Assembly: GCF_014199685.1 (NCBI RefSeq)
Contig: NZ_JACHNZ010000008.1
Location: 1 to 64,000 of the forward strand
Direction of reading: 5' to 3'
Length of the DNA: 64,000 nucleotides
Origin: Sphingosinicella soli
GTDB lineage: Bacteria; Pseudomonadota; Alphaproteobacteria; Sphingomonadales; Sphingomonadaceae
The notes beneath the pieces were generated by a model. It made no database searches, had not been told where the DNA came from, and was given only the letters and a program-made list of their open reading frames with translations. Position numbers and translations under genes: made by a program. Shown one piece after another: positions 1-64,000 of the stretch; positions within the stretch are counted from its first letter, which is position 1, and each line of letters begins with the position of its first letter.

Positions 1-38
1 TCAGTCGTTGTGGCGCTCCCATGGAGTATCTGTCCCAT
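1..38 (-). CDS. IS481-family transposase, N-terminal fragment (runs off window)
   Basis: First 12 codons (MGQILHGSATTT) of a transposase gene read leftwards off the window. IS481 transposases commonly open with a GQ.LHGSATTT-like peptide ahead of the helix-turn-helix, followed by the DDE domain; only the start can be seen here. The ATG has no strong ribosome binding site. Family assignment rests on this short peptide alone, so it is tentative. Confidence 0.55.
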   Translation of the reverse strand, partial: MGQILHGSATTT

Positions 39-94
39 AGCGCATCCTTCCATTGCTGGCTGAATAATGCACCATCAAAGCCTGGGATCAAACA
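1..94 (-). mobile_element. IS481-family insertion sequence, left part only
   Basis: One end of an insertion sequence that runs off the left edge of the window. Read on the minus strand, the element appears to begin with TGTTTGATCCCAGG (94 downward), has about 55 bases of leader and then an ATG at 38 opening a frame that reads MGQILHGSATTT. That peptide matches the usual start of IS481-type DDE transposases as I remember them. The boundary is inferred from where the lipase reading frame next to it stops making sense. The other end and any target duplication lie outside the window or cannot be checked. Confidence 0.65.
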
Positions 95-1050
95 GTTACC
101 GAGGGCTCGACCAGATCGTCCTTGGGATTCTGGGCGATGAGCATCGGCACGCCGAACTGCGTGGTTGCCGGGCTGTTGGTGCGCGCCAGCCGGGCCCAGG
201 GCTGGATCGTGCCCATGTCCTTGTCCTTCAGGCGGCTTTGCAGCGTAAGAATTCCCGCGATGGTCAGCAGTTTGGGTTTCGCCTCCAGCGCGACGCAGTT
301 GTTCTGCGCTAGCCGGGTGATGATGCCTTGCGTTTGCGTTCCGCCGAGCGTGGACAAAGGCGCGCCGTAATGCTTCGACCAGCTGTAACCGATAAAGGCG
401 GTCATCAGCGCGCCGACCGTCTTGTTCGGCACCGTCCGCACGTTCTGGATCAGGTCGGTCGGCGGCGCCGCTGCGGCGACACCGACCAGTTTCAGTTCAG
501 GCGCATAGGTGCGCGCGATCTGCCCGGTCCAGAGCGCCGCGTGACCGCCCTGCGATTCGCCCCACACGGCAAAGCGGTTGCCCGCCGCGGCGCCCTTGAT
601 GGACCGCGCCGCGCGCACCGCATCGAGCACCGAACGCCCCGTATCCCGCCCCACAAGATACGGATGCACGCCATCGCTGCCGAGACCCGGATAGTCCGGC
701 GCCACCACGACATAGCCTTTGGGAATACCGGCCATCCACGGCGAATGCGTCCAGAACAGGGGGCTGAGCGACGGCGCACAGCGCGTCGCCACGCCCAGCG
801 TGCCGTGCGTCCAGGCGAGCACGTCGCGCGCCTTCGAAGGCATGGCCTCGCGCGGCGCAACGACCATGCCCGTCACGCGGATCCGCTTCCCGTCCGCGTT
901 CGTCGTCCAGTACGCGATTTTCCAGGCCTGCGATCCGCCCGGCGTCTCCACCACAGGCTCGGCCGAAATTAGCGTGCCCGCGCGCTGCGCAAATGCAGCG
1001 GCTGAGCCCAGACAGAAGGAAAACGCCGTCGCCGCCACGATCAAACGCAT
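88..1050 (-). pseudogene. Secreted alpha/beta-hydrolase (secretory lipase type), C-terminus cut off by IS insertion
   Basis: Start chosen at the ATG at 1050, which has a GAGGGGAA ribosome binding site and opens a clear Sec signal peptide (residues 1-20, ending AFAQ). The protein resembles secretory lipases/triacylglycerol lipases: nucleophile elbow GESQGG with Ser166 and an Asp-containing segment NPKDDLVEP (about residue 311) as the likely acid. The frame stops at residue 320, about 10 residues after that Asp and before the catalytic His that the fold requires. The last codons and the stop come from the terminal sequence of the IS481-type element. The product is therefore predicted inactive. 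Family members are usually near 400 residues. Confidence 0.75.
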
Positions 1051-1207
1051 GCGAATTCCCCTCATCGCCGCTTCGAGCAACGCAAGCATAAACCCCGCTT
1101 GCCCGAAGCGCCAGCCGCACGGCACACCGCCTTGCCGGGCGCGCCATTCTGGACATTCGATGATCCGGCGATCAAAATGGAATCGGCCGCGCTTACCCGG
1201 AGCTCTT

Positions 1208-1519
1208 TTGACGAACGCTTTTCTCCACGGCACTGTCCACGAGGCTCGTGACGACCTTCAAGCCGCAGTGCGATCAGATCCTGCGATCCTGGCGTTATGG
1301 GAAAAGCTCACGCCGCTCGGTCGGAACGAATTCATCTGCTGGGTCGATGACGCCAGGCAGGCGGCAACGCGTCAACGCCGGATAGAGCGGACCTGCGACG
1401 AACTGCGGGAGGGAAAGAAGCGGCCGTGCTGCTGGGCGGGCTGTATCCACCGCACGGACAAGGCGCCGGGCCGGTGGCAACAGGCCGTCCTGATCGACAA
1501 ACACAAAAAGACCCGCTGA
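1208..1519 (+). CDS. YdeI/OmpD-associated family small protein
   Basis: A 103-residue protein that fits the C-terminal YdeI/OmpD-associated domain: a [16 protein letters not shown] helix, then [15 protein letters not shown] and a Cys/Trp-rich tail ([10 protein letters not shown]). The domain is widespread and was named from bacteriocin-protection work, but its biochemical role is not established. The start is uncertain. I prefer the TTG at 1208, with GGAG six bases upstream; an in-frame ATG at 1160 would add 16 residues but has a poorer site. It stands alone between the divergent lipase remnant and uvrA, so the context gives no functional clue. Confidence 0.6.
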
Positions 1520-1630
1520 CGGGTTCCCGCGCGTCGGCATCCACCCACCGCTGCGCCGCCTTGCCAAGCGCATCCGCCACCCCCATCTGCTGTCTTCCCC
1601 CGGCGCCGTTTTGCGGCTAGTGTCCGACCG

Positions 1631-1645
1631 GAACAAACAGGAAAC
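1631..1645 (+). promoter_or_regulatory. Possible degenerate LexA (SOS) box upstream of uvrA
   Basis: GAAC, seven bases, then AAAC, 14 bases before the uvrA start. The alphaproteobacterial LexA operator is usually written GAAC-N7-GAAC (or its complement GTTC-N7-GTTC), so this matches 7 of 8 defined positions. uvrA is a common SOS gene, which makes the position plausible, but one mismatch in a short motif is weak evidence. Confidence 0.3.
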
Positions 1646-1658
1646 GACAGCCCTCCCT

Positions 1659-4586
<2,928 letters not shown>

Positions 4587-4597
4587 GGTATCGGAAC

Positions 4598-4640
4598 GCT
4601 CAGCCGCCGCGCTCGAAACGAACGCGGCGACTGAGCTTTC
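4598..4640 (+). terminator. Rho-independent terminator after uvrA
   Basis: GCTCAGCCGCCGCG (4598-4611) pairs with CGCGGCGACTGAGC (4623-4636) over 14 positions with one C-A mismatch, an 11-base loop, and TTT directly after. It lies 11 bases past the uvrA stop. Confidence 0.65.
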
Positions 4641-4651
4641 ATGACATGCAC

Positions 4652-5092
4652 CTATTGAGCGATTGATGGCCCGCTCGAGGCCGTCCGACCCGATCGCTGA
4701 TCCGGCTTTTTCGCCGGTTTGCCGTTGCCGGTGCCGTTGCCGTGGCTCGCGTCATAGGCTTCGCTGGCGTGCTGATAGGCCTCGCCGACGCGGCGCTTGC
4801 CTGCGCTTGCCTTCGCCGCCACGGCGGAGCCGATCACGGCGGCGCCGTGGCCGAGACCGGATGCGGCCTCGCCTGCCTTGGTGCGGGCCTTGCCTGCGGC
4901 GGAGCGCACACGATCGTTGTCCTTGAGCGCGACGGCCCCGGCCGCAACGGCGGCAAGCGCGAGCGGCGCGACGACGGGATGCTTCAGCGCCGCAAGCAGT
5001 TTTCCGCCCCGAATCCGCATCGGCTTGGAAAGCTTCACGCCCGCGACGCGCTTCGGCAGTTTCTGCGTTTTGGTGGTATCGGTCTTCGGCAT
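4652..5092 (-). CDS. Hypothetical basic protein with one hydrophobic segment
   Basis: A 146-residue protein I do not recognise. The start at 5092 (MPKTDTTKTQKLPKRV) has a GAGGAG ribosome binding site eight bases upstream; the longer open frame beyond it overlaps the divergent gene and is unlikely to be translated. It is rich in Lys, Arg, Ala and Gly, with one likely membrane-associated stretch around residues 43-62 (HPVVAPLALAAVAAGAVAL). The C-terminal part (GKARTKAGEAASGLG, then NGTGNGKPAKKPDQRSG) looks disordered. It is divergent from the DUF2721 gene, and no operon partner is apparent. A structural or DNA-associated role would be a guess. Confidence 0.7.
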   Translation of the reverse strand: MPKTDTTKTQKLPKRVAGVKLSKPMRIRGGKLLAALKHPVVAPLALAAVAAGAVALKDNDRVRSAAGKARTKAGEAASGLGHGAAVIGSAVAAKASAGKRRVGEAYQHASEAYDASHGNGTGNGKPAKKPDQRSGRTASSGPSIAQ

Positions 5093-5207
5093 GATCGGTC
5101 TCCTCGTGTTTCGCGTGGGGTATGGAAAACCCACGAACTGCGCCGCGAAAGGTTCCGTCAAATCCGATGGATTGACGCGGAGAGCGGGTCTGGGCACGCT
5201 CCGCGCC

Positions 5208-5681
5208 ATGAATCCTTCCCCTTTCACCGGCGTGCAGATCGCCGACATCGGCCACGCCGTTCAGCTCGCGATCGCGCCGGTCTTCCTGATCGCGGGGATC
5301 GGGGCGCTGCTCAATGTGATGGCGAACCGGCTGGGCCGCGTGGTGGACCGCGCACGCGCGCTGGAAAGGGATATCACTGGCTACGATGAAACGATGCGCG
5401 CCCGCGCGATGGCCGAGCTTGTCGTTCTCGATCGCCGCATGGTGCTCGTTCACTGGGCGATCTACGCGTGCGTATCGAGCGCGCTTGCGGTCTGCCTCGT
5501 CATCGGCGTGCTGTTCGTCGGCGATCTTGCCGATGCGGCGGTCGGCACGATCGTCGCGGCGTTGTTCATTGCCGCGATGGCGCTGATCGTGGCGGGCCTC
5601 GTCATCTTCCTCATCGAAACCGGCATCGCCACCCGCTCCGTCCGCGTCCGCCAGGAAATCCTGAAACGCGAGGTCGAATGA
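5208..5681 (+). CDS. DUF2721 family membrane protein
   Basis: 157 residues with three predicted membrane helices: about residues 18-38 (APVFLIAGIGALLNVMANRL), 80-101 and 112-136. The arrangement, an N-terminal helix, a charged linker with LGRVVDRARALERD and then a helical hairpin, fits DUF2721 inner-membrane proteins of unknown function. The ATG at 5208 gives MNPSPFTGVQIADIGHAVQ, the usual family start. It is divergently transcribed from the small basic-protein gene and is followed by a long gene-free region. Confidence 0.8.
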   Translation: MNPSPFTGVQIADIGHAVQLAIAPVFLIAGIGALLNVMANRLGRVVDRARALERDITGYDETMRARAMAELVVLDRRMVLVHWAIYACVSSALAVCLVIGVLFVGDLADAAVGTIVAALFIAAMALIVAGLVIFLIETGIATRSVRVRQEILKREVE

Positions 5682-5842
5682 CCCGAGGAAGCACTTTGGA
5701 CGAAGGGATTTCGTTCAGGCCGAGGCGAAAAGTGTGGATTTCGAGAACCGGAGCGGAGCGTACCAAAGGTACGTGAGCACCGGAAGCGCAGAAAGCCGCG
5801 CTTTACAGCCCGGCCTGGGCGAAATCCCTGTCCAAAGCAAAC

Positions 5843-5868
5843 GGGGGCTGGCCTTTCGGCCAGCCCCC
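5843..5868. repeat. Perfect 11-bp inverted repeat
   Basis: GGGGGCTGGCC, loop TTTC, GGCCAGCCCCC. There is no T-run on either side, so it does not look like a standard intrinsic terminator. It sits inside the gene-free region and more than 150 bases from any gene. Confidence 0.8.
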
Positions 5869-6221
5869 ACTCGCTCCGTTGGTCCCGCACATCGGCCATC
5901 CGGCCTGTGCCCGGGCTTCGGGGCTTGCGTCTCCGACGGTCCCGGGGGGATCGAACGGTTTCGCATTTCGATGTCGTTCGCCGACCGCTCGCGTCACCTG
6001 TGCTTCGCACGGGCTGGCGTTGCGGACCGGAAGGTCCGGCATCGGGGATCAGCAGTGTTTCCTGAAGGCTTCGCTTGCGCGCTGCATACGGGAATTCAAC
6101 CGTGACCCTGGTGATTTTCCGGGGGTTTCCGCTCGTTTCCGGGCTTCCGCCGCCTTCCGACCACATCTGCAAGGTCTCACGAATCCGTGAGTCGCCCAAG
6201 CGAAAAATGGCCTCGGCCGCC

Positions 6222-6230
6222 TGTGGATAA
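6222..6230 (-). other. Exact DnaA-box sequence
   Basis: TTATCCACA on the minus strand (TGTGGATAA as printed) is an exact match to the consensus DnaA box. It is followed by two GGGGATA repeats. Only one exact box is seen, so this is a possible DnaA-binding site and not by itself an origin. Confidence 0.4.
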
Positions 6231-6273
6231 CGGGGATATCGGGGATAAAAGGGCGAATTCACCCAGAAATAGA

Positions 6274-6306
6274 AATGCCCCACGCCGCATAAGGGCACGG
6301 GGCATT
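6274..6306 (-). terminator. Rho-independent terminator after the fasciclin gene
   Basis: AATGCCCC (6274-6281) and GGGGCATT (6299-6306) form an 8-bp stem. Read on the minus strand, the stem runs into GGGGCATTTCTATTTCT, a T-rich tail. It lies about 45 bases after the fasciclin stop. Confidence 0.7.
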
Positions 6307-6352
6307 CCTGTAAAGCCTTGAATGTTACGCGCTTGCGGGGCGCCGGGCGGTG

Positions 6353-6829
6353 TCAGCCCTGCGCCGGAACCACAATGCCGTTGACGACGTGAACGACACC
6401 ATTCGAGGCCTGAACGTCGGCTTTGGTGATATAGGTCGCGTTGCCCTGGCTGTCGGTCAGCTTGACGATACCGGCATCCAGCGTTGCGGTCAGCACGCTG
6501 CCCTGCACGGTCTTTACCTCGGCCTTGCCGCCGCCCGCTTCGATCGCGGCCATGACATCGGCCTGCGTCATCTTGCCGGGGATCACGAGGTAATTGATGA
6601 GACCCGAAAGCTGCTCCTTGGCGTTGGGCTGCATAAGCTGCTGCACCGTCGCCGCGCCAAGCCGCGCGAAGGCGTCGTTATTCGGCGCGAACACCGTGAA
6701 CGGGCCGGGCTGGGAAAGATCATCGACCAGTTCCGCCGCTCTCATCGCCTGCGCGAGCGTGCTGAGCTCCGGCGTCGCGAGCACATTGCCGATAACCGAG
6801 GTCGGATCGACCGCAACAGCGGTCGCCAC
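6353..6829 (-). CDS. Fasciclin (FAS1) domain protein, apparently frameshifted from its signal peptide
   Basis: The 158-residue frame is almost entirely one FAS1 domain: SVIGNVLATPELSTL at the start, the H1 motif with PGPFTVFAPNNDAF near 42-55, and the H2 region GVVHVVNGIVVPAQG at the end. FAS1 domains mediate adhesion and are normally exported. Taken alone this frame has no signal peptide. However, the same frame stays open upstream as an Ala/Pro-rich linker, and a signal peptide with a good ribosome binding site lies just ahead in another frame. The intact gene would start at 6983. A terminator follows the stop. Confidence 0.8.
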   Translation of the reverse strand: MATAVAVDPTSVIGNVLATPELSTLAQAMRAAELVDDLSQPGPFTVFAPNNDAFARLGAATVQQLMQPNAKEQLSGLINYLVIPGKMTQADVMAAIEAGGGKAEVKTVQGSVLTATLDAGIVKLTDSQGNATYITKADVQASNGVVHVVNGIVVPAQG

Positions 6830-6983
6830 TTCAGCCGCCGGTGCGGTGGCCGGCGCGGTCGCCCCAGCGTCTACTGGAGCGGGTGTAGCGGCAGGCGCGG
6901 CAGCAGGATCCGCGACCTGTGCCGTCCGGCGCAGCGATCAGAACCGAAACAGCGGCGGCTTTCAGAAACATGGAATACTTCAT
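6830..6983 (-). other. Out-of-frame signal peptide and linker of the fasciclin gene
   Basis: ATG at 6983 follows a GAGGGAGAAGA ribosome binding site and encodes MKYSMFLKAAAVSVLIAAP, a good Sec signal peptide. About 65 bases in, the frame must shift by one base to continue as TAQVADPAAAPAATPAP and on into the FAS1 domain. The most likely shift point is around 6915-6925. This is either a genuine inactivating indel or a sequencing error. Confidence 0.65.
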
Positions 6984-7136
6984 TCTTCTCCCTCTCGTTG
7001 TGGGCGGAACGCGCCCCTCACATTAGCAACTGCAGCATAGACCGAAGGTTCCGCCCGAAATGAACGCACGGAACGGCCCGTCCCGGCGCAGGCTCGCCTC
7101 ATCCCAAACTGCTGCGATGCGGAAGAAAAAGAAAAA

Positions 7137-7167
7137 GGCCGCGCCGGAGATATCCGACGCGGCCTTT
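7137..7167 (-). terminator. Strong intrinsic terminator (minus strand) with T-rich tail
   Basis: GGCCGCG (7137-7143) pairs with CGCGGCC (7158-7164). The minus strand reads stem, stem, then TTTTTCTTTTTCTTCC, a classic terminator. On the plus strand only TTT follows. It ends the short transcript carrying the 18-codon gene, or acts as an attenuator ahead of the fasciclin gene 150 bases further on. Confidence 0.8.
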
Positions 7168-7227
7168 CGCATGGGTCAGCGGCCGGTACTCCGGCCCGGG
7201 AACCCGTCTACTCCCTTGGCCGTGGCC

Positions 7228-7284
7228 TCAGGCGCGATATTCCCGAACGAGCTGAACCGACCCCATCGCTGAACCATGAGACAT
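7228..7284 (-). CDS. Possible small-peptide gene, 18 residues
   Basis: ATG at 7284 is preceded at the ideal distance by GAAAGGAGGTGA, which is fully complementary to the 3' end of 16S rRNA as known for this group. This is by far the strongest ribosome binding site I saw in the window. The frame reads MSHGSAMGSVQLVREYRA and ends at a TGA. A second small stem-loop (GGCCGG/CCGGCC, 7181-7196) and a strong intrinsic terminator follow, so the unit looks complete and independent. I do not recognise the peptide. It could be a real microprotein, a leader peptide for the fasciclin gene downstream, or the translated part of a small RNA. It has no run of a single amino acid as in classical attenuators. 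Confidence 0.5.
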   Translation of the reverse strand: MSHGSAMGSVQLVREYRA

Positions 7285-7399
7285 CGGTCACCTCCTTTCG
7301 CTTTGTTGAACTCGATTCGAAAGATGGGGAGAAAAACGCGATCCTGCAAGACACAAAAAACGCGTGTCCCCCTGTGCGTCTTCGTCTAGTCAGCGCGCG

Positions 7400-8524
7400 A
7401 TGTCGCACTATGCCAATCATGTCGCCGATCTTGCCGCGCTCGAAGCTGCGGCGCGGCGGCGCAGACTCATCCCGCGCACGGGCATAGATTTCTCGTCGAA
7501 CGACTATCTGGGCCTGTCCGGCGATCCCGCGCTTGGCGCCGCCATCGCCGATGCGCTGGCGCGCGGCGTGCCGACGGGCTCGGGCGGTTCGCGGCTGCTG
7601 CGCGGCAACGATGCCGAGCACGAAGCGCTGGAGGCGGAGGCGGCGGCGTTCTTCGGCGCGGAGAGCGCGCTGTGGTTCAGCACCGGCTACGCCGCGAACT
7701 CGGCGATCATCTCCACCCTGCCGCAGCGCGGCGACCTCGTCGTCTACGACGAACTCATCCACGCCAGCGTTCACGAGGGCCTGCGCCTTACCCGCGCCGA
7801 AACCCGCGCCGCGCCGCATAACGATGTCGGCGCCGTGGCAGACGCCATCGCCGCATGGCGCGCCTCCGGCGGCAGGGGCCGCGTGTGGATCGCGGTGGAA
7901 AGCCTCTACAGCATGGACGGCGACCGCGCCTCGCTCGCCGATCTCGCCGCGCTTGCCGAAGCCCACGGCGCCGTGCTCATCATCGACGAGGCGCATGCGA
8001 CCGGCGTGTTCGGGGCCGCCGGGCGCGGTCTCGCGTCGGCGCTCGAAGGGCGCGAAAACGTCATCACGCTGCACACCTGCGGCAAGGCGCTCGGCTGCGA
8101 AGGCGCGCTCGTCTGCGCGCCTGCGGTCGTCACCGATTTCCTCGTCAATCGCGGTCGCGGCTTCATTTTCTCGACCGCGCCCTCGCCGCTCATGGCGGCG
8201 GCGGTGCGCGCCGCGCTGCGCATCATCGAAAGCGCCGACGATCGCCGCGCCCGGCTGGCGGCGCTCATCGCGCATGCGGAGCGCGTGCTCGGCCCGCACG
8301 GCGCGCTCATCTCCGGCTCGCAGATCATGCCGGTCATCCTCGGCGACGACGCCCGCACCATGCGCGCCGCCGCCGCCGTGCAGGCGGCCGGGTTCGATGT
8401 GCGCGGCATCCGCCCGCCCACGGTTCCGGCGGGCACCTCGCGCCTGCGCATCACGCTCACGCTGAACGCCACCGAAGACGACATATCCGCGCTCGCCGCC
8501 GTTCTCGAAGGCGCGCTTGCATGA
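7400..8524 (+). CDS. bioF: 8-amino-7-oxononanoate synthase
   Basis: PLP-dependent enzyme joining pimeloyl-ACP (or CoA) and L-alanine in biotin synthesis. It has 374 residues, the normal size. [13 protein letters not shown] near the N-terminus, the [11 protein letters not shown] segment that holds the PLP-ring Asp, and HTCGKALG with the Schiff-base Lys229 are visible. The start is the ATG at 7400 ([17 protein letters not shown]). Its stop overlaps the bioD start as ATGA, showing translational coupling in a bioF-bioD-bioA operon. bioB and bioC are not in the window. Confidence 0.96.
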
Positions 8525-9135
8525 GCCGCATCGTCGTCACCGGCACGGATACCGGCGTCGGCAAGACCGTCTTCGCCGCCGCGCTCGCCGGAGCGCTGCG
8601 CGCGCACTACTGGAAGCCGGTGCAGGCGGGGCTTGAAGACGGCAGCGATGCGCAGAGCGTCGCGGCGCTGTCGGGCCTTCCGGCAGGCTACATCCTCCCC
8701 GAAGCCTACCGCCTCACCACGCCCTGCTCCCCGCACCGCGCCGCCGAGCTGGACGGCATCGAGATCGATCCGGGCCTCCCGCTTCCCCCGCACGATCCGC
8801 TCGTCGTGGAGGGCGCAGGCGGCGCGCTCGTGCCCGTCACACGCCATATCCTCTATGCCGACATCTTCGCGCGCTGGGCGCTCCCGGTGGTGATCGTCGC
8901 CCGCACAGAGCTCGGCACGATCAGCCACAGCCTGCTCACCATCGAAGCCCTCCGGTCGCGCGGCGTGCCCATCCTCGGCATCGCCTTTTCCGGCGACGCC
9001 AACGAAGACAGCGAAGCCACCATCTGCGCGATCGGCAACGTCAGGCGTCTCGGCCGCCTCCCCCGCGTGCCCCTCACCGCACCGTCTCTGTCGTCCGCCT
9101 TCGCGTCCGCGTTCCGGCTGGAGGATTTCCGATGA
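8521..9135 (+). CDS. bioD: Dethiobiotin synthetase
   Basis: ATP-dependent carboxylation of 7,8-diaminopelargonate to dethiobiotin. It has 204 residues. Walker [10 protein letters not shown] is at residues 8-16, Lys near WKPVQAG is in the usual substrate region, and [12 protein letters not shown] is the second nucleotide/substrate loop. The ATG overlaps the bioF stop and its own TGA overlaps the bioA ATG. Acts in the cytoplasm between BioA and BioB. Confidence 0.95.
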
Positions 9136-10376
9136 CCTCGCCCGTCTGGCACCCGTTCACGCAGCACGGTCTCGGCGAGCCGATCCCCCGCATCGTCCGC
9201 GCCGAAGGCTGCGCGCTCTACACAGACGACGGCCGCCGCATCATCGACGCGATCTCGTCGTGGTGGGTGACGACGCACGGCCACTGCAACCCGCGCATCA
9301 TGGCCGCCATTGCCGATCAGGCGGGCAAGCTCGACCAGATGATCTTCGCGGGCTGGACGCACGAACCCGCCGAAACGCTCGCCGCGGCGCTCGTGGAGAT
9401 GCTCCCCGCCCCGCTCGCGCACGTCTTCTTTTCCGACAGCGGCTCCACCGCCGTCGAGGTCGCGCTCAAGATGGCGCTCGGCTACTGGCGCGATCGCGGC
9501 GCGCGCCACCGCATCCTCGTCATGGAGCACAGCTACCACGGCGACACGATCGGCACGATGTCGGTGGGCGAGCGCGGCGTCTACAACGCCGCCTACGCGC
9601 CGCTGCTCTTCGACGTCGGCACTGTCCCCTTCCCCGCCGCAGGCCGCGAGCAGGAAACGCTCGACGCGCTCGAACGCCTGTGCCGCACGGAGAGCCCCGC
9701 CGCCTTCATCGTCGAGCCGCTGGTGCTCGGCGCGGGCGGCATGATGATGTACGGCGCGGGCACGCTCGCGGAGATGCACGCCATCTGCCGCCGCCACGGC
9801 GTGATCTTCATCGCCGACGAGGTAATGACCGGCTGGGGCCGCACCGGCACGCTGCTCGCCTGCGAACAGGCCGGTATCGTGCCGGACATCCTCTGCCTCG
9901 CGAAGGGCCTCACCGGCGGCGCGGTGCCGCTCGCCGTCACGCTCGCGACCCCGCCGATCTTCGAGGCGCATCTGTCTCAGGACCGCGCGAAGCTCTTCTA
10001 CCATTCGTCCAGCTTCACCGCGAACCCGCTCTCCTGCGCCGCCGCCGTCGCCAACGTCGGCATCTGGCGGGAGGAGCCGGTGCTTGAGCGCATCGCCGAC
10101 CTCGCGGCGCGGCAGAGCGCGCACCTCGCGAAACTCGCCGCCCACCCGCGCATCCGCAACGCCCGCCAGATCGGCACGATCACGGCGGTGGAGGTGGAGG
10201 ACACGGCCGGCAACTACCTCTCCGCGCTCGGCCCCCGCCTCCTCGCGGCCTTCCGCGAGCGCGACGTGCTGCTCCGCCCGCTCGGCAACACCGTCTACCT
10301 GATGCCGCCCTACTGCACTGACGAGACGGACCTCTCGCGCATTTACGCCGTGATAGAAGAGGCCGTCGCGGAATAG
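9132..10376 (+). CDS. bioA: Adenosylmethionine--8-amino-7-oxononanoate transaminase
   Basis: Class III aminotransferase making 7,8-diaminopelargonate with SAM as amino donor. The 414 residues contain WHPFTQH near the start (substrate pocket), [27 protein letters not shown] with the cofactor Asp, and CLAKGLTGG with PLP Lys258. The WW pair in ISSWWV and the SAM-type pocket favour BioA over other class III transaminases, as does its place last in bioF-bioD-bioA with 4-base overlaps. Confidence 0.95.
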
Positions 10377-10433
10377 TTTACGCCCGCCGGGCGAACAGCT
10401 ACCTTCGCCCACGAACAATCGGGGAGACGATCC

Positions 10434-11333
10434 ATGCGCTGGCGCGGCCGCAGAATGAGCGACAACGTCGAGGACCAGACCGGGCGCGGCGGCATGGGCT
10501 TTCCGATGGGCGGCGGCAGGCTGCCGATCGGCGGCAAGGGCGGCATGGGGTGCGGCGGTCTCGTTATCGTCGTCGTGCTCGCGCTCGTCTTCGGGGTCGA
10601 TCCGATGCAGCTTCTCGGGGGCATGTCGCAGCAGGGCGGTGTTCCCGCGCAGCAGCAGGTGCCGTCCGCCGTCCCCGGCGAAGGCCAGGGCTGCGAACGC
10701 AGCGACATCCACCGCTTCTCCTGCACCGTGCTTGCAGACACCGAAGACACGTGGAACCGCATCTTCCAGCAGTCGGGCGAAGATTATCCGGAGCCGACGC
10801 TCGTGTTCTACGCGGGTCAGGGCCAGTCCGGCTGCGGCGCGGCGCAGTCTGCGACCGGGCCGTTCTATTGCCCGGCGGACCAGAAGATTTACATCGACAC
10901 CAGCTTCTTCGATCAGCTCGAAACCCAGCTCGGCGCGGGCGGCGATTTCGCGCAGGCTTATGTGATCGCGCACGAGGTCGGCCACCATGTGCAGACCGTC
11001 ACCGGCCTTTCCGCTCAGCTCCGCCAGGAACAGGCGCGCGTCGGCAAGACCCGGGCGAACGCGCTGCAGGTGAAGATGGAGCTGCAGGCCGATTGCTACG
11101 CGGGACTCTGGGCGCGCACGGTGCAGCAGCAGCTCGAACCCGGCGACATAGAGGAAGCCCTCGCCGCCGCCAACGCCATCGGCGACGACCGCCTGCAGCG
11201 CCAGTCGCAGGGCTACGTGGTCCCCGACAGCTTCACGCACGGCACGTCGGCGCAGCGCATGAGCTGGTTCAAGCGCGGCTACGACACCGGCGATGCCGAG
11301 CAATGCAACACCTTCGCCGCGCGCGAGCTGTAA
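10434..11333 (+). CDS. YpfJ-family neutral zinc metallopeptidase
   Basis: 299-residue membrane-anchored putative zinc protease of the YpfJ/KPN_02809 family. It has an Arg/Gly/Met-rich cytoplasmic N-terminus, one membrane helix at about 40-60 (GCGGLVIVVVLALVFGV), a Gln-rich linker and then the catalytic domain with HEVGHH (His180, Glu181, His184) inside AYVIAHEVGHHVQTVTG. The downstream LQADCYAGLWA supplies the expected further acidic ligand. GGGGAG precedes the start at 10434. Its substrate is unknown. It stands alone 57 bases after bioA. Confidence 0.88.
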   Translation: MRWRGRRMSDNVEDQTGRGGMGFPMGGGRLPIGGKGGMGCGGLVIVVVLALVFGVDPMQLLGGMSQQGGVPAQQQVPSAVPGEGQGCERSDIHRFSCTVLADTEDTWNRIFQQSGEDYPEPTLVFYAGQGQSGCGAAQSATGPFYCPADQKIYIDTSFFDQLETQLGAGGDFAQAYVIAHEVGHHVQTVTGLSAQLRQEQARVGKTRANALQVKMELQADCYAGLWARTVQQQLEPGDIEEALAAANAIGDDRLQRQSQGYVVPDSFTHGTSAQRMSWFKRGYDTGDAEQCNTFAAREL

Positions 11334-11383
11334 TGTAAGCGGCGGAACCCCAAAGTCCGCGTCACCTCTAGCCTCAGCGTCAC

Positions 11384-11453
11384 CCTGAACTTGTTTCAGG
11401 GTCCATGCGCCGGTTCAGCGACGCTGTCCTATGGATGCTGAAACAAGTTCAGG
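11384..11453. repeat. Dispersed-type inverted repeat (16-bp perfect arms)
   Basis: CCTGAACTTGTTTCAG (11384-11399) and CTGAAACAAGTTCAGG (11438-11453) are exact inverted copies, with partly paired GGTCCAT/ATGGAT next to them and a 38-base centre. From memory, the phrase CCCTGAACTTGTTTCAGGGTCCAT occurs many times in sphingomonad chromosomes. It sits between two convergent genes and may also end transcription from both sides. Confidence 0.75.
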
Positions 11454-11459
11454 ACGGGA

Positions 11460-11801
11460 TCACCGCCCCGCCCAGTAATCAAATACCCGCGTCTGCAGCT
11501 TCGCCACATGCCGCCGCGCGTCCGGGCCTTCCCATGGACCTTTGTACCCTTCCGCGCCGCCCGCCACCCACCAGCCCTGCCCCGGCAGCCCGTCGGACTG
11601 GCGCACGACGAGCACCGCCATGTCCGGCTCGCCCAGCCCGCGTGCGTGCGCATCGACATCGCCCAGGATCACGCACAGCGCGCGCATCTTGGGCCGCGAG
11701 AAGCGATATCCGAACGCGCCGAGCGCCTCCGCATAGGTCACGCTTTCGCGCGCGCGGGCATGGGCGATCAGCAGCTCGCGGAGGTCTTTCGGGTCAATCA
11801 T
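11460..11801 (-). CDS. Conserved-looking hypothetical protein
   Basis: 113 residues from ATG 11801 (MIDPKDLRELLIAHARARESVTYAEALGAFG). In-frame starts at 11813 and a TTG at 11834 would lengthen it slightly, and none has a strong ribosome binding site. The helical N-terminus, then MRALCVILGDVDAHARGLGEPDMAVLVV and a C-terminal GWWVAGG stretch, look like a soluble folded domain. I do not recognise the family. It is convergent with the metallopeptidase gene and divergent from the small membrane protein, whose start is 75 bases away. Confidence 0.6.
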   Translation of the reverse strand: MIDPKDLRELLIAHARARESVTYAEALGAFGYRFSRPKMRALCVILGDVDAHARGLGEPDMAVLVVRQSDGLPGQGWWVAGGAEGYKGPWEGPDARRHVAKLQTRVFDYWAGR

Positions 11802-11876
11802 CTCGCCGCGCATCTTGCCAAGTCCGCGAGACAACCTAAATTGGTGTTATAGTCAAACGATACACTGGAACCCGCA

Positions 11877-12098
11877 ATGCTGAATCTCATTTCCATCCTG
11901 ATCGGCCTTGTCGCGCTGACGGTGGGCATTATCGGGCTGTTCCCCTTCATCGGCATCATCAACTGGCTGGCCCTGCCGATCGCGGCGCTCGGCGCGGGCA
12001 TCGGCGTCCTGTCGGACAGCAACGGCGGCCGCAATCTCAACATCTTCGTGCTGATTCTGGCAGCGGTTCGTCTTTCGATCGGCGGCGGCATCCTGTAA
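11877..12098 (+). CDS. Small two- or three-helix membrane protein
   Basis: 73 residues and almost entirely hydrophobic: about 1-22 (MLNLISILIGLVALTVGIIG), 24-48 (FPFIGIINWLALPIAALGAGIG) and 58-73. SDSNGGRN forms the only polar turn. The pattern fits small inner-membrane proteins of unknown role. It ends nine bases before the 5-oxoprolinase start and is likely co-transcribed with it. Confidence 0.7.
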   Translation: MLNLISILIGLVALTVGIIGLFPFIGIINWLALPIAALGAGIGVLSDSNGGRNLNIFVLILAAVRLSIGGGIL

Positions 12099-12107
12099 CC
12101 CGGCTGC

Positions 12108-15100
12108 ATGGCGCAGGGCTGGCAATTCTGGATCGATCGCGGCGGCACGTTCACCGATATCGTCGCGCGCACGCCTGAAGGCACGCTGAAAACCGCCAAG
12201 CTGCTCTCGGAAAACCCGGAGCAGTACGCCGACGCCGCCATAGAGGGCATCACCCGCCTGCTCGGCCGCGCGCCCGATGCGTCGGTCGCGTCGGTGAAGA
12301 TGGGCACCACGGTCGCCACCAACGCGCTCCTCGAACGCAAGGGCGAGCCGACGCTGCTCGCGATCACGCGCGGCTTCGCCGATGCGCTCGCCATCGGCTA
12401 TCAGGCCCGCCCGAAACTCTTCACCCGCGCGATTCAAAAGCCCGCGCCGCTCTATGCAGAGGTATTGGAGATCGCCGAGCGCATCGGGGCGGACGGCGCG
12501 ATCGTCCACGCTCTCGATGAAGCCGCCGCCGCCGCAGGCTTTGCCGCCGCCCGCGCGCGCGGCATGAGCGCCGTCGCCATCGTGCTGATGCACGCCTACC
12601 GCTTCCCGGACCATGAACGCCGTCTCAAGACCCTCGCGGAAGCCGCTGGTTTCACGCAGATTTCGGTCAGCCACGAGATTGCCCCGCTCATCAAGCTCGT
12701 CGGGCGCGGCGACACCGCCGTGGCCGATTCCTACCTGTCCCCTGCACTGCGCCGCTACGTGCGGCAGGTGGCGGGCAAGCTCGATCCCGCGACGCGCCTG
12801 ATGTTCATGCAGTCGAGCGGCGGCCTTGCGGGCGAAGGCGCATTCACCGGCGCGAACGCCATCCTCTCCGGCCCGGCGGGGGGCATCGTCGGCATGGCAA
12901 AGACCGCCGGGGCGGCGGGCATCACCCGCGTCGTCGGCTTCGACATGGGCGGAACCTCCACCGATGTCTCGCTCTACACCGGCAGCTTCGATCGCACGCA
13001 CGAAACCGTCGTGGCGGGCACGCGCATCCGCGCGCCTATGCTTGCCATCCACACGGTCGCGGCGGGCGGCGGCTCGATCTGCCGCTTCGACGGCGCGCGC
13101 CTGCGCGTCGGCCCGGAATCGGCGGGCGCGAACCCCGGCCCGATGAGCTACCGGCGCGGCGGGCCGCTGACGATCACCGACTGCAACATCTATCTCGGCC
13201 GCATCCAGCCCGCGCACTTCCCGGCGATCTTCGGCCCCTCCGGCGATCAGCCGCTCGACCGCGACACCGTCGTCCGCCATGTCGATGCGCTCGCCGCCGA
13301 GGTCTCCGCCGCCGGACGCCCGATCACCGGCGCGGCGCTTGCCGAGGGTTTCATCGCCATCGCGATCGACGGCATGGCGAAGGCCGTGCGGCAAATCTCC
13401 ATCCAGCGCGGCCACAACGTCACCACCTGCACGCTCTCCAGCTTCGGCGGCGCGGGCGGTCAGCACGCCTGCAAGGTCGCCGACGCGCTCGGCATCGGCG
13501 AAGTCTACGTGCACCCCATTGCCGGGCTGCTCTCCGCGCTCGGCATGGGCCTTGCCGATCTCACCGCGCTGCGCGAACGCACGCTCGGCGCGCCGCTGGG
13601 CGAAGGCATCGCCTCCGCCGAAGCCCTCGCCGACACGCTTGAAGCCGATGCCCGCGCCGCGCTCGCCGCGCAGGCAAGCGACCTCGCGGGCGTGTCCGTC
13701 TCGCGCCGCGCCGAGCTTCGCTATGGCGGCGCAGACAGCGGCCTCTCCCTCCCCCTCGCCCCGCCCGAAGACATGCGCGCCGCCTTCGAGGCCGAGCACC
13801 GCGCCCGCTTCGGCTACGTGATGCCGGGCGCCGCGCTGGTGATCGAGGCGGTGAGCGTCGAAGCGGTCGGCCATTGGCCCGCCCCTCCGATCCGCGTGGA
13901 AAACGCGGCGCAGGCCGCCTCCGCCTGCACCATGATCGTGGACGGCGCGCCCGTCCGTGCCCCCGTCCTCGCGCGCGGCGCTCTCGTGCCCGGCGAGGCC
14001 ATAAACGGCCCCGCCGTCATCCTCGAAGACGGCGCCACCACGGTGATCGACGCAGACTGGCGCGGCGAGGTTTCGCCCGGCGGCGACCTCATCCTCCGCC
14101 GCACCGTCCCCCTCCCCGCGCAGCGCGCGCTCGGCACCGATGCCGATCCGGTGATGGTGGAAATCTTCAACAACCGCTTCATGGCGATCGCCGAGGAAAT
14201 GGGCATTGCGCTCCAGACGACCGCGCACTCGGTGAACATCAAGGAACGGCTCGATTTTTCCTGCGCGCTCTTCGATCTCAGCGGCGGACTCATCGCGAAC
14301 GCGCCGCACATGCCCGTGCACCTCGGCTCGATGGGAGACAGCGTGCGCGCCGTCATCCGCGCGCACGGCGGCCGGATGCGCCCCGGAGACGCCTTCGCGC
14401 TCAACAATCCGATGAACGGCGGCACGCATTTGCCCGACGTCACCGTCGTCGCGCCCGTGTTCGCCCGCGCGGACGGCGGCGACATATTGTTCTACACGGC
14501 AGCGCGCGGCCATCAGGCCGATATCGGCGGCCTCACCCCCGGCTCGATGCCCCCGGATTCAAAAACGCTGGGTGAAGAAGGCGTCCTCTTCGACAGCCAG
14601 ATGCTCGTCTCGGCGGGGGCGTTTTGCGAAACAGACACCCGAAATACACTCGAATCCGGCCCCTGGCCGGCGCGCAATCCTGCCCAGAACATCGCCGATC
14701 TGAAGGCGCAGGTCGCCGCCTGCACGCGCGGCGGCGATGCGCTGCGCGCCATGATCGCCGAATTCGGCCTCGAGACCGTGGAAGCCTACACGCGCCATGT
14801 TCAGGACAATGCCGAAGCCGCCGTGCGCCAGGCGATCGGCGCGCTGGCAAACGGCCGTTTCCGCTACGAAATGGATAACGGCGCGGCGATCGCGGTGCGC
14901 GTCACCATCGACGCTGAACGCCGCGCGGCCACGGTCGATTTCACCGGCACCAGCGCGCAGCTCCCCGACAATTTCAACGCGCCCCTGTCGGTGTGCCGCG
15001 CCGCCGTCCTCTATGTCTTCCGCACGCTCGTCGACGACGACATCCCGATGAACGAGGGCTGCCTGCGCCCGATCACGCTCATCGTTCCCGAAGGCTCGAT

Positions 15101-15674
15101 GCTCAATCCGCGCGCGGGCGCCGCCGTCGTCGCGGGCAACGTGGAAACCAGCCAGGTCATCTGCGATGCGCTCTACGGCGCGCTCGGCGTCATGGCCGCC
15201 GCGCAGGGCACGATGAACAACCTCACCTTCGGCAACGCCCGCCATCAATATTACGAAACGATCGCGGGCGGCTCGGGCGCAGGCCCGGATTTCGGCGGTG
15301 CCGACGCCGTGCAGACGCACATGACCAACAGCCGCCTCACCGATCCCGAAGTGCTCGAACTCCGCTTTCCGGTCCGCGTCGAACACTTCGCCGTCCGCCC
15401 CGGCTCCGGCGGCGCAGGCCGCCACAAGGGCGGCGACGGCGTCGTCCGCCGCCTCACGTTCCTCGAACCGATGACCGTCAGCCTGCTCGCCAACCGCCGC
15501 CGCATCGCGCCCTTCGGCCTTGCCGGCGGCGCGGACGCAAAGTCCGGCACAGGCCGCGTCATCCGCGCAAACGGCATGATCGAGCCGCTGGCCGCAACCG
15601 CGCGCGCCGAAGTTCAGTCAGGCGATGCCGTGGAAATCGAAACCCCCGGCGGCGGCGGTTTCGGGGCGGGATAG
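12108..15674 (+). CDS. 5-oxoprolinase / hydantoinase, fused A and B subunits
   Basis: 1188-residue ATP-dependent hydrolase. The N-terminal half (about 1-680) is HyuA-like: [31 protein letters not shown] and the ATP-binding [14 protein letters not shown]. The C-terminal half (about 690-1188) is HyuB-like: [27 protein letters not shown] and [18 protein letters not shown]. The single-chain layout is that of eukaryotic-type 5-oxoprolinases (5-oxo-L-proline to glutamate, linked to glutathione turnover); the two-chain form is usual for hydantoinases and acetone carboxylases. Substrate cannot be decided from sequence alone, but the fusion and length favour 5-oxoproline. No transporter or glutathione genes are adjacent. 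Confidence 0.88.
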
Positions 15675-15784
15675 TGCGTCCCTCACAACCCCTTCCAAAA
15701 TAGGAAAACCTGTGAAGAGAGTGCCGATTGCTCTTTGAAGCGCAGGTATCATTTGCCGCCGCGCACCGAATATTCGTTTTGGCC

Positions 15785-15811
15785 TCCACTTCGCTCACTT
15801 CGCGAAGTGGA
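15785..15811. repeat. 10-bp perfect inverted repeat between convergent genes
   Basis: TCCACTTCGC and GCGAAGTGGA around a 7-base centre, five bases before the luxR-type gene ends. No T-run follows on either strand, so it is at best an atypical terminator shared by the 5-oxoprolinase and regulator genes. Confidence 0.5.
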
Positions 15812-15816
15812 AAGCG

Positions 15817-16587
15817 TCAGGCGGCGAGTCCCAGATAGCCGAGCTGCGCGGCCTTGAAGATCGTCTGGCTGCGGTTCACCGCGTCCAGCTTCTCGCCCGC
15901 GTTCTGGATATGGAAGCGCACCGTGGCGTGGCTTCGCGCAAGGATCAGGCTGATCTCCTTGTCGGTCTTGCCCACAGCCGCCCAGCGCAGGCACTCGACC
16001 TCGCGCTTGGTCAGCTGGCAGTCCATCGGCAGCCATTTGCGCGTCCGCATCAATTTCACATAGCCCGCGAGGAAACGGTGCACCCAGACGGCCCATTCGT
16101 CGGCGTAACTTTCGTAAACTTCGTCGAGTTCAGACAGGTTTCGCGCCGACCCGATCACGGCGACCCCGATCTGCCCGAACGGCAGATGCACGGGAATCAC
16201 GACCGCCGCATGACACATCGCGCGCTTGTCGAAGTTGGAAAGGTCGATGCCGTCGAGATAGGGGTTCGGCTGCTGCGTCCGAAAGCCCGCCTCGTTCGCC
16301 CAGAACGGCTCGCTTTCGTATCGGCAGGCGCGAAGCAGCGGCGAACTCAGCGCCACGCGGTGCTCGCTCCACTGCCGCTCCTCGTCGCTCACGAAGCCGA
16401 ACACTTCAGATGAAAGCGTGTTGCCCTCGTCGTCCACCATCGGCCGCTTCGAACAGATATTGTCGGTAAGGGCGATCCGGAACGCCGGCGCGTTGCGCTC
16501 CACCATGTCGCGCAAGGCTTCCGCCGCCGGGCGGATGTCGGTCATGGTGCGTACCGAAACGCGCGCGATATCGTCCTGCAGCGTCAC
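15817..16587 (-). CDS. LuxR-type transcriptional regulator with N-terminal sensory domain (solo)
   Basis: 256 residues if started at the GTG at 16587, which has GGGGAG in good position; longer in-frame starts at 16641 and 16668 exist without better sites. The C-terminal 65 residues are a LuxR helix-turn-helix (LTKREVECLRWAAVGKTDKEI ending in HIQNAGEKL). The N-terminal 170 residues have the size and alpha/beta character of an autoinducer-binding-like domain, but the conserved ligand residues cannot be confirmed. No luxI-type synthase is in the window, so it is a solo regulator, and its target and ligand are unknown. It is divergent from the DUF1134 gene across 218 bases in which I saw no clear lux box. 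Confidence 0.8.
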   Translation of the reverse strand: MTLQDDIARVSVRTMTDIRPAAEALRDMVERNAPAFRIALTDNICSKRPMVDDEGNTLSSEVFGFVSDEERQWSEHRVALSSPLLRACRYESEPFWANEAGFRTQQPNPYLDGIDLSNFDKRAMCHAAVVIPVHLPFGQIGVAVIGSARNLSELDEVYESYADEWAVWVHRFLAGYVKLMRTRKWLPMDCQLTKREVECLRWAAVGKTDKEISLILARSHATVRFHIQNAGEKLDAVNRSQTIFKAAQLGYLGLAA

Positions 16588-16805
16588 GTTGTTCTCCCCA
16601 ATCTGGCCGTCCGTCGCCGAGTCGGACTCATTTGCCCGCATTTCAACATGCCCGGCCCCGGGTGACAAGAGCGCGCCCTCCTGCGGTTCAAGCCGCGTTA
16701 AGCCGTGGGGCTTTCAAGTAGGGCTGCTGCAGGCGCCATTGATTTCGGGGACTCCCCGTCGCATGGTCTGCCCGAAACCGACAATGAAGCGGGAGAAGAG
16801 GTTTG

Positions 16806-17585
16806 ATGTTTCGTATGGGCCGGGCCGGATTGGCAGCGTTTTCGATGATGCTCCTCGCCGCGACCGCGCGCGCTCAGGATGCCGGCGCCGATCTCGCTCC
16901 TGTTCCGCAGACCGAAGCCGCCTACGGCACGATGGCCGCCGAAGTGCCGCAATCGACAGCGCCCGCGGCGCCCGCAACCGCCACCCCGCCGCCTCCGCCG
17001 CCACCCGGATCCCCGTCGGATGCGCCGTCGGCTCAAAGCGGCGTCGCCGCAGCGCCCGCCGCAACGACTGCTCCCGGCGTGGTGGGCGACGGCGACCTCC
17101 AGCCCGTGTTCAGCGAAAGCGAAGTGCTCACGGCCGCCGAAAACGTCTTCGGGCGCGGCGCCGAAGGCCTCGCACGCATGATCGAAACGATCTTCAAGGA
17201 TCTCGGTCAGCCGAACGCCTATATCGCGGGACGCGAGGGCGGCGCGGCGATCGGCATCGGCGTGCGCTACGGCGAAGGCAAGCTCTACCACAAGGTCGAA
17301 GGCGAAATGCCGATCTTCTGGCGCGGCCCGTCGATCGGCTTCGATGTCGGCGCCGACGGCAGCAAGACGTTCATTCTCATCTACAAGCTCTACGATACGG
17401 AAGAACTGCTGCGCGCCTATCCGGCGGCGGAAGGGAAAGCCTACCTGATCGGCGGTTTATCGGCGCAATATGTGCAGCGCGGCGACGTCGTGATTGTGCC
17501 GATCAAGCTGGGTGTCGGTTGGCGGCTCGGGGTGAACGCGGGCTATCTGCGCTTTTCCAAGAAGAAGAACCTGCTCCCCTTCTAG
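16806..17585 (+). CDS. DUF1134 (EipB/YSC84-like-type) exported protein
   Basis: 259 residues: signal peptide (residues 1-24, ending ARAQ), a Pro/Ala-rich linker about 45-90, then a DUF1134 domain from SEVLTAAENVFGRG to the end, containing GREGGAAIGIGVRYGEG, WRGPSIGFDVGADGSK and VGWRLGVNAGYLRF. DUF1134 proteins are secreted or lipid-exposed alphaproteobacterial proteins of unknown function. AGAGG precedes the ATG at 16806. It is divergent from the solo luxR gene and convergent with the winged-helix gene, with only one base between the stops. Confidence 0.85.
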   Translation: MFRMGRAGLAAFSMMLLAATARAQDAGADLAPVPQTEAAYGTMAAEVPQSTAPAAPATATPPPPPPPGSPSDAPSAQSGVAAAPAATTAPGVVGDGDLQPVFSESEVLTAAENVFGRGAEGLARMIETIFKDLGQPNAYIAGREGGAAIGIGVRYGEGKLYHKVEGEMPIFWRGPSIGFDVGADGSKTFILIYKLYDTEELLRAYPAAEGKAYLIGGLSAQYVQRGDVVIVPIKLGVGWRLGVNAGYLRFSKKKNLLPF

Positions 17586-17586
17586 G

Positions 17587-18468
17587 TCAGATCGCTCCGC
17601 TCTCGACAAGGCCGATATAGCGCTCCATCGCCTCGGCCGCTTCGTCGGAAAGGTCGATAAAGCTCCGGCGGCCATCGCCTGGATCGTTGCGCCGCGCGAG
17701 CATGCCCGCGTCGGTCATGCCCTTGATCCAGCGCAGCGCGGTCGTGGTCGGCACTTCGGCGGCGATGCAAAGGCTGGAAACGCTGACCTGCTTGCCTTCG
17801 AGACGCGCGGCCGCAAGGTCGAGCATGATGTCCCAGGCCGGATCGGCGAAAAGCTCTGCGGGGAAAAACTGCTTCCGCGCCTGCCGCTTGCGAATGATCT
17901 CGCGGATACTCCGCGCCGTTTCCGCAGCACTCCGGTGGATCGCCACGTCCGGCAACACTGCGCCATCCTGCCGGCTCGCGAGGCGCGCGAGCTGGTCCGC
18001 GATCCGGCTCACCTCGTCGCTCAGCATGCCGATCTGGACGAAGGCATCGCGTCCGGTCTCCCGCACACCTGCGATGTACCCCTGCGCGATGTCGATGCGT
18101 TCGAGAATGCTCAAGGTGCCCTCGGCTTCCAGCGGCCATGCGGCCAGTTCGACACCTTCAATATCCATAATGGATATCGCGTCGTCCAACGCATCGTCGT
18201 CCAGAATGACTATAATTGGTGCTATTCTGGATAGAATTCGGACATCCGCCAACGGGCGGTCCGTTCCGGCGACAAGGCCCCTCTCCGCCGCGACGATCAG
18301 CGGCAGCTTCGCCAGGGGGGCCGGCGGCTCTCCGAAAAGTGCCGCCGCCGCGATCCTCACATGGCCGACACCGGCAGCATCGAGAGTGGAACGAAATTCA
18401 GTCTCCAGCGGCGAAGGTAACGCCAACTGCACCCGCGGTGGTCCCGCCGGGGAAAAGGTTTCGGCCAT
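17587..18468 (-). CDS. Two-part regulator: receiver-like N-terminus plus MarR-type winged helix
   Basis: 293 residues. The C-terminal part (about 205-285) looks like a MarR-type winged helix: DIMLDLAAARLEGKQVSVSSL, then PTTTALRWIKGMTDAGML as recognition helix and DPGDGRRSFIDLSDEA as wing. The N-terminal 150 residues are alpha/beta, with IAPIIVILDDDALDDAISIMD and ILERIDIAQGYIAG, resembling a degenerate receiver-like fold. No histidine kinase or obvious target is nearby. It is tail-to-tail with the DUF1134 gene. Sphingomonads carry several proteins of this layout from memory, but I know of no characterised member. Confidence 0.7.
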   Translation of the reverse strand: MAETFSPAGPPRVQLALPSPLETEFRSTLDAAGVGHVRIAAAALFGEPPAPLAKLPLIVAAERGLVAGTDRPLADVRILSRIAPIIVILDDDALDDAISIMDIEGVELAAWPLEAEGTLSILERIDIAQGYIAGVRETGRDAFVQIGMLSDEVSRIADQLARLASRQDGAVLPDVAIHRSAAETARSIREIIRKRQARKQFFPAELFADPAWDIMLDLAAARLEGKQVSVSSLCIAAEVPTTTALRWIKGMTDAGMLARRNDPGDGRRSFIDLSDEAAEAMERYIGLVESGAI

Positions 18469-18585
18469 ACGATTCCCACAACCTCACACGGGACGCAGTT
18501 CACGCCCCTCATATTTCCGAACCTGACCAGCGCCGCTGATATCAGTCGGAAGCGAACATGGGAAACGCGAATTAACCACTCGCGC

Positions 18586-20067
18586 TCACGGCTGTCTGGT
18601 CAGCGACAACCAGTGCGCGACAGCATTTCTCACGCGGTCATTGTCCATATCTCCGATCGCTGTCGCGGCCCCGCGCAGCGTCGCGCCATCCAGCTCAAGC
18701 GTGAGGCGGACGAAATAGCTGAAGCGCTGAACATCCGTGTTCGGAACGCGGGCATTGAGATCACCGCTGAAGACATCGTTTTCGAAACGCCCCTTCGAAA
18801 CGAGGGTCGGAAGTTGCTCGCCGAACGCAGCGCGGATCAATCCGTCGGGCTGGAAGACAAGCTCGACCGGCAGCGTCTTCTCCGGCGTCGACAACGTGCC
18901 TTTCCATGTTCCGGCAAGCGCCGGTGTCGGCGCGAACGGCAGCGTTTGCGGCTCTGCAGGGATAGGCGACGGCTTCCAGCCAGGGAGCATGATCGCGGCG
19001 ATCTTGTCTGCGATGATGCGCGGCGCGGGGCTGCTGGAATTGGTGAGAACCACAAGAGCAATATTGCGGTCCGGAAAAATCTGCATGATCGTCGCCACGC
19101 CGCCCATGCCGCCGCTGTGCGAAACCACGCGGTAACCGTCCTTCGTCCGCACGTTGAAGCCGACGCCGTAACCGCTGCCGTCCTCGCGCACCGCCTGCGG
19201 ATCGACCGGACGCTGCATTTCGTCGATCGAAGCGGCGTTCAGAATCGGCTTCTGCCCCGGCAGACGGTTCTTGAGATGAAACCCAGCAAAGCGGATCAGG
19301 TCATGGGCGCTCGAAAAAACTGCGGAAGCACCCGGATGGTCAAACGTGTAGAATGGAATGGGTTCGCCATTCCTGCCATAGCGGGTCGCCGCGAACGCTT
19401 CGAGACCGGGCCCGATATCGACCGATGTGCGCGTAAGCCCAAGCGGCAGAAACACCTCGCGCCGCATGAAATCGGCATAGCTCAGCCCCGATGTCCGGCT
19501 GATGATCTCATCAAGTATGCCGAACCCGAGATTGGAATATTGATACCGCGCACCGGGTGCCGAAACGAGATTGGCGTAGCGCTGGATCGTCTCTCCCATC
19601 GGCGGGCGTGCGACGGGTTCGTCTTCATAGAAAAACTGATAATGCAGCGGCAATCCGGACGTATGCCCCGCAACCCGCCGGACCGTCGCTGCGCGCGCAT
19701 CCCCGACGCGCGCGTTCAATTTTGCGGCGCCAAGATAATCATCGGCGGGCCGGTCAAGATCAATCTTGCCGCTCTGCACCAAAGTCATCAGCCCGGTCGT
19801 GGTGATCGGCTTGGAAATCGAAGCGAGCGAATACATCGTATGCGCATCCGCCGCGATCCGCTTCTCACGATCCGCCCAGCCGAAGCCCTCTTCCCAAACC
19901 ACTTTCCCGTCCTGCAGGACGGCAACGGCAACGGAAGGGACACCATTTTCGACCAACTGCTCCCGGATCGTCTCGCGGACCGGATCGAAGCGGTCAGCCT
20001 GAGCAGGCGCCGCGACGCAAAGAAAAGCCAGCGCGCTCATCCATAGGCGTACAAATGCAAACCCCAT
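18586..20067 (-). CDS. Serine hydrolase, class C beta-lactamase/penicillin-binding fold
   Basis: 493-residue exported protein. ATG 20067 has an AAGGTG ribosome binding site and opens a signal peptide ending APAQA. Active-site motifs of the family are present: SISK (Ser83, Lys86), YSN (Tyr177, Asn179) and HSGG within VVSHSGGMGGV. About 120 further residues (from ALAGTWKGTL) form a C-terminal beta-rich domain like those of esterase/peptidase members. Substrate is unknown: beta-lactamase, D-aminopeptidase or esterase are all possible, and clinical resistance should not be assumed. A longer open frame upstream is an artefact of fusion with the IS3-type remnant. That remnant sits 96 bases ahead and may disturb the promoter. 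Confidence 0.87.
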   Translation of the reverse strand: MGFAFVRLWMSALAFLCVAAPAQADRFDPVRETIREQLVENGVPSVAVAVLQDGKVVWEEGFGWADREKRIAADAHTMYSLASISKPITTTGLMTLVQSGKIDLDRPADDYLGAAKLNARVGDARAATVRRVAGHTSGLPLHYQFFYEDEPVARPPMGETIQRYANLVSAPGARYQYSNLGFGILDEIISRTSGLSYADFMRREVFLPLGLTRTSVDIGPGLEAFAATRYGRNGEPIPFYTFDHPGASAVFSSAHDLIRFAGFHLKNRLPGQKPILNAASIDEMQRPVDPQAVREDGSGYGVGFNVRTKDGYRVVSHSGGMGGVATIMQIFPDRNIALVVLTNSSSPAPRIIADKIAAIMLPGWKPSPIPAEPQTLPFAPTPALAGTWKGTLSTPEKTLPVELVFQPDGLIRAAFGEQLPTLVSKGRFENDVFSGDLNARVPNTDVQRFSYFVRLTLELDGATLRGAATAIGDMDNDRVRNAVAHWLSLTRQP

Positions 20068-20163
20068 TGCGCCCACCTTTTCTGAAACTCTGCAGATTTT
20101 CAATAAAAGAAAAATGGGCAGAAAAAAAGAGAAAAGCAACCTAACGGCTGGGAAACCGTGCCT

Positions 20164-20670
20164 TGGACTTGCTTCGGTAAAGTGGAGAGTCATGGCCTCA
20201 GTTGACGGCCCTTCGTTCGAACTGGACGGGGCTGAGGAAGTCGAGCGTCGAGTGTCGGCGGACAGGATTGTAGAAGCCGTCGATGTAGCGGGCAATGGCC
20301 TGTCGGTTTCAGTACGGGTGTAGAAGATCGACCGCCAGATCAGCTCGGAATTCAGCGTCTTGAAGAACGTCTCGACCATGGCATTGAGGCTCCTATATTT
20401 GTCAAGCGACGGCCAGGTAGAGCCAGCCCTCCCGTGTCCAGACATAAGAGATGTCAGCGCCCCACTTCTGATCCGGACCCGTGATCGATGATATTGGGCG
20501 CCACAGGCTAGGCATGCTGGCTGTCAGTGGTCCGTTTGAACCGTCGCTTCTGCCGGGCTTTGATGTCGTTTTCGCGCATCAGTCGTGCGGTCCGTCGCCG
20601 GCCGATCGCGAAGCCCTCGTCCTGCACCTTTCAGACAAGGAAAACTCTCCACTTTTCCGAGGCAAGTCCA
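20164..20670 (-). mobile_element. Decayed IS3-type insertion sequence, internally deleted, both ends intact
   Basis: 507-bp element bounded by 27-bp inverted repeats with only two mismatches: TGGACTTGCTTCGGTAAAGT (continuing GGAGAGT) at 20164-20190, and the inverse at 20644-20670. Inside are pieces of an IS3-type transposase reading leftwards. A complete element would be around 1.2-1.3 kb, so more than half has gone. No target duplication was found (CCT on one side, CAC on the other). It lies between tRNA-Pro and the serine hydrolase. Confidence 0.85.
20198..20643 (-). pseudogene. IS3-family transposase (orfB) remnant
   Basis: Three pieces of one transposase in order. DEGFAIGRRRTARLMRENDI and KARQKRRFKRTTDSQHA, then an in-frame TAG at 20508-20510 where Trp is expected. 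GPDQKWGADISYVWTREGWL up to LAVA, the first catalytic Asp region. After a large deletion near 20390-20402, NAMVETFFKTLNSELIW with the catalytic Glu. A frameshift near 20290-20312 is needed to reach the family end ARYIDGFYNPVRRHSTLDFL and FERRAVN. The middle catalytic Asp segment is missing. It cannot make an active enzyme. Confidence 0.85.
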
Positions 20671-20857
20671 CACTCGCCTGCGCGATCGAAATGGTCTCGC
20701 CGCCGACTTCGAAGCCGACGCGCTCTAAATTCACCGTCACCATCAACCACACAGCGCCCGCCCTGACACGGCGGGCGTTTCGCTTGATGGTGTAGCCCAA
20801 AACGTAACCCAGATTGTCGGTTGGCCGCGTTTGATTTCGTCTAAGTGATTGAAAATA
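20671..20857. other. Non-coding stretch between IS remnant and tRNA-Pro 3' end
   Basis: Holds one stem-loop, CGCCCGCC (20755-20762) / GGCGGGCG (20770-20777) followed by TTT on the plus strand. A minus-strand frame of about 70 residues crosses it (containing VWLMVTVNLERVGFEVGGET) but has no ribosome binding site and ends inside the IS. It could be the start of a gene broken by the IS or the edge of an element inserted at the tRNA. I see nothing that settles this. Confidence 0.4.
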
Positions 20858-20934
20858 TGGTCGGGGAGAGAGGATTCGAACCTCCGGCCCTCTGCTCCCA
20901 AAGCAGATGCGCTACCAGGCTGCGCCACTCCCCG
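20858..20934 (-). tRNA. tRNA-Pro (anticodon UGG)
   Basis: 77 bases on the minus strand with a 7-bp acceptor stem (CGGGGAG/CTCCCCG), D-arm GCGCAGCCTGGTAGCGC, anticodon arm CTGCTTTGGGAGCAG with TGG in the loop, T-loop TTCGAAT, discriminator A and an encoded CCA. It is the only tRNA I found in the window. Confidence 0.95.
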
Positions 20935-20980
20935 ACACGTGCTGCCGTCCATGACGGGGCAACTTCCGCGCGTCAAGGAT

Positions 20981-21625
20981 TTAACTGTAGCGCTGCTCCA
21001 GCCACGGATCGCCGACGTTGTGATAGCCGCGCACTTCCCAGAAGCCGGGCTTGTCCTCGGTGGTGAAGGTGATGCGCTTTACCCACTTGGGGCTTTTCCA
21101 GAAATAGTAGCGCGGAATCACGAGCCTGGCGGGACCGCCGTGTTCGCGGCTTATCGGCTGGCCATCATGGGCATGAGCGACGAGGCAATCCTCTTCGAGG
21201 AAGTGCGCGTAATCGACATTCGTCGTGTAGCCGTCGTAGCTGGTGAAGAGCACGTGCTTCACATCCGCGTGCGGCTTCACGGCATCCGCGATATGGCGCG
21301 TCGTGACGCCGCTCCAGCGATTGTCGTAGCGCGACCACTGGGTGACGCAGTGGATGTCGGACACGTCCTCGCTCTGCGGCTGCGCAAGAAACTGGTCCCA
21401 ATCCCACGTGACGGGGTTTTCGACCGCGCCGTCTATGGCGAGCCGCCAGTCTGCCTTGGGCACATCGGGCTGGATACCAAGATCAAGCACCGGCCAGTTT
21501 TCGACAAGGCGCTGCCCGGGCGGGAGGCGATCCGCGCCGTGCTCGGCGGTCTTGCCGGTCAGCAGGCGCCCGGCGCGCGCCCACGCCTTTTTCGTTTCAA
21601 CCAGTTTTTCCCGGAACCCGTCCAT
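20981..21625 (-). CDS. Sulfite-oxidase-like molybdopterin oxidoreductase (YuiH type)
   Basis: 214-residue soluble molybdoenzyme-fold protein. [20 protein letters not shown], then [16 protein letters not shown] with Cys93 as the expected molybdenum ligand, and a C-terminal [20 protein letters not shown] match the sulfite oxidase core. There is no Tat signal, heme domain or dimerisation domain, so it belongs to the short cytoplasmic YuiH-like group whose substrate is unknown. I start at 21625 (GGGAG upstream) and not at 21649. It overlaps the end of the DUF2062 gene by 29 bases and is the last gene of the dapA operon. Confidence 0.85.
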
Positions 21626-22172
21626 CGCCGTCTCCCGCTCGCCGTGCATCCCGCTTCCGGCGGATTTCCATGCGCTGATGAATCCACAGCCGCCAGATCA
21701 GATGGATGCCCAAATACCCGATCACCGCACCCAGCGTCGCGATCACGAAAAGCCCGATCGCGAGCGGCAGCGGCGCATTGGTGACGACCACCATCAGATC
21801 TTCGGCCCAGTGGTCTGCGGTCATGTTCGCAAGCAGTCCGCCATCCTGCCTGTTCAGCAACCAGGCACCGATCTGGTACGCGCCGATGGCGATGAACGGC
21901 GTCGTCAGCGGGTTCGAGATGAACGTAACGAACGCGGCAACGGCAAGGTTGGCGCGGCAGGGCACCGCAAAGAGCGCAGCGGCGGGGGCCTGCGCGAAGG
22001 GTATGGACAGGCCGAAGAACATCCCGAGGGCAACGCCGCGCGCCACCGATTTCCGGTTGAAGTGCCAGATAACGGGATTGCCGATGGTATTGGCGAAGGG
22101 CCGCATCCAGCGGTTGCCCAGCATCGCCTCTCGCGAGGGGTGCTTTTCCTTCAGCCATTTGATGAACCGCAT
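21597..22172 (-). CDS. DUF2062 membrane protein
   Basis: 191 residues. [27 protein letters not shown] and [18 protein letters not shown] are the DUF2062 signature hairpin, and two further membrane helices lie near 90-115 and 135-160; the basic C-terminus is cytoplasmic. The domain is sometimes fused to glycosyltransferases, but its function is not known. It begins nine bases after smpB ends and overlaps the oxidoreductase gene that follows. Confidence 0.85.
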
Positions 22173-22181
22173 TCAAAAACC

Positions 22182-22667
22182 CTAACCGCGATCTCTTAAG
22201 ATTCGCGCCTGATCGCGCTTCCAGTCACGGTCGCGCTCGGTCGCCCGCTTGTCGTGCAGCTTCTTGCCTTTGGCCAGTGCCAGTTCGACCTTCGCACGAC
22301 CCCGTTCGTTGAAATATATGGAGAGGGGCACCAATGTCATCCCCTGACGGGCGACGGCACCGTGCAGCTTGGCGATTTCGCGGCTGTGGAGCAGCAGCTT
22401 GCGGGGTCGCCGGGGTTCGTGATTGAAGCGGTTGCCGTGGCTGAATTCCGGGATGTTGGCGTTGATGAGCCACACTTCCTCGGCGTTAACCTCGGCATAG
22501 GACTCCGCGATCGTGCCCTCTCCGAAACGCAGGGACTTCACCTCCGTACCGGTAAGGGCGATGCCGGCCTCGAAAACGTCTTCTATCGCGTATTCATAGC
22601 GGGCCTTGCGGTTTTCAGCGACGGTCTTGACCTTGCTGAAGCTCCCCGCCCGTTGCGGACGCGCCAT
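22182..22667 (-). CDS. smpB: SsrA-binding protein SmpB
   Basis: 161-residue partner of tmRNA in ribosome rescue. The OB-fold core is clear: [44 protein letters not shown], and [18 protein letters not shown]. The C-terminal basic tail [20 protein letters not shown], which threads into the mRNA channel, is intact. The ATG overlaps the dapA stop by one base (TGATG), so the two are translationally coupled. The tmRNA gene itself is not in the window. Confidence 0.96.
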
Positions 22668-23548
22668 CAACCGATCCCGGCGTGTGCCATTGCAGCATCC
22701 ACGATGTGGCGGGCCGCCTCTCCGGCGGGGACCATCGGCAAACGCAGCTCTTCCTTCAATTTGCCGAGCTTCGACAGCGCATATTTCGCGGGCCCGGGGC
22801 TTGCATCGGAGAAGAGGCCGGCGTGGAGCGGGTAAAGCCGGTCCTGAAGTGCAAGCGCGTCGTCCCAGCGCTTTTCGAGGCACGCGGTCTGGAAATCGGC
22901 ACACAGGCGCGGCGCGACGTTCGCCGTCACCGATATGCAGCCGTGCCCGCCCGACACCATGATGCCCAGCGTCATGTCGTCGTTGCCCGAAAGCTGGATG
23001 AAGTCCGTGCCGCACGAGAGGCGCTGCTCGGAAATCCGCTGGATCAGGCCGGTTGCGTCCTTCACCCCGACGATGTTCGGGATTTCGGAAAGCCGCTTCA
23101 TCGTCGCGGGGGCGATATCGACAACGCTCCGCCCGGGAATGTTATAGAGGATGATCGGCAGGCTGGTCGCATCGGCGATGGCCTTGAAGTGCTGATACAG
23201 GCCTTCCTGGTTCGGCTTGTTGTAGTAGGGGCTGACGACAAGCGCCGCGTCCGCACCGGCTTTCTCGGCGTGGCGGGCGTGCGAAACGGCGCAAGCCGTA
23301 TCGTTGGAGCCGCAGCCTGCGATCACCGGCACGCGGCCCGCGGCGGCCTTGATGCAGGCGGCGATCACGGCGTTGTGCTCGTCGATCGTCATCGTCGCCG
23401 ATTCGCCGGTGGTTCCGCAGGGCACGAGTCCGGTGCTGCCTTCGGTGATCTGCCAGTCCACGAAAGCCTCGAACGTCGCAAAATCCACCGACCCATCGCG
23501 GAACGGGGTGACAAGTGCCGGAATGGAACCGTAGAATCTCGCTGTCAT
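22667..23548 (-). CDS. dapA: 4-hydroxy-tetrahydrodipicolinate synthase
   Basis: Condenses pyruvate with aspartate semialdehyde in lysine and peptidoglycan (diaminopimelate) synthesis. It has 293 residues. Active-site features are visible: PCGTTGES with Thr46-Thr47, Tyr135 in LYNIPGR, and Schiff-base Lys163 in VGVKDATG. It is the first gene of a minus-strand operon with smpB, a DUF2062 gene and the sulfite-oxidase-like gene, and is divergent from the transglycosylase gene. Confidence 0.96.
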
Positions 23549-23649
23549 GTTGCTCTCGCCCGTTGCCTCCTCGCCTACCTTTGCTGCACCCTTGCATGCA
23601 CCGGCGGCGATCGGCCTGTTTGTGGCGTCATAGGAGGCTCAGAAAGTCC

Positions 23650-25704
23650 GTGTCCAGTCTTACCAGCGTTCTTCTGCGATTTGCCCTGCTTTCCGCCGCC
23701 GCTCTGGGCGCGCCGCCCGCAAGCGCCCAGTCTCGTCCCGATACGAGCGCGCTGAAAGCGGGACTGGAAGCGCAGGCGCGCAGAGAGTTCCGCCCCGTCC
23801 CGGCGATCGCCAGCAATGCATCGGTCTCCCAGAAGCTGCTCGTCTGGGACAGGCTGCGGCGACCGGAGTACACGGCGACGTTTTCCGAGCTTTCGGACTT
23901 TCTGCGCGGCAACGCGGATTGGCCGGGCACCGACGACCTGCGCCGACGCGCCGAAGGCACCATCACCGATACGACGCCGATGGCCGCCCGGCTGACGTTC
24001 TTCCGCGTGTTTCTGCCGCTTTCGGGTATTGGCCGCTATCGTCATGCGGAAGCCTTGAAGGCCGCGGGCATGACCAACGCCGCCAATACGGAAGCGAAGC
24101 AGGCCTGGCGCATCGGCGGCATCGGACCCGCACTTGAAAACGGATTTCTGGCGGCATTCGGCGGCATTCTGAGCCGCGACGATCACGTTTTCCGCATCGA
24201 CCGTCTGCTCTGGCAGGGTGATCTGGCGACCGCGACCCGGATGCTGCCGTTTCTGGCGGGCAGCGACCGCACACTGGCGGAAGCCCGCATCGCGCTCCAG
24301 CGCGCCGCCGCCGCAAGAGGCGCAGCCTCGGCACCTGCAGCGGTCGATGCAAATCTGGCACTGGGCAAGATAGGCACCGGCTTCGAAAACAATCCCGGCC
24401 TTCTCGCGGATCGCAGCGCTTTCCTGCGCGCCAGCGGCAACAGCCTCGCGGCGCGCCAGCTTCTCGCGCGCGCCGCGATTACGCCCGGCAGCGCGGGAGA
24501 CCGCAATGCCTGGATGACCGAGGTTCTTTCAGCCGCCCGCGGCGCGGTGAACGACAATCAGCACAGCCTGGCGTTCGAGATTGCCCACAATCACGGCGGC
24601 TTTGCCTTCGACCGCGCGCTCACCAGCTACAGCGCGGCCGAGCGCGACACGTTCACCAGCCTCGAATGGCTCGCGGGCTGGACAGCGCTCCACAAGCTGA
24701 ACCGGGCGCGCGACGCCGTTCGCCATTTCGAAAACTTCGCGGCGGCAGCACAGTTTTCCGGCACGCGCTCGCGCGGACATTACTGGGCAGCGCGTGCCGC
24801 AGAGGCGGCAGGGCTCACCATAGACGCGAATCGCAACCTCGAGACCGCGTCGCGCTTCCCCCTCACCTTCTACGGTCAACTGGCCGCCGAACGGCTCGGG
24901 CGTCCGCTGGCGATCCCGGCGACCGCAGACCCCGCCGTACCGTCAGCCGAACGCCAGACCTTCGCGGCGGATGACCGCGTCGAGGCGGCGCGGCTTCTCG
25001 GCATGGTCGGCGACCGGGGCAAGCAGACGCTGTTTCTGAAAACACTTGCGGATGGCGCGAAAACCTCCGCCAGAGAATATCTCGTCAGCGAACTCTCGCA
25101 GCAACTCGGCCGCGCCGACTATGCGCTGATCGCGAGCCGGGGCGAACTGGTGGACGGGCCTCCCGCCATCCTCCGCTTTGCCTACCCGCAACTGCCGGTC
25201 GGCGGCGTGCTGATGAACAACTGGACGATGATCCATGCGATCACCCGCCAGGAAAGCCGCTTCGATCCGACCGCCATCAGTCGCGCAGGCGCGCGCGGGC
25301 TGATGCAGTTGATGCCGGGCACGGCGCGCGAGACGGCGGGAAAGATGGGCATGAGCTACCGGCCCGAAGCGTTGCTCGGCGACCCCAACTACAACGTCCA
25401 GCTCGGATCGACCTACTATCTCAACCTCGTCGACCAGTGGGGCGGCAACCATATGCTGGCGATCGCATCTTATAATGCAGGCGCGGGCAACGTCCGCAAA
25501 TGGATCAATGCGAACGGCGACCCGCGGCTGCCGAGCGTCGATGCGGTGCGCTGGGTGGAGGAGATTCCCTTCATGGAGACACGCGGCTACGTGCGCGCCG
25601 TGCTGGAAAACGCGGTCGTTTACGACCGGCTGAGCCCCGCGCGGGCGGGCCAGCCTTCCACCAACACGCTGTCGGCGTGGATGGGCAAGAACAGGCCGGG
25701 CTGA
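23650..25704 (+). CDS. Soluble lytic murein transglycosylase
   Basis: 684-residue periplasmic enzyme that cleaves peptidoglycan glycan strands. Start chosen at GTG 23650, which gives a good signal peptide (VSSLTSVLLRFALLSAAALG, cleavage after ASAQ), with GGAGG about 14 bases upstream. A long alpha-superhelical U-domain fills residues 60-500. The SLT catalytic domain follows, with Glu535 in AITRQESRFDPTA, then RGLMQLMPGTARE and ASYNAGAGNVRKW. This is the Slt70 architecture. greB starts five bases after the stop. Confidence 0.93.
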   Translation: MSSLTSVLLRFALLSAAALGAPPASAQSRPDTSALKAGLEAQARREFRPVPAIASNASVSQKLLVWDRLRRPEYTATFSELSDFLRGNADWPGTDDLRRRAEGTITDTTPMAARLTFFRVFLPLSGIGRYRHAEALKAAGMTNAANTEAKQAWRIGGIGPALENGFLAAFGGILSRDDHVFRIDRLLWQGDLATATRMLPFLAGSDRTLAEARIALQRAAAARGAASAPAAVDANLALGKIGTGFENNPGLLADRSAFLRASGNSLAARQLLARAAITPGSAGDRNAWMTEVLSAARGAVNDNQHSLAFEIAHNHGGFAFDRALTSYSAAERDTFTSLEWLAGWTALHKLNRARDAVRHFENFAAAAQFSGTRSRGHYWAARAAEAAGLTIDANRNLETASRFPLTFYGQLAAERLGRPLAIPATADPAVPSAERQTFAADDRVEAARLLGMVGDRGKQTLFLKTLADGAKTSAREYLVSELSQQLGRADYALIASRGELVDGPPAILRFAYPQLPVGGVLMNNWTMIHAITRQESRFDPTAISRAGARGLMQLMPGTARETAGKMGMSYRPEALLGDPNYNVQLGSTYYLNLVDQWGGNHMLAIASYNAGAGNVRKWINANGDPRLPSVDAVRWVEEIPFMETRGYVRAVLENAVVYDRLSPARAGQPSTNTLSAWMGKNRPG

Positions 25705-25708
25705 GCCG

Positions 25709-26227
25709 ATGGCGGACACCCTCAATTACATCACGCCTGCGGGCATGAAGGCCATGATCGAGGCGCACCGGGCCCTGTTCGAGGTCGAGCGTCCGAAGAT
25801 CGTGGAGATCGTCTCGTGGGCGGCCGGCAACGGCGATCGTTCCGAAAACGGCGACTATATCTACGGCCGCAAGCGTCTGCGCGAAATCGACCGGGAACTC
25901 ACCCGCATTTCAAAGCGGCTGAAGAACGCCCGTGTCGTCGATCCGGCCAAACAGCCCGACAAGGCCCGCGTGTTCTTCGGCGCCACCGTGACCGTCGCCG
26001 ACGAGGACGACCGGCAGCGCACGGTCACCATCGTCGGCGAAGATGAAACGGACACGCCGCGCGGCCACATCTCGTGGCGCGCGCCGCTCGCCATCGCTCT
26101 GAAAGGCGCGGGCGTAGGCGATCTCCGCACTGTCCGCCTGCCGAGCGGTTTGCAGGAACTGGAGATCGTTTCGATCGCCTACCCTACAGCAAGCTGCGTG
26201 ATTTCAGACTCACGCAGCTTGCTGTAG
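25709..26227 (+). CDS. greB: Transcription elongation factor GreB
   Basis: 172 residues. The N-terminal coiled-coil hairpin carries the acidic tip (SENGDYIYGRKRLREID, Asp and Glu that stimulate RNA cleavage in backtracked polymerase). The C-terminal FKBP-like domain runs from VFFGATVTVADED through RGHISWRAPLAIALKGAGVGD. The YIYGRKRL motif indicates GreB over GreA. The last 12-15 residues (PTASCVISDSRSLL) are not family-like. They and the stop codon are encoded by a 19-bp perfect palindrome. It is probably co-transcribed with the transglycosylase gene. Confidence 0.93.
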   Translation: MADTLNYITPAGMKAMIEAHRALFEVERPKIVEIVSWAAGNGDRSENGDYIYGRKRLREIDRELTRISKRLKNARVVDPAKQPDKARVFFGATVTVADEDDRQRTVTIVGEDETDTPRGHISWRAPLAIALKGAGVGDLRTVRLPSGLQELEIVSIAYPTASCVISDSRSLL

Positions 26228-26228
26228 G
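26183..26228. repeat. 19-bp perfect inverted repeat forming the end of greB
   Basis: CCTACAGCAAGCTGCGTGA (26183-26201), loop TTTCAGAC, and TCACGCAGCTTGCTGTAGG (26210-26228), with no mismatch. The greB stop codon (26225-26227) lies in the right arm. No T-run follows. The stem is longer than typical terminators and could be an inserted palindromic repeat. Confidence 0.9.
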
Positions 26229-26239
26229 TCTCTGTTGAC

Positions 26240-26283
26240 GCATCGTGCGGAAAGCCGGTTCCCACGTTTCCGCACGATGCTTT
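26240..26283. terminator. Bidirectional terminator between greB and the charged secreted protein gene
   Basis: GCATCGTGCGGAAA (26240-26253) pairs perfectly with TTTCCGCACGATGC (26267-26280), followed by TTT on the plus strand. It sits between two convergent stops and touches the stop codon of the minus-strand gene. Confidence 0.75.
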
Positions 26284-27151
26284 AGCGGTTGAAGCTGTAG
26301 CGGTACTCGTCGCGCAGTTCCTCGACGCCGAACCGGATCTCGCCGTCATTCAGGCGGCGGTTGCGGTCTGCGAGGCGGGCGAATTCCCTGTTCGCTGTGC
26401 GCGCCTCGTCCTTTGAAAGCTGGCCGTTGCGGTTGCGGTCGAAGTTCCACATCACCCAGTGCTTGGCTGCGGGATCCTGCCGAAGCCACGGGTCAAGCGT
26501 GGCCCAGCCGCTGCCGTACTGCGATCCGTAGAAGCCGTAGCCGGGCCGATACCACGAGTTGTAATCATAGTGTCCGTGGTAGCGGTTGTCGAAATAGAAG
26601 CTATTGGAACCCCACCAATGCGGCCTGTAGTGGTAGGTCGGGCTCGGTCGCACGATCACGACGGGGCGACGATTGTTGTCGCGCCAGCGGTCGCGGTCCC
26701 GATCTCTATCGCGGTCGCGCCAGTCATCATTGCGATCCCGGTCGCGATTGCGATCCCAGTTGCGATTGTCGCTTCGATCGCGGTTCTTGTCCCAGTCGCC
26801 GCGATTGTTGTCGCCGCGCGGATTGTCGCGACCGATCACGCCGTTCATACGCTGTTGCACGGCTTCGGTTCGCTGCCGCGTTTCCATGCGCGACGTGTTC
26901 GGCTGAGGTCTCTCGATTCGAGCCTCCGGCCTGCGCTCGGGAGGGGCAACGCGCTGCTGCGGCGGCGTGGTTTGCGGCCTTGCCTCGGGCACACGCTGCC
27001 TGGCTTCAGGCGCGCGCGGGGCGTCGCGGTTGACCTGCATTCCGCGTTCGCGCTGCGGACGTTCGCGATCGCGATCCTGCGCCGCTGCCGGCAGGGCAAG
27101 CAACGCCGCAACCAGCGTTCCCGCCATCAAACCTGTTTTCTGAACACGCAT
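26282..27151 (-). CDS. Exported Arg/Asp/Asn-rich low-complexity protein with EF-hand-like motif
   Basis: 289 residues. ATG 27151 has GGAG nine bases upstream and opens a signal peptide (MRVQKTGLMAGTLVAALLAL, cleaved near AAAQ). Residues about 20-110 are Arg/Pro/Glu-rich. Residues about 110-165 are an Asp/Arg/Asn-rich tract with many DR repeats (for example NRDRDRNDDWRDRDRDRDRD). A Tyr/Trp/Gly-rich segment (YHGHYDYNSWYRPGYGFYG) follows, and the end carries NFDRNRNGQLSKDEAR, an EF-hand-like calcium loop. It resembles RcnB-like or EF-hand periplasmic proteins only loosely. Function unknown. Confidence 0.75.
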   Translation of the reverse strand: MRVQKTGLMAGTLVAALLALPAAAQDRDRERPQRERGMQVNRDAPRAPEARQRVPEARPQTTPPQQRVAPPERRPEARIERPQPNTSRMETRQRTEAVQQRMNGVIGRDNPRGDNNRGDWDKNRDRSDNRNWDRNRDRDRNDDWRDRDRDRDRDRWRDNNRRPVVIVRPSPTYHYRPHWWGSNSFYFDNRYHGHYDYNSWYRPGYGFYGSQYGSGWATLDPWLRQDPAAKHWVMWNFDRNRNGQLSKDEARTANREFARLADRNRRLNDGEIRFGVEELRDEYRYSFNR

Positions 27152-27221
27152 TTCGAGCACTCCTGACCCAAGTGCTAACACAATTGCGCCCGGCACGTTG
27201 AACCGTGTCTGAAGGCCCGTG

Positions 27222-28016
27222 TTAGCCGAGGTTCAGCTTCTTGCCGAATGCAGCCCTCGCCGACTTCACGATATCCGCCGAAAGCGGGGGCGGCGACAGG
27301 TCTAGCCCCTCGGACAGCCGATCGGCAACGAGGTTCAGCGCGGCGATGCGCGCTGACTTCTTGTGCTCGCCGTCGATGATCGTCCACGGTGCATGGGGCG
27401 TATGCGTGCGGGCGAACATGTCTTCGGCGGCTTCCACATAGGCATCGCGCTTCAGCCGGTTGCGGAAGTCCTCGGGCGAAACCTTCCAGCGCTTCGCGGG
27501 TGCTTCCAGGCGCTCGACCAGCCGCTCGTCCTGCTCTTTCTGGCTGACCGTGAAGAACAGCTTGATGAGTACCGCCCCGTCATCGACGAGCATCTTCTCG
27601 AAGGCGTTGATCTCGTCGTAGGCGCGGCGCCATTCGGCTTCGCTCGCGAAGCCCTCCACCCGCTCGACGAGCACGCGACCGTACCAGGTGCGGTCGAAAA
27701 TATTCACTTCGCCGTGCGAGGGCAGCTTCTGCCAGAAGCGCCAGAGATAATGGTGCGCTTTCTCCTCGGCATCGGGCGCCTTGATCGGCTGCACGTCGTA
27801 AAAGCGCGGATCCCACGGCGCCGTCAGACGCTGGATGAAACCGCCCTTCCCCGCAGCGTCCAGACCCTCAACGGCCACGACGGCGCGGCGGCGGCGGCCG
27901 ATGCAACTCGCCTGTACCGCCGCGAGCCGATCCTGCACCGTCTTCAGCGCCGCGTCGTAGCGGCCGTTCGATACCTTTTCGAGCGGCGGCAGGCGGTGCA
28001 GCGACGGCGGTTTCAT
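27222..28016 (-). CDS. Polyphosphate kinase 2 family protein
   Basis: 264 residues with the PPK2 P-loop fold: Walker A GLDAAGKGGF (residues 51-60), the lid-type segment RFYDVQPIKAPDAEE, and Walker B region FDRTWYGRVLVERVEG (Asp108, Arg109). PPK2 enzymes phosphorylate nucleotides using polyphosphate, or the reverse; this single-domain form fits the class I/III group that makes NDP and NTP, but the class cannot be fixed by eye. It begins four bases after aspS ends and is presumably co-transcribed with it. PPX and PPK1 genes lie 3-8 kb away. Confidence 0.9.
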   Translation of the reverse strand: MKPPSLHRLPPLEKVSNGRYDAALKTVQDRLAAVQASCIGRRRRAVVAVEGLDAAGKGGFIQRLTAPWDPRFYDVQPIKAPDAEEKAHHYLWRFWQKLPSHGEVNIFDRTWYGRVLVERVEGFASEAEWRRAYDEINAFEKMLVDDGAVLIKLFFTVSQKEQDERLVERLEAPAKRWKVSPEDFRNRLKRDAYVEAAEDMFARTHTPHAPWTIIDGEHKKSARIAALNLVADRLSEGLDLSPPPLSADIVKSARAAFGKKLNLG

Positions 28017-28020
28017 GGGC

Positions 28021-29808
28021 TTATCCGGCTTTCGGTTTCGGCAGGTCGAGCCTGATCGACAGCTCCTTGAGCTGCCGGTCGGAGACGCTCGCCGGGGCGT
28101 TCATCATCAGATCCTCGGCCTTCTGGTTCATCGGGAACAGCACGACCTCGCGCAGGTTCGGCTCGTCCGCCAGCAGCATGACGATGCGGTCCACGCCCGG
28201 CGCCGACCCGCCGTGCGGCGGCGCGCCGACCTTGAAGGCGTTGATCATGCCCGAGAAGTTCGTATCGACCTGTTCCTGGCTGTAACCGGCGATCTCGAAC
28301 GCCTTGTACATGATTTCCGGCTTGTGGTTTCGGATCGCGCCCGACGACAGCTCGATGCCGTTGCAGACGATGTCGTACTGCCACGCGAGGATTTCGAGCG
28401 GGTTCTTCGTCTCCAGCGCCTCAAGCTCGCCCTGCGGCATCGAGAACGGGTTGTGCGAGAAGATGACCTGCTTGGCGTCCTCGTCGTATTCGAACATCGG
28501 GAAGTCGACGATCCAGCAGAACTTGAAGGCGCCCGCTTCGATCAGGCCGAGGTCTTCGCCCACCTTGGTGCGCGCCCGGCCCGCGAGCCGCGCCGCGTCG
28601 GCTTCCTTGCCCGCCGCGAAGAACACGCCGTCGTCAGGCCCTAGGCCGAGCGCGGCGATGAGCTTCGCGGTCGCGTCCTCGCCGTGGTTCTTGGCGATGG
28701 GGCCTGCGGGGACGCCGTCCTTGATGTTGATGTAGCCGAGGCCTGCGAAGCCTTCGCTGCGCGCCCAGTCGTTCATGTCGTCGAAGAACTTGCGGCTGCG
28801 CTCGCCCGCCTTCGGCGCGGGAATGGCGCGGACGACGTTGCCGCCTTCCACCATCTTCGCGAAAATGCCGAAGCCCGAACCCCGGAAATGATCGGTGACA
28901 TCGACGATCTCGATGGGGTTCCGAAGGTCCGGCTTGTCGTTGCCGTATTTCAGCATCGACTCGCGGTAGGGAATGCGCGGGAACGTGCCCGCCGGGGTCA
29001 CGGACTTGCCGTTCGCGAACTCTTCGAACACGCCCGCCAGCACGGGCTCGATCGCGTTGAACACGTCGTCCTGCGTGACAAAGCTCATCTCGAAGTCGAG
29101 CTGGTAGAACTCGCCCGGCGAACGGTCGGCGCGCGCGTCTTCGTCGCGGAAGCAGGGCGCGATCTGGAAATAGCGGTCGAAGCCGGCGACCATCAGTAGC
29201 TGCTTGAACATCTGCGGCGCCTGCGGCAGCGCGTAGAATTTGCCCGGATGCATTCGGCTCGGCACCAGGAAGTCGCGCGCGCCTTCGGGCGACGAGGCGG
29301 TGAGGATCGGGGTCTGGAACTCGGTGAAGCCCTGATCGATCATGCGGCGGCGCAGCGACGCGATGACGTTCGAGCGCAGCATGATGTTGCGGTGCAGCCG
29401 GTCGCGCCGCAGATCGATATAGCGGTACTTCAGGCGGATATCCTCGGGATATTCGGTGTCGCCCGCCACCGGCATCGGCAGCTCGGACGCAGCCGACTGC
29501 ACCGTGACTTCAGCGGCCCAAAGCTCGATCTCGCCGGTGGGAAGATTCGGGTTCACCGTCGCGTCCGAACGCGCGACGACCTTGCCCGTCACCGTCAGCA
29601 CGCTTTCCGCGCGCGCGCCGTCGAGCACGGAAAACGCCGGGGAATCCGTATCGCACACCACCTGCGTCAGCCCGTAATGGTCGCGAAGGTCAACAAAGAG
29701 CAGCCCGCCGTGGTCCCGTTTCCGGTGGACCCAGCCCGAAATGCGGGCGGTAGTGCCGACATCGGCCTTGCGGAGGGCGCTGCAATGGTGCGTGCGATAG
29801 ACGTGCAT
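28021..29808 (-). CDS. aspS: Aspartyl-tRNA synthetase (possibly non-discriminating)
   Basis: 595 residues, the bacterial type with an N-terminal anticodon-binding OB domain (1-105), class II motifs (motif 2 [20 protein letters not shown]; motif 3 [14 protein letters not shown]) and the GAD insertion between about 280 and 420. ATG 29808 is the conserved start ([13 protein letters not shown]). In the OB domain, His33-Gly34 (KRDHGGLLF) occupies the spot where E. coli has Leu30-Gly; His there is a known mark of non-discriminating AspRS that also charges tRNA-Asn. It is followed by the ppk2 gene and is divergent from rnd. Confidence 0.97.
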
Positions 29809-29911
29809 TTTTACTCGATTCCGGTGTTTGTGGCAGGCCCGACACATGCCCGCACACTTGTTTTGTCAAGGCGCTGGCATGGAAGCGCCGACCGCCCTAA
29901 TAGAACCGTCC

Positions 29912-31075
29912 ATGAAAATCCATCCGCTGATTACCGATACCGAAACGCTCGCGGCCTTCTGCGCCCAGCTCGCCACCGCCGATTATATCGCCGTTGATAC
30001 CGAGTTCATGCGCGAGAACACCTATTGGGCCGATCTCTGCCTGATCCAGCTCGCCTCGCCCGATGAGGCGGCCGCAGTCGACCCCAAGGCAAGCGGGCTC
30101 GACCTTGCGCCCATGCTGGCGCTGCTCGTCGAGTCCGACGTGCTGAAAATCTTCCATGCCGGCGGGCAGGACATCGAGATCATCCACAACATGACCGGCA
30201 AGACGCCCTCGCCCGTGTTCGACACGCAGGTGGCGGCGATGGCGCTCGGCATGGGCGAACAGGTCAGCTACATCAATCTCGTCGCCTCGTTCACCGGCGC
30301 CAACCTGGACAAGGGCGCCCGCTTCACGGACTGGGCGCGCCGCCCGCTCGACAAGCGCCAGCTCGACTACGCGATCGGGGACGTCACGCATCTCATCGAG
30401 CTGTTTCCCAAGCTGCTCGGACGCCTGAAGAAGACCGGGCGCGGCGACTGGCTCGACGAAGAGATGGCGCGCCTGACGACGCCCGAGAATTACGTCAACG
30501 ACCCGTCGACTGCCTGGCAGCGCATTCGCCTGCCGAGCCGCAAGGCCGAAGCGCTCGGCCGCCTGAAGGCGATCGCCGCCTGGCGCGAAATCGAAGCGCA
30601 GCGCCGCGACCTGCCGCGCGGGCGCATCGTGAAGGACGAAACGCTCGCCGACCTCGCAGCGCATCCGCCCGCCGATCAGGAGGCGCTGGGCCGCGTTCGC
30701 GGACTGTCCAAGACGTGGGTTACAAACGACATGGGCGCGCGGCTGATGGAGGCGCTGGCCGGTGCGGTCCCGCTGCCCGAGAGCGAAATGCCCGAGCGCG
30801 ATGCGGGCAAACCCAGGCTCGGATCCGACTCGGTTCTGGTCGCCGATCTTTTGAAGCTGCTTCTGAAGATTCGCTGCAAAGAGGCTGATGTCGCGCCGAA
30901 ACTGATCGGAAAGTCGGATCATCTCGAAGCGCTCGCCGCCGGGGTTCGCGAGGGGCTGCCGCTGCTGAACGGCTGGCGCTACGAAGTTTTCGGCCGTGAC
31001 GCGGTGGCGCTTGTCGAAGGACGGCTGAGCTTCGCGGTTCAGAACGGCAAGCTGCGGATGACCGAGGTGGCCTGA
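29912..31075 (+). CDS. rnd: Ribonuclease D
   Basis: 387-residue 3'-5' exoribonuclease acting in tRNA 3' maturation. DEDDy catalytic residues are present: Asp29 and Glu31 (AVDTEFMREN), Asp87 (HAGGQDIEI), Tyr153 and Asp157 (YAIGDVTHL). An HRDC domain follows (about residues 205-285, LGRLKAIAAWREIEAQRRDL). The ATG at 29912 gives the usual start MKIHPLITDTETL. It is divergent from aspS across 103 bases. Confidence 0.95.
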   Translation: MKIHPLITDTETLAAFCAQLATADYIAVDTEFMRENTYWADLCLIQLASPDEAAAVDPKASGLDLAPMLALLVESDVLKIFHAGGQDIEIIHNMTGKTPSPVFDTQVAAMALGMGEQVSYINLVASFTGANLDKGARFTDWARRPLDKRQLDYAIGDVTHLIELFPKLLGRLKKTGRGDWLDEEMARLTTPENYVNDPSTAWQRIRLPSRKAEALGRLKAIAAWREIEAQRRDLPRGRIVKDETLADLAAHPPADQEALGRVRGLSKTWVTNDMGARLMEALAGAVPLPESEMPERDAGKPRLGSDSVLVADLLKLLLKIRCKEADVAPKLIGKSDHLEALAAGVREGLPLLNGWRYEVFGRDAVALVEGRLSFAVQNGKLRMTEVA

Positions 31076-31158
31076 TCGCGCGGCCGAAGGTTACAAAGGT
31101 TATTCCAACGCGCGGCTTCTCCCCGTGCGCGGAGCGTGGCGGGAACGCCCCACCCCAA

Positions 31159-31180
31159 CCCCTCCCCTGAAGAGGAGGGG
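31159..31180. repeat. Small hairpin, CCCCTCC/GGAGGGG
   Basis: A 7-bp perfect stem with an 8-base loop in the 227-base gap between the convergent rnd and ppx genes, inside a pyrimidine-rich run (CACCCCAACCCCTCCCCTGA). This is of a kind often dispersed in high-GC genomes. It has no T-run and may act as a weak bidirectional terminator. Confidence 0.45.
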
Positions 31181-31302
31181 CTTCAGAGATTCCGCGCTCG
31201 GTGAATCCGGCGCGGTATCTACATCAACGCGGGGCTTGCCGAGCGCCTTTCAAAGAGCGCCCCTGAGCTTGCACACGTATTCCTATTCGGCAACACCGCG
31301 CC

Positions 31303-32814
31303 TTAGGTTTTTTCGGCGGCGAACACGGCCGTGAGGCCCATCGCCGCCGCGAGCGCCTCGTGCCGGCGCGCCACGGCCTCCGCATAGAGCGGCTGGTAGC
31401 GCGGGGTCAGCGTGAGGACGAGCTGGCCGTTTTCCCGGTAGATGCGGCTTTTTTCAAGCGGGCGTGCCGTGCCTGCCGTCAGACGCTGGCCGAGCCGCAG
31501 GGCGAGCCCCCACTTGAACGAACGCATGAGTTCCTCGCGCGTCGCGAGACGCAGCAGATCCGTGATGGCCGGATCGTTCGCCGAGCCTCCGTAGGCCGCG
31601 AACAGCGCGGCGCCGAGCACGGCGCGCTCGCGCCCGTCTATGCCGACCCAGTTGCCGTGAAGCGCCAGTTCCAGGCCCCGCTCCGCGCGGAAATCCGGGT
31701 GCGCACGCCACGCCGCATCGGCAAGTATGCAGGCGACGAGACGCAGGCGCGTATGCTCCGCCGTTTCCGGCGCGAACAGGCCGTTCATCCACCCCATCAG
31801 CGCTTCGGCGTGGAGCGGGAAGCGCCCCTGGATGGCGCCTTCCTGTCTGGCCGCGGAGACCAGCGGGTCTTCGCGCTGAACCGCCTTGGGAAGATCGGCA
31901 TAAAGAATGCCCTCGCGAATGCCGTAGGACGACGCGATGACGCCGCTGCTGCCGAGCCGCTTCACCACGGCGCGCAGCAGCAGCGCGGCGCCGGGAAGCT
32001 GGGGAATACGCGCCGAAGACAGGCGCGGGATCGCGCGGAGGCGCTTCGGGCTGAGGTTCAGCAGCGCGCGCGCCATGTGATCGATCGCGCCCACATCCAT
32101 CGCATATTGATGGACAACGGGCAGCGGATAATCGGTGAGGTGCATGTGAAGCTGCGCCAGCGCGCGCCATGAGCCGCCCACCATGTAGAAGGGAAGCCCC
32201 TTCCCCTGCCCCGCCCACTTCACCTCGGCGAGCGCGGTTTTCACGAGCCCGGCCAGCGACCGGCCGCCGACCTTGCGGGCCGCCGCGAGCTTCAGTGCGC
32301 CGATCGGCAGCGAGAGATGGCTGTGCGGCTTGCCCTTCTTCACGCGAACGAGTTCCAGGCTGCCGCCGCCGAGATCACCGACCACGCCGTCGGCGTCGGG
32401 GATGCCTGCGATGACGCCGTACGCGGCCAGCCGGGCCTCCTCCGTGCCGCTGAGCACGCGCACGTCGAGCGCGCAGCGCCTCTTCGCCATATCGAGGAAA
32501 GCATCGCGATTCGCGGCATCGCGCACCGCCGCCGTGGCGAAGGCGTACATCTGCACGACATTCATGTCGTCGCACAGCAGGCGGAAGCGGGTGAGCGCCG
32601 CGCGCGCCGTTTCAAACCCCTCGGGCGTGATCGCGCCGGTATCGGCAACGCCCCTGCCGAGCCCGGCCATGACCTTTTCGTTGAACAGCACCAGCGGCGT
32701 GCGCCGGTCGCCGCGAAAGGCGACCAGGCGAATCGAGTTCGAACCGATGTCGATGACGGCACTGACCGGAATATCCCCGGCCCGGCGGAGGTCGTTCGTC
32801 GCGCTCAGCGCCAT
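31303..32814 (-). CDS. ppx: Exopolyphosphatase / guanosine pentaphosphate phosphatase (Ppx/GppA)
   Basis: 503 residues of the ASKHA phosphatase fold: VIDIGSNSIRLVAF (phosphate 1 loop) near 20-33, and GVVGDLGGGSLELVRV (phosphate 2) near 140-155 with the catalytic Glu region between. A C-terminal HD-like helical domain follows. Ppx hydrolyses long-chain polyphosphate from the ends; GppA members act on pppGpp, and the two are not separable by eye. Position directly behind ppk1 (56-base gap) supports a polyphosphate role. Confidence 0.9.
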   Translation of the reverse strand: MALSATNDLRRAGDIPVSAVIDIGSNSIRLVAFRGDRRTPLVLFNEKVMAGLGRGVADTGAITPEGFETARAALTRFRLLCDDMNVVQMYAFATAAVRDAANRDAFLDMAKRRCALDVRVLSGTEEARLAAYGVIAGIPDADGVVGDLGGGSLELVRVKKGKPHSHLSLPIGALKLAAARKVGGRSLAGLVKTALAEVKWAGQGKGLPFYMVGGSWRALAQLHMHLTDYPLPVVHQYAMDVGAIDHMARALLNLSPKRLRAIPRLSSARIPQLPGAALLLRAVVKRLGSSGVIASSYGIREGILYADLPKAVQREDPLVSAARQEGAIQGRFPLHAEALMGWMNGLFAPETAEHTRLRLVACILADAAWRAHPDFRAERGLELALHGNWVGIDGRERAVLGAALFAAYGGSANDPAITDLLRLATREELMRSFKWGLALRLGQRLTAGTARPLEKSRIYRENGQLVLTLTPRYQPLYAEAVARRHEALAAAMGLTAVFAAEKT

Positions 32815-32870
32815 TCACTTGCCCCTGTCACCGTCATGCGCCCGGCAATAACGGCTGGCTCCCCGCGAGT

Positions 32871-35060
32871 CTATTCGGCGGGGGCCGCCGGAACGTCCGC
32901 GTCGGGATCGGAAAGATAGAGCCGGGGCACCGGCGCTGCCGCCTTGATGGCGGCGCCGCGGCCCGAAAGCGACGGATTCGTCATGAAATAACGGTGCAGG
33001 TTGAACGATTCGCCCGGCGGCGAGATGCGTTCATATGTCCCATCGGGGTGAAGTTCCCACGTCTGCTCGGTATCCTTGAGGTTCGCGAGCATGACCTGAC
33101 CGAGAATCTGCGCGTGAACCGTCGAATTCTCGATCGGGACGAGCAACTCGACGCGGCGGTCGAAATTGCGCGGCATCCAGTCCGCCGAAGAGGTGAACAG
33201 CAGCGCCTTGCGCGAAGGCAGCGCGCTGCCGTTCGCGAACGCGACGATGCGGCTGTGTTCGAGAAAGCGGCCCACGATCGAGCGGACACGGATATTTTCC
33301 GAAAGCCCGCGCACACCCGGGCGCAGGCAGCAGATGCCCCGGATCACGAGTTCGATGGGGACGCCCGCCCCGCTCGCCTCGTAGAGCTTGTCGATGATCG
33401 CGGGATCCGCGAGCGAGTTCATCTTTGCCCAGATGCCGCTCGGCCGCCCCGCCTCCGCATTGGCGATTTCCGCATCGATCAGCGCCGTGAGCTTCTGCCG
33501 CATGCCAGAGGGCGAGATCGTCATCGCCTCCAGCCCGCGGGGCTCCACATAGCTGGTCACGTAGTTGAAGATCTGTGCGGCGTCGCGGCCGAGTTTGGGA
33601 TCGGCGGTGAAGAAGCTGAGATCGGTGTAGATGCGCGCCGTCACCGGGTGATAATTGCCCGTGCCGAGGTGGCAATAGGTGCGAAGACTGCCGTTTTCCC
33701 GACGGACCACGAGCGAGATCTTGGCGTGCGTCTTCCAGTCGATGAAGCCGTAGACGACCTGCACGCCGGCGCGTTCCAGCGCGGCGGCCCAGACGAGGTT
33801 CTGTTCCTCGTCGAAGCGGGCCTTGAGCTCGACGACCGCCGTGACGGACTTTCCCGCCTCCGCCGCGTCGACGAGCGCGCGCACGACGGCGGACTGCTTG
33901 CCCGCGCGGTAGAGCGTCTGCTTGATCGCCACGACGTCGGGATCCTCCGCCGCCTGCCTGAGAAAGGCGAGCACGACATCGAAACTCTCGTAGGGGTGAT
34001 GGACGACGATATCCTTGGCGCGAATCGCCGCGAAGCAATCGCCGCCGTATTCGCGGATACGCTCGGGAAAGCGCGGCGAGTAGGGCTCGAACTTCAGGTC
34101 GGGACGGTCTTCCTCGACGAGCTGCGCGAGGTCGGCGATGCCGATCATGCCGGTGACCGGCGTTACGCCCTTTCTATCGATGTGGAGCGCGTGCCGGACC
34201 ATCTGATTGAGACGCGGCGGCGTCCCCTCCTCGATCTTCAGCCGGATGACGCGCCCCCGGCGGCGGCGCTCGATCGCGGTCTGGAAGAAACGCACGAGAT
34301 CCTCGGCTTCCTCCTCCACCTCGATATCGCTGTCGCGGATGACGCGGAACACGCCGTCGCCGATGATCCTGAAATGGGGGAAGAGGTCGTCCGCGAAGAT
34401 GCGCACGACATTTTCGAGCGAAATGTAGCGTGACTGGGACCCCGGCAGGCGCACGAAGCGCGCGAGGGGCGCGGGTATCATCACCAGCGCGAGCATCTCC
34501 TCGCCGTCCGCTTCGCGGCTGAGTTCCATGGTCAGCGCGAGGCCGCGGTTGGGAATGAACGGAAACGGATGCGCGGGGTCGATCGCCTGCGGCGTCAGCA
34601 CGGGGAAAATCTGTTCGCGGAAATAGGTTTCCAGCCAGCGTTCCTCGTCGGCGGAAAGCTCCGGCCCCTTCAGAACGTGAAAGCCCGCACCGGCAAGCTC
34701 CTCGGAAAGCGCGCGCCACACGTCCTGCTGCTGCCGCATCAGCGCCTCGGCGCGCTCGGTGACGGCGGCAAGCTGCTGTGCGGGGGTTGCGCCGTCCGGA
34801 CTGATCAGTTCGACACCTTCCTCGACCTGCCCGTGCAGGCCCGCCACGCGGACCATGTAGAACTCATCGAGATTGGCGCCCGAAATCGACAGAAAGCGCA
34901 GGCGCTCAAGCAGCGGATGGCGCGGGTTCTCGGCCTCTTCGAGCACACGGGCGTTAAAGGCCAGCCACGAAAGCTCCCGATTGAAATACCGCGCGTTACC
35001 GTTCCCGATGTTCTTGATGCCGTTCCGTCTCGCCACGCTTGTTTCCGTCCGCCGTATCAC
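32871..35060 (-). CDS. ppk1: Polyphosphate kinase 1
   Basis: 729 residues in the usual four-domain PPK1 layout. [20 protein letters not shown] marks the N domain; the catalytic C1/C2 domains show [28 protein letters not shown], and [19 protein letters not shown] with the His that is autophosphorylated in the family. It makes polyphosphate from ATP at the inner membrane. The GTG at 35060 has no clear ribosome binding site, and a GTG at 35036 with GGA upstream is an equally good start. Either way it overlaps the end of hdaA, implying coupling. ppx follows. Confidence 0.96.
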
Positions 35061-35658
35061 CCAGTCGCATCGCCTCGCGCACCAGCGGCACGGTCACGGC
35101 GCGCCGCCCCGCAAGAGCGGCGGCGTCGATCGCGGCGACAGCGGTTGCGGCGGCGGCAAAGCTGCGTTCGATCCGCTGTATCATATACTCTATGACAATT
35201 GGTGAAACGCGCAGGCCACGTTCGCGAAAAGATTTTGCAACGATTTCCGCAAGCAGCGCATCATCGGGCGCAGCGATGCGGACCGCGCCGGCCGCGCCGA
35301 GGCGGGAGCCGAGATCGGCCAGCCCGATACCCCATTCGCCCGGCGATGTCCTTGCCGCGACAAGCAGCGCCGGGCCGCCCGACTGCGCGGCGTTCCAGGC
35401 GTGGAACATCGCGGCTTCATCGCGACCGGGCGCGTCGGCATCATCGAAAAGCTGCGCGGCGCCGGGGCGGCGGCTCGCGAACAGCCGCAGCAAGTGGCTC
35501 TTGCCCGCGCCTTCCGGGCCGACGAGCACGAGGCTGCGCGAGGGCCAGTCCGGCCAGCGGTCGAGCATGGCGACCGCTTCGGCATTCGCCTCCGAAATGT
35601 AGAAATCCGCTTCCCCGTCGGCTGACCGGTAATCGAGCGGCAGCGCGAACTGGCTCAT
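34996..35658 (-). CDS. hdaA: HdaA-type regulator of DnaA (DnaA-like AAA+ protein)
   Basis: 220 residues of DnaA-related AAA+ ATPase without the DNA-binding domain IV. Walker [12 protein letters not shown] (47-57), Walker B-like QLFDDADA, and an arginine/sensor region near [19 protein letters not shown]. In Caulobacter and relatives HdaA works with the beta clamp to stimulate ATP hydrolysis by DnaA after initiation. The N-terminal QFALPLDY is the expected clamp-binding motif (QF/LxLPL-like). The Walker B is weaker than in DnaA. Its start overlaps the perM stop, and its end overlaps ppk1 by about 40-65 bases. Confidence 0.88.
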
Positions 35659-36749
35659 GGAGAAACGGTCACGTCCTCAGGCGGGGGATCGTCGTCCGTG
35701 AAGAGCGGGCTCTTCAGATACTCGCCGAGCAGCCAGCGCATGACCACGCCGAGCACGGCGGCAACCGGCACGGCAAGAAACACGCCGAGGATGCCCAGAA
35801 GCTCTCCGCCCGCAAACACGGCAAATAGCACCCAGAGCGGATGAAGCCCGATGCGATTGCCGATGAGATTGGGCGTGAGCACCATGCTTTCGAGAATCTG
35901 GCCCACGAAAAAGATGCCGACGATCAGCCCCAGATTGAGCACGTCCGGGCCCCATTGACCCAGCCCGACGAGAAGGCCGAGACCCACCGAGATGACAACG
36001 CCGAGATACGGGACGAAGCCCAGCAGGCCCGCAAGCATGCCGAGCACGAGCGCATAGTTGAGCCCGATGAGACTCCAGCCGACCGAATAAAAGACCGCGA
36101 GCGACAGGCAGACCAGCGACTGTCCGCGCACGAAACCCGCCAGCGCGGCATCCGATTCGCCGAGCAGGCGGCTGATGGTCGGCGCGTAACGCGGGGGCCA
36201 CCACGCATTGATGCGCGTCGTCAGCACATCGTAATCGCGCAGTGCATAGAAGGCGACAACGGGCATCATCACGAACAGCGCCAGCAGGTTGAAGACGGCA
36301 AGCCCGCCGCTGAGGACACTGCTCGCAAGCGTGCTGAGCCACGCCGCGACGCGGTGCATCAGATCGTTCGTAAGCGTTTCGAGCGCGACGACATCGCCCG
36401 CCGCCTCTGAAAGGCGTTCGACCAAAGGTTCAAGCGATCGAATGAGTTGCGGAAGGTTTTGGACAAGTTGCTGGAACTGGCCCGCCACGAGCGGCGCCAT
36501 CGCGAGGATGAGCAGCGCAAAGACGGCGAAGAACGCCACGAGGATCAGCGCCGCCGCGCCCCATCGCGGCACGCCGCGCGCTTCCAGCCGGTCCGCCACG
36601 GGATCGAGCAGGTACGCGATGACCAGCCCGGCAATGAACGGGCCCAGCACGCCGCGCGTCGCATAGGCAAACCACAGGATGATCGCCGCGACGAAAATCC
36701 AGCGGATCGGGATACGCCGCCGACCGGCGAGGGCGGCGCCGTCGCTCAC
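35655..36749 (-). CDS. AI-2E family (PerM-like) transporter
   Basis: 364-residue inner-membrane protein with about eight helices. RWIFVAAIILWFAYATRGVLG and FIAGLVIAYLLDPVADRLEARG are the family opening, a coiled amphipathic segment near 85-130 follows, and GFVPYLGVVISVGLGLL with NLIGNRIGLHPLWVLFAVFAGG closes it. Named after YdgG/TqsA, but members include Na+/H+ antiporters and proteins of unknown cargo, so autoinducer export should not be assumed. ATGA overlaps link it to the DUF2066 gene ahead and hdaA behind, a five-gene operon with ppk1 and ppx. Confidence 0.9.
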   Translation of the reverse strand: MSDGAALAGRRRIPIRWIFVAAIILWFAYATRGVLGPFIAGLVIAYLLDPVADRLEARGVPRWGAAALILVAFFAVFALLILAMAPLVAGQFQQLVQNLPQLIRSLEPLVERLSEAAGDVVALETLTNDLMHRVAAWLSTLASSVLSGGLAVFNLLALFVMMPVVAFYALRDYDVLTTRINAWWPPRYAPTISRLLGESDAALAGFVRGQSLVCLSLAVFYSVGWSLIGLNYALVLGMLAGLLGFVPYLGVVISVGLGLLVGLGQWGPDVLNLGLIVGIFFVGQILESMVLTPNLIGNRIGLHPLWVLFAVFAGGELLGILGVFLAVPVAAVLGVVMRWLLGEYLKSPLFTDDDPPPEDVTVSP

Positions 36750-38050
36750 TGCGGATCCTCCGGCACGGGCATAAGATCGCGCGGGCCTTCGCTTTCGGTG
36801 ACGGCGTCGTCCGCCACGGGCAGCGACGGCAGCGTCACCACCGGGCGCGGCAGGGCCGCCTCGCCCTCCGCGCGTGGCCGAAGCCGGTTGCCGTCAAGCC
36901 GCCAGCCGCGCTGATCGAGCGCATAACGCAGCATCGCGTAATCCGCGACGTGGCCGATGCGGACCTGCGACATTCCGCCGATCGAAAGCTCCATCAGAGT
37001 GAGGCTGTCCACCTCCGCCACGCTGCCGAGCGCCGCCTCGATCGCGTTCCAGCTCGCCGCGTCGGGCGTGGCGACGCTGACCGTGGTGCCCATCGACCCC
37101 AGCGTGTCGGCCGCATCAAGCTGCGGAGAGACGGAAATCGGTTCGAGCGCCAGTGTGAGGGTCGGATCCGCCCGCAGCACACCCGATTGAAGCGCGCGCG
37201 CATAAGCGGAATCGATCCGGCGCACGGCGGTGTCGAGCATCGCATCGAGTTCGCCCGCCGCCCCGGCCCGCAGGCGAAAGCGCGTCAGCACATCCGAATC
37301 CGGCCCGTGACGCGCAACGAAGGTGCCGACGATCGGCCCGCCCGGATACGTGCGATCGAGCCAGGCTTCCGCCACCAGCAGGTTCTCCGCGCCGTAGCGC
37401 GACAGGATCGAACGCCACAGGCCGCGATTGTCGCGGCGCGCCTGCCAGCCGGTGAGCAGCAGCGCATCGGACGCGTTGCCGCCCGCGCGGACATAGGAAA
37501 TCGGGCTCGAATCCGTGCCGAAGCGCGACCACGCCTGCAGCCACGGCGAGCGGCCCTCGTAAACCGAGGTGACGCCGCCGTCCGCAAGCACGGGCAGCAG
37601 CAGCATCGGCGCGGATTGCAGGACGCGGGCGTTCGCGGGAAGCCGCTCCCCGGCGCGAACCCGGTCGAACACGACGCCGAGTTTGCCGACGTAGCGCGTG
37701 TCGGAAAAACGCTCTGCCTGCACCTCGATGCCGCTCACCATCGCCTCGATCGCGCTGTCGGGCAGCTTGGGCGCGCCCGACGCCGCAATGCCGGTCATCC
37801 GCGCGTAAAGCTGCGGCCATGCCTGCCGCGCCGCCTCGCGGAACGCGGCGACACGCGCGGCTTCGGCCGAACCGGCCACCACATCCACATCGATGTCGCT
37901 GACGAGGAACGCGCTGCCGCCCGCGGCGGGGGCTTCGGCGGGTGGTTCAGGGCGATCGGCATCCTGCGCGAGCAGCGGCACGGCGACAGCCGCAGCGAGC
38001 GCCACAAGCGCCGCCGCCATCCATCCGTTGAGCTTGCGTTTGAAGGTCAC
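36746..38050 (-). CDS. DUF2066 exported protein
   Basis: 434 residues with a signal peptide or signal anchor (residues 8-29, [21 protein letters not shown]) followed by a periplasmic region: [31 protein letters not shown] near 50-80 is the DUF2066 opening. Function unknown. It is first in the operon DUF2066-perM-hdaA-ppk1-ppx and divergent from purM with 70 bases between the starts. An association with hdaA and purM recurs in related genomes from memory, suggesting a conserved neighbourhood but not a mechanism. Confidence 0.8.
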
Positions 38051-38120
38051 GGCGCCTCTATGCCAAACGCGGCGCGAATTGGGAGTCGAATATTTCTCGC
38101 TTCGGCGCTATGGCCGCGCG

Positions 38121-39215
38121 ATGACCACGGGCAAATCGTACAGCTACGCCGACGCAGGCGTCTCCATCGCCGCCGGAAACACCTTCGTGAAGGCGATCTC
38201 TTCGCTGGTGAAGGCGACGGCGCGCCCCGGCGCGGACGCCGAAATCGGCGGCTTCGGCGCGTTCTTCGATCCGAAGGCCGCCGGGTTCAACGATCCGCTG
38301 CTCGTCGCGGCCACAGACGGTGTCGGCACCAAGTTGAAGCTCGCCATCGACACGGGCAAGCACGATACGGTCGGCATCGACCTTGTCGCCATGTGCGTGA
38401 ACGATCTTGTCGTTCAGGGCGCTGAGCCGTTGTTTTTCCTCGACTATTTCGCGACCGGAAAGCTCGAACAGGGCGTCGCCTCGGCTGTCGTCGCGGGGAT
38501 CGCCGAAGGCTGCCGCATCGCGGGCTGCGCGCTTGTCGGCGGCGAGACCGCTGAAATGCCGGGCATGTACGGCGCGGGCGACTATGATCTCGCGGGCTTT
38601 TCGGTGGGCGCCGTCGAGCGCGGCCAGCAGCTGACCGGCGAACATGTCGCGGTGGGTGACGTGCTGATCGGCATCGCGTCATCGGGTTTTCATTCGAACG
38701 GCTATTCGCTCGTGCGCCGCATCGTTGCCGACAAGGGGCACGCGCTTGACGGCCCTGCCCCCTTCGACACCGCACGCTCTCTGGGCGAGGCGCTGCTGAC
38801 GCCGACGCGCATCTACGTGAAGGCGTTGCTTCCCGAAATCCGTGCGGGGCGCATCAAGGCGCTTGCACACATCACCGGCGGCGGGCTCCTTGAAAACGTG
38901 CCGCGCGTGCTGCCCAAGGGCGCGCACGCGCGCATCGACAGCGGCGCCTGGGCGCTGCCGAGCGCGTTCGCGTGGCTCCAGCGCGAAGGCAACATCGCCG
39001 CCGGGGAGATGGCGCGGACCTTCAACTGCGGCCTCGGCATGGTCGCCGTGGTGGCGCCGGGCGACGTGGAAGCCACGCTCGCCGCCCTCGCCGCTTCGGG
39101 AGAAACCGCCCACGTGATCGGCGCGATCGATGCGGGCGACACGGGCTGCACCGTCGTCGGCAACGCGGAAACATGGGGCAGCCGCGAGGCGTGGGAAGCC
39201 GTGCATGTCGCCTAA
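38121..39215 (+). CDS. purM: Phosphoribosylformylglycinamidine cyclo-ligase (AIR synthetase)
   Basis: 364-residue ATP-dependent enzyme of purine synthesis (FGAM to AIR). The N-terminal half carries [12 protein letters not shown], the Gly/Asp-rich [18 protein letters not shown] and [20 protein letters not shown]; the C-terminal half carries [16 protein letters not shown] and the [11 protein letters not shown] loop. The start ATG 38121 gives [13 protein letters not shown]. Its stop overlaps the purN ATG by 11 bases; purM-purN order is conserved in many proteobacteria. Confidence 0.97.
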
Positions 39216-39801
39216 ACTCCGCGTCGGGGTGATGATCTCCGGCCGCGGCAGCAACATGGCCTCCATCCTTGCCGCCACGGAGGCGCCGGACTGCCCCTTC
39301 GAGGTCGTGCTCGTCGCCTCCAACAACCCGGACGCCGCCGGCCTCGCCTTCGCCGACAGCAAGGGCATTGCCATCTGGGCGCACGATCATCGCGGCATGA
39401 AACGCGCCGAATTCGACAGGCTGATCGATGCGGCGCTGCGCGGGGCGAACGTCGAGATGGTCGCGCTTGCGGGCTACATGCGGCTGCTTTCGAGCGAATT
39501 CGTCGATGGGTGGAAGGGTCGCATTCTCAACATCCACCCGTCGCTGCTGCCCAAATATAAAGGGCTCGACACCCACGCGCGCGCGATCGAGGCCGGGGAC
39601 AGCGAAGCGGGCTGCTCTGTACATGTCGTGACGCCGGAGCTGGACGACGGCCCCGTGGTGGCGCAGGCGCGCGTGCCGATCCTTCCCGGCGACACGCCGG
39701 AAACGCTTGCAGAGCGTGTCCTGAAAGAGGAACATCGCCTGTACCCCGCAGCGCTTGCGAAATGTGCCGCCGATGTCATCCGATCCAGAAAATCTGCTTG
39801 A
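39205..39801 (+). CDS. purN: Phosphoribosylglycinamide formyltransferase
   Basis: 198 residues transferring a formyl group from 10-formyl-THF to [20 protein letters not shown] (phosphate loop), [28 protein letters not shown] with the catalytic Asn-His, and [18 protein letters not shown] with the Asp are all in order. It overlaps purM upstream and is overlapped downstream by the YjbR-like gene, so all three are likely coupled. Confidence 0.97.
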
Positions 39802-40144
39802 AAAGGTCCGGGAGCGGGCGCTCGCCCTGCCCGCAGCCGCTGAAAAGCTGTCGCACGGCGCGCCGGGATTCTATGTCGAGAAGGGCAAGTTCTTCGCCTA
39901 TTTCAGCGACGATCACCACGGCTGCGGCATCACTGCGCTGCTCGTGAAAACGAGCGGGCTTGAAGAGCAGGCGATGCTGATCGAGGCCGACCCTGCGCTT
40001 TATTATCGGCCGCCCTATCTCGGCCCCTACGGCTGGATCGGTCTGCGGCTCGACCAGGGCGCGCCCGATTGGGACCATGTGAACGACTGGCTCGTGAAAA
40101 GCTGGCGCATGTCTGCGCCGCGGAAGCTCGCCGATGCCTTCTGA
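39773..40144 (+). CDS. MmcQ/YjbR family protein
   Basis: 123 residues. LSHGAPGFYVEKGKFFAYFSDDHHG and PALYYRPPYLGPYGWIGLRLD match the small YjbR/CyaY-like-fold family, sometimes called MmcQ. These are thought to be DNA-binding or simply alpha/beta hypothetical proteins, with no firm function. The start at ATG 39773 lies inside the end of purN in another frame. It overlaps the next gene by 11 bases. Confidence 0.8.
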   Translation: MSSDPENLLEKVRERALALPAAAEKLSHGAPGFYVEKGKFFAYFSDDHHGCGITALLVKTSGLEEQAMLIEADPALYYRPPYLGPYGWIGLRLDQGAPDWDHVNDWLVKSWRMSAPRKLADAF

Positions 40145-40733
40145 TCTGCCGGAGATCCCGGAAGCACCGTCCGAGAAAGCCGCCGAAAGCGCCCGCATCC
40201 GGCGGCGCTGGCTTTCGCTCGGCGAGACCGTCGCCGTCGTCGCGGTCGTGATCTCGGCGCTGACGCTGTGGAACAACTACGACGAGCGGAAATCCGCCGA
40301 GGCCGAGCGGAGCGCGGAAAAGGCCCCGACGCCGAAATCGATAGGGCTGATCGCAACCGACGCCGGCGGCGCCGGGCTCGACTTCAAGGCGGCGGACTGC
40401 GCGCTGCAAAGCACGGACATCCGCTTTCCCGCAGCCCTCGGCGTGGGGCCGGAAAGCACCGTGCTCAAACACCGCATCGAAGCGGACTGGTTCGAAAGCG
40501 CGCTGCTGAAGGCGCTGGACAAGGATGTGCGCGACGGCCGTTTGCCGGTCGCGATCACCAGCCGGTGCGAAGCGGCCGACGGACCGCGCACCGAAACGGC
40601 GATCTACGATATCGTGTACCACATCCAATCCCGCGCCATTCTGGGCCGCACGCTCAAGCTGAGAGGCCTGATACGAAGAAAGGCCGCCCAGGAGGACGGC
40701 CTTTCGGAACTCGACGGGCTTTGGAAGCCCTGA
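40134..40733 (+). CDS. Membrane-anchored hypothetical protein
   Basis: 199 residues. A cytoplasmic N-terminus of about 28 residues ends in RIRRRW, one membrane helix follows (LSLGETVAVVAVVISALTLW, about 27-47), and the rest (about 150 residues) is predicted periplasmic, starting with a charged helix DERKSAEAERSAEKA. No family recognised. It overlaps the YjbR-like gene and ends the purM operon. The last 17 codons contain a perfect 8-bp stem-loop (40679-40704, AAAGGCCG/CGGCCTTT) that looks like a terminator inside the reading frame. Confidence 0.7.
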   Translation: MPSDLPEIPEAPSEKAAESARIRRRWLSLGETVAVVAVVISALTLWNNYDERKSAEAERSAEKAPTPKSIGLIATDAGGAGLDFKAADCALQSTDIRFPAALGVGPESTVLKHRIEADWFESALLKALDKDVRDGRLPVAITSRCEAADGPRTETAIYDIVYHIQSRAILGRTLKLRGLIRRKAAQEDGLSELDGLWKP

Positions 40734-40736
40734 GGG

Positions 40737-41159
40737 TCAGCCGACAATTTCTTCAGGCTTGAAGAAGAAGTCGATCTCGATCTTCGCGTTTTCAAGGCTG
40801 TCGGAGCCGTGCACCGTGTTCGCCTCGATCGATTCGGCAAGCGCCTTGCGAATCGTGCCTTCCTCGGCGTTCGCCGGGTTGGTGGCGCCCATGACTTCGC
40901 GGTTCTTCGCGACGGCATCTTCGCCTTCGAGAACCTGCACGACGACAGGGCCGGACATCATGAACGAGACCAGATCGCCGAAAAACGGACGCTCGCGGTG
41001 CACGCCGTAGAAGCCCTCGGCCTGCTCCTTCGTCATGTGGATGCGCTTCGAGGCGACGACGCGAAGGCCTGCCTCTTCCAGCATCTTCGTGACGGCGCCG
41101 GTGAGGTTGCGACGCGTCGCGTCGGGCTTGATGATCGAAAAGGTACGCTGCAGCGCCAT
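40737..41159 (-). CDS. ndk: Nucleoside diphosphate kinase
   Basis: 140 residues, the standard subunit size. [15 protein letters not shown] at the start, [23 protein letters not shown] in the middle, and [20 protein letters not shown] with the phosphohistidine His118 match bacterial Ndk. It balances NTP and dNTP pools using ATP. ATG 41159 is the conserved start ([10 protein letters not shown]); the open frame beyond it is not family-like. It is convergent with the purM operon and is followed upstream by holC. Confidence 0.97.
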
Positions 41160-41243
41160 GAAGGGTCTCCAGATAGGGCGTGTGTATGGCTTCAGGAAGT
41201 TGCGCGCCCAATATCCGGGCACAGGTGCGAATGCAAGCCGCGC

Positions 41244-41702
41244 TTACCCGGCTTTCTGCCAACCGCCCTTCTCGCCCTGCGTCCAATAGACCGGCTCGAC
41301 CCCCTCGCGCGCCTTCAAGGCGCGCCAGTGCGCGCGGGCTGCGGCGAGCGAATCTTCGTCGTTGCCGTCGAAGAGGTAAAGCACGCGCGCGAATGCCGCA
41401 GGGTCGCCGGGCAGCTTGCCGCCGAGCGAGATGAGCAGGTCGGCGCCGTTCGCGGGCGCGAAATCGTCCGTCAGGAAAATGGGCTGGGCCGCCGGATTGT
41501 CGCGCCCGTGCGGCAGGAAGCTGCCGGGATCGTAGGTCCACAGGTGGCTGTCGAGCGCATCGAGTTCGCCGCTGTCGGCGGAATGGATGAGCACGCGGTG
41601 CCCGGCCTCGACCGCCTTGCCCGCAAGAACGGGCACGACGTCGAACGGCCGCGAGCGCGTGCAGTGATAGAAGCCGACCGACGTTGGCGCCGCCCCGATC
41701 AC
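41244..41702 (-). CDS. holC: DNA polymerase III chi subunit
   Basis: 152 residues. VGFYHCTRSRPFDVVPVLAGKAVEAGHRVLI and WTYDPGSFLPHG, then LYLFDGNDEDSLAAARAHWRALK, match HolC, which links the clamp loader to SSB. The GTG at 41702 overlaps the pepA TGA (GTGA), so it is coupled to pepA, an arrangement common in proteobacteria. psi (holD) is not seen, as usual for alphaproteobacteria. Confidence 0.9.
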   Translation of the reverse strand: MIGAAPTSVGFYHCTRSRPFDVVPVLAGKAVEAGHRVLIHSADSGELDALDSHLWTYDPGSFLPHGRDNPAAQPIFLTDDFAPANGADLLISLGGKLPGDPAAFARVLYLFDGNDEDSLAAARAHWRALKAREGVEPVYWTQGEKGGWQKAG

Positions 41703-43186
41703 GCTTCCAGCGTATCCTCGATGAAACGGTCGAGCAGGCGCACGCCGTATCCGGTCGCGCCTTTCTCCCATGTCGCGGCAGCCTTGGAGGACCACGCCAT
41801 GCCCGCGATATCGAGATGCGCCCACTTCACGCCGTCGTTCACGAAGCGGCCGATGAACTGCGCCGCCGTGATCGAGCCGCCGTCGCGCGTACCGACGTTC
41901 TTCATATCGGCGATCGGCGAATCGATCATCTTGTCGTAGGCGCTGCCGAGCGGGAAACGCCACAGCTTGTCGCCCGTCGCGATGCCCGCGCTGACCAGCT
42001 GCTTCGCAAGCTCGTCGCTGTTCGAGAACAAGCCCGCATATTCGTGGCCGAGGCTGATGATGATGGCGCCGGTCAGCGTCGCGAGATCGACGATGACCTC
42101 GGGATTGAAGCGCTTCTGCGCCCAGGTGATCGCATCGCAGAGCACCAGGCGGCCTTCGGCGTCGGTGTTGATGACCTCGACCGTCTGGCCCGACATCGTC
42201 GTCACGACGTCGCCGGGGCGCTGGGCGTTGCCGTCGGGCATGTTTTCCACAAGGCCGCAGATGCCGACGACGCGCGCCTTGGCGCGGCGCAGCGCCAACG
42301 CCTTCATCGCGCCCGCAACGGCGCCCGCGCCGCCCATATCCCACTTCATGTCTTCCATGCCGCCCGCAGGCTTGATGGAAATGCCGCCGGTGTCGAAGGT
42401 AACGCCCTTGCCCACCAGCACCGTGGAGGTCTTCGCCTTGCCGCCGGTGCCGTCCCACTCCATCACGAGCAGGCGCGGCGGCTTGGCCGAGCCCTGCGCG
42501 ACGCCGAGCAGCGCGCCCATGCCCGCAGCGCGCATCTCGTTCTCGTCGAGCACCTCGATCCTGACGCCGAGATCGGCGAGCGGACGGCACCGCTCCACGA
42601 AACTTTCGGGATAAATCACGTTGCCCGGCTCGGCGACGAGACCGCGGGCGAAGCCGACAGCCTCCACGAGCGGTTCCAGCCGCACCCATTCCTGCCCGGC
42701 GCTGCCGGCATTGGCGATCGCGATGTCGGCAAGCGTCGGCTTCTGCTTTTCGGGCAGCTTCGTGCGGTACTTGTCGAACCGCCACGCGCGCAGCGACGCG
42801 CCGAGCGCAAGGTGCGCGGCCGCCTTGGGCGTATCGATCGCAAGATCCGACAGGCCGCCGAAATCAACGGTGATCTTCGTTTCCGCCGCGAGCAGCCGCG
42901 CGGTGAGTGCGCCGCCGATCCGTTCGAACACGGCGGCGTCGGCGTGGCCGGGCTTGCCCGTGCCGATCACGAGCACGCGCGACGCGTCCGTCCCCGAAGG
43001 CGCCAGCAGCTCGATGATCTGCGCGACATCGCCTTCGAATCGCGCCCACTTCATCGCGTTGGTGATCGCGCCGCCGAGCGCCTGATCGAGCACCTGCGCC
43101 GCGCCCGACAGCACCGCGTCCTTCGCCGCGAAGACCACAAGACCGGTCCCCGGCGTGTGCGACGTAACCCCGAACTCGATGCGCAT
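41699..43186 (-). CDS. pepA: Leucyl aminopeptidase (PepA)
   Basis: 495-residue two-metal M17 aminopeptidase. The C-terminal catalytic domain contains LVGKGVTFDTGGISIKPAG (metal-binding Lys and Asp), MSGQTVEVINTDAEGRLVL with the signature NTDAEGRL, and GAIIISLGHEYAGLFSN. The N-terminal 170 residues are the substrate-gating/DNA-binding domain. GGGAGAG precedes the ATG at 43186. It is divergent from lptD across 150 bases, and its stop is fused with the holC start. Confidence 0.95.
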   Translation of the reverse strand: MRIEFGVTSHTPGTGLVVFAAKDAVLSGAAQVLDQALGGAITNAMKWARFEGDVAQIIELLAPSGTDASRVLVIGTGKPGHADAAVFERIGGALTARLLAAETKITVDFGGLSDLAIDTPKAAAHLALGASLRAWRFDKYRTKLPEKQKPTLADIAIANAGSAGQEWVRLEPLVEAVGFARGLVAEPGNVIYPESFVERCRPLADLGVRIEVLDENEMRAAGMGALLGVAQGSAKPPRLLVMEWDGTGGKAKTSTVLVGKGVTFDTGGISIKPAGGMEDMKWDMGGAGAVAGAMKALALRRAKARVVGICGLVENMPDGNAQRPGDVVTTMSGQTVEVINTDAEGRLVLCDAITWAQKRFNPEVIVDLATLTGAIIISLGHEYAGLFSNSDELAKQLVSAGIATGDKLWRFPLGSAYDKMIDSPIADMKNVGTRDGGSITAAQFIGRFVNDGVKWAHLDIAGMAWSSKAAATWEKGATGYGVRLLDRFIEDTLEA

Positions 43187-43336
43187 CAGAAGAACTCTCC
43201 CGGAAGAAAAGGCATTTCGCGCGTTCTAGCCGCCCGGCAGGCTGACGGCAATTCACGGCGTATCGAAGCACCCTGCTTGCCGCCGCGGGTGCGGCGCGGG
43301 TAAGAGGCGCTGTCCGCCCGTTCGGAGAGCGCTTTC

Positions 43337-45580
43337 TTGTCCCGTCGCCTTGCCGTCTTTTTCCTGTCCTCCGCGCTTGCCGGTTGTGCTGTGCCTGCGC
43401 TGGCGCAGACCGACCCTGCCGCCGCCCCTGCCCCCACCCCTGCCCCCGCCGTCGACGGCGGCCCGGCGCTGGAAGCCGGCGATGCGATCGAGTTCGCCGC
43501 AGACACGATGGCTTACGAAGACGAGACGCAACTGGTGACGGCGCGCGGCAACGTGGTCGTGACGCGGGACGGCTACCGTCTGACCGCCAACGAGGTCGAA
43601 TACGATCGCAGGACCGGCAAGGTCGAGGCGCGCGGCGCGGTGAAGGTGATCGACCCCGACGGCAACGAGGCTTTCGGCGGGCGCGTGGAACTCGACGAAT
43701 CGCTGCGCGACGGCGCGGTCGAGAACATCCTGCTCGTGCTGCAGGACGGCGGACGGCTTGCCGCGCGCGACGGCATTCGCGAGGACGGCCGCACCACGGT
43801 GAACCGCGCAGTCTATTCGCCGTGCGATATCGTCGGCACGGACGGCTGCCCCAAGGAGCCGCTGTGGCAGGTGAAGGCGCTGCGCGTGCGGCACGATCCC
43901 GACCGCAAGCGTGTGTATTACAAGGATGCCAGCCTCGAATTCCTGGGCATCCCCATCTTTTATTCGCCGAGCCTGTCGCACCCCGACGGGCCGGGCCGCA
44001 ACGCGACCGGCATTCTGGTGCCGTCCGTCACCATCGACCGCTCGCTCGGCGTTTCGCTGGAACTGCCCTATTTCCTCCGCCTGTCGGACAGCAACGACCT
44101 TACCATCGCGCCGATCATCTACACCGAGGTCAACCCGGCGCTGTCCCTCGACTACCGGCACCAGACGGCATCGGGCCCGCTGCGTTTCGGCGGTATCGGC
44201 ACGTACTCCTCCGAGCTGGATTTTCCCGACCCCGACGGAACGGGCATCCCGAACAAAAAATTTCGCGGCTACATTTACGGCAGCGGCCGCCTTCAGCACG
44301 GCCGCAACTGGCGATCGACGTTCGGCCTTCGCCTCGCCACCGACGACACGTTCCTGCGCCGCTACGACGTCTCCCGCGACGATACGCTGAGGAATTTCTA
44401 CCAGCTCGAACGCTTCGGCGTGGAAAGCTATTTCGCGGTCGAAGGCTGGGCGTTCCAGGGGCTGCGGCAGACGGATGTGGCGGGCCTGACGCCGATCGCG
44501 CTGCCGCTGATCACCTACATGTGGTCGCCGGGCGACACCATCGCCGGCGGACGGCTGAAGCTGGCGGCGGACACGGCGGCGATCACGCGCACCGACGGCA
44601 TGGACACGCAGCGCGCCTCCGCCTCCGCCGAATGGAAGCGCAGCCTCATCACCCCGTGGGGCCAGCGCGTGACGGCGACCGGCCTCGTTCGCGGCGACAT
44701 GTATCACATCACGGACAGCGCCCTTGCCGAACTTCCGATCTACGCAGGGCGCGACGGATGGGAGGGGCGCATCCTGCCCGCCGCCGCGCTCGACATCGAA
44801 TGGCCACTGGCGGGCCCCGCCTTCGGCGGCACCCAGACGCTGACGCCGCGCGTGCAATTTTCCGTGTCACCGAGCGACGTCAACGACAACATCCCCAACG
44901 AGGATTCCCGCGCCGTCGATCTGGACGACACGAACCTTTTCGATCTGAACCGCTTTCCGGGCTCGGACCGATGGGAAGGCGGACAGCGCGTTACCTACGG
45001 CGCGACCTGGCGGCTCGATCGTCCGCGCTGGCAGATCGAAAGCGAGTTCGGGCAGAGCTACCGGTTCGACAAGGCGCCCGGCGCATTTCCGCAGGGCACC
45101 GGCCTTTCCGGGCACTTCTCCGACTTCGTCGGCCGCAACACGGTGCGCGTCGGCAGCAGCTTTGATGTTACGCACAGGTTCCGCCTCGACAAGAGCAGCC
45201 TGAGGCTGCGCCGCAACGAGATCGACGTGACGGTGGGCAACAAGCGCACCTATGCGACCGTCGGGTACGTGAAGCTCGACCGCGATATCAATATCGAGGA
45301 TCTGGAGGACCGCGAGGAAGTGCGCGCGGGCGGCCGCATCAGCTTCGCGCGCTACTGGTCGGTGATCGGGTCGGTGATCGTCGACCTCACATCGCGCGCC
45401 GAAGACCCGCTGAACGAGTCCGACGGTTTCGAGATGGTGCGCCACCGGCTCGGCATCGCGTATCAGGACGACTGCTTCGAATTCGGCGTCACATGGCGGC
45501 GCGACTATGTGGAGGACCGCGATTTCCGGCGCGGCAACGCCTTCCTCTTCTCGATCAGCCTCAAAAACCTTGGCCGCTAA
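43337..45580 (+). CDS. lptD: LPS-assembly protein LptD
   Basis: 747-residue outer-membrane beta-barrel that inserts lipopolysaccharide together with LptE. It starts at TTG 43337 with a signal peptide (SRRLAVFFLSSALAGCAVPALAQ). An OstA-like beta-jellyroll domain follows (about 50-160, FAADTMAYEDETQLVTARGNV), then the barrel from about 200 onward. Cysteines near CDIVGTDGCPKEP and the late DDCFEFGV fit the disulfides that lock LptD. It is first in lptD-surA-pdxA-rsmA; SurA is the barrel's own chaperone. GGAG lies 12 bases ahead. Confidence 0.93.
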   Translation: MSRRLAVFFLSSALAGCAVPALAQTDPAAAPAPTPAPAVDGGPALEAGDAIEFAADTMAYEDETQLVTARGNVVVTRDGYRLTANEVEYDRRTGKVEARGAVKVIDPDGNEAFGGRVELDESLRDGAVENILLVLQDGGRLAARDGIREDGRTTVNRAVYSPCDIVGTDGCPKEPLWQVKALRVRHDPDRKRVYYKDASLEFLGIPIFYSPSLSHPDGPGRNATGILVPSVTIDRSLGVSLELPYFLRLSDSNDLTIAPIIYTEVNPALSLDYRHQTASGPLRFGGIGTYSSELDFPDPDGTGIPNKKFRGYIYGSGRLQHGRNWRSTFGLRLATDDTFLRRYDVSRDDTLRNFYQLERFGVESYFAVEGWAFQGLRQTDVAGLTPIALPLITYMWSPGDTIAGGRLKLAADTAAITRTDGMDTQRASASAEWKRSLITPWGQRVTATGLVRGDMYHITDSALAELPIYAGRDGWEGRILPAAALDIEWPLAGPAFGGTQTLTPRVQFSVSPSDVNDNIPNEDSRAVDLDDTNLFDLNRFPGSDRWEGGQRVTYGATWRLDRPRWQIESEFGQSYRFDKAPGAFPQGTGLSGHFSDFVGRNTVRVGSSFDVTHRFRLDKSSLRLRRNEIDVTVGNKRTYATVGYVKLDRDINIEDLEDREEVRAGGRISFARYWSVIGSVIVDLTSRAEDPLNESDGFEMVRHRLGIAYQDDCFEFGVTWRRDYVEDRDFRRGNAFLFSISLKNLGR

Positions 45581-45718
45581 TCGCGTGTTCAGCCGCAAGG
45601 GACTAGCGGTTGCCAAGAGCGTAAAGGATACGCTGACATTCATGTCCGCGCGTGCTAGGCGGCATGACCTGAGAGGCCACAAGACCGCTTCGGCACCGCC
45701 GGGTCGGGGGAGAGATTG

Positions 45719-47041
45719 ATGAGGTTTTCGACGCTGCGCTGGCTTGGTGCCGGTGTTGCAGTTCTTGCTGCAGGGTCATCGCTGGCCCAGAATTCGCCGC
45801 TCGCCGGCCTCTCCGATCCGGATATCGAGATTCTCGGCCAGCCCGTGGATCCGACTGTCCGCAAGGCGACCGCTATCGTCAACGGCGATGTCATCACCGA
45901 CACCGACATCGACCAGCGGCTCAATCTGGTGCTTGCCGCCAATCAGGGCGAGGTCTCCGAAGACGAGCGCACGCGCCTGCGGCTTCAGGTGGTGCGCAAC
46001 CTGATCGACGAAAAGCTCCAGATTCAGGAAGCCACCGCGCAGGAAGTCACGATCGTTCAGGAGGAAGTGAACCAGGCGTTCACGCGCGTCGCTTCCAACT
46101 TCCGCATGAGCAGCGATCAGTTCGACGAATTCCTGAAAGCACGCTCCACGTCACAGAATTCGCTGAAGCAGCAGATTCACGCCGAACTCGCGTGGAGCCG
46201 CCTGCTCCGCCGCCGGGTCGAGCCGTTCGTGAACGTCGGCGACGACGAGGTGCAGGCGCTGATCGACCGTCTGAACGCCGCCAAGGGCACAGAGGAATAC
46301 CGCATCGCGGAAATTTTCCTGACGGCGACGACGGAAAACGCCGAGCAGGTGCGCGAGAACGCACAGCGGATCGTCGAGCAGGTGCGACAGGGCGGTTCGT
46401 TCGTCGCCTATGCCCGGCAGTTTTCGGAAGCCTCGACCGCCGCAGTGGGCGGCGATCTCGGCTGGGTGCGCCCTGCGCAGCTTTCCCCCGAACTGGCCCC
46501 CGTCGTCGAAAGCCTGCCGCGCGGTGAAATTTCCAATCCGATCCAGATTTCCGGCGGTTTCGCGGTCATCGCGCTCGTCGACAAGCGGCAGGTTCTGGCC
46601 GCCGACCCGAAGGACGCGCTTCTGGCGGTGAAGCAGATCACCATACCGATGCCTGCCGACACCACGCAGCAGCAGGCCACCGCGATCGTGCAGCGGCTGC
46701 AGGCCGGCACGCAGAGCATGGGCGGCTGCGGCGGCGCGGAGACGCTTGCCGAGAGCTTCGGCGGCAACGTCGTCGCGAACGATCAGGTCAAGCTCGGCGA
46801 TCTGCCCCCGCAGCTTCAGCAGATCATGGAACCTCTGCAGATCGGCCAGAGCACGCCGCCCTTCGGCACGCGCGAGGACGGCATCCGCGTTCTGGTCCTC
46901 TGCGGACGCGAAGACCCGCCCGCCGCGGGCGCGCCGTCGTTCGATCAGTTGTACGCCCAGATGGAAGAGAGCAAGGTCGCCATGGCAGCCCGGCGCTATC
47001 TGCGCGACCTTCGCCGCGACGCTGTTATCGACTACCGGTGA
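45719..47041 (+). CDS. surA: Peptidyl-prolyl isomerase / chaperone SurA
   Basis: 440-residue periplasmic chaperone for outer-membrane proteins. It has a signal peptide (about 1-24, ending SLAQ), an N-terminal SurA domain (KATAIVNGDVITDTDIDQRL to about 165), and one parvulin/rotamase domain (about 175-285, with GGSFVAYARQFSEAS, GGDLGWV and QISGGFAVIALVDKR). A second, less canonical parvulin-like region follows (about 290-400). The ATG at 45719 follows GGGGGAGAG. It lies between lptD and pdxA, the classic arrangement. Confidence 0.92.
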   Translation: MRFSTLRWLGAGVAVLAAGSSLAQNSPLAGLSDPDIEILGQPVDPTVRKATAIVNGDVITDTDIDQRLNLVLAANQGEVSEDERTRLRLQVVRNLIDEKLQIQEATAQEVTIVQEEVNQAFTRVASNFRMSSDQFDEFLKARSTSQNSLKQQIHAELAWSRLLRRRVEPFVNVGDDEVQALIDRLNAAKGTEEYRIAEIFLTATTENAEQVRENAQRIVEQVRQGGSFVAYARQFSEASTAAVGGDLGWVRPAQLSPELAPVVESLPRGEISNPIQISGGFAVIALVDKRQVLAADPKDALLAVKQITIPMPADTTQQQATAIVQRLQAGTQSMGGCGGAETLAESFGGNVVANDQVKLGDLPPQLQQIMEPLQIGQSTPPFGTREDGIRVLVLCGREDPPAAGAPSFDQLYAQMEESKVAMAARRYLRDLRRDAVIDYR

Positions 47042-47051
47042 TCCCGGCGCG

Positions 47052-48038
47052 ATGATCCAACCCATCGCCGTCACGCTTGGCGACCCCGCTGGTGTCGGCC
47101 CGGAAATTATCGGGCGGTGCTGGGAACAGCGCGAAGCCCTTGGTCTTCCGCGCTTTTTCGGGGTCGGCAACCGCGATTCCCTTGCGGGGGTCTGGAAAGG
47201 GCCGGTCTGCCAGATCGAGCATCCCGACGATGTCCATACCTGCGGCGATGCGCTGCCTCTCATCGAAGTGGCCGACAGCGAGATCGTGGAACCCGGCAAG
47301 CCGACGCTGATCGGCGCGCGGTGCGCGCTCGACGCGCTGGAGATTGCAACAGGGCTTACGCGCAGCGGCGCGGCGGGCGCGCTGGCGACCGGTCCGGTCT
47401 CCAAGGCGCAGCTTCAGGCGATCGGCTTCACGCATCCGGGACAAACCGAATTCATCGGTGAACGCTGCGGCGTGTTCGCGGCGAACCTTGCGATGATGCT
47501 TGTCGGCCCGACGCTGCGCACCGTGCCGGTCACCATCCATGTGGCGCTCGCCGATGTGCCGCAGCGCCTGACGACCGACCTGATCGTCAGCCGGGGACGG
47601 GCTGCGGCGAAGGGCCTTACGCGGAATTTCGGTATCAAGAACCCGCGCATTGCCGTTGCCGGGCTCAATCCTCACGCGGGCGAAAGCGGGCTTCTGGGCC
47701 GCGAGGAGATCGATGTGATCGCCCCCGCGATCGCGGAACTTCAGGCCGAAGGCATCGACGCGTTCGGACCGTTTTCCGCCGACGCGATGTTCCACGAACA
47801 GGCCCGCAAGACCTATGACGCCGCGCTCTGCATGTATCACGATCAGGCGCTGGTGCCGCTGAAGACCCTGCACTTCGATGAAGGCGTGAACCTGACGCTC
47901 GGCCTGCCGATCGTCCGCACCGCGCCGGACCACGGCACCGCGTTCAACATCGCCGGAAAAGGCATCGCAAGCCACCACGCGATGGCCGCCGCGATCAGGA
48001 CGGCGTACGAATGCGCCGCCCACCGCGCGATTGACTGA
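47052..48038 (+). CDS. pdxA: 4-hydroxythreonine-4-phosphate dehydrogenase
   Basis: 328-residue NAD-dependent enzyme of pyridoxal phosphate synthesis. [14 protein letters not shown] is the conserved opening. The zinc ligands are visible in [18 protein letters not shown] and [15 protein letters not shown]. The [12 protein letters not shown] segment closes the active site. It starts at ATG 47052, 11 bases after surA, and its stop overlaps the rsmA TTG. Confidence 0.96.
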
Positions 48039-48882
48039 CACGCTGCCGCCCGGCCTCGCCGCGCTGCCGCCGCTGCGCGAGGTGATCGCGCGGCACGGCC
48101 TTTCGGCGAAGAAGGCGTTCGGCCAGAATTTCCTGTTCGATGCGAACCTGCTCGACAAGATCGCCCGCGTTCCCGGCGTGCTGGCCGGAGAGCGTGTCTA
48201 TGAGGTCGGCCCCGGCCCCGGCGGACTGACGCGGGCGCTGCTGCGCACGGGCGCCCGGGTGACGGCAGTCGAGATGGACAGCCGGTGCCTGCCGGCGCTC
48301 GCCGAACTCGCCGAGGCGGCAGAGGGGCGTCTTTCGGTGATCGAAGGCGATGCCATGCGGATCGACGAACCCGCTGTGCTCGGCGGCCCGGCCCACATCG
48401 TTGCGAACCTGCCCTATAACGTCGGGACCGCGCTTCTCATCCGCTGGCTGACGGCCGATCCGTGGACGCCCTGGTGGCGGAGCCTGAGCCTGATGTTCCA
48501 GAAAGAGGTCGCCGAGCGCATCGTCGCGGCGCCGAACACCGACGCATACGGGCGCCTGGCGGTCCTCGCGCAGTGGCGGGCGCGGCCGCGTATCGCCCTG
48601 TCCCTGCCGCCGCGCGCCTTCATTCCCCCGCCAAAGGTGGATTCAGCAGTGGTGCACATCGTGCCAGCCGAAGCGCCCGCAGATGTGCCGGTGAGCGCGG
48701 TGGAGCGGGTGACGGCGGCGGCGTTCGGTCAACGCCGCAAGATGCTGCGCGCCAGCCTGAAGGCGCTGCCCCGCGGCCTTGAAGCCCTCGCGGCAAGCGG
48801 TATCGACGGCGCCCGGCGCGCGGAAACCTTGTCCATCGATGAATTCGTAACGCTCGCGCGCTGCTGGACCCCGCTTAGTTGA
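48031..48882 (+). CDS. rsmA: 16S rRNA (adenine1518/1519-N6)-dimethyltransferase KsgA
   Basis: 283-residue SAM-dependent enzyme that dimethylates two adenosines near the 3' end of 16S r[22 protein letters not shown] is the family start, [19 protein letters not shown] the SAM loop, and [12 protein letters not shown] the catalytic NLPY motif. It starts at TTG 48031 within the pdxA stop, the usual coupling of this operon. It is convergent with the TPR gene, overlapping by eight bases. Confidence 0.96.
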
Positions 48883-49378
48883 TCTTGGGCGTCGCGGGCT
48901 TTTCCGTCGCCGCAGTCACCAGAGCGGGAGGGCCCTTTTCGATCGTGGCGGCAAGCGTCACCGCGTTCTGGCATTCGCTCTGGCAAAGTTTGCGGATACG
49001 CTCCAGATTGTCCTTCGCGAGCGCAACGGCGCCGCGCGCCATATACGCCTCGCCCTGCTCCGAAAGCGCGGTCAGGTCGTTGGGATCGATCGCCAGCGCC
49101 TCGCGGTAGAATTTCACGGCCCGGCCGGGCAAACCCATCTGATCGTAGGAACGCGCGATGCCGATATAGGCGCGCGTGTTCCGGGGATCGACCGCAAGCG
49201 CGGTTTCGAACTGGTCGATGGCAGCCTGCGCCTTGTGGCCGTTGAGGAGCGTTTCACCGCTGCGGGTCAGTTGCATCGAAAGCGGGGCGATGCTTGGTTC
49301 TGCCGTCTTGCAGTAAGCGACGCTCGACGCCGTGGCGATGGCGACAGCAATTCCGGCAAGCATGATCTTGGACTGCAT
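48875..49378 (-). CDS. Exported TPR protein
   Basis: 167 residues. [22 protein letters not shown] is a signal peptide (start at 49378 with AGGGA upstream; a longer frame adds non-signal residues). Two to three tetratricopeptide repeats follow ([40 protein letters not shown] and the next helical pair). A Cys pair CQSEC comes near residue 140. Probably a periplasmic scaffold; partners unknown. It is upstream-adjacent to rsmB on the same strand, 38 bases away, but nothing shows they are co-transcribed. Confidence 0.82.
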
Positions 49379-49416
49379 GAACACTTCCCTCAACGTCTCT
49401 CCCCTTGAGGCACGCT

Positions 49417-50580
49417 TTAGCACGGCTTTTCATAACCTGCGATGAAGAAACCGTCGGTTTCCTCTCGATCGGGACGCAGAATTTGTGCGCCCCCGGCATC
49501 CGGTATCAGTTCCGGGTGTCTCTGCGCCGCAGCATCGGCCTGAAGTCTCCCTTCTTCGGGAAGCAGCGAGCACACGGCGTAAACAAGCCTGCCGCCGGGC
49601 CTGAGCAGGCGCACACCGATATCGATGAGATGTGCCTGCAGTGCCGTGAGCCGGGCAATGCGCTGGGGGGTAAGCCGCCAGCGTGCCTCGGGATTGCGAC
49701 GCCACGTTCCCGTACCGCTGCACGGAGCGTCGATGAGCACCACGTCGGCCGTGCCGATCAGGTCGGCGAGCACCTGTTCCTCCCGCCCTCCATCGAGCAG
49801 GCGTGTCTCGATGACAGCCCCCGCCCGCCCGGCGCGCGGACCAAGGCGCGAGAGCCGCTGCCGATCCGTGTCGCAGGCGACGAGGCGACCGCTGCTGGCC
49901 ATGTCCGCAGCGAGCGCCAGCGTCTTGCCGCCCGCACCCGCGCAGAGATCGATGACCACCATGCCGGGCCGTGCGCGGCACGCGGCCGCGATGAGCTGGC
50001 TGCCTTCATCCTGCACCTCGACGCGACCATCGTTGTAAACGGGCAGGTCTTCGACGTTGACACTCTCTGCGAGGCGGATGCCGTCGGGCGCGTGGGGCGT
50101 CGGCACGGCGCCCGGTATCTGCGGCAACACAGCCTCTCGCGTCGTCTTCAGCCGGTTGGCCCGAAGATCGAGCGGCGCGCGCCCGGCAAGCGCCGCGAGC
50201 AGACCGCCCGCATCGGCGTATTCGGCCGCGAACTTCGCGGTGAGCCACTTCGGAGCCGACCCCGGCGCCGCTTCAGGCTCGCCTTCGACCAGGGCCGCCG
50301 GTCCGCGCGCATCCGTGCCGAACAGCGCCAGCAGTTCCGGCGCCTGAGCGCGCGCATAACCGATCATGGCGGCGCGGCCGTTTGCCGGTCGTTCCCCCAA
50401 GGCGCGGATCACACCGTAAACGAGATCGCGAACCGCGCGGCGATCCTTGGAGCCCGCGTAGCGCCGTGTCTTGAAATAGCGCTGGATGAGGGTATCCGCC
50501 GCCGCGCCGCCGCCTGCCGCCGCCTCGATGATCTCGTCCAGCAGCGCGACCGCCGCCTCCACACGCGCGGCGGGCGTCAT
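49417..50580 (-). CDS. RsmB/NOP2/Sun-family rRNA cytosine-C5 methyltransferase
   Basis: 387 residues. SAM-binding VIDLCAGAGGKTLALAADM, motif IV with the release Cys (LIDAPCSGTGTWRRNPEARW), and motif VI with the nucleophile (VYAVCSLLPEEG, replacing the usual TCS) are all present. An N-terminal NusB-like region (about 1-110) suggests RsmB-type specificity for 16S C967, but this is inferred. It follows guaB with three bases between, so the two are coupled. Confidence 0.9.
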   Translation of the reverse strand: MTPAARVEAAVALLDEIIEAAAGGGAAADTLIQRYFKTRRYAGSKDRRAVRDLVYGVIRALGERPANGRAAMIGYARAQAPELLALFGTDARGPAALVEGEPEAAPGSAPKWLTAKFAAEYADAGGLLAALAGRAPLDLRANRLKTTREAVLPQIPGAVPTPHAPDGIRLAESVNVEDLPVYNDGRVEVQDEGSQLIAAACRARPGMVVIDLCAGAGGKTLALAADMASSGRLVACDTDRQRLSRLGPRAGRAGAVIETRLLDGGREEQVLADLIGTADVVLIDAPCSGTGTWRRNPEARWRLTPQRIARLTALQAHLIDIGVRLLRPGGRLVYAVCSLLPEEGRLQADAAAQRHPELIPDAGGAQILRPDREETDGFFIAGYEKPC

Positions 50581-50583
50581 GCC

Positions 50584-52056
50584 TTAACGTGTCGGATAAT
50601 TGGGTGCTTCGCGTGTGATCGTCACGTCGTGGACGTGACTTTCGCGAAGGCCCGCGTTGGTGATGCGGACGAAGCGCGCGCGCTTTTGAAGATCCGAGAT
50701 CGTGCGGGCGCCGGTGTACCCCATCGCCGCCTTGAGACCGCCCGCGAGCTGGTGGATGATATCCTTTGCCGGCCCCTTGTAGGGCACCTGCCCCTCGATA
50801 CCTTCGGGCACCAGCTTCATCTGGTCCTTGATATCCTGCTGGAAATAGCGATCCGCCGAGCCGCGCGCCATCGCGGCGACCGAGCCCATGCCGCGATACG
50901 CCTTGTAGCTTCGGCCCTGATAGAGGAACGTCTCTCCCGGCGCTTCCTGCGTGCCGGCCAGAAGCGAACCGACCATCACGGCCGATGCGCCTGCCGCGAT
51001 CGCCTTGGCGATATCGCCCGAGGTGCGGAGGCCGCCATCAGCGATCACCGGGATACCGGATTTCATGGCTTCCTCGGCAGCGTCCTGAATCGCGGTGAAC
51101 TGCGGTACGCCGACGCCCGCGACAACGCGCGTGGTGCAGATCGACCCCGGCCCGATGCCGACCTTGATGCCGTCCGCGCCCGCATCGATCAGCGCGCGCG
51201 TGGCTTCCGCCGTCGCGACGTTGCCCGCGATGATCTGGACGGTGTTCGAAAGTTTGCGAATGCGGCTCACCGCTTCGGCAACGCGCACCGAATGGCCGTG
51301 CGCCGTGTCCACGACGATGAGGTCGCATTCAGCGGCGATCAGCGCCTCGGTACGCTCGAAACCGGCATCGCCGGTGGTCGTTGCCGCCGCAACGCGGAGG
51401 CGACCCGCCGCATCCTTGGTCGCGGTGGGGAAGGTCACGGCCTTCTCGATGTCCTTCACCGTGATAAGGCCGATGCAGCGATAGTCGTCGTCGACGACGA
51501 GGAGCTTTTCGATCCGGCGCTGGTGAAGGAGCCGCTGGGCTTCCTCGTGCGTCACGCCCGGGCGAACCGTGGCGAGATTCTCCTTCGTCATCAGTTCGCT
51601 GATCGGCTGCTCGGGATGTTCGGCAAAGCGGACGTCGCGGTTGGTGACGATGCCGATCAGCCGGCCGGGCTGACCGCTGACGCTGCGCTCGACGACCGGA
51701 ATGCCGCTGATCCGGTGGCGCTTCATCAGGTCGAGCGCTTCGCCGAGCGTCTCGTCCGCGTGCATCGTTACCGGGTTCACCACCATGCCCGATTCGAAGC
51801 GCTTCACCTGACGCACGGCCTGTGTCTGTTCCTCGATGCTGAGGTTGCGGTGCAGCACCCCGAGACCGCCGACCTGGGCCATGACGATCGCCATGTCGGC
51901 CTCCGTCACGGTATCCATTGCCGACGAAAGTATCGGAATGTTCAGGGAAATTTCGCGCGTTACACGCGTGGAAAGCTCCGCCTCGCTCGGCAGCACCTCG
52001 GACTCGCCGGGCACCAGCAGGACATCATCGAAAGTGAGTCCGAGCCGGATGTCCAT
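50584..52056 (-). CDS. guaB: Inosine-5'-monophosphate dehydrogenase
   Basis: 490-residue first committed enzyme of GMP synthesis. [17 protein letters not shown] at the N-terminus, two CBS domains (about 93-205, AGRLR ending), the catalytic loop [17 protein letters not shown] with the active-site Cys, and [26 protein letters not shown] precedes the ATG at 52056. It is followed immediately by the methyltransferase gene, and the M28 peptidase gene lies just upstream on the same strand. Confidence 0.97.
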
Positions 52057-52119
52057 GCCGTTTTCCTTGTTACCGATTTTCGAGGTGGCGGGGCTTATGC
52101 CACCGGTTCCCGGGAATTG

Positions 52120-53664
52120 CTACGGCTGCCGCTGATAGGGCGACGATTTCGTCCATGTGGGCCATTCACCGCTGTTCGCAAGACCCTGACCCACGGCAAG
52201 CAGGAGGTTCACGTCCGCCGCCGCGCCCCGGTAATCGATGGGAAGCGAGGCCTCGTCGGAAGGCTGATGATAGTGCTTTCCCATGTACTCGCCAAAGCCG
52301 CTGCCTGTGAAAACACCCGTTGCGATCACTGCGGGGACGCCCGCTTCGGCGAAAGCGAAATGGTCTGAGCGCGTGTAAAAACTCTGCGCGTCCGGCATCG
52401 CAACGATACGGCGCCCCTGCGCGCGGGCGGCACCGGCCAGCAAGCCGTCGAGACTGGTGAGGCCCTGCCCGAGAATGACAAGCTCTTCGGAAAGACCGTT
52501 GGCGGCAATGGTATCAAGCCCGAACGCGGCGACCATCCGGTCGGCATCAATGGGCCCCGAAGCGGCAAAATGTCTGCCGCCGAGAAGACCGCTTTCCTCG
52601 GCGGTGGCGGCGAGGAACAGCACGGAGCGTTCGGGGCGCTTTCCGTTCGCGAAGGCTTCGGCAAGTTCAATGAGACCGCCGACGCCGCTCGCGTTGTCGA
52701 TTGCGCCGTTGCAGATCGTATCTGCTCCGGTTCCGCAGCGGCCGAGGTGATCCCAGTGGGCGATGTAGACGATGTAGTCGGCGGGATGCTTGCTGCCACG
52801 GACCACTCCGGCGAGGTTGTAGGAGATGAAGCGGGTCAGGCGGCTTTCGGCGGTGAGCGTGGCGGAGGCGAGAACTTCGGGCTTGAAGCCGGGGGCCGCC
52901 GCCCGGGTTCCGAGGGCGGCAAGATCGGTGCCGAGCGCGCGCGCGAGCGCGGTTCCGGCCTCGCGACCGGCAACGGCATGGAGAATGGACGGCGCTGCCG
53001 CCTGCCCTTCGATCTGCATTTCGGTGCGCGCCGTCGCGGCAAGCGCGCCGCGCCATACCTCGTCTTCGGAGGGAAGGTCGTAGAGGAGGATGACCCCGGC
53101 CGCCCCGGCGCGCGCCGCGTTCGCCAGCTTCGCCGCGCGCGCGCCCTGCCGGCGGAGCGCCTCGGACGGCTCCGTGGTTCCCTCCGGCAGCCCGGCGAGG
53201 ACCATCGCGATCCTGCCGTTGAAATCGACACCTGCGAAATCGTCGCGCCCCTGCTCGGGAAGCGAAACGCCATAGCCCGCAAAGACGACGTCGCCCTTCG
53301 CGATGCGGCTGACCTCGGCGGAAGGGGCGCGGATCGCAATCGTCCGGCCGCTTGCCATGCTGAGCGAACCCGCAGTGATGGTCCCGCCCGCAGCCTCCGA
53401 CTTCAGCAGCGGCACAGCCAAGCGATAACCGTCTCCGGAAATCGATTGCAGCCCGATGCGGCGATACGCGGCTTCGATGTAGGCGAGGGTTTTCTCCTCC
53501 CCCGCCGTGCCCGGCGCCCGCCCTTCATACGCATCCGACGCGAGTTCAGCGACGTGCGCGGCGATGCCTTCGGGCGTGACGGCGCGTTCCCGCTGCGGCG
53601 CGGTCGCACACGCGGCAAGCGAAAGGAGGGTGAAAAGCGGCAGGAACGATCGGTGGTTCAGCAT
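52120..53664 (-). CDS. M28-family zinc aminopeptidase, lipoprotein
   Basis: 514 residues. Signal peptide with a lipobox LSLAAC (cleavage before Cys at about residue 19), so likely tethered to a membrane. A PA-type domain lies around 150-280 (GVDFNGRIAMVLAGLPEG). The M28 core carries the metal ligands: IAHWDHLG, ICNGAIDNASGVGG, AATAEESGLLGG and KHYHQPSDE. Substrate unknown. It is upstream of guaB by 63 bases on the same strand and just downstream of flbT. Confidence 0.9.
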   Translation of the reverse strand: MLNHRSFLPLFTLLSLAACATAPQRERAVTPEGIAAHVAELASDAYEGRAPGTAGEEKTLAYIEAAYRRIGLQSISGDGYRLAVPLLKSEAAGGTITAGSLSMASGRTIAIRAPSAEVSRIAKGDVVFAGYGVSLPEQGRDDFAGVDFNGRIAMVLAGLPEGTTEPSEALRRQGARAAKLANAARAGAAGVILLYDLPSEDEVWRGALAATARTEMQIEGQAAAPSILHAVAGREAGTALARALGTDLAALGTRAAAPGFKPEVLASATLTAESRLTRFISYNLAGVVRGSKHPADYIVYIAHWDHLGRCGTGADTICNGAIDNASGVGGLIELAEAFANGKRPERSVLFLAATAEESGLLGGRHFAASGPIDADRMVAAFGLDTIAANGLSEELVILGQGLTSLDGLLAGAARAQGRRIVAMPDAQSFYTRSDHFAFAEAGVPAVIATGVFTGSGFGEYMGKHYHQPSDEASLPIDYRGAAADVNLLLAVGQGLANSGEWPTWTKSSPYQRQP

Positions 53665-53717
53665 GCGCCGGAACGCTAGTGGCCAAACCCTTGCCTGCCA
53701 AGGACGGAAATTGGGCT

Positions 53718-54140
53718 TCAGGCCCGGTTTTGCAGGCGGCGATCGACGTCGATTTCGCCGAGGATCAGCGTTTCATATTCCATGAGTTCGCGGCAGCCCG
53801 AGAGCGCCCGGTAGTATTCGCGGTTCATCATCGCCAGGCTGACCTGCGCGCAGACAAGGCGTACGCGGGGGTTTTCCACCACCGCCATGAACGCATCCAT
53901 ATGCTCGCTGAACCGCGGATAGTGCGTATCCGCCGCGTCGGCATCGAGATACGACAGCATGCAGACGAAATACAGACGTGTGGCGGGCGTGCGCGCTTCA
54001 TCCTCGCGGATGACATCGCTGTCGCGAAGGACGGCGGCCTGATTTTCGACCATCAGCACGGTGTGCCTGTCGCCGTTGATGATGACGGCGCCGTTGATGG
54101 CAAATTTCTCGCCCGGATCGAGCGCCAGTCTGAAAGCCAC
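53718..54140 (-). CDS. flbT: FlbT-like flagellin regulator (orphan)
   Basis: 140 residues. MAFRLALDPGEKFAINGAVIINGDRHTVLM, LREDEARTPATRLYFVCMLSYLDAD and MNREYYRALSGCRELMEYETLILGEID match FlbT, which destabilises flagellin mRNA in Caulobacter and relatives. Usually flbT pairs with flaF in a flagellar cluster. Here no flaF, flagellin or other flagellar gene is in the window, so it is a stray copy. Similarity to FlbT was judged by eye and is strong in the middle, weaker at the ends. The 134 bases upstream separate it from a TPR gene. Confidence 0.8.
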   Translation of the reverse strand: MAFRLALDPGEKFAINGAVIINGDRHTVLMVENQAAVLRDSDVIREDEARTPATRLYFVCMLSYLDADAADTHYPRFSEHMDAFMAVVENPRVRLVCAQVSLAMMNREYYRALSGCRELMEYETLILGEIDVDRRLQNRA

Positions 54141-54227
54141 GGCCAGTTCCCCCTAAAAATCAGCCGCAATATACTTTCACATCGGAAATAACTTCTTAAC
54201 ATCGCAGCGTCTGAAATAGCCGCAAAC

Positions 54228-54257
54228 AAAAAGGGCGGCGCCGAAGCACCGCCCTTT
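54228..54257 (-). terminator. Intrinsic terminator after the TPR gene
   Basis: AAAGGGCGG (54230-54238) pairs with CCGCCCTTT (54249-54257). On the minus strand the stem is followed by TTTTTGTTTG, a good T-tract. It lies 19 bases past the stop of the gene starting at 55559 and between it and flbT. Confidence 0.75.
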
Positions 54258-54275
54258 CAAGACATTCGATCCGAC

Positions 54276-55559
54276 TTAGTTGCCGGTCGTGGTCGAAGCC
54301 GTCTGCGCGGCGCCCTTGCTGTTCAGGTGCGCGAGCCAGAACTTGGCGATTTCAGCGCGCTTGCCGCCCTGGATCGCGTTGAATGCCCCCTGCGCGCCCG
54401 CCTTGTCGCCGCTGCGCGCAAGCGCAATGCCGATGCGGGTGTTCACTTCCGGCGCGTCGACGCCGCCCTTTTGCAGCGCGAGCTGGTACAGTTCGATCGC
54501 CTTGGCGTTCTCGCCGTAGCCGAGGTAGCCGTCTGCCGTCGCCTTTGCGAGGCGACCGGTCTTGTCGGCGCGCGCTTCCTTTTCGAGGCCCGGCAGCGAC
54601 GCGCGGTCGCTCTTCACCTTGGGTGTGACGATGCTCACGAGTTCCTTCACGTAGGGCTTGCTCGACGAAAGCGCGCCCTTCGCCGTTCCGGCGTCGATCA
54701 CGGTCTTGGCTTCGCCCGCGAGACCGCGCTTGTCGGCGGTTTCGGCATATTCGAAGTAGTCCCGCTCTCCGGTCAGCGAATTGGTATCGAGCATCAGGCG
54801 CATCACATCGAGGTTGCCCTGATCGTCGAGACCCGAGGTTTCGCGGAAGATCACGAGCACATCGCGCCAGTTCGTGGTCGACGGATAGGCCTGGACGAGC
54901 GCGAGCGACGCCGGCGTCACCTGGTTCGCGAGTTTGCCGTCGTAAGCGAGCGCGAGCGCGCGCTTGTACCAGGATTCTTCAACCTGCTGGCCTGTCGACT
55001 GTTTTGCCTTGATCGCCTTGTCGATCGTCGCGACGGCTTCCGGCGTGCGTCCGGCGCGATTGTACATCTCGCCCAGTCCGACGACGATATCGGCATCGCC
55101 GGGATTTTCGGCGGCCATCTGCTCATAGACCTTGATGGCGCCGGGCACGTCGTTCCGCTGAACGGCAAGCGCCGCGAGACTGCGCTGGAACTTCAGTTTT
55201 TCCTCAGGCGTGGTGCTGCCGCTGTCGATCGAGCCCTGAAGACCCTCGCCAAGCAGCGCATTGTCCTGTTTCGCAAGCGCCACGTTGATTTTCAGCGCGT
55301 TCGCCATGTACTTGTCGTCGGCCGTTTCCGCCAAGGACTCCGCTTCGCGAATCTTCACGAGCGCCGCATCGTTGTCGCCCGCCTGCTGCGCGGTCTGCGC
55401 CTCGCCAAGCGCCTTCTGGGCCTTCTTGGAGAACTTGAACTTGCGCTGCTCGGGCGCGGCTTCCTTCTTGTCCTTGGCGACTGCGGGCGCAACCATGGCG
55501 CCGCTCGCAACGCCGAGCGCCAGCGCGAAACCGAGCACCGTGCGTGAAACCATTTTCAT
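54276..55559 (-). CDS. Exported TPR-rich protein
   Basis: 427 residues from ATG 55559 (GGGGAG upstream), with a signal peptide MKMVSRTVLGFALALGVASG ending APAVA. The whole mature part is helical TPR/Sel1-like repeats: AQKALGEAQTAQQAGDNDAAL, AIKVYEQMAAENPGDADIVVG, AVATIDKAIKAKQSTGQQVE and AIELYQLALQKGGVDAPEVN are typical pairs. Very few Cys and no catalytic motif, so likely a periplasmic scaffold. It is common in sphingomonads as an unnamed TPR protein, from memory. A terminator follows. Confidence 0.85.
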   Translation of the reverse strand: MKMVSRTVLGFALALGVASGAMVAPAVAKDKKEAAPEQRKFKFSKKAQKALGEAQTAQQAGDNDAALVKIREAESLAETADDKYMANALKINVALAKQDNALLGEGLQGSIDSGSTTPEEKLKFQRSLAALAVQRNDVPGAIKVYEQMAAENPGDADIVVGLGEMYNRAGRTPEAVATIDKAIKAKQSTGQQVEESWYKRALALAYDGKLANQVTPASLALVQAYPSTTNWRDVLVIFRETSGLDDQGNLDVMRLMLDTNSLTGERDYFEYAETADKRGLAGEAKTVIDAGTAKGALSSSKPYVKELVSIVTPKVKSDRASLPGLEKEARADKTGRLAKATADGYLGYGENAKAIELYQLALQKGGVDAPEVNTRIGIALARSGDKAGAQGAFNAIQGGKRAEIAKFWLAHLNSKGAAQTASTTTGN

Positions 55560-55772
55560 CCGTACAATCTCCCCAGTGCAGTCTCCGGGTAGCCCGGAAA
55601 AGCGGATATGCCGCCGCAGCATGTCGCGTTCGTGACGGCCTGCGTCAACCCTTCATGCGACACATGGATAGCGCAGACATGGTGAACCGCGCTTGAACCT
55701 CGTTCAGGCGTGCCGACTTTCGATTATCTGCTAAGTCATTATCACGACTCGATCCTCGGGGGTGATCCTGCC

Positions 55773-56414
55773 ATGGCTCAACGCATCGCGCTTCCCGCAA
55801 GTCTCGCCGCAATCGCTGCGGCGATCTACTTTTTCGCGATGACCGCGGGGCTGCCCTTCGCGCTCCACGTCGCCCTGAAAGGCGCGTGCGTAACGATTCT
55901 GGCGATCGCCGCCGCGATGGCCGCCCGCGGCACCGACGGCCGGTTGTTTGCGGGCGTCATGGCGCTCGGCGCGCTCGGCGACGTGCTGCTCGAATTCGAC
56001 CTGATGACCGGCGCAGCGGCATTCGCGGCCGGACACGTGTTCGCGATCTGGCTCTACCTGCGCAACCGGCGCGGCGCGCCGATGCCGCTGAGCCAGCGCG
56101 GGGCGGCGTTTGCGCTGCTGCTCTGCGCGCCGTTCCTCTACCTGATCGCCGGGCCAGCGGCGAACGCGGGGATCGCACTCTACAGCGCCCTGCTCGCGGC
56201 AATGGCCGCTGCGGCGTGGACAAGCCGCTTCTCGCGCTATCGCACGGGGATCGGCGCGATTCTGTTCCTCGTCTCCGACGCCTTCATTTTCGCGCGCCTC
56301 GGCGGGCGCATGGACCCGGATCAGGCCGCGCTCTTCATCTGGCCGCTCTACGCGGCGGGGCAGATCCTGATATTCGTGGGGGTTCGGCAGACGCTGGACG
56401 CCGAGGAGCGGTAA
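55773..56414 (+). CDS. YhhN family (lysoplasmalogenase-like) membrane protein
   Basis: 213 residues with about seven to eight membrane helices. The YhhN family (TMEM86-related) includes lysoplasmalogenases; the conserved Asp residues are visible in ALGALGDVLLEFD and LVSDAFIFARLGG. Start chosen at ATG 55773 with GGGGGTGAT upstream; the longer frame begins with a non-hydrophobic extension. Convergent with the DUF952 gene; a GC-rich stem-loop separates them. Confidence 0.82.
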   Translation: MAQRIALPASLAAIAAAIYFFAMTAGLPFALHVALKGACVTILAIAAAMAARGTDGRLFAGVMALGALGDVLLEFDLMTGAAAFAAGHVFAIWLYLRNRRGAPMPLSQRGAAFALLLCAPFLYLIAGPAANAGIALYSALLAAMAAAAWTSRFSRYRTGIGAILFLVSDAFIFARLGGRMDPDQAALFIWPLYAAGQILIFVGVRQTLDAEER

Positions 56415-56427
56415 CGGTTTTTGTTTG

Positions 56428-56466
56428 CCCCCTCTCCCCGGCCCTCTCCCGGGTGGGGCGAGGGGG
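56428..56466. terminator. GC-rich bidirectional stem-loop
   Basis: CCCCCTC (56428-56434) pairs with GAGGGGG (56460-56466), with an inner CCCC/GGGG stem and TTA following on the plus strand. It lies between convergent YhhN and DUF952 genes and resembles a dispersed CCCTCTCCCC-type repeat. Confidence 0.5.
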
Positions 56467-56762
56467 TTATAGCGGTTCTGCGCGTATCACGGCGGTGAGA
56501 GGGAGTGCGCCGTAGACGTGGGGGAACAGCTGCCCGCCGCGCGAGTGTTCCCACTTTACGCCTTCCAGTTTCGCCAGATCGACTTCGACGAGCACGAGAT
56601 CGTCTCGCCCCGCGAAGTGCTTGGCCGCGGTTTCCGCCACCTGATCGGGCGCGGACAGGTGGATGTAGCCGTCCGCCAGATCGACGGGCGTGCCTTCGAA
56701 TGTGCCTTCGGCGTTCAGCCGCTGCCATTCCTCTTGCGTGAGGATCTTGAAGGCGGTGGGGC

Positions 56763-56766
<4 letters not shown>
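56467..56766 (-). CDS. DUF952 family small protein
   Basis: 99 residues: [42 protein letters not shown] and [13 protein letters not shown] are the DUF952 core, a small alpha/beta fold of unknown function. Its ATG overlaps the gyrA TGA as ATGA, so the two are coupled; gyrA-DUF952 adjacency is seen in related genomes from memory. Confidence 0.85.
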
Positions 56767-59465
<2,699 letters not shown>

Positions 59466-59558
59466 TCGGTTTCCTGTACGCTCTAGGGGATTTTATAGGG
59501 TTATGCCGTTAGTCTCTACATGCGCGCGCGCATGAAGGCCAGCGTTACGATTGGGTGA

Positions 59559-59933
59559 CTATGGCTGCGCGACATGCGCGCGCAGCCACACCACAAGCTC
59601 CTCGAAGCGGAAGGTGCCCGTTTCGTAGAGCCCGCTGATGAACCGGAAGGTTTCATCGGCTTCGGCGTTCAAATTCGCCCCGTTGATCGCGAGGAACGTG
59701 TACATCGCCGCGAAAGCCGTACGCTTGTTTCCATCCACGAAGGGGTGGTTTTGCGCCATGCTTTCCCAAAGTGCCGCCGCTTCCTCTATCAGATCGGCGT
59801 AATAGCCGGTTTGCGGACGAAACAGCGCCGCTTCGAGCAGGCCGGGATCGCGCAGCCCGTGAGCGCCGCCATAGCGTTCGACCTGATCCTGATGCATCGC
59901 CAGCACATCGGCCAGCGTCAGATAATCGGTCAC
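59559..59933 (-). CDS. Doc-type toxin (Fic fold)
   Basis: 124 residues. The Fic-fold signature QNHPFVDGNKRTAFAAMYTFL has the Doc form HPFVDGNKR, in which the second-Gly of Fic is replaced, associated with kinase activity on EF-Tu in phage P1 Doc. YLTLADVLAMHQDQVERYGGAHGLRDPGLLEAAL is also the standard Doc opening. Its ATG overlaps the antitoxin TGA as ATGA, the usual antitoxin-first order. The target in this organism is inferred. Confidence 0.88.
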   Translation of the reverse strand: MTDYLTLADVLAMHQDQVERYGGAHGLRDPGLLEAALFRPQTGYYADLIEEAAALWESMAQNHPFVDGNKRTAFAAMYTFLAINGANLNAEADETFRFISGLYETGTFRFEELVVWLRAHVAQP

Positions 59934-60160
59934 TTCGCAAGATTCTTGTAAAGCTCGGCAAAGCGGGCATGGCTGCCCTGATAGGCGGCCATCACATGGG
60001 CGCGCGGCTTGGCGCGATTATGCTTTTCCACAAGATCGGCCAACGCCTCATCCACAAGCGCCTGAATCTGGCGGCCCTCGCGCTGCGCAAGTTCGCGCAC
60101 TTCCGACAGGATTTCGGTGTTGACCTGCGTAGCGAATTTTTCACGAGCGATTGTCGACAT
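59930..60160 (-). CDS. Antitoxin of the Doc pair, ribbon-helix-helix-like
   Basis: 76 residues. The N-terminal half (EKFATQVNTEILSEVRELAQ then EGRQIQALVDEALADLV) has the beta-strand, helix, helix spacing of an RHH DNA-binding domain. The C-terminal tail (MAAYQGSHARFAELYKNLAK) is an amphipathic segment that may bind the toxin. It is not Phd-like, so this is an RHH-Doc combination. It would repress its own promoter; the phased repeats just upstream fit that. Confidence 0.75.
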   Translation of the reverse strand: MSTIAREKFATQVNTEILSEVRELAQREGRQIQALVDEALADLVEKHNRAKPRAHVMAAYQGSHARFAELYKNLAK

Positions 60161-60184
60161 GATCTTTCTCCGTCAGGAAGATGT

Positions 60185-60202
60185 ATCATGACAAATCATG
60201 AC
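60185..60202. promoter_or_regulatory. Two phased 8-bp direct repeats, likely antitoxin operator
   Basis: ATCATGAC at 60185-60192 and again at 60195-60202, starts 10 bp apart (one helical turn). They lie 24-42 bases upstream of the antitoxin start. Repeats at this phase are what RHH repressors bind. A TTGATC ... TACATC pair with 18-base spacing on the minus strand could be the promoter, so the operator would cover it. Tentative. Confidence 0.6.
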
Positions 60203-60205
60203 AGA

Positions 60206-61462
60206 TCAAGCCAGCACGGAAAGAATAGCCTCCACCTTCTCGAACTGTGCCGCGCGCGTCAGGCCGTCTGCCGCGCCCGTGGGAAGGTCGGGGAGACGAC
60301 CGTTCGCGCGTTCGGCCAGCTTTTGCGACAGCCACTGGGCAACCGCTGCCGGATCGTTGCTGACAAGGCCGATCCCCGTGCGCCGGATGATGTCCGCCGC
60401 CTCGCCTTCCTGCTGGCCATGGCACAGCACCGGGCGGCGGGCGCCGACATATTCGTAGAGCTTGCCCGCGACGACGTGCTTCTCGCCCTCTGTGGAAAAG
60501 CGCAGCAGCAGCAGCACGTCCGCCGCGCGCTCGATGCGCAGCACCTCGCCGCGCCCGATGGGCGGGTGCGCCTGCACCAGATGCGCGACGCCCGTGCGCT
60601 CGGCCATCGCCATCGGCACGTGGCTGTCTTCGCCCCAGAAATGCACCGCGAGCTTCGCGGGATCGGGCTTCAGCAGCGCGAGCGCGGCGAGCAGCGGCTC
60701 GGGCGAGCGCCCGCCGTTGTAGGTGGAACCGGCATGCACGATGGTCAGCCGCTCGGGATCGAGCGCGGGCACGTCCTCCAGTCCTTCGAAATCGGCGGGA
60801 TCGTAGCCGTTCGCCGCGCAGACCACCGGCTTGCCGTAGCGCCGCGCCAGAATCGCGGCGCTGCCCTCGGTCACTGCGACCAGCGCCGCCGCTTTCGCAA
60901 GCGCGCGGCGTTCCAGCCAGCGGTTCACGCGGTTCGCGATGACGCTTTCGTTCTGGTAGATGTTGTCGGCCCACAGGTCGCGCAGCTCGGCGACGAACGG
61001 CACGCCCCATGCCCGCGACAGCTTCGCCGCCGCCAGATGGCTCGAATGCGGCGGGCCGGTGGAGAAAATCGCATCGGGCTTCCAGTCCCACGCCAGCGCG
61101 GCTTCAACCGCCGGGTCGATCCACGTGATATGCGGATCGGGGAGGTAGGAAAGCTGCCAGATCAGCCGCCGCAGCCCGCCCGGCTGCGCGGCGGTTTCCT
61201 CACCGGCCTTCGCGCCCGGCACGGGCTGATCCGCCTCCGTCATCGGCGCCGCCCGCCCGCGCCGCACATAAGGCACGGCGGTGATGCGCCCGGCGGGAAT
61301 CTCGGGATCGACCGCCGCCGGGAACTGCAGGTTCTGCCCGGAAAGCACGCGAACGTCGTGACCGCGATCGAGCAGGAAACGCGCGAACTTCGGCGCGCGC
61401 ACCGTCGCGGTCGGCGCGTTTGGCGGGTACAGGCCCGTGACGATCAGGATGCGGCGCGACAT
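60206..61462 (-). CDS. Family 4-type glycosyltransferase
   Basis: 418 residues (start ATG 61462). [21 protein letters not shown] at the N-terminus is the donor-independent first strand, [21 protein letters not shown] and [20 protein letters not shown] begin the C-terminal GT-B domain, and [15 protein letters not shown] with the E-x7-E-like region contacts the sugar nucleotide. Substrate unknown. It is divergent from trmFO with 74 bases between starts and has no polysaccharide cluster around it. Confidence 0.85.
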
Positions 61463-61536
61463 TGTGCCGCTCATCGCAAAGAGCGGCCCGCCACGCAACA
61501 CTGGACGTCGGCGCGCCTTCTCCATATCCCCGCGCT

Positions 61537-62859
61537 ATGTTGAAAACCGTTCACGTCATCGGCGGCGGCCTCGCCGGTTCGGAGGCCGCATGGCAGCTCG
61601 CCCGTGCGGGCGTTCCCGTCGTCCTCCACGAAATGCGCCCCGTGCAGGGGACCGACGCGCATCATACCGACGGGCTTGCCGAACTCGTCTGCTCGAACAG
61701 TTTCCGATCGGATGACCCGAATGCGAGCGCGGTGGGCGTGCTGCACGAGGAGATGCGGCGGCTCGGCTCGCTGATCCTCACCTGCGGCGATGCCGCGCGC
61801 GTGCCTGCGGGCTCGGCGCTTGCCGTGGACCGGGATGATTTTTCGGCGCGCGTCACCGCCGCGATCGAAGCGGAACCGCTGATCGAAATCCGCCGCGAAC
61901 GCGTGGACGGTCTGCCGCCGCCCGAATGGGGCCAGACGATCATCGCCACCGGGCCGCTGACGGCCGCGCCGCTCGCCGAAGCGATCCGCGCGCAGACGGG
62001 CGAGGACGCCCTCGCCTTCTTCGACGCGATCGCGCCGATCGTGCACCGCGACAGCATCGACATGGAGACGGCGTGGTTCCAGTCGCGCTACGACAAGGGC
62101 GACGGCAAGGACTACATCAACTGCCCGATGGACGAAGCGCAGTACGGCGCCTTCATCGAGGCGCTGATGACCGGCGAAAAGACCGTGTTCAAGGAATGGG
62201 AGGCCAGCACCCCCTATTTCGAAGGCTGCATGCCCATCGAAGTGATGGCGGAAAGAGGCCCGCAAACCTTGCGCTTCGGGCCGATGAAGCCGGTCGGCCT
62301 CACCAATCCGCGTTCGGGCAAGAAGGCCTATGCCGTCGTCCAGCTTCGGCAGGACAATGCCTCCGCCACGCTGTGGAACATGGTCGGCTTCCAGACCAAA
62401 CTGCGCCATGCCGAGCAGGTGCGCATCTTTCGCACGATACCGGGGCTGGAGAACGCCGAGTTCGCGCGGCTCGGCGGGCTGCACCGCAACACGTTCATCA
62501 AGTCCCCCGTGCTGCTCGACGGCATGCTGCGCCTGAAATCCGATCCGCGCATCCGCTTCGCCGGGCAGATCACCGGCTGCGAAGGCTATATCGAAAGCGC
62601 GTCCGTCGGCCTGCTGGCGGGCCGCTTCGCCGCCGCCGACGCGCTCGGGCAGACGCCGGACCTGCCGCCGCGCACGACCGCGCTCGGCGCGCTGCTCGCG
62701 CACATCACCGGCGAGGCGGTGGCCGAGACGTACCAGCCGATGAACGTGAACTTCGGCCTGTTCCCGCCGTTCGACGCGCGCGTTCCCAAGAAGTCGCGCA
62801 AGGCTGCCTACGCGGAGCGGGCGCTTGCCGATCTCGATGGCTGGATCGCCGCACCCTAA
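61537..62859 (+). CDS. trmFO: Methylenetetrahydrofolate--tRNA-(uracil-5-)-methyltransferase TrmFO
   Basis: 440-residue FAD/folate-dependent enzyme that makes m5U54 in the T-loop of t[24 protein letters not shown] is the FAD-binding start, and [14 protein letters not shown] contains the catalytic-loop Cys. [28 protein letters not shown] and [11 protein letters not shown]-like NFGLFPPFD are the conserved later blocks. Start at ATG 61537. It is convergent with the EF-hand gene, whose stop overlaps its own by four bases. Confidence 0.95.
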
Positions 62860-63299
62860 TCCGCGCAGTTGCATTCCGGCTTGGGCTTCGCGGCGGCCCG
62901 CACCGTGCGTGTCTTTTCGAACTCCGCGGCCGTGAGTTCGCCGGACCTGTCGGCATCGGCATCATCGAAGCGCGCGTTCTGCTTCACCGCATATTCCGCG
63001 AAGCTGAGCACGCCGTCGCCGTCCGTATCGAACCTGTCGAACGATTGCCGACGCGCGCGAAGATACTCCTCGCGGCTGACGCTGGCGTTGCGGTCGCGGT
63101 CGTAGCGGCGGAAGCGTTTTTCCTCGCGCGTCGCCTCGCTCGCCTGCGGGGGTTCGGGCAGCGCAGCGGCGGCAACGGCCGGCGGCGCTTCGGGAAGCGG
63201 CGCGGTTGCAGGCTCGTCCTCCCCGCTCACCACGACTGCCGCCGCCACAAGCAATGTCACCGCGATTCCGCCGACCGCCCAGCGCCAAACCATCGTCAT
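62856..63299 (-). CDS. EF-hand protein, membrane-anchored or exported
   Basis: 147 residues. One N-terminal hydrophobic segment (about 6-26, [20 protein letters not shown]), a Pro/Ala-rich spacer, then at least three EF-hand loops: [14 protein letters not shown] (about 66-79), [14 protein letters not shown] (about 90-103) and [15 protein letters not shown] (about 113-127). It probably binds calcium outside the cytoplasm. The C-terminus has Cys residues (PECNCAD). Role unknown. Confidence 0.82.
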
Positions 63300-63369
63300 C
63301 CCTGCCCCCTCGATGCGATTCGAAGCCTTAGCCTAGCGGGTTCGTTTCGACCCTGTCACGCTCGCACTG

Positions 63370-63969
63370 TCAGACCCGGCCCGTCAGCACATGCCGCAGG
63401 ATGGCGAACTGCCGCCCCGCCGCGCCGCGCGGTTCCCGCTTGCCCGCAGCATCGCGCCGGGCAACCGCCGCAAGCGCCGTGACAGGCCGCACGACGGGCG
63501 CAAACGACCATCGTTGAAGAGCGGGAAGGTCGGCTTCCGCCCCCCGGCGGCGCGCGCTCGCGTGGGCCCAGAAGCGACCCGCTTCGGCGAGCCCGCCCAC
63601 ATCTTCCGCGCCGAGCAGCGCAGCTCCGCAGCCGAAAAGCCGCGCGCCGCTTTCGCCGAGGCCCGCGCCGTCGAGCGCATCCATATGAGCCTCGGCCAGC
63701 GCCGCGAGCAGCGCCGGATCCAGCGCCGCAGCCGCAACAGCGGCGAGGACGGGCTGCCCCGCGACCGGGTTTTCGCGAACGCCCTGCACGCTGTCCCGCC
63801 ACCAGGCGAGCCGGATCATGCCGATCTGCGGTTCGGTCGTGGTGCGCACCACCTCGGCGAGCGCGAGATCGAAGGCGTGAAGCGCGAACAGACCCGGCCT
63901 CGCGGCGGCCGGAGCGAACAGCGTCGCGACGTACCGATCCCGGTCTTCCGTCCGCACAATTGCTTCCAT
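63370..63969 (-). CDS. Short squalene/phytoene-synthase-like protein
   Basis: 199 residues resembling the N-terminal part of squalene/phytoene synthases (RDRYVATLFAPAAARPGLFALHAFDLALAEVV, then IGMIRLAWWRDSV). The Asp-rich DxxxD substrate motifs of active enzymes are not seen, and the length is well under the 280-300 of catalytic members. It may be a non-catalytic relative such as the NDUFAF6-like group, but that is inferred. ATG at 63969 is near the window edge; the frame is complete. Confidence 0.75.
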   Translation of the reverse strand: MEAIVRTEDRDRYVATLFAPAAARPGLFALHAFDLALAEVVRTTTEPQIGMIRLAWWRDSVQGVRENPVAGQPVLAAVAAAALDPALLAALAEAHMDALDGAGLGESGARLFGCGAALLGAEDVGGLAEAGRFWAHASARRRGAEADLPALQRWSFAPVVRPVTALAAVARRDAAGKREPRGAAGRQFAILRHVLTGRV

Positions 63970-64000
63970 TTCGGAAGTCGTTTCGGCAACGCGCGGATTT

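Follow-up and report, generated by a model that had tools for sequence, protein, structure and literature searches.

A candidate translated RNA element of Sphingosinicella soli related to the CC2171 (RF01867) family

Introduction

What kind of gene is an 18-codon open reading frame (ORF) that starts behind a near-ideal ribosome binding site and is followed by a strong terminator? This question is raised by a locus on the minus strand of the 64,000-nucleotide stretch of Sphingosinicella soli DNA analysed here (contig NZ_JACHNZ010000008.1, positions 1 to 64,000), called the window in the following. A first-pass annotation had described it as an independent small gene without a known family and had offered three readings: a microprotein, a translated small RNA or a leader-attenuator of the fasciclin gene that lies downstream. 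We compared the locus with its relatives in other genomes in order to distinguish between these readings.

Sequence sets

The search for relatives yielded 210 distinct pattern hits from 228 loci and the window. Of these, 185 passed a filter that demanded an ORF length between 10 and 40 codons and a box ending in GATC, GACC or GATT. Among the hits removed were ones from other phyla with long ORFs, L135, which is truncated by the end of its locus, and L217 with its 59 codons (Azospirillum). The 185 include records with the labels Gemmatimonadetes (L120), Acidobacteria (L131), Woeseiaceae (L191) and Verrucomicrobia (L214); these could be mis-binned or chance hits. ORF groups for the substitution and stop-position tests were defined by peptide motif. 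Lists of 40, 38 and 40 sequences were drawn up for alignment; 32 of the first, 30 of the second and none of the third were aligned, eight sequences being left out by eye from each aligned list for odd length or doubtful ends.

Results

Layout of the locus

The features of the element are collected in Table 1. The box GAAAGGAGGTGA, at 7299-7288 on the minus strand upstream of the 18-codon ORF, lies mostly outside the interval 7137-7290 to which the locus had been assigned at first. The ATG occupies 7284-7282, the 18 codons (MSHGSAMGSVQLVREYRA) end at 7231 and the TGA stands at 7230-7228. A structured stretch separates the ORF from the terminator hairpin (7168-7133), which has 16 pairs and a T-rich tail. 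A simple terminator scan found 2 sites where 1.5 were expected by chance; since this is near chance level, the real evidence for the terminator is the covarying stem in relatives, where a script detected it in 161 and 163 of the 185 elements in two runs. The region of the element folded better than 200 of 200 shuffles (z = -3.9).

Table 1. Positions of the element's features in the window
Feature	Position	Strand	Basis
Promoter-like -35 element TTGCAG	7344..7349	-	upstream motif enrichment in relatives
Promoter-like -10 element CATCTT	7321..7326	-	motif enrichment and window sequence
Shine-Dalgarno box GAAAGGAGGTGA and spacer CCG	7285..7299	-	complementarity to the 16S rRNA 3' tail
18-codon ORF, stop TGA	7228..7284	-	frame, length and stop kept in relatives
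P1 helix, 5' strand CATGGTTCAGC, codons 3-6	7268..7278	-	strand-pairing counts, RNAalifold, box-free folds; same helix in another clade
P1b helix, 5' strand GGTCGG	7257..7262	-	RNAalifold, 32 sphingomonad sequences
P1b helix, 3' strand CCGGCC	7181..7186	-	RNAalifold, 32 sphingomonad sequences
P1 helix, 3' strand GCTGACCCATG, abuts terminator	7170..7180	-	strand-pairing counts, RNAalifold, box-free folds
Intrinsic terminator hairpin, T-rich tail to about 7125	7133..7168	-	hairpin scan; covarying stem in relatives

A promoter-like motif (TTG[ACT]/N16-18/NANNNT) was present in 86 of 173 non-redundant upstream regions, compared to 10.4 (maximum 20) in mononucleotide shuffles, its TTG mostly located 48-51 nt upstream of the box. 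In the window, the transcript would start near 7314 and the element would be a stand-alone RNA gene of roughly 185 nt. The independent small gene of the first-pass annotation, with its near-ideal ribosome binding site, ORF and terminator, is thus borne out by the sequence and by the relatives.

Shine-Dalgarno box and 16S rRNA tail

The motif AAAGGAGGTGA was found a single time in the 3.76-Mb assembly of the window's genome, which argues against a chance occurrence of the box; no 16S gene was found in this assembly. GGAGG stands 6 bases from the start codon in the window; among the 185 unique relatives this distance is 7 bases in 170, 6 in 14 and 8 in one. In 162 of the 185, TCC follows GGTGA and the box becomes GAAAGGAGGTGATCC, a 15-nt complement of the 16S tail; the search had required GAAAGGAGGTGA but not the TCC extension. 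The window itself carries GAAAGGAGGTGACC, so that only 12 contiguous nucleotides are complementary to the 16S tail. In one relative (G007), the 16S 3' end reads GGCTGGATCACCTCCTTTC, and GAAAGGAGGTGATC is found twice in this genome, once at the element and once as the antisense of the 16S 3' end.

The box can also match a later part of its own ORF, as an in-cis anti-Shine-Dalgarno sequence would (mean z = -1.08 over 93 representatives). As judged by eye, this match was clearest in Rhizobiales-type and some other clades and weak in sphingomonads; the mimics of the 16S tail read, for example, CTGGATCGTCGCCTCC in Rhizobiales-type members and GGAGCAGCCTCC in some others. With p < 0.05 in just 28% of the 93 representatives and p = 0.25 in the window, we rejected it as a universal rule and consider it a clade-specific feature.

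Some elements (L018, L021, L024, L087-L091 and similar) have an extra conserved stretch 20-80 nt before the box. By eye, this stretch, which lies between promoter region and box in a subset of sphingomonad-type elements, contains a hairpin-like repeat, AAGGCCAGCGG..CGCGG..CTTGGC.

Family assignment and distribution

An Rfam search at the gathering threshold gave no match at the element. With an E-value threshold, RF01867 (CC2171, "Caulobacter sRNA") matched at 7307-7135 with 38.4 bits (E = 8.9e-7 for 401 bases searched), short of the gathering cut-off of 75 bits. All model positions, 1-159, were matched, covering box, closing helix and terminal hairpin. The closing helix of the RF01867 alignment was also recovered independently in the relatives by pairing counts and RNAalifold. 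By sequence comparison, the window element is a divergent sphingomonad relative of RF01867/CC2171, with which it shares the full-length alignment, the GAAAGGAGGUGA box, the helix closed by first codons and pre-terminator strand, and the terminal hairpin. It differs from the family by its score below the cut-off and by a sphingomonad-specific P1 strand pair, CAUGGUUCAGC/GCUGACCAUG; furthermore, Rfam lists an sRNA gene, and the part of the entry considered here notes no ORF. The missing family of the first-pass annotation has thereby been found, albeit through a match that stays below the family's own cut-off.

In a sample of the class, 40 of 192 genomes matched RF01867 at E <= 0.001, 6 of them above the cut-off, and in a sample of the phylum 18 of 100 matched at E <= 0.01, three of these being weak and outside the class; both counts may be too low since stricter search filters lose weak matches. 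Among the 14 control genomes of the class sample only Caulobacter vibrioides matched, and the looser phylum control also matched in Deinobacterium chartae. A DNA search gave a match in 52 of 98 relatives, some of the weakest matches (e.g. G022, G064, G069, G076) spanning only the terminator part. The pattern box-spacer-DTGTC occurred in 44 of 289 genomes of the class (one match for the reversed pattern), and in 96 of 196 genomes of the order (none for the reversed pattern). By row count, all 96 belong to the 113 genomes of the same family, compared to 0 of 83 in other families. The matches listed include Sphingomonas, Novosphingobium, Sphingobium, Erythrobacter, Hyphomonas, Phenylobacterium and Brevundimonas, and further Bradyrhizobium, Methylobacterium, Bosea, Mesorhizobium, Roseococcus and Defluviimonas.

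The element is mostly single-copy. Two copies were seen in some genomes of one genus (G121, G551); the pair in G121 (L033 and L049) consists of one Rhizobiales-like element (MSHC, CAUUGUC strand) and one of sphingomonad type (MSHG). Azospirillum sp. B21 (L217, about 6757) has a 59-codon, signal-peptide-like ORF that begins with MSHG behind the same box.

Reading frame, stop codon and peptide

The search pattern includes a start-like codon with TC behind it, and finding a start in the relatives is therefore no evidence. Of the 76 unique ORFs of the sphingomonad type, 67 are 18 codons long and end on TAA (44), TGA (16) or TAG (7); in six of the other nine, the stop is delayed by a single codon. 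Around these mixed stops, codons 16-18 and 20-23 are near saturation. All 13 Rhodobacteraceae-type ORFs also have 18 codons, with three stop types, and all 7 of the Bradyrhizobium type have 14. The stop position of the sphingomonad type has a standard deviation of 0.6 codons in frame, compared to 32 and 45 in frames 1 and 2, and that of the VSH type 1.6 codons, compared to 36 and 51; the filter for 10-40 codons bounds the spread in frame 0 but did not set its narrowness. An early out-of-frame stop is fixed as well in a small Mesorhizobium-like group (11 of 11) and nearly so in the Rhodobacteraceae type (10 of 13).

The amino acids behave differently from frame and stop. From codon 6 on, single-base codon changes in the sphingomonad type were synonymous in 35 and non-synonymous in 111 cases (n = 146), where 41.6 synonymous changes would be expected under neutrality; the corresponding numbers were 10 of 33 (10.2 expected) for the Rhodobacteraceae type, 2 of 16 (4.5 expected) for the VSH type and 5 of 11 (3.6 expected) for the Mesorhizobium-like group, all from nearest-neighbour pairs with some comparisons counted twice. 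Purifying selection on amino acids was thus not seen in the sphingomonad, Rhodobacteraceae and VSH types. The peptides begin with (M/V)SH in several groups and look unrelated between clades beyond the first few residues.

Selection therefore looks to have kept frame and stop rather than the peptide, the amino-acid changes looking neutral, and it seems to be the act of translation that matters and not its product; this combination points to translation itself as the signal. Among the three readings initially proposed, the translated small RNA would fit best, with frame and stop kept in relatives, and the microprotein suffers from a peptide that, by the sphingomonad count, does not look selected. 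An unconserved peptide beside a conserved terminator had been named as an argument against the whole proposal. This check has a mixed outcome: the peptide is indeed not conserved past its first codons, but frame and stop position are.

RNA folds

The first codons pair with the strand directly before the terminator, and this helix, P1, covaries across clades: the strands are CAUGGUUCAGC/GCUGACCAUG in sphingomonads, CAUUGUC/GACAAUG in the Rhizobiales-type and AGUGAG/CUCAC in others. In the CAT types, the 5' strand starts at base 7 of the ORF. The pairing explains why the first codons are frozen. With P1 anchored on CAT/ATG, 149 of 198 cells in the next six positions were paired, compared to a mean of 128 and a maximum of 141 when the 3' strands were dealt among the sequences (1000 shuffles); this count comprises 33 unique arm pairs from 81 anchored sequences of 117 with CAT at codon 3, and left out 36 that could not be anchored and 68 without CAT.

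In the 30 aligned Rhizobiales-type sequences, 89.5% of the P1 cells were paired, compared to 21-53% when the strands were slid, and 7 cells showed double changes, compared to 1.9 in shuffles; this count leans towards the helix since the columns were picked by eye after RNAalifold had missed P1. The number of pairs with double changes and the number of pair types did not exceed shuffles in this set, and its covariation score of 0.144 was surpassed by a slide of -3 (0.160). RNAalifold on this Rhizobiales-type alignment (A2) returned the terminator without P1. With the 32 sphingomonad sequences it found P1, P1b and the terminator, the latter strongly covarying and P1 nearly invariant; most P1 pairs never vary in sphingomonads, and covariation carries no information on them there.

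In the minimum-energy fold of the whole window RNA, P1 was absent and the box (GAGGTGACCGA) paired with codons 9-12. P1 formed once the box was excluded from folding. The box-free RNA adopted one long hairpin with a nesting depth above shuffles (mean z of 3.2, 2.3, 2.7, 2.0 and 2.5 in five groups of 17, 35, 3, 31 and 6 representatives). Measured from the first base of the stop codon, its tip was situated about 6 nt downstream in the sphingomonad and Rhodobacteraceae types, about 15 nt upstream in the VSH and mixed groups and about 13 nt downstream in Bradyrhizobium (3 representatives). A stop codon at the tip is partly due to the geometry of a symmetric segment, and we discarded it as a feature in itself: the median offset in sphingomonads was the same in shuffles, so that only the tightness of the tip position counts, which exceeded that of shuffles in the three larger groups. 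Box-codon pairing and the long hairpin together suggest three candidate states, with the box hidden, with the hairpin closed and with the hairpin opened by a ribosome.

Neighbouring genes

On the opposite side of the element in the window, a plus-strand ORF from 7364, presumably bioF, carries an aminotransferase class I/II domain. The next minus-strand gene has a fasciclin domain. On the minus strand at 6353-6983, the fasciclin domain is not in the frame of the signal-peptide-like start (MKYSMFLKAAAVSVLIAA), and the fasciclin gene may therefore be frameshifted in the assembly or start elsewhere.

A fasciclin gene lies downstream of 5 of the 185 elements, on the same strand and always in the window's genus. 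Ten of the 185, including the window at a distance, have a DUF2721 gene downstream. Clusters of neighbour ORFs, in which reading-frame shadows were kept and domains assigned from one representative each, comprised aminotransferase class IV at 37 loci (35 downstream), RF-1 at 14 (9 downstream), Vut_1 at 13 (all upstream) and DUF188 at 9 (downstream). In Rhodobacteraceae-type loci (L128, L134, L176, L201, L223 and others), the element is found near Vut_1 transporter and RF-1-domain genes; we take the RF-1-domain neighbour to resemble the ribosome-rescue factor ArfB.

As the neighbours differ by clade, the element is a gene of its own. The conserved linkage to a downstream gene that is expected of a leader or attenuator was not found among the 185 elements. 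A DUF1127 leader as in Sinorhizobium meliloti was likewise rejected, a regular expression (no profile) having detected no DUF1127-like motif within 1.5 kb of the 185 elements.

Discussion

We tentatively propose that the element is a translated structured RNA whose hairpin is opened by the ribosome, so that its shape, its stability or its exposed 3' strand reports translation or ribosome availability; we consider this plausible, if somewhat short of probable. The relatedness to RF01867, helix P1, the fixed frame and stop, the neutrality of the peptide and the independence from neighbours are supported by comparison. Beyond this we infer that the RNA is transcribed, that it is translated in vivo and that it acts as a switch with an output. 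At its 5' end, the RNA would expose a ribosome binding site able to pair with the 3' tail of 16S rRNA, which is single-stranded. The translated ORF would form the rising strand of one long hairpin, the falling strand of which ends directly before the terminator. An initiating ribosome would have to open P1, and translation up to a stop near the tip would strip the whole rising strand before the ribosome leaves there. With few ribosomes at hand, or with initiation blocked, the RNA could close into the hairpin or into a competing local fold in which the box is hidden. Ribosome supply or initiation would then be read out in the shape or stability of the RNA or in its freed falling strand.

A more far-reaching version would make the element a sensor RNA for free mature 30S subunits throughout the class. 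The box would act as a full complement of the 16S tail, for which an in-cis mimic of the tail competes in several clades, and the ORF would serve only to let the ribosome unzip the hairpin and stop at a set place, the peptide being waste. We consider this version unlikely; if it were true, the fate of the RNA would couple ribosome supply to gene expression.

The element might instead be a trans-acting base-pairing sRNA that regulates mRNAs and whose ORF is translated only for stabilisation or as a second layer. In favour of this, Rfam types RF01867 as an sRNA gene, the element has its own promoter-like site and terminator, and it occurs in changing contexts, mostly once per genome. No conserved single-stranded seed was seen by eye, however, the conserved parts being the box and the helix strands, and a seed would not need a fixed stop behind a neutral peptide. 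We thus regard this explanation as somewhat unlikely.

A further alternative would be that the element captures 30S subunits as a decoy: the box pairs with the free 16S tail over its whole length, the helix after the start slows entry and the subunits are held. This is supported by the 15-nt complementarity to the 16S tail that 162 of 185 relatives show, by a P1 strand that begins at ORF base 7 in CAT types and by the uniqueness of the box in the 3.76-Mb assembly. But a pure decoy has no need of a fixed stop codon and would demand an RNA abundance close to that of free 30S, which renders it quite unlikely.

For a microprotein gene with the 18-residue peptide as product, one can invoke the ideal binding site, the conserved frame and length, the (M/V)SH starts in several groups and the slight synonymous surplus of the Mesorhizobium-like group (5 of 11, 3.6 expected). 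The three other types tested show no synonymous excess, the peptides appear unrelated from one clade to the next beyond their first few residues, and helix P1 accounts for the frozen first codons. A functional peptide is very unlikely in our view. A leader-attenuator of the fasciclin gene, as suggested by the first-pass annotation and by the same-strand, upstream position in five loci of the window's genus, is hardly credible, since synteny contradicts it, with fasciclin adjoining only those 5 of 185 elements and DUF2721, aminotransferase class IV, RF-1-domain or DUF188 genes taking its place in other clades.

Among known systems, rnTrpL/peTrpL of S. meliloti differs from the element: this trp attenuator sRNA is leaderless, encodes a functional peptide, is tied to trpE and has no Shine-Dalgarno box. 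In its being a small translated RNA of an alphaproteobacterium it resembles the element, as far as the sections of PMC10117765 considered here go; the same sections state that, of 54 translated small ORFs of S. meliloti that had no annotation, 33% are located on annotated sRNAs (PMC10117765). Closer in its proposed function is the DUF1127 leader of S. meliloti. According to the parts of PMC12218461 considered here, its uORF is said to sense translation inhibition and ribosome availability, it has a short ORF and a ribosome binding site that can pair with the first codons, and it yields a uORF-containing sRNA (PMC12218461). The same parts describe control of a downstream gene by presumed Rho-dependent attenuation (PMC12218461), whereas the window element has an intrinsic terminator and no conserved downstream gene.

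The CC2171 family itself is already known. In the excerpts considered here, it appears as a table row in an sRNA list of Mesorhizobium huakuii (PMC5596092) and in the Rfam 15 list of families with revised structures (PMC11701678). A literature search returned no description of an ORF or of translation for CC2171; Landt et al. 2008 and the tables of PMC10117765 lie outside its coverage and may hold an earlier mention. Translation, a neutral peptide with a fixed stop and the sphingomonad form are thus undescribed in the literature found.

In conclusion, RF01867, an unexplained sRNA family of Rfam, appears to be wider than its cut-off suggests, and its members seem to be translated. If the reading of the element as a translated RNA opened by ribosomes is right, Alphaproteobacteria would read their ribosome supply through a general RNA element.
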